Origin: Rhodoferax sp.
GTDB taxonomy: Bacteria > Pseudomonadota > Gammaproteobacteria > Burkholderiales > Burkholderiaceae_C
Direction of reading: 5' to 3'
NCBI GenBank assembly: GCA_013791765.1
Contig: VMTC01000004.1
Span: 1 to 42,574 of the forward strand
DNA length: 42,574 bases
In this document: in pieces, positions 1 to 42,574 of the stretch
How positions within the stretch are numbered: position 1 is the first letter of the stretch
How the letters are laid out: each line of letters opens with the position of its first letter
Translations under genes and position numbers: made by a program
The notes under the pieces: model-generated
Told to the model about the DNA's origin: nothing
The model's database searches: none
Seen by the model: only the letters and a program-made list of their open reading frames with translations

Positions 1-441
1 CAGCCGGACCTCCTCCAGCGACTCAACCGGCATGGCATGGGCTTCATCAATCACCAGCAAGACCCGTTGGCCGCTGGCGTGTCGACGCAGCAATTCTTGC
101 TGAAGGGCCGCCAGCTTGCCCTCCATGGATTCACTCAAGCTGCTCAGGCCCAGATCACGCGCGATGGCCGCGATGATTTCGTCGCGGCTGAAACAGGGGT
201 TGGCCAGGTAAACGGCGCAAACCTCGGGCCCAAGTCGGCTGATCATCAGCCGGGCCAACAAGGTTTTGCCGCTGCCCACTTCGGCGACCAGGGTGATGAT
301 GCCCTCGTCATGCGCGGCCACATGCAGCAGGGCCGAGAGAATGTCGCCCCTGCGCCCGCCCGAAAAGAAGAAATCCAGGTCTGGTGTGATCTGGAAGGGC
401 GGTTTGCTCAGGCCAAAATGGTCCAGGTAAAGAGATGACAT
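1..441 (-). CDS. ExeA/GspA-type AAA ATPase, N-terminal part (cut by window start)
   Basis: The reading frame is open from the ATG at 439-441 down to base 1, giving 147 residues beginning MSSLYLDHFGLSKPPF, the typical opening of ExeA/GspA-like ATPases. Walker A is AEVGSGKT at about residues 56-63 and Walker B is VLLVIDEAH near residue 130. The first glycine of the P-loop consensus (GxxxxGKT) is alanine here. Relatives energise type II secretion assembly or accompany polysaccharide and exosortase loci; which applies cannot be told because the rest lies outside the window. A 16-bp perfect palindrome lies 16 bp upstream of the start. Family assignment is fairly secure, role is not. Confidence 0.85.
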   Translation of the reverse strand, partial: MSSLYLDHFGLSKPPFQITPDLDFFFSGGRRGDILSALLHVAAHDEGIITLVAEVGSGKTLLARLMISRLGPEVCAVYLANPCFSRDEIIAAIARDLGLSSLSESMEGKLAALQQELLRRHASGQRVLLVIDEAHAMPVESLEEVRL

Positions 442-456
442 GGGCTTAGTGTAGGG

Positions 457-472
457 TCTGCAAATTTGCAGA
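457..472. promoter_or_regulatory. 16-bp perfect palindrome upstream of the ExeA-like gene
   Basis: TCTGCAAATTTGCAGA is a perfect inverted repeat centred about 24 bp upstream of the ATG at 441. Its size and place fit a dimeric repressor or activator site, but no regulator can be assigned. The rest of 442-731 holds no convincing gene, only this site and the hairpin at 654-684. Confidence 0.35.
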
Positions 473-653
473 TTAGACAACACCGCCCTGGCGCACAAGC
501 AGCGCGCGTGGTGTGAGTTTGGTAGATCGAACTGAACCCGCGCCGTGTCATGGCGCATGTTCTCGAATACGACGCCGCAAGATCAAGCAAGGCCAGTGCA
601 AGAAAACGCTGAAAATTTATATTAAAAACAGCGCTAGCCAACGTGGTATATGA

Positions 654-684
654 CTAAGTAGCTCCTTATTCAGGAGCTACTAAG
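654..684 (-). terminator. Hairpin after the acyl-CoA dehydrogenase gene
   Basis: AGTAGCTCCT (657-666) and AGGAGCTACT (672-681) form a perfect 10-bp stem around a 5-base loop. It lies 47 bp beyond the acyl-CoA dehydrogenase stop and before the ExeA-like gene on the same strand, the right place for a terminator. The run of T after the stem is poor, so a factor-dependent terminator or a plain repeat remains possible. Confidence 0.45.
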
Positions 685-731
685 GGGTCATTATTTTGTT
701 GGCCTTGGAATCGCCAGCGCGGCCCGGCTGT

Positions 732-1982
732 TCAAACCGGCCTGGTTGTGGGCATGTACTTGCGCAGTTCCTGCTTGGCAATGGCGTTGCGATGCACTTC
801 GTCCGGCCCATCGGCAAAGCGCAGGGTGCGGGCGTTGGTGTAGGCGTAAGCCAGTGGAAAGTCATCGCACATGCCAGCGCCACCGTGCGCTTGCATCGCC
901 CAGTCAATCACCTGGCAGGCCATGCTGGGGGCCACGACCTTGATCATGGCGATCTCGTTCTTGGCAAATTTGTTGCCCGCCACGTCCATCATCCAGGATG
1001 CCTTGAGCGTGAGCAGACGAGCCATATCGATCTTGCAGCGCGCTTCGGCAATGCGCTCTTGCGTCACCGTCTGGGCGGCAATGGCTTTGCCAAAGGCGAC
1101 GCGGCTGGCGGCGCGCTTGCACATCAGCTCCAGTGCGCGCTCGGCCTGGCCAATCAGACGCATGCAGTGGTGGATGCGACCCGGGCCAAGGCGACCCTGC
1201 GCGATTTCAAAACCGCGACCTTCACCGAGCAGGATGTTGCTGACCGGCACGCGAACGTTTTCAAACAGTACTTCCATGTGGCCGTGCGGCGCGTCATCGT
1301 AGCCCATGACGTTGAGCGAGCGCACCACCGTGACGCCGGGCGTATTGGAGGGGACCAACACCATGCTTTGCTGCGCATGACGCTCGGCTTGCGGGTTGGT
1401 TTTCCCCATGACAATGTGAATGGCGCAACGCGGGTCGCCGGCGCCGGAGGTCCACCACTTGCGACCATTGATCACGTAGTCATCACCGTCACGCTCCATG
1501 CGGGTCTGGATGTTGGTGGCGTCACTCGATGCCACCTCGGGTTCGGTCATGGCGAAGGCCGAGCGAATCTTGCCTTCTAACAAGGGTTTGAGCCAACGCG
1601 CCTTGTTCTCTTCAGAGCCATAGCGGGCGATGGTTTCCATATTGCCGGTGTCCGGGGCCGAGCAGTTGAAGACCTCACTGCTCCACAGCACACGGCCCAT
1701 GATTTCGGCCAGCGGCGCATATTCCTGGTTGGTCAGACCGGCGCCCTCGTAGCCGGAAGCGGCAGCGCTGTCCACGGGCAAAAACAGGTTCCACAAGCCT
1801 GCGGCCTGTGCCTTGACTTTGAGGCCCTCAATAAGTTCCAGAGGTGTCCAGCGTTTGCCCGCTGCGGTGTTGGCTTCTATTTCAGCATGCCAGGCACCCT
1901 CGACGGGATAGATGTGGTCATCCATGAAGGCCTGCAATTTAACTTGCAGTTCTTTTGTTTTGGGGGAGTAGTCAAAGTCCAT
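732..1982 (-). CDS. Acyl-CoA dehydrogenase, ACAD10/11-like
   Basis: A 416-residue FAD-dependent acyl-CoA dehydrogenase. Typical family stretches include [18 protein letters not shown] (flavin and substrate site), [11 protein letters not shown] and, near the C terminus, [15 protein letters not shown]. It should oxidise a CoA-bound acid in the cytoplasm, passing electrons to ETF. I chose ATG 1982 ([13 protein letters not shown]) because GGAG lies five bases upstream and family homology starts there; a longer frame to 2096 overlaps the gene upstream. It lies 64 bp behind an APH-fold kinase. The pair matches the two catalytic parts of mammalian ACAD10/ACAD11 and the LvaA/LvaC-type enzymes for 4-hydroxy acids, so a 4-hydroxyacyl-CoA route is a reasonable inference, not proven. 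Confidence 0.9.
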
Positions 1983-2046
1983 GGGAGCTCCAGTTGTAGT
2001 CGTGAGTGAGGGCGCGGATTGAATCGTTCGCTGTGATGCGCGCAGT

Positions 2047-3132
2047 TCAGCTCTTTTTCGCAAATTGCCAAGCCATCTGGGCCAGGGGTTTGGCACCCGC
2101 GCCAGAGCTCACCGCCTGCGCGCTGGCGGCGGTGCCCATCTGGGCGCGCTTGGCGATGCCTTGCAAAATGGCGGCTATGCGAAACATGTTGTAAGCCATG
2201 TAGAAGTTCCAGTCTGCCTTGAGCTCATCGGGTTTCACCAGCCCCGTGCGTTCGCAGTACAAGCGGATGTATTCGTCCTCGCTGGGAATGCCCAGGTTCG
2301 CCAGATCGATCCCGCCAATGCCGCGAAACGCCCCCGGCGGAATGTGCCAGGCCATGCAGTGGTAGCTGAAATCTGCCAGCGGATGCCCCAGCGTGGACAG
2401 TTCCCAGTCCAGCACCGCCACAATGCGCGGCTCGGTCGGATGAAACATCAGGTTGTCCAGGCGGTAGTCGCCATGCACGATGCTGACCATGTGCTCGGCC
2501 CGCGCCATCGCTGGAATATGCTGGGGCAACCAGGCCATGAGCTGGTCCATCTCAGGGATGGGTTCCGTGACGGAGGCGACGTATTGCTTGCTCCAGCGGC
2601 CGATCTGGCGCTCAAAGTAGTTGCCCGGCTTGCCGTAAGAGGACAGGCCCCGCTCTGCGAACTTGACGCTGTGCAGGGCGGCGATCACGCGGTTCATTTC
2701 GTTGTAAATGGCGCCGCGTTCCTCTTTGCTCATGCCGGGCAAGGTCTGGTCCCAGAGAATGCGGCCGCTCATGAATTCCATGATGTAAAAGGCGCGGCCA
2801 ATGACCGATTCATCTTCGCACAGGCAATACATGCGCGGCACCGGCACGTCGGTGCCCTGCAAGCCGCTCATCACCGCAAACTCACGCTCAATGGCGTGCG
2901 CCGAGGGCAGCAGTTTGGCGACCGGGCCGGGCTTGGCGCGCATGACATAACTTTGCGTCGGCGTGTTGAGCTTGTAAGTGGGGTTGGACTGGCCCCCCTT
3001 GAACGACTCGACGGTCAAGGGGCCACAAAAGCCCGGCAGGTTTTTGTCGAGCCAGGCCGACAAGGCGACCACGTCAAAGGCTTGTTTGTCGGAGACGGCC
3101 TGCGTGCCGATGAAATGCTCAAAATTGCTCAT
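2047..3132 (-). CDS. Phosphotransferase, APH fold (ACAD10/11 kinase-domain type)
   Basis: 361 residues of the aminoglycoside phosphotransferase/choline kinase fold. The catalytic loop is HGDYRLDN (about residues 220-227) and the metal-binding segment is [14 protein letters not shown] about 20 residues later. Real aminoglycoside resistance is unlikely: the sequence resembles kinase domains fused to or paired with acyl-CoA dehydrogenases, which phosphorylate the 4-hydroxyl of hydroxyacyl-CoAs (ACAD10/11, LvaA). It lies 19 bp after a Crp/Fnr-type regulator and 64 bp before the dehydrogenase, so the three are probably one operon. The substrate chain length cannot be read from sequence. Confidence 0.88.
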
Positions 3133-3151
3133 GGAACTGTTTTTCTCGGGT

Positions 3152-3871
3152 TCAGTTATCGGCGTCTGCGATCAGCATCAAGGCGTCGCGGTTGCGAATG
3201 ACCAGGCCACCCGGTTCGATCCGAATGGTTTCCTCGCGCTCCATGGATTTGAGTTCCTGGTTGACGCGTTGGCGCGAGGCACCCAGCAATTGCGCCAGTT
3301 CCTCCTGCGCCAATTGCAGGCCGATGCGCATTTCGCGCCCGTCGCTGAGCGAGGGCACTCCGTAGCTGCGCACCAGGTGCAGCAATTGCTTGGCCAGCCG
3401 GGCCCGCAGCGGCAGCGTGTTGAGGTCTTCCACCAGACCGTACAACTGGCGGATGCGACGCGCGTGCAATCGTAAAAGCGCTTCGTAGAGTTCCGCATGC
3501 AGAGCCAGAATTTTTTTGAAATCCGCTTTGGCGACACACAAAATGGTGGTTACTCCATGGGCGTAGGCATCGTGCGTGCGCCGGTCGCCGTCGAAGATCG
3601 CCACATCGCCGAACCAGATGCCCGGCTCCACATAAGTCAGCGTGATCTGCTTGCCCGAGATGGAGGTGGAACTGACCCGCACGGCGCCACGCGCGCAGGC
3701 AATCCAATCTTCCGGCGGCTCGCCGCGGGCAGTGATCAGTTCGCCGTCCTTGTAACGTTTGACGTAAGCGCATCGCAGAATATCGTGTCGCAGGGATGGC
3801 GACAGGGTTGAAAACCAGCGACCGGAATTGATCGCTGAACGTTCTTCGATGGTAAGGATCGGTTCTTCCAT
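3152..3871 (-). CDS. Crp/Fnr family transcriptional regulator
   Basis: 239 residues: an N-terminal cyclic-nucleotide-binding-like beta-roll (about 20-140, with GELITARGEPPEDW and EPGIWFGDVAIFDGD) and a C-terminal winged helix (about 160-230, with LAQLLGASRQRVNQELKSME). There is no cluster of N-terminal cysteines, so it is not an FNR-type iron-sulfur sensor. The usual cAMP-contact arginine is not obvious, so the ligand is unknown. AAGGA lies eight bases before the start. As the first gene before the kinase and dehydrogenase, it probably controls them and itself. Confidence 0.9.
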   Translation of the reverse strand: MEEPILTIEERSAINSGRWFSTLSPSLRHDILRCAYVKRYKDGELITARGEPPEDWIACARGAVRVSSTSISGKQITLTYVEPGIWFGDVAIFDGDRRTHDAYAHGVTTILCVAKADFKKILALHAELYEALLRLHARRIRQLYGLVEDLNTLPLRARLAKQLLHLVRSYGVPSLSDGREMRIGLQLAQEELAQLLGASRQRVNQELKSMEREETIRIEPGGLVIRNRDALMLIADADN

Positions 3872-3972
3872 AGTCTGTCCTTTGGGTGACTGGTAACTGG
3901 CAAATTGTCACGTGGGGGACGAGCGCCTTGGCCCAGACGTGTCGCCTGCGTGCCTTTCCCCGACTTCATTGA

Positions 3973-4785
3973 CTAATGAAGTCCGCGCTCGTCGGGCTCG
4001 TCGGTGGAGGTGCTGATGACACTGGTCTGCAGACCCTTGGCCTTGCGCCAGACGTAAATGACGTAGCCACTGAAGCCATACGCCACAAACAGGCCAAACA
4101 TCACGATCGGCGGGTCGATGTTGATGACCGCGATGCCCAGGGCAATCAATACAATTACGACGAAGGGCACGCTCTTTTTCATGTGCAGGTCTTTGAAGCT
4201 GTAAAACGGCACATTGGTCACCATGGTCAGCCCGGCATACAAGGCCAGGGCAAATGTGGGCCACGCCACACTGGGGCCTTTAACCCCCATATCCGTCATG
4301 ACCCAGATAAACCCGGCCAGCAAGGCAGCGGCGGCCGGCGATGGCAAACCTTGAAAATAGCGCTTGTCCACCACCCCGGTGTTGACGTTAAAGCGTGCCA
4401 GCCGCAACGCGCCGCACGCGCAGTAGACAAAGGCGGCAATCCAGCCCCAGCGTCCCAGGCCCTTCAGCGCCCAGACATAGGCAATGATCGCGGGCGCGGC
4501 GCCAAAGGAAACCATGTCCGAGAGTGAGTCCATCTGCTCGCCAAAAGCGCTTTGCGTGTTGGTCATGCGGGCGACGCGGCCATCCAGAGTGTCAAGCACC
4601 ATGGCACAAAATATGCCTACTGCAGCGAGATCGAAGCGGCCATTGATGGCCATCACAATGGCATAGAAACCCCCAAAAAGTGCAGCCAGGGTGAAGAGGT
4701 TGGGCAGGATATAAATGCCCTTGCGGCGCTTTCTCACCACGATGGCGTCGCCTTGGGCGAAGTCTGAATCGTTTCCGTCATGCAT
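3973..4785 (-). CDS. pssA: CDP-diacylglycerol-serine O-phosphatidyltransferase
   Basis: A 270-residue integral membrane enzyme that makes phosphatidylserine, the precursor of phosphatidylethanolamine, from CDP-diacylglycerol and serine. The CDP-alcohol phosphotransferase signature DG-x2-AR-x8-G-x3-D-x3-D is complete (from DGRVAR to MDSLSD). About seven hydrophobic helices follow. I chose ATG 4785 (MHDGND) because AGGAG lies ten bases upstream; ATG 4809 has no ribosome site. It follows ilvC but a strong terminator separates them. In many relatives psd and leuA stand nearby; neither is in this window. Confidence 0.93.
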   Translation of the reverse strand: MHDGNDSDFAQGDAIVVRKRRKGIYILPNLFTLAALFGGFYAIVMAINGRFDLAAVGIFCAMVLDTLDGRVARMTNTQSAFGEQMDSLSDMVSFGAAPAIIAYVWALKGLGRWGWIAAFVYCACGALRLARFNVNTGVVDKRYFQGLPSPAAAALLAGFIWVMTDMGVKGPSVAWPTFALALYAGLTMVTNVPFYSFKDLHMKKSVPFVVIVLIALGIAVINIDPPIVMFGLFVAYGFSGYVIYVWRKAKGLQTSVISTSTDEPDERGLH

Positions 4786-4812
4786 AGAAATGGGTCTCCT
4801 GACCTTCATAGT

Positions 4813-4840
4813 AACAAAGGCCACTAGAGTGGCCTTTGTT
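4813..4840. terminator. Strong intrinsic terminator between ilvC and pssA
   Basis: AACAAAGGCCAC (4813-4824) and GTGGCCTTTGTT (4829-4840) form a perfect 12-bp stem with a four-base loop, starting 17 bp past the ilvC stop. It is symmetrical with A-rich and T-rich stem ends, so it could work in both directions. It should end most ilvBHC transcripts; pssA then needs read-through or a promoter in the small space left. Confidence 0.85.
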
Positions 4841-4856
4841 GGGAGCGCTGTGCGCT

Positions 4857-5894
<1,038 letters not shown>

Positions 5895-6386
5895 TTAAAC
5901 TCGCAAAATTCGTTCGCCGCGGCCGATACCGCTAGAGCCGGTGCGCACCGTTTCCAGAATGGCACCGCGTTCAATCGCCTGCAAAAACGCGTCGTTCTTG
6001 GTCTGATCGCCGGTTAATTCTATGGTGTAGCTCTTTTCGGTGACGTCAATGATGCGGCCCCGGAAGATGTCCGCCATGCGCTTCATTTCTTCGCGCTCCT
6101 TGCCCACTGCGCGCACCTTCACCATCATCAATTCGCGCTCGGTGTATGCCCCTTCGGTCAAGTCGACGACCTTGACCACCTCAATCAGGCGGTTCAGGTG
6201 CTTGGTGATTTGCTCGATGACTTCGTCCGACCCGGTTGTGTGGATGGTCATGCGCGACAAGCTGGCATCTTCCGTGGGCGCCACCGTGAGTGACTCGATG
6301 TTGTAACCGCGCGCTGAAAAAAGTCCCACCACGCGTGACAGCGCACCGGGCTCATTTTCCAGAAGGACTGCAATGATGTGTTTCAT
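5895..6386 (-). CDS. ilvH: Acetolactate synthase small (regulatory) subunit
   Basis: 163 residues. An N-terminal ACT domain (about 3-75; MKHIIAVLLENEPGALSRV) binds valine for feedback control; the C-terminal ALS_ss_C domain contacts the large subunit. I chose ATG 6386 because GAGGAA lies ten bases upstream and the protein then begins exactly at the ACT domain; the longer frame to 6446 has no such site. It lies 89 bp after ilvB and 21 bp before ilvC. Confidence 0.96.
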   Translation of the reverse strand: MKHIIAVLLENEPGALSRVVGLFSARGYNIESLTVAPTEDASLSRMTIHTTGSDEVIEQITKHLNRLIEVVKVVDLTEGAYTERELMMVKVRAVGKEREEMKRMADIFRGRIIDVTEKSYTIELTGDQTKNDAFLQAIERGAILETVRTGSSGIGRGERILRV

Positions 6387-6475
6387 AGTGTGTGATTCCT
6401 CTTTTTGTTGCCCTCCCCCTGGGGCGGTAACCGCAGGGCTTGGCAAACAATAGATTCGTACAAAGTTAAAGTTGA

Positions 6476-8299
6476 TTAGAGATCTTCAGAGCCCAGCAGC
6501 ATTTCGGTAATGCCCTTGCCGGCTTTGACCATGGGAAACACGTTCTCGGTCGGGTCGGTGCGAATGTCCATGAAGACAGTGCGGTCCTTGAGCTTGCGCG
6601 CTTCACGCAAGGCGGGCTCCACGTCTTGCGCGCGCTCGATCAGCATGCCGACGTGGCCATAGGCCTCGGCCAGCTTCACGAAGTTGGGCAGCGCGTCCAT
6701 GTAACTGTGGCTGTAGCGGCCTTCGTATTCAACCTCTTGCCACTGGCGCACCATGCCGAGGTAGCGGTTGTTCAGTGACAGGATCTTGATCGGGGTGTTG
6801 TACTGCAGGCAAGTAGAGAGTTCCTGAATGCACATTTGCACCGAGCCGTCGCCGGTGATGCAATACACCTCACTGTCGGGCTTGGCCATTTTGATGCCCA
6901 TGGCGTAGGGAATGCCCACACCCATGGTGCCCAGGCCGCCGGAGTTGATCCAGCGCCGTGGCTCGTCGAAGCGGTAGTACTGCGCGGCCCACATCTGGTG
7001 TTGTCCCACGTCGGAGGTGATGTAGGTGTCTGCATCCTTGGTCATTTTCCAGAGCGTCTCGATCACGAACTGCGGCTTGATGACATCGTTCTTACCGTGG
7101 TCGTATTTGAGGCAATCGCGCTTGCGCCAGCCCTCAATCGTGTCCCACCAGGCGCCCAGCGCATCGGTATCGGGCTTGGTTGCACTTTCCTTGATCATGG
7201 CGATCATCTCGGTCAGCACCTCTTTGACGTCGCCCACGATCGGGATGTCAACCTTGACACGTTTGGAGATGCTCGATGGATCGATGTCAATGTGAATGAT
7301 CTTGCGTTCGTTCTGGGCGAAGTGCTTGGGGTTGCCAATGACGCGGTCGTCAAAGCGGGCGCCGATGGCCAGCAGTACGTCGCAGTGCTGCATCGCGCTG
7401 TTGGCCTCGATCGTGCCGTGCATGCCCAGCATGCCCAGAAATTTCTTGTCACTGGCTGGGTAGGCGCCCAAACCCATCAGGGTGTTGGTACACGGGTAGC
7501 CCAGCATGTCAACCAGCGTACGCAACTCGGCGGTGGCGTTACTCAGAAGCACGCCGCCACCGGTGTAGATGTAAGGCCGCTTGGCGGCGAGCAACAACTG
7601 CAGCGCTTTGCGAATTTGCCCGCCATGGCCCTTGCGCACCGGGTTATACGAGCGCATCTCCACCGTGGCAGGGTAGCCCGCGTAATGCACCTTCTTGAAG
7701 GACACGTCCTTTGGGATGTCAACCAGCACCGGGCCAGGTCGTCCGCTGCGTGCGATGTGAAAAGCCTTTTTCATGGTCTCGGCCAGATCGCGTGCGTCCT
7801 TGACCAGAAAATTGTGTTTGACGACCGGGCGTGTGATGCCTACGGCGTCGCACTCCTGAAAGGCGTCCATGCCGATGGCACTGGTGGGTACTTGCCCCGA
7901 CACAATCACCATCGGGATGCTGTCCATATACGCGGTGGCAATGCCGGTCACCGCGTTCGTGACACCGGGCCCGGAGGTCACCAGCGCTACACCGACATCG
8001 CCGGTGGCGCGCGCGTAGCCGTCGGCTGCGTGAACAGCCGCCTGCTCGTGGCGCACCAGAATGTGCTGCATGGTGTCCTGCTTGTACAGCGCGTCGTAAA
8101 TATGCAGCACCGCGCCACCGGGATAACCCCAGATGTATTTGACGCCTTCAGCCTGCAAGGCTTTGACGAGGATCTCGGCACCGCGCAGTTCGTGTTCGTC
8201 TGACGCAACAACGACTGAGTTGACGGGGGTCGAGGGTGATTGGCTGTTTTCCGCGGACTTGGCCGCAGCCGAAGCGCTTCGGGCTTTTGATAATTCCAT
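6476..8299 (-). CDS. ilvB: Acetolactate synthase large (catalytic) subunit
   Basis: 607 residues, a thiamine-diphosphate and FAD enzyme that joins pyruvate to pyruvate or 2-oxobutyrate, the first shared step to branched-chain amino acids. The catalytic glutamate lies in LVRHEQAAVHAADGYARA and the ThDP motif runs from GDGSVQMCIQELSTC to the NN about 20 residues later. An N-terminal extension of about 35 Ala/Ser-rich residues precedes the conserved domain. AAGG lies about eight bases before the ATG. It is first in the ilvBHC operon. I saw no leader peptide rich in Val, Leu or Ile upstream, so E. coli-type attenuation is not supported. Confidence 0.97.
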   Translation of the reverse strand: MELSKARSASAAAKSAENSQSPSTPVNSVVVASDEHELRGAEILVKALQAEGVKYIWGYPGGAVLHIYDALYKQDTMQHILVRHEQAAVHAADGYARATGDVGVALVTSGPGVTNAVTGIATAYMDSIPMVIVSGQVPTSAIGMDAFQECDAVGITRPVVKHNFLVKDARDLAETMKKAFHIARSGRPGPVLVDIPKDVSFKKVHYAGYPATVEMRSYNPVRKGHGGQIRKALQLLLAAKRPYIYTGGGVLLSNATAELRTLVDMLGYPCTNTLMGLGAYPASDKKFLGMLGMHGTIEANSAMQHCDVLLAIGARFDDRVIGNPKHFAQNERKIIHIDIDPSSISKRVKVDIPIVGDVKEVLTEMIAMIKESATKPDTDALGAWWDTIEGWRKRDCLKYDHGKNDVIKPQFVIETLWKMTKDADTYITSDVGQHQMWAAQYYRFDEPRRWINSGGLGTMGVGIPYAMGIKMAKPDSEVYCITGDGSVQMCIQELSTCLQYNTPIKILSLNNRYLGMVRQWQEVEYEGRYSHSYMDALPNFVKLAEAYGHVGMLIERAQDVEPALREARKLKDRTVFMDIRTDPTENVFPMVKAGKGITEMLLGSEDL

Positions 8300-8618
8300 G
8301 ATGAACCTTTGTGAATTTCTCTGACGAAAAACCTTGGGTGCTCCTTCGCAAACACTTGTGGGGCCGCGTCGGAACTTAAAGCCAAAGCCATGGGCGCAGT
8401 GATTTTTGCGCCGGACCGTGACCCGTTTGCCTTTTGATTTGCAGGGCGCATTATGGCATTGCAGCTACGGCTTGCCCTGCCCGGTGCCCAAAGGTCGGCG
8501 CACGGGTGACATAATCTTGCATACTCATGTCACGTCATCCGGTCCCCATCGCGCTTTCAAGCCATCCACTTACCATGTCCGCAACGTGGAATTTACCCTT
8601 AATATCGTGCAAGGCAGC
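8300..8618. other. Intergenic region between divergent ilvB and RDD genes
   Basis: About 320 bp without a convincing gene. It must hold the ilvB promoter (minus) and the RDD-gene promoter (plus). TGACATAAT near 8507-8515 looks like a -10 element for the plus strand, but no good -35 partner is visible. Reading frames here have no ribosome site and no family resemblance. Confidence 0.4.
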
Positions 8619-8621
8619 ATG

Positions 8622-9134
8622 ATGACGCTAACCATGATCCATGGAGACACGCTGCGGGCCCCTTCTCTGGCACGGCGCATGGCTTGCTGGCTGTATGAAG
8701 GCATGCTCATGTTCGGTGTCGTCTTCATCGCCGGCTATCTCTTTGGCACCCTGAGTCAGACCCGCAACGCCATGGACAACCGGCATGCGCTGCAGGCCTT
8801 TCTATTTGTCGTTTTTGGTATCTATTTCGTTTGGTTCTGGGCCAAAGGCCAGACGCTGGCCATGAAAACTTGGGACATTCAAGTCGTGGATCGTACCGGT
8901 CAACCCCTCACGCAGGCGCGCGCGCTATTACGCTATGTGTTGAGTTGGCTCTGGTTTTTGCCAGCCCTGGCGGCCGTGGCCCCCTTTAATCTGTCTGGCT
9001 CGGAATCGCTCGTGATTGTGACGGGCTGGGTGGCGATTTGGGCCATCTTGAGCAGATTGCAGCCACAGCAGCAGTTCTGGCACGACGTGTTGGCCGGCAC
9101 CCGGCTGGTGTCCAAGCCACGAGCGAATCGTTAA
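8622..9134 (+). CDS. RDD family membrane protein
   Basis: 170 residues with about three to four hydrophobic helices. The RDD-type pattern starts with APSLARRMACWLYEGMLMFG and later has KTWDIQVVDRTGQPLT. Function of the family is not settled; some members act as ion antiporters or membrane accessory proteins. The ATG at 8622 is preferred: AAGG lies seven bases upstream and the RDD domain starts soon after. The adjacent ATG at 8619 is equally possible. The open frame to 8406 is not supported. Confidence 0.82.
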   Translation: MTLTMIHGDTLRAPSLARRMACWLYEGMLMFGVVFIAGYLFGTLSQTRNAMDNRHALQAFLFVVFGIYFVWFWAKGQTLAMKTWDIQVVDRTGQPLTQARALLRYVLSWLWFLPALAAVAPFNLSGSESLVIVTGWVAIWAILSRLQPQQQFWHDVLAGTRLVSKPRANR

Positions 9135-9409
9135 TCGCTCGCCGGCCAATCGGTGAAGGGGAACGGAAGTTCTTCAGACGCAAAACTGACAAAGTCCGCA
9201 TTTTGGGCTTGATAACGCCCCAGGCTGCGACCAAAGCCGGACAAACGCGGGTTGGGTTTTTCACTGACCAGTGCCAGGACGAACTGGATGATGGCCACGA
9301 AAAACAACAGGGTGCTGGCCAGTTGGTAGGCCACAGCCATCAAGATCATCAACAGGCCGCGCATCCAGATGCTGCGCGGGGCTTTGGTTTTTGTCGAATT
9401 GTCGTTCAT
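9131..9409 (-). CDS. DUF4389 membrane protein
   Basis: 92 residues: a charged N terminus, one long hydrophobic segment (about 17-48, with LLMILMAVAYQLASTLLFFV), then the family's usual NPRLSGFGRSLGRYQAQ region. Function is unknown. GGAG lies about six bases before ATG 9409. Its 3' end overlaps the RDD gene end by four bases on the opposite strand. Confidence 0.8.
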   Translation of the reverse strand: MNDNSTKTKAPRSIWMRGLLMILMAVAYQLASTLLFFVAIIQFVLALVSEKPNPRLSGFGRSLGRYQAQNADFVSFASEELPFPFTDWPASD

Positions 9410-9424
9410 GCTTGCTCCTGTCAA

Positions 9425-10414
9425 TCAAGAAAAAATGCCGGAAGTGATCTCGTAGGAACGCAGCCGCGCCGCGTGATCATAGATCTGCGATGTGATCATC
9501 AGCTCATCGGCGCCGGTGCGCGCAATAAAGGCGTTGACACTGGCGCGCACGGTGTCCGGTGCGCCTATGGCCGAGCATGACAAGACGCTTTCCAGCAAGG
9601 CACGCTCCGCCGGACCGACCCGGTTAGGGTAGTCGGCGACCGGTGGCGGCAGCCGGGCCGGGCGGCCACTGCGCAGGTTCACAAAAGCCTGTTGCATGGA
9701 GGTGGCCTGAAGCGCCGCTTTTGCGTCGCTGTCGGCGGCAAACACGTTAAAGCCCAGCATGACATAGGGTTTGGCCAGCTGCTTTGAGGGCCGGAACTTG
9801 GCCCGGTACAGCGCCACCGCCTGCATCATCTGCTGCGGTGCAAAGTGGGAGGCAAAAGCGTAGGGCAGGCCCAGAATGGCGGCCAGTTCAGCGCCAAACA
9901 GGCTCGAGCCCAGAATCCAGATCGGCACATTCAAACCCTGACCCGGCACCGCATGCACGGGATTTATCGATTCGGGTGAAAAATAATCCATCAGCTCGAC
10001 CACATCGCGCGGGAACTGGTCCGGGTCAGAGTCAAGATTGCGGCGCAGGGCGCGCGCGGTGCTTTGGTCCGAGCCGGGCGCGCGGCCCAGCCCGAGGTCA
10101 ATGCGACCCGGGTAGAGCGATTCCAGTGTGCCAAACTGCTCGGCAATAACCAGCGGCGAATGGTTGGGCAGCATGATGCCGCCAGCACCGACCCGAATGG
10201 TGCTCGTGCCACTTGCCACGTGGCCGATCAGCACGGCGGTGGCAGCGCTGGCAATTCCGGGCATGCCGTGGTGCTCGGCCAGCCAGTAGCGTTGGTAGCC
10301 CCAGCCCTCAGCGTGGCGGGCCAGGTCAAGGGTGTGGCGAAACGATTGGGCAGCGTCGCTGCCTTGCACGATGGGGGAGAGGTCAAGGACTGAAAAAGGG
10401 ATCATTTTTGTCAT
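9425..10414 (-). CDS. Luciferase-like (LLM class) flavin-dependent oxidoreductase
   Basis: 329 residues of the bacterial luciferase-like TIM-barrel family, FMN-reductase-coupled monooxygenases. Family landmarks include [44 protein letters not shown] and [14 protein letters not shown]. The substrate cannot be named. ATG 10414 is the first start; ATG 10405 (MIPFSVLDL) is an equally good N terminus, and neither has a strong ribosome site. It is divergent from the LonB-like gene with about 100 bp between. Confidence 0.88.
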
Positions 10415-10515
10415 ATGGGGTCATGCAAGAGAAGGACAAGCATGCGCAATGTCAAAACCGGGGGGCGCCCAATCTGCAAAACTGCCCTACACAGGCGCCA
10501 GTCCTGTGAGATTCG

Positions 10516-12966
10516 ATGCGCGCCAACCCACGAGCTTTGACCACCATGGCTACTTCCACCCTGATTCCCGGCGATCTTCGCGTCACCATCGCGGCTGAAT
10601 CTCTCGGCTTTTCAAGCACCGCGGAGTTGGTGCAGCAGCCGCTGCCCTGGATCGGGCAGGCCCGGGCGCAAACGGCCGCGCGCTTCGGTCTGGGCATGGC
10701 GCAGCGCGACTACAACTTGTTTGTTCTGGGAGAGGTCGGCAGCGGGCGGTCCTCCTTGTTGCATCAGTTGATGCGTGAGGTGGCCGCCAGCAAGGTAGTG
10801 CCGCCTGACTTGTGCTACCTGCATAACTTTGATGCGCCTGACAAACCATGTGCGCTGCGCCTGCCAGCTGGGCAAGGACGCATGTTGCGCCAACTCATGG
10901 CCCAGATGTGTAAAACGCTGCAAAAGGAAATTCCCCCGCGGCTCAATGGCCCCGACTTCAAGGCCGAGAGCGCCCACATTGAAAAGATCTACAAACTTGA
11001 AGAAGCCAAGGCCTATGCTGATCTTGATGCTTTCGCCGAGGCCCGCAGCTTTGCCCTGTACCGGGAGAATGGGCACTTGGTGTTCACCTTGTTGGGTGAA
11101 AAAGGCAATGCATTGACCGAGAGCGAGGCACGTTCGCTGCCCAAGGAGCGTCGGGCCCGGATCGACCAGTCTGAGCAGGAATTGCGTGAAGAAATAACCC
11201 GCTTTCTGGACAAGACCCGGCCGATGATGCAGGTCATGAATGAAGACTTGGCCGCGTTGAGGCGCCAGCTTGTCAAGCCACTGCTGGAGCACGCGCTGCA
11301 GGAAAATCTTGTGGCTCTGAATGAACCGCTCAAAGACGCCGTTAAGCTCGACGCCTATCTGGCGCAGGTCATCACAGACGTGCTGGACAACCTGGATCTG
11401 TTCCGGCCCTCCGATGAAGATGAAGAGCTGCGCATCGAGGAACTGGCCACCCTTCTGTCCCGCTACCGCGTGAACCTGTTGGTGGACAACGAGCGCCTCA
11501 AGGGTGCGCCAGTGCTCATTGAGAACAACCCGTCTTTCCATGCGCTGTTTGGCAGCATTGAGTACCAGCCCGAAGAAGATGTGCTGCTGACCGATTTCTC
11601 GCACATACGCCCCGGGAGCCTGCTCAAGGCGCATGGTGGTTTCTTGATGTTGCATGTGCGCGACTTGCTGGCCGACGAACTGGTGTGGGAGAAGTTGCGG
11701 CGTTTCACGCGCAGTGGCCGCTTGCAGATTGAAGAGCCGAGCCAGATGTTCACACCCATGGCGGCGGTGTCACTGGCGCCTGAGGCGGTGGATGTGGACG
11801 TCAAGATTGTGCTGATCGGCTCCACCGAACAGTACTACGAACTGCAGGAGGCCGACCCGGAGTTTGCGCGGCGCTTTCGCGTCAAGGTAGATTTTGCCGA
11901 GAGCTTTTTGGCGAATGCCCAGACCTATAGCGCCTGCGCGGTGTTTGTGGCCCACACGGCCGAGCGCTTGGGTTTGCCGCATTTTTCGGCTCAAGCGGTG
12001 GCGCGCCTGCTCGAGGATTCGCACCGCGAGGTGGACGACCAGTTGCGTCAGAGCGCGATCTTCGCCCACACCGAGGCTTTGGTGATGGAAGCCGCCACGG
12101 TGTGCCGCATGCGCGCGGGCGCGCTGGTTGAAGCCGCCGACATTGAGTCCGCCTTGCAGGCGCGCAAGCTGCGCCACGACTACCCGGACCAGCGCATGCA
12201 AGAGGCCATCACCGAGGGTGAGTGGCTGATCAGCCTGCAGGGCGAGAAAATCGGCCAACTTAATGGCCTCTCGCAGATCGACCTGGGCGACTACCGCTTT
12301 GGCCTGCCAGTGCGGGTCACGGCGCGCACCTTTGCCGGCAACGAGGGCCTGCTCAACATCGAGCGCGAGGTCGCAATGTCCGGCCCGATCCACGACAAAG
12401 GGGTGCTGATCCTGCACAGTTATTTGTCCGCCCTGTTTGCCCACATGGCGCCGCTGGCGCTCAATGCCTCCATCGTGTTCGAACAGGAGTACCACGGCAT
12501 CGAGGGCGATTCGGCCTCGTGCGCGGAGCTCTATGTGGTGCTGTCGTCGCTCTCCAACCTGCCACTCAGGCAGGGTATTGCCGTCACCGGCGCCGTGAAC
12601 CAGCATGGCGAAGTGCTACCGGTGGGTGGCGTCAACGAGAAGATTGAAGGCTATTTCCGCATCTGTGAAAAGGCTGGGCTCGACGGCACGCAGGGGGTGC
12701 TGATCCCGCAGCGCAACCGGCGCCACCTGATGTTGGAGCGCCGCCTGGTTGATTGCGTGGCGCAGGGCCTGTTTCATATCTACACCGCCGAACATGCCAG
12801 CGAAGGCATTGCGCTGCTCACGGGCGTCTCGTCGGGCATGCCGATGGGCGCGAGCGGCTACGCGCACGACAGTGTGCTCGGCCATGCTCAGAAGACATTG
12901 CAGGCCTATCGCCGCGCCTGCCAGCTGGCCGATCACCCCAAGCTGGCGCATCGCCGCGCGCGTTGA
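10516..12966 (+). CDS. LonB-like AAA+/Lon-domain ATP-dependent protease
   Basis: 816 residues. A degenerate AAA domain opens with GEVGSGRSSLL (about 75-85): the invariant P-loop lysine is arginine. A helical insertion follows (about 140-280), then sensor/lid regions, then a C-terminal Lon protease domain (about 570-780). The catalytic serine lies in EGDSASCAELY and the lysine in GGVNEKIEGYF, so the Ser-Lys dyad is intact. Length and order match the YcbZ/AAA_32 type of Lon-like protease, not classical Lon. ATG 10546 (MATSTLIPGD) is an alternative start; neither has a clear ribosome site. Substrates are unknown. Confidence 0.88.
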   Translation: MRANPRALTTMATSTLIPGDLRVTIAAESLGFSSTAELVQQPLPWIGQARAQTAARFGLGMAQRDYNLFVLGEVGSGRSSLLHQLMREVAASKVVPPDLCYLHNFDAPDKPCALRLPAGQGRMLRQLMAQMCKTLQKEIPPRLNGPDFKAESAHIEKIYKLEEAKAYADLDAFAEARSFALYRENGHLVFTLLGEKGNALTESEARSLPKERRARIDQSEQELREEITRFLDKTRPMMQVMNEDLAALRRQLVKPLLEHALQENLVALNEPLKDAVKLDAYLAQVITDVLDNLDLFRPSDEDEELRIEELATLLSRYRVNLLVDNERLKGAPVLIENNPSFHALFGSIEYQPEEDVLLTDFSHIRPGSLLKAHGGFLMLHVRDLLADELVWEKLRRFTRSGRLQIEEPSQMFTPMAAVSLAPEAVDVDVKIVLIGSTEQYYELQEADPEFARRFRVKVDFAESFLANAQTYSACAVFVAHTAERLGLPHFSAQAVARLLEDSHREVDDQLRQSAIFAHTEALVMEAATVCRMRAGALVEAADIESALQARKLRHDYPDQRMQEAITEGEWLISLQGEKIGQLNGLSQIDLGDYRFGLPVRVTARTFAGNEGLLNIEREVAMSGPIHDKGVLILHSYLSALFAHMAPLALNASIVFEQEYHGIEGDSASCAELYVVLSSLSNLPLRQGIAVTGAVNQHGEVLPVGGVNEKIEGYFRICEKAGLDGTQGVLIPQRNRRHLMLERRLVDCVAQGLFHIYTAEHASEGIALLTGVSSGMPMGASGYAHDSVLGHAQKTLQAYRRACQLADHPKLAHRRAR

Positions 12967-12979
12967 TGCCTGGCGCGGG

Positions 12980-13870
12980 CTAGGCGCGCAGGGTTTTCTC
13001 GAAGAACGCCAGGGTCCGGTCCCAGGCCAGCTTGGCGCTGGCGGCGTCAAAGCGCGGTGTGGTGTCGTTGTTGAAGCCGTGTTGCGTGCCAGCATACTGA
13101 TGCGCCGTGTAGTGCACGCCGGCAGCCTTGAGTGCGGCCTCGTACGCAGGCCAGGCGGCATTGATGCGCTCATCGACGCCGGCAAAGTGAATCAGCAGCG
13201 GGGCTTTGACCTTGGCTGCATCTTCGGCGGGTGGGTGGTTGCCATAGAACGACACTGCGGCATCCAGCTCAGGCAGGTGGGTGGACAGCACATGCGCTAT
13301 GCCACCGCCCCAACAAAAGCCCACCACGCCGAGCTTGCCGCTGCAGTCGGCCCGCTTTTTGAGGTAGCGCGCGCCGGCCAAAAAGTCTTCGCGGGTCTTG
13401 GCTTGGTCGAGCTTGGCAAACAGCTCGCGCGCCTTGTCTTCGTCGCCGGGGTAATCGCCCAGCGGTGTCAGTGCGTCTGGTGCAAAGGCCATGAAGCCGT
13501 CCAGTGCCAGGCGCCGTGTGATGTCTTCAATGTGGGGGTTGAGGCCGCGGTTTTCATGCGCCACCAAGATGGCGGGCAGCGGGCCGCTGGCATTGGCCGG
13601 GCGAGCCAGGTAACCGTTGACCGTGCCATGGCCAGCTGGGGATGGGTATGACAGGCGCTCGGTCTTGAGCCGTTTGTCGTCTGGAGGCACTTGCTGGGCT
13701 TGGGCGAAATTCGGGCTCAGCGCCGCGAGCAACATGCCCGCCGTCATGCCCGCCACAGCAAATTTCTGCGCGCCTTCCAGAAAACCGCGCCGGTCAATGG
13801 CGCCGTGCACGTAGGCGTCAAACAAAATCAGCAATTCCTGGTCAAAATCTTGTGCTGTCAATCGCTTCAT
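12980..13870 (-). CDS. Dienelactone hydrolase family protein with internal Tat-like signal
   Basis: 296 residues of the alpha/beta-hydrolase DLH family. The nucleophile cysteine lies in GVVGFCWGGG, the aspartate in FAGVDERIN and the histidine in GTQHGFNND, so the triad is complete. About 30 residues in, DRRGFLEGAQKF followed by a hydrophobic run ending AQA looks like a Tat-type signal behind a short extension, as in YghX-like members; export is inferred. GGAGG lies six bases before ATG 13870. The longer frame to 14011 lacks support. It is convergent with the LonB-like gene and divergent from the SDR gene. Confidence 0.88.
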   Translation of the reverse strand: MKRLTAQDFDQELLILFDAYVHGAIDRRGFLEGAQKFAVAGMTAGMLLAALSPNFAQAQQVPPDDKRLKTERLSYPSPAGHGTVNGYLARPANASGPLPAILVAHENRGLNPHIEDITRRLALDGFMAFAPDALTPLGDYPGDEDKARELFAKLDQAKTREDFLAGARYLKKRADCSGKLGVVGFCWGGGIAHVLSTHLPELDAAVSFYGNHPPAEDAAKVKAPLLIHFAGVDERINAAWPAYEAALKAAGVHYTAHQYAGTQHGFNNDTTPRFDAASAKLAWDRTLAFFEKTLRA

Positions 13871-14028
13871 CATGAACCTCCGAAAAAATCGCAGGATAGC
13901 CGTAGCGCTGAATGTTCGCCAGGCGTATACACAATCGGGATAAGCCAGTGGGGTCAAAGCCCACGTCAATCCATGCACAATCCAGTGGTTCTTCTCAATA
14001 TGTTGCCGCACAGCTGCGGTTACCTACC

Positions 14029-14811
14029 ATGACACAACAAAAAGCGACTGCCAAGCGTGACGCACAGGATGCTGCCAAGAGCGTTCTCATCACTGGCGCC
14101 TCCTCGGGCCTGGGACGCCAGATGGCGATTGAATTCTCGCGACGCGGCTACCGGCTGGCGCTCACGGCACGGCGTCTGGATGTTCTCAAAGAACTGCAGA
14201 GCGAGCTCAACGCCAGTGGCGCCAGCCCGGTATTCGTGGCCGCACTGGATGTGACCGACGAGGTGGCCGTGGTGCAGGTGTTTGCCCAGGCCCACGCGCA
14301 ACTGGGTTCGCTTGACATCGTGGTGGCCAATGCGGGTATTGGCCACCATGGCACCATTGGCAAGCTGCCGTTTGACCGGGTGCGTGACACCATCAATACC
14401 AATGTCATCGGTTTCATGGCCACGGTGGATGCCGCCATGCAGCACTTCAAGGCGCAGGGCCATGGCCACCTGGTTGGCATCAGTTCGGTGGCGGCCTTTC
14501 GCGGTATGCCTGCTGGCGGCGTCTACGGGGCGTCCAAGGCTGCGGTCACCACGTACCTGGAATCGCTGCGGGCTGAAACGCACAGCAGCCCAATCGTGGT
14601 CACCACCCTGTCGCCGGGCTTCATTGACACACCGATCAACCGCGGCGCCAAGAGCCGCCCGTTCGTGATTGGGGTCGAGCGCGGCGGCAAGTTGCTGGTG
14701 GATTTGATCGAACGTCAGGTGGCACACGCGACCGTGCCGCGCTGGCCCTGGAGCGTGGTGGCAAGACTCATGGCGGTGCTGCCGACCTCGGTGATTGCTA
14801 AACTGAGATGA
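14029..14811 (+). CDS. Short-chain dehydrogenase/reductase (SDR)
   Basis: 260 residues, classical SDR. The cofactor motif is TGASSGLGRQ (about 22-31), NAG lies in IVVANAGIGH, the catalytic serine in GISSVAAFRG and the YxxxK pair in VYGASKAAV. The arginine after the second strand (LTARRLD) suggests NADP(H). ATG 14029 gives the usual short lead to the Rossmann fold. It lies 12 bp before the FAD monooxygenase, probably in one transcript. The substrate is unknown. Confidence 0.9.
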   Translation: MTQQKATAKRDAQDAAKSVLITGASSGLGRQMAIEFSRRGYRLALTARRLDVLKELQSELNASGASPVFVAALDVTDEVAVVQVFAQAHAQLGSLDIVVANAGIGHHGTIGKLPFDRVRDTINTNVIGFMATVDAAMQHFKAQGHGHLVGISSVAAFRGMPAGGVYGASKAAVTTYLESLRAETHSSPIVVTTLSPGFIDTPINRGAKSRPFVIGVERGGKLLVDLIERQVAHATVPRWPWSVVARLMAVLPTSVIAKLR

Positions 14812-14823
14812 AGGCAAAGGCGC

Positions 14824-16026
14824 ATGACTGAAAAGGCTTTGATTGTTGGCGGGGGCATTGGTGGTTTGGCCGCCGCGCTGGCTTGCGCGCGCGTCGGCCT
14901 GGAGGTTGACTTGTTCGAGCGCGCCGCTGAGTTTTCTGAGGTTGGGGCTGGTATTCAGTTGGGCCCCAACGTCACGGCCGTGCTTCATGCCTGGGGTTTG
15001 CAGGACGCGCTGGCCAGTGTGGCAGCGTTTCCGGCTCGACTGCAGGTGCGCAGCGCAAGCTCGGGCTGCGAACTGGGCACCTTGACGCTCGGCGCCGCAG
15101 CGCAGGCGCGCTACGGTTTCCCTTATGCGACGATTCACCGGGCCGATCTTCACACCTTGCTTTACCGCGCCCTGCAGCGCCAGACCGGCGTGCGGCTTTA
15201 TGCGGGCAGTACGGCCGCTGGTTTCGTGCAGCGCGAGCAGGACGTCAGGTTGCAGTTGGCCGATGGGCGCGCAGCGCAGGGTGACTTGCTGGTCGGTGCT
15301 GATGGCTTGTGGAGCGCCGTGCGCGAGCAACTGCTGCACGATGGCAAGCCGATTGCCACCGGGCACCTGGCCTACCGCGCGCTCGTGCCGCAAAGCAGCC
15401 TGCCCGAACGCTTGCGCTCGCAGCAGGTCACCGTCTGGCTGGGGCCGCGCCTGCATGTGGTGCAGTACCCCGTGCGCAGCGGTGACTGGCTCAACGTGGT
15501 GGCTATCGTGCAGGGCCGCACGGTGGGGGATGCCGAGCACTGGGACCACAGTGCCAATGCCGGCGAGTTGCAGCGCCACCTGGCCGCCACTTGCACGTCC
15601 TTGCAGGATTTGATTCATGCCATAGAGCGGTGGCGGCTGTGGCCCCTGAGCATCCGCGCGCCCATGCGCGGCGCGCACGAGCAGGCGCAGGGGCGGGTGG
15701 CATTGCTGGGCGACGCAGCCCACCCCATGCTGCCCTATCTGGCGCAGGGCGCCGGTATGGCGATTGAAGATGCGGCTGCATTGGGCCGGGTGCTGACGCG
15801 CGTGGGCACGACCCAAGCCATGCTGCCCGCGCGTGACTTGCCTGACTTGCTGACGCAGTACGCCCAGCGGCGCTGGCAGCGCAATGCCCGCGTGCAGGCG
15901 CGCGCGATCCGCAATGGAGAGATATTTCACGCCACTGGCCCGCTGCGCTGGGGTCGTGACGCGGCGATGAAGCTGCTGGGCGAGCGCCTGCTGGACTTGC
16001 CGTGGCTCTATGGCGCTTCGCAGTAA
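14824..16026 (+). CDS. FAD-dependent aromatic-ring monooxygenase (salicylate hydroxylase-like)
   Basis: 400 residues of the group A flavoprotein monooxygenases. FAD-binding GGGIGGLAAAL is at about residues 9-19, the DG motif is LLVGADGLWSAVRE and the second FAD motif is VALLGDAAHPMLPYLAQGAG. Resemblance is to salicylate or 6-hydroxynicotinate 3-monooxygenases, but no neighbouring catabolic genes back a specific substrate. It directly follows the SDR gene. Its 3' side meets the amyloid operon head-on, with repeat element F between them. Confidence 0.9.
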   Translation: MTEKALIVGGGIGGLAAALACARVGLEVDLFERAAEFSEVGAGIQLGPNVTAVLHAWGLQDALASVAAFPARLQVRSASSGCELGTLTLGAAAQARYGFPYATIHRADLHTLLYRALQRQTGVRLYAGSTAAGFVQREQDVRLQLADGRAAQGDLLVGADGLWSAVREQLLHDGKPIATGHLAYRALVPQSSLPERLRSQQVTVWLGPRLHVVQYPVRSGDWLNVVAIVQGRTVGDAEHWDHSANAGELQRHLAATCTSLQDLIHAIERWRLWPLSIRAPMRGAHEQAQGRVALLGDAAHPMLPYLAQGAGMAIEDAAALGRVLTRVGTTQAMLPARDLPDLLTQYAQRRWQRNARVQARAIRNGEIFHATGPLRWGRDAAMKLLGERLLDLPWLYGASQ

Positions 16027-16040
16027 TTGAGATAATATTA

Positions 16041-16086
16041 AATAGATAGCGCACTAAGCAATGATGACGAGGGCTACGCCCTGTTT
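16041..16086 (+). repeat. ATAGC-N20-GGGCTA element, copy F (intergenic)
   Basis: ATAGC at 16046-16050, a 20-base spacer, then GGGCTA at 16071-16076. It lies between the FAD monooxygenase gene and the convergent amyloid operon. It is one of six copies with the same spacing; see the findings. Confidence 0.65.
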
Positions 16087-16162
16087 CCTTCCAAATTTTG
16101 GCTGAAATTGCCGGAAATGATGGGGCCTGCCACGGGCGCAGCCGCCGCTCCTTTACGCCGCC

Positions 16163-16690
16163 TCAACGGCTGCCCATGGCCCCCAGCAGCGCGTCATTTA
16201 ACACGCTCTGCGTATTGATATCCTTGAGCAGGCTCAGGCTGTTTACGCCGGTGTTGATGACGGTGAGGGTCTGAATGTTCTGGTTGTTCAGACTGTTCTG
16301 GATCACGGTGCTGGAGGCCAGTTGCGCGCTGATGATCGCCTCGATGTTGTTGCCCGTGCCTATTTGAATCAGACCCGACTCGGAAAGGGCGGCGCTGGCC
16401 AATGTGGCCTGCTCGCTGCTGATTCGTGTGACGTCGGGCAGGTTGAAGCTGGTTTGGGTCACCAGGTCGCCATTGACCATGACGCTTCGGATGATGCCAA
16501 AAGACACGGTTAGCCCAGAATCGGTGTCAAAACCACCGCGCGTGTCGCTCAGTTGCTCGTCGCTAACGGCTGTCCACTCCTCAGGGCGAAACCGGTCTTC
16601 GCTGGCGGCGGCGGGGCCAACCCGCAAGCAGGTGTTCCCGGCCATCAGCAACAGGCATAGGCTGAGCAGTTTGCCTGGCATATTTTTCAT
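16163..16690 (-). CDS. Small secreted protein of the amyloid locus (minor subunit candidate 2)
   Basis: 175 residues with a signal peptide (MKNMPGKLLSLCLLLMAGNT, cleavage near AAAS). Then come EQLSDTRGGFD and a C-terminal half rich in Asn, Gln, Ile, Val and Ser, including VIQNSLNNQNIQTLTVIN. RGG and VIQNS-x2-N-x2-IQ also occur in the same order in the 145-residue protein two genes upstream, so the two look related. I chose ATG 16690, 13 bp after the C39 peptidase stop, because it begins the signal peptide; the longer frame starts inside the peptidase gene. It is last in the operon. A minor fibre component or nucleator, as FapB/FapE in Pseudomonas, is inferred. Confidence 0.75.
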   Translation of the reverse strand: MKNMPGKLLSLCLLLMAGNTCLRVGPAAASEDRFRPEEWTAVSDEQLSDTRGGFDTDSGLTVSFGIIRSVMVNGDLVTQTSFNLPDVTRISSEQATLASAALSESGLIQIGTGNNIEAIISAQLASSTVIQNSLNNQNIQTLTVINTGVNSLSLLKDINTQSVLNDALLGAMGSR

Positions 16691-16703
16691 GGTGCCTGCT
16701 GTG

Positions 16704-17396
16704 CTAATGATCGCCCGGACCAAATTTATTCAAGGTCACGTTGCTCAGGCTGTCCAGGCTAAGCCCGGCTGCCAACGGCGCCCTGGGCGCAACCAGCCAG
16801 TCCTGTGGCGCGTTAAATTTGGCCTGGGTCTGTTTGTTGTGAATCACGAACAGCAGTTTGTTGACCCAGCTTGCTTCAAAATTGGCCAGAGATACCGCCC
16901 GTGTGCCGGTGGAGGGGTCCCCCATCAAAATTCGTCCATCGCGCATGCCCTTGATCACTACAAAATGGTGATAGCCCTTGTCGGCAATCAACACGATGGC
17001 GGGCAAGCCCGACTCCACCAATTTGGACAAAGGCAGCGCAAACCCATCAGCCTGAAACTCATGGGCTTTTAAATATGATTTCATGTCGAGCAGTGAAAAA
17101 CCCTCGCGGCGAATCTTCTCCTGGTCGCCGCGGACAAACATTTCTTCAAACACCATTTGCTCCGTCACCGGATAGTTGTAATGGTGCGTGAGCAAGGTGG
17201 CTAGCGCGGCTGAGCCACAGCTGAAGTCGTACTGCTGGCGCAGCGTGGCCTTGAAGCGCGCTTCCTTCAAACTGGTGACCTGCACTGCGTAATGGCCCCC
17301 GATGCCCGACAAGGCCAGTGTACCCGCTTGCGTGCTTGCAGAAGTTGCTGCGCTAGCCACCGCTGCCGCCACAAGCCCGTAGTAAAGAGCCTTCAT
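16704..17396 (-). CDS. Secreted C39-family cysteine peptidase, FapD-like
   Basis: About 230 residues. An N-terminal signal segment is followed by a C39 peptidase domain with the full catalytic set: QQYDFSCGSAALATLL (Cys), KGYHHFVVIKG (His) and MGDPSTG (Asp). There is no ABC transporter part, unlike bacteriocin exporters. Stand-alone C39 proteins beside a repeat-rich secreted protein and a coiled-coil barrel are the hallmark of FapD in functional-amyloid operons. ATG 17396 gives a clean signal peptide five bases after the previous stop; GTG 17405, overlapping that stop, is the alternative. Confidence 0.85.
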   Translation of the reverse strand: MKALYYGLVAAAVASAATSASTQAGTLALSGIGGHYAVQVTSLKEARFKATLRQQYDFSCGSAALATLLTHHYNYPVTEQMVFEEMFVRGDQEKIRREGFSLLDMKSYLKAHEFQADGFALPLSKLVESGLPAIVLIADKGYHHFVVIKGMRDGRILMGDPSTGTRAVSLANFEASWVNKLLFVIHNKQTQAKFNAPQDWLVAPRAPLAAGLSLDSLSNVTLNKFGPGDH

Positions 17397-17401
17397 GACC
17401 G

Positions 17402-17839
17402 TCACTGAAATTGCACGTTGATGATGGTGGCGCTCTGGATCAGCACGTTCGATCCAGAATTCTGGATCACCATCGGCAAGCCGCTCATGTTGGCAAAGGC
17501 GCCATCGGCAATCGCATTGCTGCCCGATATGACATGGCTGGCCGAATTGTTGGCAACCGTGGCGCTCAACTGCATGTCGTTCTTGACAAGATCAGCACCA
17601 CCCCGGAACCCGTCCAACTGGCCCAGCGCAACGGGCTCTCCCCAACCGGCTACCAGTGGTGCTTCAGCCGATGTCGACGCTTGCACTGCGGGCAGGGAAG
17701 CTGCTTCTTCAGGTGCAACGGCCACACTGACGATGACCCCGATTGATGCATCCAAAGTACCTGCATTGACGATCAGCCAGGCGGATGAACATAAGGCAAG
17801 GGCGCATGCCGACCTGAGCTTGGAAAGTAATAATTTCAT
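17402..17839 (-). CDS. Small secreted protein of the amyloid locus (minor subunit candidate 1)
   Basis: 145 residues with a signal peptide (MKLLLSKLRSACALALCSSA, cleavage near VNAG). Later come QLDGFRGGADL and a C-terminal Ser/Asn/Ile-rich stretch ending in VIQNSGSNVLIQSATIINV. RGG and VIQNS...IQ are shared with the protein at 16163-16690. GGAGG lies five bases before ATG 17839, which fixes the start. It lies 70 bp after the repeat-protein gene and five bases before the peptidase start. Likely a minor fibre subunit or nucleator; this is inferred from place, export and composition. Confidence 0.75.
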   Translation of the reverse strand: MKLLLSKLRSACALALCSSAWLIVNAGTLDASIGVIVSVAVAPEEAASLPAVQASTSAEAPLVAGWGEPVALGQLDGFRGGADLVKNDMQLSATVANNSASHVISGSNAIADGAFANMSGLPMVIQNSGSNVLIQSATIINVQFQ

Positions 17840-17909
17840 CTCGTCCTCCATGTTCGACAAGAACGACCGCTGGCTCAAATCAGCTTGACCCAGCGGCCGA
17901 TCGTGTCGC

Positions 17910-19748
17910 TTACTTGCCGACAGCCAGGTTGGCTTGCACGTTCACGCTTTGTTGCACCATCGCAGCCATGCCGCTGTTTTGGGACGCAACCATGACGCCT
18001 GCGGCAGATTGACCGACGCTGCCCATGGCGTTGGACATGTTGAATTCGCCAGCGCTGACATTGATGCCGCCAGCGCCACCGGCGCCACCATTGCCGACAC
18101 CACCGGTACCGGCACCGTCAGCCAACGCTGGAGTCGGTTTAGGCTCATCGCCACCGGTGCCCGCGCCCGCGCCGCCGGTGCCGCCGTAGCCGGTGCCGCC
18201 ATTGGCGTTACCGGAGTTCGACGCTTGATTCCCGATGTAAGAGATGGCGTTGCCGCTGACCGTGCCGCTCAGCGAGCTAGACACCGAGGCCGTCGAGGTG
18301 TTGAAGGAGTTGGAGAAGTTGGATGTAGCGGTTGAGCCGTTATTGGCCGCCGTGGCTCCTTCTGCTTCCGCTTTGGCATCGCCATTGTTGTTGGCGTTGT
18401 TAGCCTGACTGCTGGTGTTGTTCGAATCCCGGGTATCAGTCCTGGTGTCAGTCTTATTGAGGTTCTTGGTGTTGTCAGTACTCGTGGTAGTCGTGTTGTT
18501 CGAGTCCTTGGTCTCAGTCTTGTTCTCAGTCTTGGTTATGGTCTTGGAGTTGTCGCTGCTGTCAGAACTGTTGTTGCTGTCTGCCGTGTTCACTGAGTTA
18601 TTCGTGTTGTCAGTCTTATTGGTGTTTTTGGTGTTGTCAGTGGTGGTGGTGTTGTTCGAGTCTTTGGTTTCAGTTCTAGTGTCAGTCCTGGTGTCAGTCT
18701 TATTGAGGTTCTTGGTGTTGTCAGTGCTCGTGGTGGTTGTGTTGTTCGAGTCCTTGGTCTCAGCTTTATTTTCAGTCTTGTTTTCAGTCTCAGTGATGGT
18801 CTTGGAGTTGTAGCTGTCCTTGGCACTGACTGAGCTATCCGCATTGCCGCTGTCCTTGTTGCTGACAGAGTTATCAGTGTTTGTGACAGTTTTGGTATTG
18901 CCGCTGTCCTTATTGCTGATGGAATTGTCAGTGTTCATCGTCGTCTTGGTGTCAGTCCTGGTGTCGGTCTTGGTGTTGGTATTGCCACTGTCCTTGGTGC
19001 TGACGGAGTTGTCAGTATTTGTGGTGGTCTTGGTGTCGGTCTTAGTATTGCCACTGTCCGCAGTACTAACGGAGTTATCCGTGTGGGTCATTGTCTTGGT
19101 GTCGGTCTTGGTATTGGTATTGCCACTGTCCTTATTGCTGACGGAGTTATCCGTGTTGTCGACGGTTCTGGTCGTGGTATTGCCACTGTCCTTATTGCTG
19201 ACGGAGTTGTCAGTATTTGTGGTGGTCTTGGTGTCGGTCTTGGTATTGCCGCTGTCCGCAGTACTAACGGAGTTATCCGTGTGGGTCATTGTCTTGGTAT
19301 CGGTCTTGGTATTGCCGCTGTCCTTGGTGCTGACAGAGTTGTCAGTATTTGTAGTGGTCGTGGTGTCGGTCCTGGTGTCCGTCTTGGTATTGCCACTGTC
19401 CGCAGTACTAACGGAGTTATCCGTGTGGGTCATTGTCTTGGTGTCAGTCTTGGTATTGCCACTGTCCGTGGTATTGACGGAGCTATCGGTGTTGCTCTGG
19501 TTTGCGGTCGAATACTCATTAGCAACAGCGCCGGAAATCTTGCTCTGCTCTGACATTGCCGTTGCCGATTGCGTGCCGGTGGACGCACTGGTGCTTCCTG
19601 CGCCTTCGGCTGCTGCCCCCGCGTCGGCAGGTGCTGGGGCGCTGGCGCCGGTTGCGCTTACTGTGTTGTTAATGATCGGATTCGCGAATGATGGGCCGGC
19701 GATGCCAAATGCAATAGCGATAGCGGAAGCCAATAATGTCTTTTTCAT
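17910..19748 (-). CDS. Large secreted Thr/Asp/Asn/Ser repeat protein, candidate main amyloid fibre subunit (FapC-like role)
   Basis: 612 residues. A signal peptide (1-22, cleaved after SFA) precedes an Ala/Ser linker to about 85. Repeats fill 86-447. Eleven class-1 units follow NTDNSVS-x-KDSGNT-KTDTKT and vary from about 12 to 29 residues. From about 314 come class-2 units with TKDSNNTTTT-STDNTKNLNK. A Gly-rich zone (514-561) leads to a C-terminal block of about 50 residues containing NAMGSVGQSAAGVMVASQN and VQQSVNVQANL, an alternation of N, Q and small residues like curlin and FapC repeats. There is no cysteine and very few aromatics. AAGGA precedes the ATG and a sigma-54 promoter lies 75 bp upstream. 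It is first in a four-gene operon. Amyloid formation is inferred; a plain surface adhesin is the alternative. Confidence 0.8.
   Translation of the reverse strand: MKKTLLASAIAIAFGIAGPSFANPIINNTVSATGASAPAPADAGAAAEGAGSTSASTGTQSATAMSEQSKISGAVANEYSTANQSNTDSSVNTTDSGNTKTDTKTMTHTDNSVSTADSGNTKTDTRTDTTTTTNTDNSVSTKDSGNTKTDTKTMTHTDNSVSTADSGNTKTDTKTTTNTDNSVSNKDSGNTTTRTVDNTDNSVSNKDSGNTNTKTDTKTMTHTDNSVSTADSGNTKTDTKTTTNTDNSVSTKDSGNTNTKTDTRTDTKTTMNTDNSISNKDSGNTKTVTNTDNSVSNKDSGNADSSVSAKDSYNSKTITETENKTENKAETKDSNNTTTTSTDNTKNLNKTDTRTDTRTETKDSNNTTTTDNTKNTNKTDNTNNSVNTADSNNSSDSSDNSKTITKTENKTETKDSNNTTTTSTDNTKNLNKTDTRTDTRDSNNTSSQANNANNNGDAKAEAEGATAANNGSTATSNFSNSFNTSTASVSSSLSGTVSGNAISYIGNQASNSGNANGGTGYGGTGGAGAGTGGDEPKPTPALADGAGTGGVGNGGAGGAGGINVSAGEFNMSNAMGSVGQSAAGVMVASQNSGMAAMVQQSVNVQANLAVGK
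18408..19493 (-). repeat. Coding tandem repeats within the fibre gene
   Basis: About 1.1 kb of degenerate tandem repeats at the DNA level. A longer block of about 45 codons (containing TKTDTKTMTHTDNSVSTADS) occurs three times nearly unchanged, seen as near-identical segments around 19060, 19260 and 19400. Such long repeats invite recombination and slippage, so repeat number probably differs between strains. The high order also creates long antisense frames that are not genes. Confidence 0.9.
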
Positions 19749-20094
19749 GATGTGTCCTTAAAAAAAATTTGCAGTTCAGGAGTGACTTGGCTCGGCGTCA
19801 GGCGCCAATCCGATAACGACAGTGCAACTTTGATGCCAGCCTAGGTTGCAAACGCTCCAGACCCGTGATCTGCCCATGAAAAATGAATGTTGCGCACTGA
19901 AGAATGAAAGACGACCTGAGGTTTTGGGTCAGTCATGGCCGTTTGAACAGCCCCATTTGTCCACAATCCGTTACAGTTCCAGTGAGTCGAGGCGTTGCCC
20001 GGTTTGCGTAATCGCAAGTTCGCCGGGATTTCTCTTTTGAATTCAACAACCCGGGCCTATGCCCCGCCAGCGCGGCTTAGGTGGTCCAGGTGTC
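19749..20094. other. Regulatory intergenic region upstream of the fibre gene
   Basis: 346 bp between the fibre gene and the 3' end of the regulator gene. It holds the sigma-54 promoter at 19823-19838 and ample upstream room for activator sites. At 19998-20028 a hairpin (TTGCG-TAAT-CGCAA inside CCCGG/CCGGG) precedes a short T-rich stretch. I saw no supported gene here. Confidence 0.5.
19823..19838 (-). promoter_or_regulatory. Sigma-54 (-24/-12) promoter of the amyloid operon
   Basis: On the minus strand the sequence is TGGCATCAAAGTTGCA. The -24 GG and -12 GC are exactly 12 bases apart and both flanks match the consensus TGGCAC-N5-TTGCA, with one mismatch (T for C). Transcription would start near 19811, about 60 bases before the fibre-gene ATG. 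The next gene upstream encodes a sigma-54 activator, which supports a functional site. Confidence 0.8.
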
Positions 20095-21444
20095 TCACTG
20101 TTGATACAGGGGTTGCTTAATGCCGTGTTTTTCCATCAGCCGGTACAGCGTCATGCGCGACACCCCCAGATCCCGTGCGGCGCGGCTGATGTTGTTGCCA
20201 CTGCTGAGCAGGCAGACGTAAATGGCATCGCGTTCGGCGCGAACGCGCGCGTCTACCAGCGCCTCGCCGTTGACCAGGGTGGTTGGCATGTGCAGATCAA
20301 GGTCTTCGGGCGTGATCAGGCGCCCTTCGGACATCACCATGGCGCGCCGGATGCGGTTGATCAGTTCACGCACGTTGCCCGGCCAGTCGTGGGCGTTCAT
20401 GGCCAGCATGGCGCGGTTGCTAAAGCCGGTAAGGCGCGGGCCTTTGTCTCGCGCGAAGACTTTGAAAAAATGACTGGTCAGCAGTGCCAGGTCCTCTTTG
20501 CGTTCCCGCAAGGCCGGCACCGTGAGCGGGAGCACGTTGAGCCGGTAGAGCAGGTCCTCGCGGAAATGCCCGGCCTTCACAGCCTCTTCCAGGCGCATGT
20601 GTGAGGCGGCAATCACCCGCACATCAACCTCAATGCTGCGCGAGGAGCCCACCCGGGTGATGGTGCCTTCCTGCAAAAAGCGCAGCAGGTTGGTCTGCAG
20701 TTCAAGTGGCAGGTCACCGATTTCATCGAGAAAAAGTGTGCCACCGGCAGCAGATTCGATCAAGCCGAGCTTCTCCTTGGCGGCACCGGTGAACGCACCC
20801 CGTTCATAGCCGAACAGTTCTGACTGGATCAGGCTGGCGGGCATGGCGCCGCAATTGACCGCAATGAAGGGGCCGTTGGCGCGGGTGGAAAAGTTGTGAA
20901 TTGCATGAGCCGTCAGTTCCTTGCCGCTGCCACTCTCGCCCCAGATCAGCACCGGGGCGTTGGCTTGTGCCACTTTGCCGGTCTGCTTGCGCAGGTGCTG
21001 GATCGCCGCGCTTTGTCCCACCAGTTCCATGTCACTTTTGCCATGGCCTGCCATCGTGGGCGGGGCGTGCAATTCCGCGTAGCCAAAGGCGTGTCCCAAG
21101 GTGTGGTTGAGCCGGGCAGGGTCAATCGGCCAACTGTGAAAGTCAAACAGGTGCTGCACGATCAGCGCCCGATAGCTTGGCCGCTTGACCATCTCGGCCG
21201 GGAAGACCCCAACCCATTGGGTGTTTTGATGCGCTTCCAACAGCGCGTCCACGCCAACCACGTCAGCGTCGCTGGCGTTGTTGAGCAACAATAGGCCAAC
21301 CGGGTACGCGTGCTGGGCCAAGGCTTTGCGGGCAGCCGCCAGGTCATGGACGCCGCAGATAGCCCAGCACGACTGCAACTCGGCTGGTGTGCTCAGGAGT
21401 TGCTGGTCTCCCAGCGTGACGCTCAACAAGGCTCGTAACAACAT
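20095..21444 (-). CDS. Sigma-54-dependent activator, VpsR-like
   Basis: 449 residues. The N-terminal domain (about 1-130) resembles the atypical receiver of VpsR-type biofilm regulators. The AAA+ domain has Walker A GESGSGKE (about 169-176), the sigma-54 contact GAFTGA (about 216-221) and Walker B GGTLFLDEIGDL. The C-terminal Fis-type helix-turn-helix contains NISRAARDLGVSRMTLYRLM. GAGGAA lies seven bases before ATG 21444, so I prefer it over the longer frame to 21543. It stands between the fibre operon and the barrel gene and is the obvious candidate to fire the promoter at 19823-19838. VpsR responds to cyclic di-GMP; whether this protein does is unknown. Confidence 0.88.
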   Translation of the reverse strand: MLLRALLSVTLGDQQLLSTPAELQSCWAICGVHDLAAARKALAQHAYPVGLLLLNNASDADVVGVDALLEAHQNTQWVGVFPAEMVKRPSYRALIVQHLFDFHSWPIDPARLNHTLGHAFGYAELHAPPTMAGHGKSDMELVGQSAAIQHLRKQTGKVAQANAPVLIWGESGSGKELTAHAIHNFSTRANGPFIAVNCGAMPASLIQSELFGYERGAFTGAAKEKLGLIESAAGGTLFLDEIGDLPLELQTNLLRFLQEGTITRVGSSRSIEVDVRVIAASHMRLEEAVKAGHFREDLLYRLNVLPLTVPALRERKEDLALLTSHFFKVFARDKGPRLTGFSNRAMLAMNAHDWPGNVRELINRIRRAMVMSEGRLITPEDLDLHMPTTLVNGEALVDARVRAERDAIYVCLLSSGNNISRAARDLGVSRMTLYRLMEKHGIKQPLYQQ

Positions 21445-21706
21445 CTGCAATTCCTCTGCTTGCTCTCTTCTTTTCACCACGCAAGGCCCGCACTTCGGCT
21501 CAAGAGGCGAGTGCTGAAATGGATGGAGCCCAAGCGTAAGCAAGCGCTGTCTGGTGTAGCTTGATATTTGTCACGGTCACCACCCACTTCACGGCAATCC
21601 GCTCTACTTGATTAATCGCAACTACGCCCGTTCGAGCCTCTTCAACACTTGCCGTTCGTGTTTGCTCTGGGTGTCTTGGTTATTTGCTCGATCGGAGAAG
21701 ACAGTT

Positions 21707-23080
21707 ATGGCCCATCTGAAATTACCCGCCATCAGCGCGGTGACTTACGCTGTAGCGTTGCTGCTGGGTGGCACGGCGCAGGCGCAATCCCAGGCGGACA
21801 CTGGGCCCCAGTTGCATGCGATGCAGGCGCGACTGGAATCTTTGAGTCAGGACTTGGCTGAGCAAAAGAGGCTGCTGCAGAACCTGGAGGCATTTCGCCA
21901 GCAGTATTTTGAGCAGCGCGGCCTGCTGCTGTCTCTGCAGCGCCAGGTGGCGCAGCAACAGCTTGCGCTCGACGAGCTTCGGGGCGCCGCCAGTTGGGAT
22001 GTATTGGCCAGCCAGCGCGGCGCGGGCACCCAGGGTCAGCCGGGCCAGCCAGAACTGATGGCCCAGGCTGCAGTGAAAACCAAAGAAGAAGTGCCGGTGG
22101 GGCGACAGCCTGACACCCAGGGGCGCCCGCCGGAAGTGGCGCCTTTGTTCGAGCAACCGGGTGTGCTCACGCCCAAGGGCCGCTATGTGCTTGAACCGTC
22201 GCTGCAATATGGCTACTCGTCGAGTAATCGGGTTGCCCTGGTGGGCTACACCGTCATTCCGGCGCTGCTGATTGGTTTGATTGATGTGCGTGAAGTCAAG
22301 CGCAATACCGTGACGGCTGCCTTGTCTGCGCGCTATGGCCTGACGAACCGGTTTGAGCTGGAAGTGCGTGCGCCCTATGTCTACCGCTCAGACTCGACGG
22401 TGAGCCGAGAAAACATTGCCGGTGCGACCGAGAACGTTTTCTCGACCAGCGGCATGGGCATGGGAGACTTTGAGGTGGGCGCACGCTACCAATTGAACGA
22501 CGGTGGCATTGACAGGCCCTTCTATATTGGCACCTTGCGTCTGAAAAGCCGCACCGGCACCGATCCATTTGAGGTCGTCACCGATTGCGCCCAGCGCTGT
22601 ATTGGCACCAACACAACCGGCACCGGTTTGCCCCTGGACCTGCCGACCGGCTCTGGTTTTTACTCTATGCAAGCGGGCCTGACCCTGCTTTACCCATCCG
22701 ACCCGGCGGTATTTTTTGGCAGTGTGACCTACCTGCACAATTTTGCGCGTGACAACGTCAGTCGCACCGTGCTCAACGGTGAGAAAGAATTTTTGGGGAC
22801 GATCTCACCGGGCGCCGTTCTGGGCTTCAACTTTGGCATGGGCTTGGCGCTGAACGAAAAATCGTCTTTCAGCCTCGGTTATGACCACAGCTCCGTGGGC
22901 CGGACCAAAACCAACGGCCAGGTGGTGCCAGGCTCTGTGCGCACGCAACTGGGCACCTTGCTGCTGGGTTATTCCTACCGCTTCAGCAAAAACACATCCT
23001 TGAGCGTGTCGGTGGGTGCGGGTCTCACGACCGACACGCCGGACGTGTCTCTGACGGTGCGGCTGCCGATGACGTTCTAA
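21707..23080 (+). CDS. FapF-like outer-membrane amyloid transporter
   Basis: 457 residues. A signal peptide (1-27, AQA) is followed by a coiled coil at about 32-92 rich in Leu, Gln and Glu, a Pro/Gln linker to about 150, then a beta-barrel to the end (typical stretches: KGRYVLEPSLQYGYSSS, GLIDVREVKRNT, ARYGLTNRFELEVRAPYVYR, FSLGYDHSSVG). The last residue is Phe, as usual for outer-membrane barrels. This layout is that of FapF, a trimeric pore that exports amyloid subunits. ATG 21707 has GGAGAAG about eight bases upstream; the longer frame to 21608 is not supported. It is transcribed away from the fibre operon, with no clear sigma-54 site found upstream. Confidence 0.82.
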   Translation: MAHLKLPAISAVTYAVALLLGGTAQAQSQADTGPQLHAMQARLESLSQDLAEQKRLLQNLEAFRQQYFEQRGLLLSLQRQVAQQQLALDELRGAASWDVLASQRGAGTQGQPGQPELMAQAAVKTKEEVPVGRQPDTQGRPPEVAPLFEQPGVLTPKGRYVLEPSLQYGYSSSNRVALVGYTVIPALLIGLIDVREVKRNTVTAALSARYGLTNRFELEVRAPYVYRSDSTVSRENIAGATENVFSTSGMGMGDFEVGARYQLNDGGIDRPFYIGTLRLKSRTGTDPFEVVTDCAQRCIGTNTTGTGLPLDLPTGSGFYSMQAGLTLLYPSDPAVFFGSVTYLHNFARDNVSRTVLNGEKEFLGTISPGAVLGFNFGMGLALNEKSSFSLGYDHSSVGRTKTNGQVVPGSVRTQLGTLLLGYSYRFSKNTSLSVSVGAGLTTDTPDVSLTVRLPMTF

Positions 23081-23168
23081 AAACTGTCGCGTAGGTGCCA
23101 CCGCGCGATCAATTACCATTGGTCGTGCCGCTGGTCGGCGCCATTGTCAACAAAGAAAGACCGTCATC

Positions 23169-23669
23169 ATGAAAATTCGCACCCTGCTGCTGCTGCTCGT
23201 TCTGAGCCTGATCATTGCTTTTACCGCGCTGAACTGGTCTACGTTCCTGGCCCCGACCACCCTGTACTTGGGGCTGGCTGAGGTGCAGGCACCGTTGGGC
23301 TTGGTAATGCTCGGACTGCTGGTCTTTGTGACCGGGCTGTTTCTGGTGTTTGTGCTGTACCTGCAGACCACGGTGCTATTTGATGCGCGCCAGCATGCCA
23401 AGGAGTTGCAGAGCAATCGCAAACTGGCCGATCAGGCCGAGGCCTCGCGCTTCACCGAGTTGCGCAGCTTTCTGGACGCTGAGCTCAAGAAGCAAATCGA
23501 TCAGGACGGGCACTCGCGGGCTGTCGTTCTGACCCGGATCGACCAGATGGAGGGAACCTTGCGGGCGGTCGTTGAGCAATCGGGCAACTCGTTGGCCGCC
23601 AGCCTGGGCGAGCTCGAAGACCGATTGGACAGGGGCAACAAAGACGTCACCCACAACCTGCTGGCCTAA
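23169..23669 (+). CDS. LapA-domain membrane protein with C-terminal coiled coil
   Basis: 166 residues. Two hydrophobic helices (about 4-24 and 45-68) match the LapA/DUF1049 pattern; a helical, charged tail (about 75-160) looks like a coiled coil. E. coli LapA acts with LapB in lipopolysaccharide assembly, but here no lapB or himD neighbour supports that role and the tail is longer than usual. The 3' end overlaps the MATE gene by four bases, convergent. Confidence 0.7.
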   Translation: MKIRTLLLLLVLSLIIAFTALNWSTFLAPTTLYLGLAEVQAPLGLVMLGLLVFVTGLFLVFVLYLQTTVLFDARQHAKELQSNRKLADQAEASRFTELRSFLDAELKKQIDQDGHSRAVVLTRIDQMEGTLRAVVEQSGNSLAASLGELEDRLDRGNKDVTHNLLA

Positions 23670-25078
23670 GACTCAGTCAAGCGCTGACGCGCCACAAAGC
23701 GCAGCAGGGCGCTCAAGCCCAGCGCCGCCACGGCCAAGCCCACCACCAGCGCGATCCAGAAGCCTCGGGCGGCCATCGGCTCGGCCGGTGCCCATGGCAG
23801 CCATGCGGGCGCCAGCCCCAGCGCATAGCCCAGCGGCAGTGCAAACACCCAGAAGGCGGTCAGCTGGATCAGCATGGGCGCGCGCGTGACCTTGTAGCCG
23901 CGGACGGCGCAACTGGTGGCGACCTGCGCTGCATCCGGCAGTTGAAAGAGCGCGGCCAACAGCAGCAACTGCGCCGCCGCGCTGGCTACCGCCACATCGC
24001 TGGTGTAGACGCTGGCAATTTGCGTGTTGAACAGCGCCATGGCGGTGGCTGACAGCACGGCAAACGCCAGCGCCAGGGCCACGCCAACCCAGGCGCGAAA
24101 ACGGGCCGCGTGCGGCTCACCCGCACCCAGCGCCTGGCCAACCCGGGTCAGCAGCGCCAGCCCCAGACTTAGCGGCACCATGAAGACCAGCGACGAGAAG
24201 TTCAAGGCAATCTGGTGCGCGGCCATCTCGGTGCTGCCAAATTTGGCGATCAGCAACGCAATCAGGCTGAAGGCGCTAGTCTCGGCAAAGTAGGTGATGC
24301 CAATTGGCAGGCCCAGATGCATCAGGTTGCGCAGCTGCGGCCAGTGGGGCCACTCAAAGCGATCGAAGGGCCAGGTGCTGCGGTAAGCGGGTGCGCGGCG
24401 CATCCACCAGATCAGGGCCAACAGGTTGAACCAGACGCACACCAGCGTGGCCCAGGCGCAGCCCAGGCCGCCCAGCTTGGGAAAGCCCAGCTTGCCAAAC
24501 ACCAGCAGCCAGTTGATCACGACATTGAGCAAGAGCGCACCAACGGCAATCACCATCACGGGCTTGGTCTGGTTCAGGCTGACGCTGTAGCCGTAAAGCA
24601 CGCGGTAGGCGGCAAAGGCGGGCAGCGCCAGGCTGGTGATCAGGACAAAGTCCTTGGCCAGGTCGCGTACCTGGGGCTCCAGGCTCAGGTGATTAAAAAT
24701 GCTGCTGGCCAAGTTGGCCAGCAGCACGGCCACCAGGCTCACGCCCAGGGCTTGCCACAAGGCCTGGCGCACCACATGCGGCACCTGGCTGAATTCACGC
24801 GCGCCCACCAGGTGCGACACCACCGGACTGACCGCCATCATGACGCCCATCAGGGTAATGATGACCATGTTCCAGATCGACACGCCCAGGGCCACCCCGG
24901 CCAGATCGTTGGCCGAGGCGTGCCCGGCCATGGCGACCTCCACCACTGACATGCCGACGTTGGCGAGTTGCCCGATCAGGATCGGCCACGCCAGTTGCCA
25001 CAGATCGCGCGCCTCCAGAACGATCCGGGCGCGCGGCGCGGGCGCTGACAGTCGGCGCAAGGAAGATAGAGAGGGCAT
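23666..25078 (-). CDS. MATE family efflux transporter
   Basis: 470 residues and about twelve membrane helices, the normal size for NorM-type multidrug and toxin extrusion pumps. Typical N-terminal motifs are WQLAWPILIGQLANVGMSVV and AGHASANDLAGVALG. It should export cationic compounds using a Na+ or H+ gradient; substrates are unknown. I chose ATG 25078 (MPSLSSLRR), 44 bp behind the mutL stop. The longer frame to 25198 overlaps mutL and has no homology. Probably cotranscribed with mutL. Confidence 0.9.
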   Translation of the reverse strand: MPSLSSLRRLSAPAPRARIVLEARDLWQLAWPILIGQLANVGMSVVEVAMAGHASANDLAGVALGVSIWNMVIITLMGVMMAVSPVVSHLVGAREFSQVPHVVRQALWQALGVSLVAVLLANLASSIFNHLSLEPQVRDLAKDFVLITSLALPAFAAYRVLYGYSVSLNQTKPVMVIAVGALLLNVVINWLLVFGKLGFPKLGGLGCAWATLVCVWFNLLALIWWMRRAPAYRSTWPFDRFEWPHWPQLRNLMHLGLPIGITYFAETSAFSLIALLIAKFGSTEMAAHQIALNFSSLVFMVPLSLGLALLTRVGQALGAGEPHAARFRAWVGVALALAFAVLSATAMALFNTQIASVYTSDVAVASAAAQLLLLAALFQLPDAAQVATSCAVRGYKVTRAPMLIQLTAFWVFALPLGYALGLAPAWLPWAPAEPMAARGFWIALVVGLAVAALGLSALLRFVARQRLTES

Positions 25079-25122
25079 GGGTCGGGATTTGACGGGCAGG
25101 ACGCCGGTGGGGTCTGGCGGGC

Positions 25123-27129
25123 TCAGCGCCCGCGCAGAAACAAGGCGTCGAGCTCGCTGAGCTTGAACTGGCGCCAGGTCGGGCGGCCATGGTTGCACTG
25201 GTCGCTGCGCTCGGTGGCTTCCATCTGGCGCAACAGCGCGTTCATTTCCTCTACCGTCAGGCGCCGGTTGGCGCGCACCGCACCATGGCAGGCCATGCTG
25301 GAGAGCAAGTCGTTTTGCGCGCGCTCGATCACGCTGCTGGCATCAACCTGGGCTAGCTCGGCCAGCACGCCGCGCGCCAGTTCCACCGCATCCCCGAGTG
25401 CCAGCGTCGTGGGCACGGCGCGCACCGCCAGCGTTCGGGTGGAAAACGCGGTGATCTCCAGCCCCAGGGCTTGCAGCGTGTCGGCGTGCGCCTCCGCGGT
25501 GGCGACCTCTTCTGGCGTTGCGGCAAAGGTGGCGGGGATCAGCAGCGGCTGGCTCCTCAAGCCGGGGCGGGTGTCCGGTGATCCGGTTGACGCGGCCGCG
25601 CCGGTGGTGCTGTCGCGCTCGGCCCATTGCGTTTTCAGCCGCTCATAAAGAATGCGCTCGTGGGCCGCGTGCATGTCGACAATGATCAGCCCCTGCGCGT
25701 TCTCGGCCAAGATGTAGATGCCTTGCAGTTGCGCCAGCGCGCGGCCCAGCGGCCAGTCGCCGCCCGGCAAGAGGGCAGCCCCTGGCGCGCCTGAGGCTGT
25801 GGCGAACGCAGCAGTCACAGGCGCAGCCACGGCTGGCTGGCTGGACGCTCTGGCTGGCTCGGCCTCGCCCGATTGCCACAGCGCCCCCAGGTCGCTCACG
25901 CGGTGACCGGGCTGTGAGTCAAAATGTATAGCTGCTTGGGCATAAGATACGGGGGCTAGAGGCTGATTTCTTATATAAAAAGGCGAAGTTGAAGGCGCAG
26001 GGTCAGCGCCTGCATTGGCAGCGACTTCGGTCTGCCCGGCGCTCGCGCCGCTGGCGGCCACAATGCCAACCCGGGGCGCTGCCAGTGCATCTTCAATCGC
26101 GTGGCGTACCGCCTGATGCACTTCGCGGCTGTCGCGAAAACGTACTTCGATCTTGGTGGGGTGCACGTTGACGTCGACGCGGGTCGGGTCGATTTCGATA
26201 TACAACGCAAACACCGGCTGGCGCTGGCCGTGCAGCACATCGTCATAGGCGGCTCTAGCCGCGTGGGCCAGCACCTTGTCGCGCACAAAGCGGCCATTGA
26301 CGTAAGCGAACTGCTGGTCTGCGCGGGACCGTGCCGCGTCGGGAATGCCAGCGCGGCCCCAGACCCGGATGCGTGGCGCGGTGTCACTGCGCCCCGGGCT
26401 GGCGCTGGTTTCAAAATCAACCCAGACCGAGCGCGTCACAAAGTCAGCGCCCAGCACATCGGCCAGGCGCTGCTCCAGTGCCGCCAACGCCGGGCCGCGG
26501 CTCTCGCAGCGGCGCCATTGCTCCACCAGTTTGCCCTCATGCCAAATGGCAAAACCCACATCGGGGCGCGCCAGGGCGTGGCGGCGCACGGCCTCGACGC
26601 AGTGCGCCAGCTCGGTGGCGTCGGTTTTGAGGAATTTGCGCCGCGCCGGCGTGCTGAAGAACAGCTCCTTGACCTCCACCGTGGTGCCGGTGCTGCGCGC
26701 CACCGGCTGCAACTCGCCGCTGCCGCCATCCAGGCAATAAGCATTGCTTTGGCCGCTAGCCCTTGAAAGTATTGCGCAGTCGGCTATTGAATTAATAGCA
26801 GCCAGCGCCTCACCTCTGAAACCCATGGTGGCCACCGACTCCAGCTCAGACAGGCTGCCGATCTTGCTGGTGGCATGGCGCCTGAAGGCCAACGGCAGTT
26901 CTTCGCGCAAGATGCCGGCGCCGTCGTCTTCCACCGCGATCAAACGCACGCCACCGGCCAAGAGCCGCACCGTGACCTGCGTGGCGCCCGCATCGAGGGC
27001 GTTGTCCACGAGCTCGCGCACCACCGAGGCCGGTCGCTCCACCACCTCGCCGGCGGCAATCTGGCTGATCAGCGCGTCGGGCAGTTCTCGTATCGGGCGG
27101 CGGGGGGAGGGGGGCAGGGCGGCATTCAT
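25123..27129 (-). CDS. mutL: DNA mismatch repair protein MutL (endonuclease type)
   Basis: 668 residues. The GHKL ATPase domain has QIAAGEVVERPASVVRELVD, DDGAGI and TMGFRGEALAAI. The C-terminal domain keeps the metal-dependent nickase motifs: DMHAAHERILYE (for DQHA-x2-E-x4-E), ACHGAVRAN and CNHGRP, so this MutL probably cuts DNA itself, as in bacteria without MutH. Two copies of the ATAGC-N20-GGGCTA repeat lie in the gene: copy B in the ATPase core (residues about 114-128, sense) and copy A in the interdomain linker (about 387-401, antisense). The ATG overlaps the PIN-toxin stop as ATGA, so translation is coupled. Confidence 0.96.
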   Translation of the reverse strand: MNAALPPSPRRPIRELPDALISQIAAGEVVERPASVVRELVDNALDAGATQVTVRLLAGGVRLIAVEDDGAGILREELPLAFRRHATSKIGSLSELESVATMGFRGEALAAINSIADCAILSRASGQSNAYCLDGGSGELQPVARSTGTTVEVKELFFSTPARRKFLKTDATELAHCVEAVRRHALARPDVGFAIWHEGKLVEQWRRCESRGPALAALEQRLADVLGADFVTRSVWVDFETSASPGRSDTAPRIRVWGRAGIPDAARSRADQQFAYVNGRFVRDKVLAHAARAAYDDVLHGQRQPVFALYIEIDPTRVDVNVHPTKIEVRFRDSREVHQAVRHAIEDALAAPRVGIVAASGASAGQTEVAANAGADPAPSTSPFYIRNQPLAPVSYAQAAIHFDSQPGHRVSDLGALWQSGEAEPARASSQPAVAAPVTAAFATASGAPGAALLPGGDWPLGRALAQLQGIYILAENAQGLIIVDMHAAHERILYERLKTQWAERDSTTGAAASTGSPDTRPGLRSQPLLIPATFAATPEEVATAEAHADTLQALGLEITAFSTRTLAVRAVPTTLALGDAVELARGVLAELAQVDASSVIERAQNDLLSSMACHGAVRANRRLTVEEMNALLRQMEATERSDQCNHGRPTWRQFKLSELDALFLRGR
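25928..25969 (+). repeat. ATAGC-N20-GGGCTA element, copy A (in mutL linker)
   Basis: ATAGC at 25928-25932 and GGGCTA at 25953-25958, followed by GAGGCTGATTT. It is antisense to mutL and stays open, reading NQPLAPVSYAQAAIHF in the variable interdomain linker. Confidence 0.8.
26748..26790 (-). repeat. ATAGC-N20-GGGCTA element, copy B (in mutL ATPase domain)
   Basis: On the minus strand AATTCAATAGC, a 20-base spacer and GGGCTAGCGGCCAAA. It is read in the mutL sense and encodes NSIADCAILSRASGQ. Copy C in amiC has the same flanks, spacing and reading phase. Confidence 0.8.
27028..27129 (-). repeat. Direct repeat, left copy: 5' end of intact mutL
   Basis: The first ~34 codons of mutL. About 90% identical to 27904-28004, with a one-base length difference in a G run. 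The two copies bracket the toxin-antitoxin genes. Similarity stops at the mutL start codon. Confidence 0.9.
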
Positions 27130-27536
27130 GGAAGAGTTTCAAACGGATTGAGAAGCAGCACTTTGAAGGCCGCAAAATCACGCGTGTTGCGGGTTACGAC
27201 CGTGAGTTGATGCACCAGCGCAGTAGCAGCAATCATCGCATCTTCAAACAGCGCGTCTGACTGGTGATGCATCAGACGCGCCCACACCCGAAAGGTGGGT
27301 GCATCCATCGGCAAAATGTTGTGGGTCCCGGCCAGTCGGTCAGCCCACTGTGCAATCTCTAAGGCTTTGACCGGGTCTTGATCTTTTGTGATTTCTATGC
27401 CGCGCTGAATTTCACCCAAGGTGACGGCAGAAACAAAAAGATCGGACTCAGGCACCGCGTTTAGCCAAGCCAGCACCCCGCCATGGGGCCTGGCTTTGCG
27501 CAGCTCAGAGACGATGTTGGTGTCAAGCAAAAACAT
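27126..27536 (-). CDS. PIN-domain ribonuclease toxin (VapC/FitB-like)
   Basis: 136 residues. PIN-domain acidic residues are in place: LLDTNIVSELRK (Asp near residue 5), a Glu in AVTLGEIQRGIE and Asp in FEDAMIAATAL, with TRNTRDF near the C terminus. Such toxins cut RNA and are held by a partner antitoxin, here the 84-residue protein just upstream with a one-base TGATG overlap. The stop overlaps the mutL start (ATGA). A TTG at 27539 could also serve as start. Pairing with a Phd/YefM-like antitoxin is seen in FitB-type PIN systems. Confidence 0.92.
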   Translation of the reverse strand: MFLLDTNIVSELRKARPHGGVLAWLNAVPESDLFVSAVTLGEIQRGIEITKDQDPVKALEIAQWADRLAGTHNILPMDAPTFRVWARLMHHQSDALFEDAMIAATALVHQLTVVTRNTRDFAAFKVLLLNPFETLP

Positions 27537-27790
27537 CAAAAATGCTCAGGAGCGCGTCGCTTTCCCTGGCCCCGCGGCAAGAGGATGAGTTCACCTTGTG
27601 TTGATGTATCGAGCAGCACTTGTTTGAGCGAGGGCTGACGGTTGGCCTGCAGCTGGCGCCATTGCGCCACCGGCACCAAAACAGCAGTCTCTTGTCCGCG
27701 CTTGGTAACGAGTTGCGGGCCGCTGGTGAGGCAGGCTTGCAGAAATTCGCTGAATCGTGCTTTGGCGTCCTGAACTGGCCATGTGCTCAT
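27536..27790 (-). CDS. Phd/YefM-type antitoxin
   Basis: 84 residues. The N-terminal half has the Phd/YefM DNA-binding pattern (WPVQDAKARFSEFLQACL, PQLVTKRGQETAVLVP); the C-terminal half (LKQVLLDTSTQGELILLPRG) should bind the toxin. AGGAG lies five bases before ATG 27790. Two ACTAGT palindromes upstream look like its own operator, so autoregulation is likely. Confidence 0.92.
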   Translation of the reverse strand: MSTWPVQDAKARFSEFLQACLTSGPQLVTKRGQETAVLVPVAQWRQLQANRQPSLKQVLLDTSTQGELILLPRGQGKRRAPEHF

Positions 27791-27803
27791 GTCGGCTCCT
27801 AAA

Positions 27804-27823
27804 TGACTAGTGAGCTGACTAGT
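27804..27823 (-). promoter_or_regulatory. Putative antitoxin operator: paired ACTAGT palindromes
   Basis: TGACTAGT occurs at 27804-27811 and 27816-27823; the ACTAGT palindromes are 12 bp apart centre to centre. Phd/YefM proteins bind paired short palindromes with this spacing. On the minus strand a possible -35 (TTGCAC, about 27827-27832) sits just upstream, so binding would cover the promoter. Confidence 0.55.
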
Positions 27824-27903
27824 TTAGTGCAAAAATCGGGAAGCCGGGGCACGACTTTCTGATCCTGGCGCGGGCGTTGTAGACCAGCTTAACCCACCCC
27901 GGG

Positions 27904-28004
27904 GGCCGGGCGCTCCACCACCTCGCCAGCGGCAATCTGGCTGATCAGCGTGTCGGGCAGTTCTCGTATCGGGCGGCGGGCGGCGGGGGCAGGGCACCAT
28001 TCAC
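27904..28004 (-). pseudogene. Relic of the mutL 5' end
   Basis: About 101 bp matching the first ~33 codons of mutL (27028-27129) at roughly 90%. The start codon is GTG here, and a one-base loss in a C/G run throws the frame after about nine codons, so it cannot make MutL. It lies 114 bp upstream of the antitoxin start. The rest of 27791-28176 holds the antitoxin promoter and no supported gene. Confidence 0.88.
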
Positions 28005-28176
28005 TGGCCTTTTTTAGGTTTACTCGAAGCTCAGTAAATCCAAACCGAAAAGATTACATTTCTGTGTGGGGTGAAGCTCAGCGCACCAAAGAGCGCGCCC
28101 ACTGGGTAGCCCGGCTTGCGCGCCGCCTCAAAAGCTGCGAAGCCCTGCGGCGGGCTCGCCACGCTGGCGAATCAGT

Positions 28177-28386
28177 TCAGTGCTTTTTAACGGCATCCTT
28201 GACCGCATCCTTCGCGTTCTTGGCGACTTCTTTCACATCACCCAACGCCTTTTGGGCCTTGCCCTCCACCTGCTTTTTCATTCCTTTCGCTTCTTGGCTC
28301 CGATTTCCAACCAGCTTCCCGGCCTCCTCCTGAACTTTTCCGGCCGCATCCTTGATGGTGCCCTTGACTTGGTCTTTGTTGATCAT
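28177..28386 (-). CDS. CsbD family stress-response protein
   Basis: 69 residues, helical, rich in Lys, Ala and Glu: MINKDQVKGTIKDAAGKVQE with repeated G-K and A-K-D segments, as in CsbD/YjbJ. Function is poorly known; members are among the most abundant proteins under general or osmotic stress. CAGGAG lies about six bases before the ATG. It is divergent from a small membrane protein also of stress-linked type. The 233 bp between them probably carry both promoters. Confidence 0.92.
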   Translation of the reverse strand: MINKDQVKGTIKDAAGKVQEEAGKLVGNRSQEAKGMKKQVEGKAQKALGDVKEVAKNAKDAVKDAVKKH

Positions 28387-28619
28387 GATGACTCCTGAGG
28401 TTAGTGGGGCTGATCAGGTTCGAGTGATGTCAAAGCGCGTCGCCACCAGACGAGGCCCCTGTGAGGAATAAGTCTGGCAGGAACGCCGGGCGCGACCTTG
28501 CGAATTCTCAATTTCCCGGGGAAATTCAAGTTCAAACTTGGCTGGTCCTGTGGGTATCCGCGCCATATTTTTGGCGGACCGCTGGAACCATCGATTGCCA
28601 AAGTACGGCAGAGGGAGAA

Positions 28620-28772
28620 ATGAACATGCTTGAGACCATTGCCATCATCCTGCTTATCCTGTGGGCCTTGGGGCTTGTCAGCTCCTACACCATGGGCGGA
28701 TTTATTCATATCCTGCTGGTCGTGGCCGTTGTGGTCATTTTGATTCGGCTTGTCCAGGGGCGACGTTTGTAG
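28620..28772 (+). CDS. Small membrane protein, lmo0937/DUF5670 family
   Basis: 50 residues with two hydrophobic helices (TIAIILLILWALGLVSSYTM and HILLVVAVVVILIRLV) and a basic tail GRRL. This matches the short lmo0937-type proteins often found near CsbD genes. Function is unknown. GAGGGAG lies just before ATG 28620; the longer frame to 28461 is not supported. Confidence 0.85.
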   Translation: MNMLETIAIILLILWALGLVSSYTMGGFIHILLVVAVVVILIRLVQGRRL

Positions 28773-28834
28773 CGATGCGATCGCTGGGTGCGGCCCGTGA
28801 TCCTTGGGGGAAGGAGCTGTGATAATTCCGAACC

Positions 28835-29482
28835 ATGGAAATCATTACCTTTCTCTTCGACTTCATCCTGCACGTTGACAAGTACTTGGAGGCTTTTGTG
28901 CGCAGCTACGGCCTGTGGGTGTATGCGCTGTTGTTTCTGGTGATCTTTGTCGAGACCGGCGTTGTTGTCATGCCCTTTCTGCCCGGTGATTCGCTCCTGT
29001 TTGTGGTGGGCGCCATGTGCGGAGTCGGGCTCATGAGTTACCCGCTGTCAGTAGGTTTGCTGCTAGCCGCCGCCGTGATGGGCAACCAGTCCAACTACGC
29101 GCTAGGGCGCTACTTTGGGCCGCGTGTGTTCAAGTGGGAGGACTCCCGGCTGTTCAACAAGGCCGCATTCAACCGGGCCCACGATTTTTACGAGCGCTAT
29201 GGCGGCATCACCATCGTGGCGGCGCGTTTCATGCCCTTTGTGCGCACCTTCGCACCTTTTGTGGCCGGTGTGGCCAAGATGAGCCGGGCGCGCTTCACCT
29301 TCTTTGATGTGACCGGCGGCATCCTTTGGGTGGTCGGCATCATCACCATTGGCTATTTCTTTGGCAACATCCCGTTTGTGAAGGCGCATCTGGACAAGAT
29401 CATCTGGGCTATGATTTTGATCCCCGGTCTGGTGATTGTGTTTGGCGCCTGGAAGGCCAAGCGCAACGCCGTGCAACTCTGA
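28835..29482 (+). CDS. DedA family membrane protein
   Basis: 215 residues. Typical DedA/SNARE-associated stretches: VIFVETGVVVMPFLPGDSLLF, FVRTFAPFVAGVAKMS and the GNQSNYALGRYFG segment. DedA proteins act as lipid flippases for undecaprenyl-phosphate or phospholipids; the acidic and arginine residues key to function are present. It lies 62 bp after the small membrane protein. Confidence 0.93.
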   Translation: MEIITFLFDFILHVDKYLEAFVRSYGLWVYALLFLVIFVETGVVVMPFLPGDSLLFVVGAMCGVGLMSYPLSVGLLLAAAVMGNQSNYALGRYFGPRVFKWEDSRLFNKAAFNRAHDFYERYGGITIVAARFMPFVRTFAPFVAGVAKMSRARFTFFDVTGGILWVVGIITIGYFFGNIPFVKAHLDKIIWAMILIPGLVIVFGAWKAKRNAVQL

Positions 29483-29520
29483 GGTTTGGGGCGCCCCGGT
29501 CGCGCTGGCTGGCGGGCGGT

Positions 29521-30063
29521 TCAGAGCACCTTGAACAGCTTCTCGCGAAACTCGGGCAGGCGCTTGGTGCCCATCGCGCTCGAACTCATGGTCTCTACCC
29601 AGGACAGGTAAACCCGGCGCAGGTCCTCGCTGGTCTTGCCGGCCAGCAGGGCTTCGAGCAAGCTCAGGCGCGTATTTGGCTGGAATATCGTGTTGGTGGT
29701 GTTGGTCATGAAGTTGCGCGCCATCTCGATGTCTTTGGGGCTGCGCGACTCAGGCGGGGGCAGGCTGGCGAGTTCGGCACCGGGCACGGGTTGCGCTCGC
29801 GCCACAGGCTGGGGCACGGGCGCTGCTTTAAGGGGTGCCCGCTCCTCGACTAAACCGCTTTCTATCAATTGGCTCAGCAAAGCTTCAATGTCCTGGCCCG
29901 GCGTGAAGACAGCAAGCTCACCGCCGCTGCGTTTGCCGTCAATCAGCACCAGCAGCCGGCGCGGCAACGGCCCCAAGCCCAGGGAGCGCGACACGATTTC
30001 CTGTTGGCCGATGGCGGTCTTGGCAAACACGGCACGGGTGAGATCGATAGCAACAGCGGTCAT
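29521..30063 (-). CDS. Conserved hypothetical protein
   Basis: 180 residues, soluble. An N-terminal block (about 3-75) contains GLGPLPRRLLVLIDGKRSGGEL and LLSQLIESGLVE and looks like a small winged-helix-type fold. A Pro/Ala-rich linker (about 76-115) leads to a helical C-terminal block with RLSLLEALLAGKTSEDLRRV. I recognise no catalytic motif. ATG 30063 (MTAVAIDLTRAVF) is preferred over 30099. It lies downstream of amiC on the same strand. Confidence 0.7.
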   Translation of the reverse strand: MTAVAIDLTRAVFAKTAIGQQEIVSRSLGLGPLPRRLLVLIDGKRSGGELAVFTPGQDIEALLSQLIESGLVEERAPLKAAPVPQPVARAQPVPGAELASLPPPESRSPKDIEMARNFMTNTTNTIFQPNTRLSLLEALLAGKTSEDLRRVYLSWVETMSSSAMGTKRLPEFREKLFKVL

Positions 30064-30172
30064 GGCGGGTCTTGTGGGCACGCTTGTCACGCCGCCCAAG
30101 TCAATAATCCTTGATTTTGGTGCGTTTGGCTGGCCGGGCGCAATTAGGGTATTTACTGTGCCCGCGCCGCGC

Positions 30173-31612
30173 TTAAACCGAACGGTTCCTGGCTAGCGGC
30201 GGGTTTTTAGAGAAGTAGGCCTCGATGCCGCGCATCAAAGCATCGGCCAGTTGCACCAGGTAGGCCTCGCTGTTGAGTTTGATTTCTTCCTCCGGGTTGC
30301 TGATGAAGGCGGCTTCCACCAGCACACTGGGGATGTCGGGCGCTTTGAGCACGGCAAAGCTGGCTTGTTCGACTTTGGCTTTGTGCAGCTTGCCGACCCG
30401 TTTGATTTCGCCCAGCATGGCGCCCCCGAGCTTCAAGCTGTCATTGATCTGCGCCGTCGTGCTCATGTCAAACATGGCGTGATTCACTTGCGCGTCGCGG
30501 GCCCTCACGTTCAGGCCGCCAATCAGATCGGCCTTGTTTTCCTTCGCGGCCATCCAGCGCGCCGCGCTGCTGGACGCGCCACCCTGGCTCAGGGCAAACA
30601 CGCTGGCACCCTGCGGATGAGGGGTGAAAAATGCGTCGGCATGCAGGCTGACAAACAAGTCGGCCTGGACTTGGCGCGCCTTTTGCACCCGCACATGCAG
30701 CGGCACAAAGAAGTCGGCGTCGCGCGTGAGGTAGGCACGCACGGTATTGCCCTTGATGCTGCTCGTGTTGATGCGGTCCCGCAAAAGGTGTGCCAGGCGC
30801 AGCACCACGTCCTTTTCACGCGTGCCACCGGGGCCAATGGCGCCGGGGTCTTCGCCGCCGTGACCGGGGTCCAGCGCAATGATGATCAAGCGGTCGGTGA
30901 TGGGCGCCTGGCCGGGTGCGACGCGCGCGTCGAATTTTTTCATGCCTTTTTGGCCGCTAGCCCCCGTGGATAGTGTTCCAACAGCTATTGAATTAGGATC
31001 AACCTTGGCGTTGATGGCGCTCAGGATTGACTCTAGTGCGTCCATCTTCAGAGGGGCTTTCTGGTCGCGCTGGGCCATCAGTTCGCCCAAGGCATCAGCG
31101 CTGGCCGGGCTGGTTGGACTGGCAGCGTTGGCTGGACTGAGGCTGGCGTGCGCCTGGTCCTTAACCTGCTGGGCAATCAAAGCCTCCAGCGGGTCAATCA
31201 CCTCGGTCGGGTACAGATCAAACACCAGCCGGTGCTGGTAGGCGGCGACGGGTGCCAGTGTGAAGACCTGCGGGGCAATCGGCTGTTTCAGGTCAAGCAC
31301 CAGACGCACCACGCCCGGCGCGCTCTGGCCGACCCGAATGCCGGCAATATTGGGGTCGTCGCTGCGCACCTTGGCCACCAGTTCCTTGAGCGCCGGGTTG
31401 AGGTCAATGCCCTCGATATCCACCGCCAGGCGCGGCGGGCTGGGAACAAAAAACTGTTTGACCTTGAGGGCTGTGTCGGACTCAATGGTGACGCGCGAGT
31501 AGTCGGGCGCTGGCCACACCCGCACCGCCAGGATGGTGGCACCGCGGGCAATGTGCTCTACGCCCAGAAGAAGCACCAAGGCGCCGGACTGCAACAGGTT
31601 GCGCCGCTTCAT
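30173..31612 (-). CDS. amiC: N-acetylmuramoyl-L-alanine amidase, AmiC-like
   Basis: 479 residues. A signal starting MKRRNLLQSGALVLLLG has a twin-arginine-like RR. An AMIN domain (about 26-135) targets it to septal peptidoglycan, a linker of about 100 residues follows, then a zinc Amidase_3 domain (about 245-470: IALDPGHGGEDPGAIG, LFVSLHADAFF, PSVLVEAAFISNPEEE). It cleaves septal murein at cell separation. ATG 31612 overlaps the tsaE stop (ATGA). Repeat copy C lies in the linker at residues about 208-221. Confidence 0.94.
   Translation of the reverse strand: MKRRNLLQSGALVLLLGVEHIARGATILAVRVWPAPDYSRVTIESDTALKVKQFFVPSPPRLAVDIEGIDLNPALKELVAKVRSDDPNIAGIRVGQSAPGVVRLVLDLKQPIAPQVFTLAPVAAYQHRLVFDLYPTEVIDPLEALIAQQVKDQAHASLSPANAASPTSPASADALGELMAQRDQKAPLKMDALESILSAINAKVDPNSIAVGTLSTGASGQKGMKKFDARVAPGQAPITDRLIIIALDPGHGGEDPGAIGPGGTREKDVVLRLAHLLRDRINTSSIKGNTVRAYLTRDADFFVPLHVRVQKARQVQADLFVSLHADAFFTPHPQGASVFALSQGGASSSAARWMAAKENKADLIGGLNVRARDAQVNHAMFDMSTTAQINDSLKLGGAMLGEIKRVGKLHKAKVEQASFAVLKAPDIPSVLVEAAFISNPEEEIKLNSEAYLVQLADALMRGIEAYFSKNPPLARNRSV
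30951..30991 (-). repeat. ATAGC-N20-GGGCTA element, copy C (in amiC linker)
   Basis: On the minus strand AATTCAATAGC, a 20-base spacer and GGGCTAGCGGCCAAA, read in the amiC sense as NSIAVGTLSTGASGQ. Same phase and peptide pattern as copy B in mutL. Confidence 0.8.
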
Positions 31613-32160
31613 GGCATCGCCTCGGGCAGGTCGTGAGCGCCTTGCAACAAGGGCTCCGACGGGCTCTCGCTCACGGCCAGCAGCAGGGCCTGGCCCACGG
31701 TGGTCTGCGCGCTCAAGGTGACCTGGCGCGACGTCTCGGTCACCGCGTTCAGCGCAAAGATCAGGTCCGCGCGCGGCAGAAAGCCAGCTGCTTTCTCCGG
31801 CCACTCGGCCAGCTTGAGGCCGCTGGAGGCAAAAATATCCCTGAAACCGGCGTCTTCCCACTCGCGCGGGTCGCTGAAGCGGTAAAAGTCAAAATGCCAG
31901 ACATTCAACTGGCGCTCGGGCAATTCGTAGGGCTCGACCACTGCATAGGTGGGGCTTTTGACCCGACCCGCCACCCCCAGCGCGTGCAGCAGGTGGCGCA
32001 CCAGCGTGGTCTTGCCCGCACCCAGCTCACCCCGCAATTCGATAAAAGCGTTACGCAGGGCCGACGCACCGGCCAGCGTTTGAGCAAAGCGCTGCGTGGC
32101 GCTCTCATCGGGCCACAGCAGGCTTTTTACAATGGAAGGGTGAACAACTTCAATGACCAT
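31609..32160 (-). CDS. tsaE: tRNA threonylcarbamoyladenosine biosynthesis ATPase TsaE
   Basis: 183 residues. The P-loop is GELGAGKTTLVRHLL (about 45-59); SPTYAVVEPYE and HFDFYRFSDPREWEDAGF are family hallmarks. TsaE works with TsaB and TsaD in making t6A37 in tRNA. ATG 32160 is preferred; the longer frame to 32223 runs into queG on the other strand. The stop overlaps amiC, a common tsaE-amiC order. Confidence 0.94.
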   Translation of the reverse strand: MVIEVVHPSIVKSLLWPDESATQRFAQTLAGASALRNAFIELRGELGAGKTTLVRHLLHALGVAGRVKSPTYAVVEPYELPERQLNVWHFDFYRFSDPREWEDAGFRDIFASSGLKLAEWPEKAAGFLPRADLIFALNAVTETSRQVTLSAQTTVGQALLLAVSESPSEPLLQGAHDLPEAMP

Positions 32161-33231
32161 AACGACACGATCCCATGGGTCTCCAAAATTCAGGCCTGGG
32201 CCCGGGAGCTTGGATTCTCCCAAATTGGTGTGGCCGGCGTGGATTTGTCTTCATCTGAGCAGGGATTATCAAGCTGGCTGGCCCGTGGTTTTCATGGGGA
32301 CATGGCTTACATGGCGGCGCATGGTCTCAAGCGTGCACGCCCCGCAGAACTGGTGCCCGGCACCGTGAGTGTGATCACAGTGCGCATGGACTACCTGCCC
32401 TCAAGCACACCGGATGGCTGGCAGGCGATTGAGTTTGATCGGTTGACGCGCCCGAACGAGGCCATTGTGTCAGTCTACGCCCGGGGACGCGACTACCACA
32501 AGGTATTGCGTAAGCGCCTGCAACAGTTGAGCGAGCGCATCGCCCTAGAGATGGGGCCGTTTGGCCATCGCGTCTTCACCGACTCGGCCCCGGTGCTGGA
32601 GGCGGAACTGGCTGCGCGCAGTGGCCAGGGCTGGCGCGGCAAACACACGCTGGTGCTCAGCCGCGACGCCGGTTCCATGTTCTTCCTGGGTGAGATTTAT
32701 GTCGATCTGGCCTTGCCGCCCAGTGCGCCGGTAGTGGGCCATTGCGGCAGCTGCAGCGCCTGCATCGAGGTCTGCCCGACGCAGGCGATCGTGGCGCCGC
32801 AGCAACTTGACGCCCGGCGCTGCATCTCCTATCTGACCATTGAGCACGCGGGGCCGATCCCGTTGGAACTGCGGCCCCTGATCGGCAACCGCATTTATGG
32901 CTGTGATGACTGCCAGCTGATTTGCCCCTGGAACAAGTTCGCGCAACGCAGCGCCTTGCCCGACTTTGACGAGCGCGCCGGCTTGGCCGGCAGTCAGCTC
33001 GTCATCCTGTTTGGCTGGAGCGAAGAAGATTTTTTGCGCTTTTCTGAGGGCAGCCCGATCAGGCGAATCGGCCATGAGCGCTGGCTGCGCAATATTGCCG
33101 TGGCCTTGGGGAACGCACTGCGCGCGCAGCCGACGGCAGAACTCAAGCAGGCTCTGGCGCTGCGGGCGGAACACCCGAGCGCCCTCGTGCGCGAGCACGT
33201 GGCCTGGGCGCTGCTCGCTGCGTCGGCTTGA
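32140..33231 (+). CDS. queG: Epoxyqueuosine reductase QueG
   Basis: 363 residues if the GTG at 32140 is the start (GGAAG just upstream). Two 4Fe-4S motifs are visible, CGSCSACIEVCPTQAI and CDDCQLICPWN, preceded by a cobalamin-binding reductase domain. It reduces epoxyqueuosine to queuosine in tRNA. No ATG lies in a fitting place, so the GTG start is likely; it makes the 5' end overlap that of tsaE by 21 bp. Confidence 0.93.
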   Translation: MNNFNDHNDTIPWVSKIQAWARELGFSQIGVAGVDLSSSEQGLSSWLARGFHGDMAYMAAHGLKRARPAELVPGTVSVITVRMDYLPSSTPDGWQAIEFDRLTRPNEAIVSVYARGRDYHKVLRKRLQQLSERIALEMGPFGHRVFTDSAPVLEAELAARSGQGWRGKHTLVLSRDAGSMFFLGEIYVDLALPPSAPVVGHCGSCSACIEVCPTQAIVAPQQLDARRCISYLTIEHAGPIPLELRPLIGNRIYGCDDCQLICPWNKFAQRSALPDFDERAGLAGSQLVILFGWSEEDFLRFSEGSPIRRIGHERWLRNIAVALGNALRAQPTAELKQALALRAEHPSALVREHVAWALLAASA

Positions 33232-33240
33232 GACGAGCGT

Positions 33241-34164
33241 TTAGGCGCCGGTGGTGGGCACCATCTGCACGTCGTTGTTGTAGACGTCCACCCGCTTGTC
33301 GTACAGGGGAATGGTGGTGCCGCTGACTCGGTTCATCACCAGCTTGCCCAGGTCAACGTCGGCAATCACGATTTGCTCCATGTTGGGCACGCCTTCGGCG
33401 GCAATGCCGTCGCGCGCAAACGGAAAGTCAGATGGGGTGATGATCGCCGCCTGGCCGTAGTGCAGGCCCAGCCCCTCGACCGGCAGGTTGCCCACCGTGC
33501 CCGTGACCGCCACGTAGACCTGGTTCTCGATGGCGCGTGCATGGCAGCAGTAGCGCACGCGCAAGAAACCCTGCCGATCGTCGGTGCACGAGGGCACAAA
33601 GATGATGTCGGCGCCCATTTCGCAGACCTTGCGGCTGAGCTCGGGGAATTCAATGTCATAGCAGATCAGGATCGCGATGCGGCCGTAAGGTGTGTCAAAC
33701 ACGCGCAACTGGTCGCCGGCATCGCCCTTCCATTTTTCCTTTTCCCAGCGCGTCAGGTGAATCTTGTCCTGGGTAAACACCTTGCCCTCGGGCGTGAACA
33801 GGTAGGCCGTGTTAAGCAGCTTGCCGTCGACGATGGTCGGGTGGCTGCCGCCGATCACATGCACCTTCCACTGCGCCGCCAACTCCTTGAACAGCTCGAT
33901 GTAGCGGGCGGTGTAGTCGTTCATGTTGCGCACGGCCTGGCGCAGGTCGCCCGTGTCCATGAACGAGAGCAACTGGGTGGTAAAGATTTCTGGCAGCAAG
34001 ATGAACTGGGGTTTGTAGTCGCCCGCGGCCTTCATCACAAAGCGCACCTGGTTCTCAAAACCGCTCCAGTCGTGGATGGAGCGCAGCAGGTACTGCACCG
34101 CCGCAATGCGCACGGTGATGGGTTTGGGCTCGTAGGCCTTGGCTGGCGGGGCTTTGGTTGTCAT
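33241..34164 (-). CDS. Carbon-nitrogen hydrolase (nitrilase superfamily)
   Basis: 307 residues. The Glu-Lys-Cys triad is visible: LLPEIFTTQ, FTQDKIHLTRWE and ILICYDIEFPEL. It should hydrolyse an amide or nitrile; the substrate is unknown. Its ATG overlaps the stop of the GNAT gene (ATGA). In many bacteria these two domains are one fused protein, so the products probably act together. Confidence 0.92.
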   Translation of the reverse strand: MTTKAPPAKAYEPKPITVRIAAVQYLLRSIHDWSGFENQVRFVMKAAGDYKPQFILLPEIFTTQLLSFMDTGDLRQAVRNMNDYTARYIELFKELAAQWKVHVIGGSHPTIVDGKLLNTAYLFTPEGKVFTQDKIHLTRWEKEKWKGDAGDQLRVFDTPYGRIAILICYDIEFPELSRKVCEMGADIIFVPSCTDDRQGFLRVRYCCHARAIENQVYVAVTGTVGNLPVEGLGLHYGQAAIITPSDFPFARDGIAAEGVPNMEQIVIADVDLGKLVMNRVSGTTIPLYDKRVDVYNNDVQMVPTTGA

Positions 34165-34835
34165 ATTGATAGTTCCGGTTGGGCGCTGAGCGGCAGTTGC
34201 AGCGCGGTGGGTCTGGATGTGTCGTAGTCCGGGTTGACCCAGGCGATCAGCGCGGCGTTGCCTTGCGACTCGTGGTCTTGCGCGAGGTAGTTTTTCATGA
34301 TGCCACAGAATCTGAAGCCTTCACGCAGCTGAAAACTCAACACCGGATCGCACAGGTCGCCCCATAGCACCTTGCGCGCATAGAGCTCAATCGTCATCTC
34401 GTGGGCCAGCAGGTGGTAGCCTGGCAAGCGGCCACAGGCAATGATGCGGCGCAAATTCAACGCCTTGCAGACGCGTCGGCGCGCTTCATACAGGGCATGG
34501 CCCACCCGCTTGCCGCGCACCTTGGGCGCCACAAAAACCTCGGCGCCATACAGCGTGAAACCGGCCGGGTCGTGGGTGTCGAAGGTGCCCGCTGCCGTGA
34601 TCTCGTCCCAGGTGTGCTCGTCGGCCCATTCATCCCAGCGGATGACCAGGGAGCTGGCGCAGCCGACCAGGCGGTTGTCGTAGTAGGCGACCAGTTGGCC
34701 CTGCGGAAACATCTCGATCTGTTGCACCACGCGATCACGGTGCCAGGCCGTAATGCCGGGGTAAACCTCACGCTGCATGCGCACCAGCGCATCAATGTCC
34801 TCGGGTCTGGTTTGGCGAATGATGAGCTTTGGCAT
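34161..34835 (-). CDS. GNAT family N-acetyltransferase
   Basis: 224 residues. Acetyl-CoA site VFVAPKVRGKRVGHALYEAR (about 105-124) is the GNAT motif A. ATG 34835 (MPKLIIRQTRPEDIDALV) starts exactly at the GNAT fold; no good ribosome site is visible and the longer frame to 34949 is not supported. It is coupled to the nitrilase-family gene by ATGA. The substrate is unknown. Confidence 0.87.
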   Translation of the reverse strand: MPKLIIRQTRPEDIDALVRMQREVYPGITAWHRDRVVQQIEMFPQGQLVAYYDNRLVGCASSLVIRWDEWADEHTWDEITAAGTFDTHDPAGFTLYGAEVFVAPKVRGKRVGHALYEARRRVCKALNLRRIIACGRLPGYHLLAHEMTIELYARKVLWGDLCDPVLSFQLREGFRFCGIMKNYLAQDHESQGNAALIAWVNPDYDTSRPTALQLPLSAQPELSI

Positions 34836-34940
34836 GGAGGTGTGGAGATATCGAGGTGTGAATGGACTTTTGGCGGGACGGCGGTGGGCGCCGTAGCGTA
34901 GGATGTGCGTTTGCACATCGCCCGAGCCCACAATCATCCC

Positions 34941-36488
34941 ATGATTCACCCATCAGGTCGCAAAGACAAGCCTTTGTCTGACAACAAGGCGCCAGCGTAC
35001 AGCCCCGTGAGCGAGCAGATAGCGCGCGATATTTTGCTGGTTCGGGCGATAGAAAGCACCGACACGGCGCGTGAGCTGCTCAGTGAAGATGACCGGCGCT
35101 ATGCCACCGAGAGCGCCATGAAGTTGGCGCAATGGGACGCGGCTGACGGCCAGTCGGCGTTGACGCCTACGCTGTTGCTGCAAAGGCGGTCTGAACTGCT
35201 GATCAAGAAAATGACTGAGCGCCACCCTTCGTTCGCCACCTTCGCCGCGCACCGGCAGGGCGTGCGCCTGGTTGGCATCGCACTGCCTGCGCTGGCTCTG
35301 GTGGCGGGTTTCGCGATTGAGCGCATCGCCGATCCGCACCGCGTGGACCTGCTGTCGGCCCCGCTGCTGCTGATTCTGGGCTGGAATGTGGCGGTCTACC
35401 TGGTGTTGCTGGCAAGCCTGTTCATGCCGGCGCTGCCAATGCCCCGCTTTGCGGCGGGCCTGTGGACGCGATTGTCGACTTTCAAGACGGTGCTGCCGCG
35501 CAAACTACCGCCGCCGCTGGCGCTGGCCCTTGCCCAATTTGCCACGGAATGGCTGGCCCTGAGCGCACCCTTGAATGGGGCGCGTGTCAAGCGCGTCGTG
35601 CACCTGAGTTCAGCCTGTTTTGCCATCGGGGCGGTGGGCGCCCTGTATGCCCACGGTGTGACGGCCCGCTACCAGGCGGGCTGGGAAAGCACCTGGCTGG
35701 ACAGCGGGCAACTGCATGCGATTCTGACGCTGCTGTTCACGCCGGCAAGCCTTGTCTTTCAGCTGCCGGGCTTTTCCATTGCGGATGTTCAGGCGCTGCA
35801 ACTGCCGCAGTCCGTGGCGTCGGCCAATGGGGCGCTGTGGGTTCACCTCTACGGCGCCACGCTGTTTCTGTTTGTGGTGCTGCCGCGCTTGTTGTTGGCC
35901 TTGGCGGCTCGCTGGAAGGAAAAGAAGCTGGCTGCGCGCTTCCCGGTTGATCTGCGCCAGCCTTATTTCCGTCAGATCAGTGGCCATATTGGCTTTGCCG
36001 AACCGACCCTGCTGCGCGTGTTTCCTTACAGCTTCAAGGTTGATGAGCTGCGGGACCGCGGCCTTGCCACCGTTGCCAACATGCTGCTGGGCGAGCAGGC
36101 GCGCGTCATGCTCAGGCCGCCAACGGCGTATGGAGAAGAACTGACGAATGAGCCGCTGCATGACGCCATCAAAGCTGTCGATATTGCCCACACGGTCGCC
36201 CTTTTCAATCTCAGTGCCACGCCCGAGAAAGAAAATCACGGCGCCTTTATCGACCAGTTCACCCGTGGCAAGACGCCTGATTTTTCGGTGATGGTGGACG
36301 AGTCAGGCTATCTGGAGCGCCTTGGCGCCCAGGCCGGAGCCGACGCCCGGATGCTTGAACGCATTGCGCTTTGGCGCCAGTTCTGCGATTTGCACCAGGT
36401 GCAGCTCAGCATCGTCAATTTGGTCCAGCCAGAAGCGCGCGCAGAGGATATCAAGCGTGGCCTGGCTACAACATGGAGCGCGCCGTGA
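34941..36488 (+). CDS. DUF2868 membrane protein
   Basis: 515 residues. A soluble N terminus (to about 100) precedes four or five hydrophobic helices between about 105 and 325 (VGIALPALALVAGFAI, LLLILGWNVAVYLVLLASLF, FLFVVLPRLLLALAARW), then a soluble C-terminal domain. Function is unknown. It overlaps the DUF3482 GTPase gene by GTGA, the usual partner of this family, so the two probably form one membrane-linked GTPase system. Confidence 0.88.
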   Translation: MIHPSGRKDKPLSDNKAPAYSPVSEQIARDILLVRAIESTDTARELLSEDDRRYATESAMKLAQWDAADGQSALTPTLLLQRRSELLIKKMTERHPSFATFAAHRQGVRLVGIALPALALVAGFAIERIADPHRVDLLSAPLLLILGWNVAVYLVLLASLFMPALPMPRFAAGLWTRLSTFKTVLPRKLPPPLALALAQFATEWLALSAPLNGARVKRVVHLSSACFAIGAVGALYAHGVTARYQAGWESTWLDSGQLHAILTLLFTPASLVFQLPGFSIADVQALQLPQSVASANGALWVHLYGATLFLFVVLPRLLLALAARWKEKKLAARFPVDLRQPYFRQISGHIGFAEPTLLRVFPYSFKVDELRDRGLATVANMLLGEQARVMLRPPTAYGEELTNEPLHDAIKAVDIAHTVALFNLSATPEKENHGAFIDQFTRGKTPDFSVMVDESGYLERLGAQAGADARMLERIALWRQFCDLHQVQLSIVNLVQPEARAEDIKRGLATTWSAP

Positions 36489-37972
36489 CGACACCGGCCC
36501 AACTTCATCTCGCGCTGATTTCCCATACCAATGTGGGCAAGACCACGCTGGCGCGCACGCTCATTGGCGTTGACGTGGGCGAGGTGCGCGACGACACCCA
36601 CGTCACGACACAGTCCGAGTCTTACCGTCTGCTGTCAACCCCTTTGGGCGATGAATTGCAGCTGTGGGATACGCCTGGCTTTGGCGACTCGGTGCGGCTG
36701 TACGCCAGGCTCAAACTGTCGGGCAACCCGATCGGCTGGTTCTTGAGTGAAGTGCTGGACCGCTACCGCGACAAACCCTTCTGGCTCAGCCAGCAGGCGG
36801 TGAAGACCGCGCGTGAGGCGGCCGACGTGGTGCTGTACATCGTCAATTCATCGGAAGACCCGCAGGACGCCGGTTACCTCGCGCCAGAGATGAAAATCCT
36901 GCAGTGGCTTGGCAAACCGGTCGTGGTGCTGCTCAACCAGCTCGGTCCGCCGCAGCCCTTTGCGGCCGAGCAGGCCGAGCAGGCGCGCTGGCAAAACCAT
37001 TTGGCCACTTACCCGGTGGTCAGGCAAGTGCTGGCGCTGGACGCCTACGCCCGTTGCTGGGTGCATGAGCGCGTGTTCTATGCAGCCCTGGCGAAGTTGA
37101 TTCCTGCTGAGAAAGCGCAAGGCTATGGCCGCCTGCTGCTGAGCTGGGAGCAGGCTAACGAGGCCCGTTTTCAGGCGTCCATGCAGCTGATTGCGGCTCA
37201 GCTGGTGGCCGCTGCCCTTGACGCGGAGCTGATCGCCGGCGAGGGCGGCGTGGTCAAGAAAAAGGTGCTGAGCTTTCTGGGTCTGGGCACGCAACCTGGA
37301 CAAAGTCCGCAGGGCAAAGCGATGGCCAAGCTGACCGAACGCCTGGCTGACAGCAGTGTCAAGACGACAGTCGAACTACTCAGACTGCACCACCTTGATG
37401 CGGGTTCCGTGGCAGAAATCAACGAGTTGGTCGCCAGCGCTTTTGTGGCCACCGAGCCGGTCAGCAAGCCGCTCGCCAGCTTGTGGGGCGCTGTGTCTCA
37501 GGGCTTGCTCGGGGGGCTGGCGGCGGATGTGTTGGCTGGTGGCTTGAGCCTGGGCGCTGGCGCCTTGATCGGCGCCATCGGCGGGGCCGTGGCGTTTTGG
37601 GGTGCGGCCGAGGTCTTCAACGTCAGCACCGGGCGGGACGCGTCCCGGGTGCAGTTTTCCGATGACTTTTTGCGCGCCCAATTGATCGCTGGCTTGCTGC
37701 GCTATCTGGCCGTGATCCACTTCGGCCGCGGCCGCGGCAAGTTTGTGGTCTCGCAGGCGCCCTCGTTCTGGCGCGAACAGGTGGATTTGGCCGTTGGCGC
37801 GCATGAGGCAGCGATCGCCCAGGCCTTTAACACCATCCGGACCAGTTCACCACTGAGCCCGTCAACGGCGCCGCTGCAGGCCGTGCTCAGTCAAATGGCG
37901 TCCCGGATATTGACGGCGTTGTACCCGCAGCCCCAGGCTCATGGTGGCCAGCGCGCGGGATCGCTTGGCTGA
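36485..37972 (+). CDS. DUF3482 GTPase
   Basis: 495 residues. G1 is SHTNVGKTTLARTL (about 13-26), G3 is WDTPGFGDS, and the G4 position reads LLNQLG in place of NKxD. The C-terminal half has a Gly/Ala-rich hydrophobic stretch (GLAADVLAGGLSLGAGALIG) likely to touch the membrane. I prefer GTG 36485, with GGAG eight bases upstream, over ATG 36473, which has none. Function unknown. Confidence 0.88.
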   Translation: MTTPAQLHLALISHTNVGKTTLARTLIGVDVGEVRDDTHVTTQSESYRLLSTPLGDELQLWDTPGFGDSVRLYARLKLSGNPIGWFLSEVLDRYRDKPFWLSQQAVKTAREAADVVLYIVNSSEDPQDAGYLAPEMKILQWLGKPVVVLLNQLGPPQPFAAEQAEQARWQNHLATYPVVRQVLALDAYARCWVHERVFYAALAKLIPAEKAQGYGRLLLSWEQANEARFQASMQLIAAQLVAAALDAELIAGEGGVVKKKVLSFLGLGTQPGQSPQGKAMAKLTERLADSSVKTTVELLRLHHLDAGSVAEINELVASAFVATEPVSKPLASLWGAVSQGLLGGLAADVLAGGLSLGAGALIGAIGGAVAFWGAAEVFNVSTGRDASRVQFSDDFLRAQLIAGLLRYLAVIHFGRGRGKFVVSQAPSFWREQVDLAVGAHEAAIAQAFNTIRTSSPLSPSTAPLQAVLSQMASRILTALYPQPQAHGGQRAGSLG

Positions 37973-37974
37973 AG

Positions 37975-39057
37975 TCAGGCAGTCGCTGCGGACCGCGCCT
38001 TGTCGGCCTCGGTGATGAACGCGTCGGCATAAAACTCATCCTCTGGCAGCCCCGCCTGCGTGTAGGCGCTGCGGGCCGAGTCCACCACGATCGGCGCGCC
38101 ACAGGCGTAGACCTGGTAGAGCGAGAGCTCCGCCAGGTCCTGCAACACCGCCAGGTGGACAAAACCGGTGCGCCCCTGCCAGCCGTCCTCAGCCAGCGCG
38201 TCGGACACCACCGGCACATAGCGCAGGCTCGGCATCTGCGTCAGTTGCGCTTTGACCCAGGCGTCCAGGTACAGGTCGGATGGGCGCCGCCCGCCCCAGT
38301 ACAGCGTCACAGGGCGCTTGCTGCCGGTGTGCTGGAGCTGTTCGATCAAGGCCTTGATCGGCGCAAAGCCGGTGCCCGACGCCAGCAGCACGATCGGCTT
38401 GGCGCTGTCTTCGTGCAGGTAGAAGCTGCCAAACGGGCCCTCAATGCGCACGATGTCTCGCTCTTTCATGGCGCCAAACACCTGGTCGGTGAACTGGCCA
38501 CCCGGCATGTGGCGAATGTGCAGCTCCAGGCCCCCAGGCTTGCCATCAAGGTCGGCCAGCGTGTGCGGCGCATTGGCCATGGAGTAGCTGCGACGCACGC
38601 CGCCCGCCAAAATAAATTCAACATACTGGCCGGCGTGGTAGTTGAACGCCTCGCTGGCGGGCAACTGCAATTGCAGGCGCATCACGTCCGGCGACAGTCT
38701 TTCAAGCGCTTTGATGCGCGCTGGCATCTTCCTGATTGGCAGGGCGTTCTCCCGCGTGACCTGGCGCGACTCCAACAGCACGTCGCTGTGCGCCACGGCG
38801 CAACAGGTCAGCACCCAGCCCTGCGCCTCTTCCTCGTCGCTCAACGCTTTGCTCTGGTGCGCGCCATGCACCACGCGGCCGTCGATTTTTTTGCACTTGC
38901 AGGTGCCGCAGGCGCCATCCTTGCAGCCATAGGGCAGGGCGACGCCGGCGCGAATGCCGGCTGCCAGAATGGTCTCATCGGGCTCGGTGCTGAAGGCGCG
39001 GCCGCTGGGTTGCACCGTGATCTGAAAGCCGGGAGCCCGGGTAGCGCTGTGCGTCAT
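37975..39057 (-). CDS. 2Fe-2S/FAD oxidoreductase (CDP-6-deoxyglucoseen reductase-like)
   Basis: 360 residues. An N-terminal plant-type ferredoxin domain (about 8-95) has CKDGACGTCKC and a later LTCC cysteine. The FAD domain has RRSYSMAN and the NAD(P)H domain has GTGFAPIKAL. It passes electrons from NAD(P)H through FAD to the 2Fe-2S centre and on to a partner. Automatic names such as AscD are common but no deoxysugar genes are nearby, so the partner is unknown. AAGGAC lies before ATG 39057. Confidence 0.92.
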   Translation of the reverse strand: MTHSATRAPGFQITVQPSGRAFSTEPDETILAAGIRAGVALPYGCKDGACGTCKCKKIDGRVVHGAHQSKALSDEEEAQGWVLTCCAVAHSDVLLESRQVTRENALPIRKMPARIKALERLSPDVMRLQLQLPASEAFNYHAGQYVEFILAGGVRRSYSMANAPHTLADLDGKPGGLELHIRHMPGGQFTDQVFGAMKERDIVRIEGPFGSFYLHEDSAKPIVLLASGTGFAPIKALIEQLQHTGSKRPVTLYWGGRRPSDLYLDAWVKAQLTQMPSLRYVPVVSDALAEDGWQGRTGFVHLAVLQDLAELSLYQVYACGAPIVVDSARSAYTQAGLPEDEFYADAFITEADKARSAATA

Positions 39058-39163
39058 GGGGTGTTGGTCCTTGGGGTAGAGTTCCGGGCTTAACAGTTTC
39101 TTCGGAGCAGGCTGGCGTTGCGTCGCAACCCGCGCTGTCTCCACTATTTGAGTAGCCCTGATT

Positions 39164-40114
39164 TTGCCTTCAAACCCTAGCCCCGCCCGCAGCCTGTACG
39201 CGACCCGCCCCGGCGCCTTGCCCTTTCGCTTCCGCCGTCTGCGGGTGTTGATCGTCGGCTGTGGTGATATCGGCCTGCGCGTGGCGCAGGCGCTGCCCGC
39301 CCGGGTGCGGCTGCTGGCACTGACCTCCAGCGTGCAGCGCACGGCGGAGCTGCGTCAGCGCTCAATCACGCCTTTAGCTGGCAACCTGGACGTCCCGGCG
39401 TCGCTGCGCCGCCTGGCCGGGCTGGCACACCGGGTGCTGCATCTGGCACCGCCGCCCAATGAGGGTTGGCTGGACCCACGCAGTAAGGCCTTGACCCGTG
39501 CGCTGGCTCTGCGCAGTCGCCCAGACGCTCTGGTGTACGGCTCCACCAGCGGCGTCTACGGTGATTGCCAGGGTGAAATTGCTGCAGAAACAAGAGCTAC
39601 TCATGCAGATACGACTAGGGCTAAGCGGCGAATTGATGCAGAAAACGCGGTGCGCTTCTTTGGCCGCGCCAGCGGTGTGCGCTCAAGCATCTTGCGCATT
39701 CCCGGCATCTATGCGCCGGACCGCCCGAACGGCACGCCGCAGGCGCGCCTGCTCAAAGGCACGCCAGTGCTGCAAGCTGCTGACGATGTCTACACCAACC
39801 ACATCCATGCCGATGACCTGGCGCGGGCCTGCGTCGCGGCGCTGTGGCGGGGGCGCCCGCAACGCATCTACAACGTCAACGATGACGGCTGCTTCAAGAT
39901 GGGCGACTACTTCGACCTGGCCGCTGATTTGTATGGTTTGCCGCGCCCGCCGCGGGTGCCCCGCAGCACCGCCAGCGCGCATCTTTCCTTGATGCTGCTG
40001 AGTTTCATGAGCGAGTCGCGCCGCATGGACAACACGCGCCTCAAGCGTGAATTGCGCGTGAGGCTGCGCTACCCGACGGTGGCCCAGGGCCTGCTGACGC
40101 CGCCGCCTGGCTAA
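39164..40114 (+). CDS. NAD-dependent epimerase/SDR family protein, YeeZ-like
   Basis: Up to 316 residues. The cofactor motif is VLIVGCGDIGLRVAQ; VYGSTSGVYGDCQG follows, and later TNHIHADDLARACVAAL and YNVNDDGCFKMGDYFDLAAD. It resembles atypical extended SDRs; the substrate is unknown. The start is uncertain: TTG 39164 opens the frame with a basic lead of about 27 residues, while GTG 39245 starts directly at the Rossmann strand. Repeat copy E lies at residues about 143-157. Confidence 0.8.
   Translation: MPSNPSPARSLYATRPGALPFRFRRLRVLIVGCGDIGLRVAQALPARVRLLALTSSVQRTAELRQRSITPLAGNLDVPASLRRLAGLAHRVLHLAPPPNEGWLDPRSKALTRALALRSRPDALVYGSTSGVYGDCQGEIAAETRATHADTTRAKRRIDAENAVRFFGRASGVRSSILRIPGIYAPDRPNGTPQARLLKGTPVLQAADDVYTNHIHADDLARACVAALWRGRPQRIYNVNDDGCFKMGDYFDLAADLYGLPRPPRVPRSTASAHLSLMLLSFMSESRRMDNTRLKRELRVRLRYPTVAQGLLTPPPG
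39592..39633 (+). repeat. ATAGC-N20-GGGCTA element, copy E (in epimerase gene)
   Basis: AGAGC at 39593-39597, 20 bases, GGGCTA at 39618-39623. A diverged copy in the same reading phase as copies B and C (here RATHADTTRAKRR). It sits where related proteins have a conserved R-rich helix before DAE. Confidence 0.6.
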
Positions 40115-40127
40115 AATGGCTCTCAAG

Positions 40128-40154
40128 GCCCGCTGCTCCGGCGGGCTTTGCTTT
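40128..40154 (+). terminator. Intrinsic terminator after the epimerase gene
   Basis: GCCCGC (40128-40133) pairs with GCGGGC (40141-40146) around a seven-base loop, followed by TTTGCTTTT. It starts 13 bp after the epimerase stop. Confidence 0.7.
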
Positions 40155-40183
40155 TATGTTTCGGAGCCATGTAGAGGACTACC

Positions 40184-41275
40184 ATGTATAAAAACCTCGC
40201 AGCCGTGATCGCGGCCGCCTGTTTTCTTTCCCCCGTTTTTTCCCAACCCGCCGTACCTGTTGCGGCCCAGCAACCGCTCAAGATCGGCTTTGTCTATGTG
40301 GCGCCGCTGCTTGACACCGGCTGGGTGCGCCAGCACGACGAGGGGCGCCGCGCCGTCGAGGCGGCCTTGGGCGCACGCGTCAAAACCACCTATGTCGAGA
40401 ACGTGGCCGAAGGGCCTGATGCCGAGCGCGTGATTCGCGACCTTGCCGCCACCGGCCACCAGCTCATCTTCACGCCCAGCTTTGGTTATATGGAGCCCAC
40501 GCGGAAGGTGGCGCAGGAGTTCCCGCAGCTCAAGTTCGAATCCATCACCGGCTACAAGACCGCGCCCAATGTGGCCGCAGCGAATGCGCGCTATTACGAG
40601 GGCCGTTACCTCGCGGGCATAGCGGCCGGGCGCATGACCCGCAGCAACCTCGCGGGCTACGTGGCGGGTTTTGCGATTCCGGAGGTGCTGCAAGGCATCA
40701 ACGCCTTCGCGCTGGGCATGCGCTCGGTCAACCCGAAGGCTGAAGTCAAAGTGGTGTGGCTCAATACCTGGTTTGACCCGACGCGCGAGCGCGACGCCGC
40801 CATGACGCTGTTCAACCAGGGCGTCGATGTGATCGCCTTCCATACGGGTTCATCGGCCGTGATGGTGGCGGCGCAGGAGCGCGGCAAACTGGCCGTGGGC
40901 TACCACTCCGACATGCGAAAAATCGCGCCCGACGCGCAGATCGTCGCCGTCACGCACCAATGGGGCAACTACTACACCGAGCGCGCGCGGGCGTTGCTGG
41001 ACGGGCGCTGGAAGAGCGGCAACGTCTGGGGCGGCGTGCGCGAGGGCATGATCAGGGTGGAGGGTTTTGGCTCGAAGGTGCCCAAGGCGGTGCAGCAGGA
41101 AGTGCTGGCGCGACAAAAAGACATTGCGGCGGGCAAGCTGCACCCGTTCCACGCGAATCAAACGGTGCTGAACAACGCGGGCCAGGAGGTGATTGCCAAA
41201 GGCCAGACCCTCAGTGACGTGCAAATTCTCAAGATGAACTGGCTGGTGCAAGGGGTGCAAGGGCAGTTGCCTTGA
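40184..41275 (+). CDS. BMP family ABC-transporter substrate-binding protein
   Basis: 363 residues. A signal peptide (MYKNLAAVIAAACFLSPVFS) precedes a basic-membrane-protein domain (from LKIGFVYVAPLLDTGWVRQHDEGRRA onward) with the PSFGYMEPTRKVAQEFP and YYEGRYLAGIAAGRMT landmarks. These proteins bind nucleosides or related purines for import. No permease or ATPase genes lie within the window on either side, so it is either an orphan or its partners lie elsewhere. Confidence 0.92.
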   Translation: MYKNLAAVIAAACFLSPVFSQPAVPVAAQQPLKIGFVYVAPLLDTGWVRQHDEGRRAVEAALGARVKTTYVENVAEGPDAERVIRDLAATGHQLIFTPSFGYMEPTRKVAQEFPQLKFESITGYKTAPNVAAANARYYEGRYLAGIAAGRMTRSNLAGYVAGFAIPEVLQGINAFALGMRSVNPKAEVKVVWLNTWFDPTRERDAAMTLFNQGVDVIAFHTGSSAVMVAAQERGKLAVGYHSDMRKIAPDAQIVAVTHQWGNYYTERARALLDGRWKSGNVWGGVREGMIRVEGFGSKVPKAVQQEVLARQKDIAAGKLHPFHANQTVLNNAGQEVIAKGQTLSDVQILKMNWLVQGVQGQLP

Positions 41276-41354
41276 TGAGTTGCTGTTTGCCTTGATCGTG
41301 CGGGGCGATGCCCGTCTGCTGGAGAGAATGGTCATTTCTCAATAAATTTAAGCC

Positions 41355-41398
41355 AAATCGGCCTCTAGCCCTCGTATTTAAAGGACCTATAGCTATTT
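41355..41398 (-). repeat. ATAGC-N20-GGGCTA element, copy D (intergenic)
   Basis: On the minus strand AAATAGC, a 20-base spacer and GGGCTAGAGGCCGATTT. It lies between the BMP gene and the convergent RHH-like gene; nothing else is seen in 41276-41468. Confidence 0.8.
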
Positions 41399-41468
41399 AT
41401 TTTGAATGAATGCCGGTGATCCGGCGGCACCGGCCCTGGTGGCTCCAGCGCTTCGCCGGGGCTGCTCG

Positions 41469-41867
41469 CTACTCCTTGGCGTCCAGGGCGTAGTCGTCCA
41501 CCGGGTACGCCGCTTGGGGATCATCCGCTGCGGCAAATTCATGCTCCAGCGCCAGATGGTGCTTTTGAACCAGGTGATGAAACTCGGCAAAGGGCCCGGT
41601 CGGCAGGTAAATCGGTTGGCGGGTGTCGGGATGAAAGGCCGCGTCAGCCGCGCTGGCGCCGGCCCAGGCGCGCTCAACCTCGGCCAGGCCCAGGCGCAGC
41701 AGTTCCTCCAGAAATTGACTTCGCTTCTTGCCGGGATAGGCCTCGCGCAGGGCCTCAAAGCGTGAGGCCAATTGAAGCGGCAAGCGGCATACATAGCGCT
41801 TGCGCGCAGCCGCCTTGCTGCGTGCAGCAGCAGGCGCACCCGCGCGCGTTGGGGTCGGTTCCTTCAT
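41469..41867 (-). CDS. Hypothetical protein, ribbon-helix-helix-like
   Basis: 132 residues. A basic Ala/Arg-rich start is followed by YVCRLPLQLASRFEALREA and KKRSQFLEELLRLGLAEVE, a pattern like a CopG/Arc-type ribbon-helix-helix, then an acidic tail. No toxin partner is adjacent. ATG 41867 (MKEPTPTR) is preferred over GTG 41885; neither has a strong ribosome site. DNA binding is inferred. Confidence 0.6.
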   Translation of the reverse strand: MKEPTPTRAGAPAAARSKAAARKRYVCRLPLQLASRFEALREAYPGKKRSQFLEELLRLGLAEVERAWAGASAADAAFHPDTRQPIYLPTGPFAEFHHLVQKHHLALEHEFAAADDPQAAYPVDDYALDAKE

Positions 41868-42014
41868 GCCGCATGATCGCGTCACGCCGCGGCGCAGCCC
41901 TTGCGGATTCGCAATAAAACAGGCCGCCAGCCCACGACCCTATTGCGTTGATTTGGCGAATTTCATAGCAGTGGCGACGCTTACAATCTGGCCCAACCCT
42001 GGAGCCTCCTTCTC

Positions 42015-42574
42015 ATGACCATCAAAAGTGACAAATGGATTCGCCACATGGCAGAGACCACCGGCATGATCGAACCGTTCGAGCCGGGCCAAATCCGCCA
42101 GGACGCCAGCGGCAACAAGATCGTCAGCTATGGCACCAGCAGCTACGGCTATGACATCCGCTGCGCACCCGAGTTCAAGGTTTTCACCAACATCCACAGC
42201 ACCGTGGTGGACCCGAAAAACTTCGACGAGAAGAGTTTTGTCGATTTTCACGGTGACAGCTGCATCATCCCGCCCAACAGCTTTGCGCTGGCGCGCACCA
42301 TGGAGTACTTTCGCATTCCTCGCAATGTGCTCACCATCTGCCTGGGCAAAAGCACCTACGCGCGCTGCGGCATCATCGTCAACGTGACCCCGTTTGAGCC
42401 CGAGTGGGAGGGTTATGTGACGCTGGAGTTTTCCAACACCACGCCGTTGCCGGCCAAGATCTATGCCGGCGAAGGCTGTGCGCAGGTGCTGTTTTTTGAG
42501 AGCGATGAAGTCTGCGAGATTTCCTACAAAGACCGAGGCGGCAAATACCAGGGCCAGGTCGGCGTGACGCTGCC
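42015..42574 (+). CDS. dcd: dCTP deaminase (cut by window end)
   Basis: 186 codons are present and the frame is open at the edge; the usual protein is about 188 residues, so nearly all is here. Landmarks: [47 protein letters not shown] and [15 protein letters not shown], including the catalytic Glu and the Ser/Arg of the active site. It deaminates dCTP to dUTP for thymidylate synthesis. GGAG lies about eleven bases before the ATG. Confidence 0.97.

Follow-up and report, generated by a model that had tools for sequence, protein, structure and literature searches.

A probable Fap-type secretion locus of Rhodoferax sp. with a different main surface protein and a candidate protease motif

A locus at positions 16163 to 23080 of Rhodoferax sp. 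contig VMTC01000004.1 (GCA_013791765.1; positions 1-42,574, the whole 42,574-nucleotide stretch analyzed here and called the window) raises the question of how far a fibre secretion system can depart from the Fap amyloid machinery of Pseudomonas and still belong to it. All the parts that an earlier sequence-only reading had named were found in place when the sequence was checked directly. A minus-strand operon (19748-16163) has the order C-B-D-E, with R and F beside it. C (19748-17910, minus) encodes a 612-residue secreted repeat protein, proposed to be the bulk surface or fibre protein. B (17839-17402, minus) encodes a secreted protein of 145 residues from an ATG preceded by a GGAGGA stretch, the listed TTG at 17878 being less likely, and D (17405-16704, minus) a secreted C39 cysteine peptidase. 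E (16690-16163, minus) encodes a secreted protein of 175 residues, the counterpart of FapE, for which ATG is again preferred to the listed TTG. R (21444-20095, minus) encodes a 449-residue, BrfA-like sigma-54 enhancer-binding protein with a VpsR-type N-terminal domain, and F (21707-23080, plus) a 457-residue predicted outer-membrane barrel with a periplasmic coiled coil. Assignment of the coiled coil and of the signal peptides was by eye. A PADLOC run on the locus returned nothing informative, and a scan for sigma-70 promoters and terminators gave matches not above those in shuffled sequence.

D had been read as a stand-alone C39 peptidase with an intact triad, and the residues are indeed present in FSCG (Cys63), HHFVV (His147) and GDP (Asp163). 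It matched Pfam C39 (E value of 3.2e-21) and NCBIfam FapD (3.3e-41, 141 bits against a cut-off of 330). F, which ends in Phe as had been read and has PTG at residue 313, matched FapF of PDB 5o67 over residues 142-456 (E value of 2.3e-31) and NCBIfam FapF (2.3e-48, 165 bits against a cut-off of 700). Although both proteins scored far under the NCBI cut-offs, these matches identify F as a FapF homologue and D as a FapD homologue at the sequence level, in agreement with what had been proposed.

Profiles grown from the window proteins recovered F in 71/71 fetched loci, C in 53/71, D in 51/71, E in 48/71, B in 45/71 and R in 37/71; several of these loci are too short for the full set, and five (L067-L071) are of another D+F type. 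Since members were recovered across the fetched loci, their association is not a matter of chance. The gene set was seen again in Burkholderiales, Lysobacteraceae and Methylomonas, the genera with the lineage including Rhodoferax, Polaromonas, Massilia, Cupriavidus, Pseudoxanthomonas, Lysobacter and Methylomonas. Gene order was recurrent among the relatives, with D-E-F in many. Profiles built from 11 canonical fap loci alone recovered 80 D and 100 F proteins elsewhere among the loci, all types included, and their reversed-sequence control gave a best F match of 0.12 and none for D; a version grown on a set including the window lineage was discarded as evidence. In trees of selected rows (63 F and 60 D, from quick searches), canonical Fap formed a clade of its own for both proteins (SH-aLRT 99), with the window outside it. 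The F tree was rooted on the D+F loci L122-L129, provisionally labeled Fil-like, and the branch separating these from Fap plus the window lineage had an SH-aLRT of 100. The sequence-only reading had tied its proposal to the FapF and FapD clades, a tie that holds for the wider family, within which F and D fall, and not for the canonical clades.

One explanation is that the locus is canonical Fap in a divergent host, with FapC decayed past recognition and FapA lost. The homologues of FapD, FapE and FapF, the frequent D-E-F order and the BrfA-type activator all fit, and both loss of FapA and separation of fapF are known variants (PMC3792158), so that the split layout, taken earlier as a difference from fap, does not set the locus apart. 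We nevertheless find this explanation improbable. The canonical F and D proteins keep to their own clades, one genome (G229) carries a canonical fap locus and a window-type locus about 88 kb apart, another (G283) carries a canonical set together with an intermediate form, and beyond the canonical loci the canonical FapA profile had 0 matches and the FapC profile matched no protein. Still further from our reading, F might be an uptake channel for hydrophobic substrates, of the COG4313 or phenol-degradation type, with unrelated neighbors. F has a weak Pfam Phenol_MetA_deg match (0.0016, below cut-off), and passages of PMC6173800 liken FapF itself to COG4313 channels, but F matches FapF far better and a secreted gene set recurs alongside it, which leaves this explanation with hardly any credibility.

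C matched no Pfam or NCBIfam family at E ≤ 1, and a Pfam search at that threshold found no family, curlin repeat and Csg included, for B, C or E. Residues 84-450 of C (18399..19499, minus) form the repeat region, composed of 30% T, 17% N, 14% S and 13% D, with 6% hydrophobic residues. It contains nine TDNSVS-like units spaced 12-79 residues apart and nine [KA]DSGN units, and TRF reported periods of 12 to 138 bp in its DNA; the repeats are genuine but irregular. Relatives of C are T/D/N/S-rich in some cases and Gly/Ala-rich in others, the T+D+N+S share of the richest 80 residues ranging from 0.39 to 0.94 (0.80 in the window), and 2/12 canonical FapC (L106 and L107) have T/D/N/S-rich stretches too. 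The composition, which had been singled out as distinctive, was therefore rejected as a hallmark; judged by its sequence variation the region is a spacer, probably disordered. The observation that these repeats are unlike those of FapC was borne out: the Fap repeat was sought in C and not found, C does not match FapC, and the FapC profile is confined to canonical loci. The conserved part of C is its last 49 residues (564-612; 17913..18059, minus), with the pattern AGxFNMSN...QNSG...VQQSVNVQANL.

In B, a leader ending in RGG is followed by 64 residues with one QNSGxNVLIQ module. Profile-profile comparison gave 97% for B with E, 91-94% for B with the C terminus of C and 57% for B with FapB, while E compared directly with the C terminus of C gave 0.1-0.3%, no match; co-assembly of C, B and E through a shared module hence hinges on B as the link. 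E aligned with canonical FapE in hhalign (95%) over 35 columns at the leader, the remainder being unaligned. NCBIfam FapB matched 1/30 B proteins, at 0.031, and the canonical FapB profile placed two B proteins below an E value of 0.01. The best match of the Fap repeat in B had an E value of 0.033, compared with 0.058 for reversed sequence, and a profile probability of 30%, too weak to be accepted as proof. AlphaFold models of B and E were poor (pTM of 0.25 and 0.44) and gave no fold identity; Foldseek with the E model found nothing at E ≤ 0.001, and a Pfam search of E proteins was uninformative.

R matched Pfam Sigma54_activat (7e-70), VpsR (1.7e-11) and HTH_8 (1.2e-8) as well as VpsR of PDB 7v2b (1.2e-63). 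A sigma-54 (-24/-12) site, TGGCATCAAAGTTGCA (19823..19838, minus), lies 74 bp upstream of the start codon of C, and the window has no other exact match; tolerating one mismatch gave 7 matches, with 6.6 expected. Among the relatives, a site with at most one mismatch occurred 61-82 bp before C in 34/36 rows with R and 1/26 without, where "without" means none on the fetched stretch and the rows exclude the window, L115, L118 and the canonical loci. After removal by hand of duplicate genomes (L056/L134, L059/L135, L027/L060/L136, L063/L137, L064/L138, L065/L139, L047/L108 and L036/L120, the last with only the end of C present and hence no real upstream stretch), the counts were 27/29 and 1/24. The two misses include L011, for which the script chose an implausible start and an exact site is listed separately. 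Exact sites were found upstream of F in 0/82 stretches, E in 0/57, R in 0/43, B in 0/59 and D in 1/71; with one mismatch allowed, a sigma-54-like site preceded B in 9/59. The dedicated activator had also been counted as a difference from fap. It was rejected as a feature that makes the locus odd, since 8/11 canonical stretches have a sigma-54 activator, directly beside fapF in 6, and in P. fluorescens the neighboring brfA has been studied as a regulator of fap (PMC9207406). The eight R proteins were 44-55% identical to window R (P0005) over 308-419 residues, at 303-360 BLAST bits; the best paralogue of R in its own genome scored 268 bits, a value from a different program. Parts of PMC13101488 report BrfA as a c-di-GMP sensor and regulator of fapA.

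PMC5557850 and PMC6173800 describe the target of FapD as unclear or still to be determined. The former also reports that an active-site mutant of FapD blocked FapC secretion, that the FapE N terminus was absent from mass spectra, and that a C39 peptidase cuts at GG/GA. A 2025 review, in an excerpt, states that FapD is thought to process the FapE N terminus and the periplasmic region of FapF (PMC12822426), and according to a docking study (PMC10638192) it is FapC that FapD modifies. In the window lineage, a pattern fixed after inspection of the sequences, L-x3-R-G-[G/A/T], was common to B (44/45), E (45/48) and some F linkers (28/62). The RGG of the B leader (17597..17605, minus), the proposed FapD-type site, has an equivalent somewhere in 54/59 B proteins, and in the low-confidence B model the sole helix (32-38) is predicted to stop just before it. 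The RGG of the E leader (16532..16540, minus), with RGG somewhere in 58/61 E proteins, aligns with RG[RK][YF] of canonical FapE, where an RG-type motif was present in 12/12. In F, the linker that joins the coiled coil to the barrel holds LDELRGA (21968..21988, plus) and LASQRGA (22004..22024, plus), a second copy of the B/E-type motif. The linker count, from 62 of 65 linkers (three were too short), compares with 0.88 expected from residue shuffling, which ignores relatedness; the motif is missing from 34/62, and an initial stricter pattern gave 14/65.

A matrix from 12 canonical FapE leaders placed its best site at the RGG in 35/45 E and 33/45 B proteins, compared with 2/168 among C, D, R and F. 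Only 7/45 E and 0/45 B scored above the highest-scoring reversed ORF, and random ORFs were outranked by ordinary D and F proteins as well (AUC of 0.80-0.83). A lineage-trained matrix found six sites in canonical loci above the best reversed score (10.7): four belonged to FapE (of 12), and a FapF and an R protein contributed one each. It failed on L122-L133, where a single site exceeded the reversed best, and that in an ORF of doubtful membership, and a universal leader across the FapD and FapF types is therefore a by-eye impression. We regard L-x3-R-G-[G/A/T] as a candidate FapD cut site, of which the lineage, as far as its sequences tell, keeps a double-glycine form shared by B, E and some of the F linkers.

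Sequence comparison establishes, in our view, that F, D and E are homologous to their Fap counterparts, that the gene set recurs, that the sigma-54 site accompanies R and that the motif is shared, and we consider it fairly likely that the locus represents a second lineage of Fap-type fibre secretion. R would turn on the C-B-D-E operon via sigma-54, as the comparative evidence suggests, probably in response to c-di-GMP by analogy with BrfA. C, B, E, D and F would cross to the periplasm by Sec, where D may cut B, E and, in some relatives, the F linker at L-x3-R-G-[G/A]; this would remove leaders and unlock export. By homology, F would be an outer-membrane pore with a coiled coil in the periplasm. 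Through this pore C could exit, as could B and E in their short mature forms, and the three would assemble jointly: E might initiate or anchor the structure, B might act as a short seed-like subunit, and C might supply the bulk, its T/D/N/S spacer forming a hydrophilic brush. Formation of amyloid or of another fibre is our inference. More tentatively, and with rather less confidence, the locus may define a separate surface-fibre class. Its periplasmic C39 peptidase would then recognize L-x3-R-G-[G/A] both in two subunits exported by Sec and in the pore linker, coupling maturation to pore opening, and its bulk subunit would have one terminal assembly module and a fast-changing hydrophilic brush, not stacked amyloid repeats.

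Two parts of this scheme have serious competitors. FapF-type export could serve a non-amyloid coat or adhesin, with C a mucin-like disordered brush and B and E short anchors, and no amyloid fibre would then be made. The hydrophobic-poor repeat region, the missing Fap repeat, the switching composition of the relatives of C and the lack of a detectable module common to E and the C terminus of C would all suit a coat; but B matches both E and that C terminus, as for co-assembling subunits, and canonical FapC can itself be T/D/N/S-rich, and we hold a coat to be somewhat unlikely. The RGG, likewise, might serve B and E in structure or targeting and be left uncut by D. Canonical FapE has RG[RK], with RGG in 1/12, RGG also occurs in 3/10 FapA and 3/12 FapC, and cutting in the lineage is a prediction from sequence. 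L...RG[GAT] is, however, present in B, E and some F linkers yet not in C, D or the barrel (0/61 barrels), and it sits where canonical FapE is conserved, so that an uncut RGG also seems the less probable case.

On our preferred reading, the locus is a divergent cousin of the Pseudomonas amyloid machinery whose main fibre protein differs and whose candidate protease signal can be read from the sequence, and the motif in B, E and some F linkers names residues for testing the target of FapD. Across the genera of the lineage, the data suggest that secretion and regulation can persist through a replacement of the fibre subunits. Reportedly, 25 genera were added to Fap in 2018, and we do not claim that Rhodoferax, Polaromonas, Massilia, Cupriavidus and the others are new to Fap-type systems. 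With Pseudomonas fapABCDEF the locus shares the FapF-type barrel, the FapD-type C39 peptidase, a nearby sigma-54 activator and a FapE-type protein with a leader motif. It differs in that no FapA was found, C stands in place of FapC and lacks its roughly three 39-residue repeats, no more than a single weak Fap-like module is present in B, RGG replaces RG[RK] of FapE, and F lies outside the C-B-D-E operon. Like BrfA of Pseudomonas fluorescens, R is a sigma-54 activator that adjoins fibre secretion genes and would act on the fibre operon, the fetched canonical R genes being identified as brfA by position only. The FilB/FilC "putative pilus system" of NCBIfam also combines a C39 peptidase with a FapF-like barrel, and was matched at 1.9e-37 for FilB (129 bits against a cut-off of 475) and 2.5e-16 for FilC (60 bits against 630), the latter far weaker than the FapF match. 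The double-glycine leaders of peptides handled by bacteriocin C39 exporters have a helix followed by a GG-type site for the C39 peptidase, an arrangement that the candidate site here resembles, whereas in the present locus peptidase and substrates are apparently Sec-exported and periplasmic, and an Arg precedes the GG.

The locus that the sequence-only reading had proposed, comprising a repeat protein, two small secreted proteins, a C39 peptidase, an activator, and a barrel protein, is real and lies where it had been placed. On the minus strand, the repeat protein C (19748-17910) is followed after 70 bp by the small protein B (17839-17402), which overlaps by 4 bp the peptidase D (17405-16704, GTG start), and the second small protein, E (16690-16163), begins 13 bp behind D. 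Upstream of C, that strand also encodes the activator R (21444-20095), and the barrel protein F (21707-23080, plus strand) is divergent from R. By eye, C, B, D, E, and F have signal-peptide-like starts. D retains the C39 triad (Cys63, His147, and Asp163), and F is built from an N-terminal part that resembles a coiled coil by eye, then a linker and a barrel, and its last residue is Phe. A PIN-domain-like protein, VapC-like by eye and without a PADLOC match, is encoded at 27126-27539 (minus strand).

The solved FapF structures matched F residues 142 to 456 (E value of 2.3e-31), the NCBIfam FapF model covered F nearly end to end (2.3e-48, with a score well below NCBI's cut-off), and FapD matched D (3.3e-41, likewise well below the cut-off), upholding the earlier assignment of the barrel as FapF-type and the peptidase as FapD-type. 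Profiles built from only the 11 fetched canonical (Pseudomonas-type) loci were searched against the remaining loci of all types, where those for D and F recovered 80 D and 100 F proteins and those for FapA and FapC had zero matches. The FapE profile recovered 3 E (best 2.9e-5) and 19 B proteins (best 7.6e-5), and the FapB profile recovered 3 B proteins (best 2.9e-4). In profile-profile comparisons, E matched FapE at 95%, via the leader and the SFGI stretch behind it, and B matched E at 97%, the C-terminal end of C at 91-94%, and FapB at 57%; the C terminus of C matched both E and FapC at <1%. As far as homology tells, the window system would work like Fap.

Residues 84 to 450 of C consist largely of Thr (30%), Asn (17%), Ser (14%), and Asp (13%), with 6% hydrophobic residues, and among its relatives the repeat region ranges from T/D/N/S-rich through to Gly/Ala-rich; T/D/N/S-rich stretches also occur in 2 of 12 canonical FapC proteins (L106 and L107). 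Across 28 aligned sequences, conservation is strong in the last 49 residues. We suggest that the repeats may form a disordered spacer or brush and that the B-related C-terminal module may be the assembly part.

Aligning 30 B proteins and 28 E proteins revealed a conserved L-x3-R-G-G motif, a candidate FapD cut site, behind the signal peptide and a variable stretch. RGG was present in 58/61 E and 54/59 B proteins and, among canonical proteins, in 1/12 FapE, 3/10 FapA, and 3/12 FapC. All 12 canonical FapE sequences carry a comparable RG motif (HG in one of them) in the aligned position, and its pattern was found elsewhere in 1/11 FapF, 1/12 FapB, and 1/12 FapC. With a matrix derived from these 12 FapE proteins, the best site was the RGG in 35/45 E, 33/45 B, and 2/168 C, D, R, and F proteins; the best reversed ORF was exceeded by only 7 E and no B (45 each). 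The broader L-x3-R-G-[GAT] was found in 45/48 E, 44/45 B, and 1/36 R proteins and in none of 61 barrels, 46 D, or 53 C. In AlphaFold models of B and E, which are poor overall (pTM of 0.25 and 0.44), a helix terminates at the RGG arginine or immediately ahead of it; C39 leaders likewise have a helix followed by a GG-type site. Beside another D+F pair (L130:9656-13787, G067), small secreted proteins in a row carry, by eye, a leader-like DE[ESD][LM]xxV[SRH][GA]QDG behind the signal peptide and are possibly a further FapD-type substrate family.

A similar motif was also seen in the F linkers, in 14/65 with a strict pattern and in 28/62 with the broader L-x3-R-G-[GAT], defined after the F linkers had been inspected, the latter against 0.88 after residue shuffling with kinship left in. 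A canonical FapF (L109:7585-9000, G284) has a linker with the FapE-like leader motif LAPDDLVTMRGRY and shares its operon with a FapE carrying PIADEELGSIRGKF. Rouse et al. (2017, PMC5557850) reported that FapC secretion needs the active-site Cys of FapD and that mass spectra were without the FapE N terminus, and they weighed GG/GA motifs in FapE and close to the barrel of FapF. New here is a residue-level motif that E and B share with some of the F linkers, with the double glycine intact in this lineage.

R has a sigma-54 ATPase domain, a Fis-type HTH, and a VpsR-type N-terminal domain. An exact match to TGGCAYN5TTGCW occurs once in the window, 74 bp upstream of C. Since one-mismatch sites across the window are at chance level (7 versus 6.6 expected), weight was placed on conservation. 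Where R was on the fetched stretch, 34/36 rows had a site, exact in 16 and otherwise with one mismatch, at 61-82 bp ahead of C, versus 1/26 rows where R was absent; these rows include genomes fetched twice, and counting by hand gave 27/29 and 1/24. For genes other than C, exact sites occurred in 1/312 upstream stretches. The dedicated activator had been taken as a difference from Fap, a view that does not hold: R is present in 8/11 canonical stretches (directly beside fapF in 6), and in Pseudomonas fluorescens PF07 fap expression requires the neighboring gene brfA, with RpoN (PMC9207406, PMC13101488), so a sigma-54 activator is common to this lineage and canonical Fap. Since BrfA is reported to be a c-di-GMP sensor (PMC9207406, PMC13101488), it is fair to infer by analogy that c-di-GMP may control the window locus. 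One stretch (L111:4973-8122, G283) has a pair of adjacent sigma-54 activator genes beside F.

The related-locus search found 54 loci, from Rhodoferax, Polaromonas, Variovorax, Massilia, Noviherbaspirillum, Cupriavidus, Pseudoxanthomonas, Lysobacter, Methylomonas, and others. In a 71-locus set that includes several short loci and five of another D+F type, F was present in 71, C in 53, D in 51, E in 48, B in 45, and R in 37. The genes form a single row, C-B-D-E-F, in Pseudoxanthomonas, Lysobacter, and Cupriavidus, and many Comamonadaceae have a divergent F adjoining R. F was matched in 17/200 genomes of the window's family, 5 weakly and 12 strongly (9e-119 or better, including the window's own genome). 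In L118:2488-7870 (G335), a C-B-D-E set in near-identical tandem duplicate precedes F and R; its E matches both window E (1e-17) and a FapE profile grown on mixed loci (8e-21), and it is a possible bridging form.

None of the papers listed in searches of a literature library appears to deal with this lineage; fapD-fapF pairs have been reported in five further phyla (PMC6173800). The interest of the lineage lies in a testable cutting signal and an exchanged fiber subunit. In one genome (G229), this lineage and a canonical fap locus lie ~88 kb apart, and G283 carries an intermediate form as well as a canonical set; a canonical fap locus of G283 (L110:2736-11999) has a second FapB-C-D-E copy in tandem. 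Trees were quick searches rooted on a group of our choosing, with long branches flagged. In that of F (63 rows), a canonical clade (SH-aLRT 99) stood against this lineage plus the intermediates (SH-aLRT 95), and in that of D (60 rows) the canonical clade again had an SH-aLRT of 99 and 30/31 rows of this lineage grouped (SH-aLRT 98). By the features tested, the window system is a sister variant outside the canonical Fap clade.
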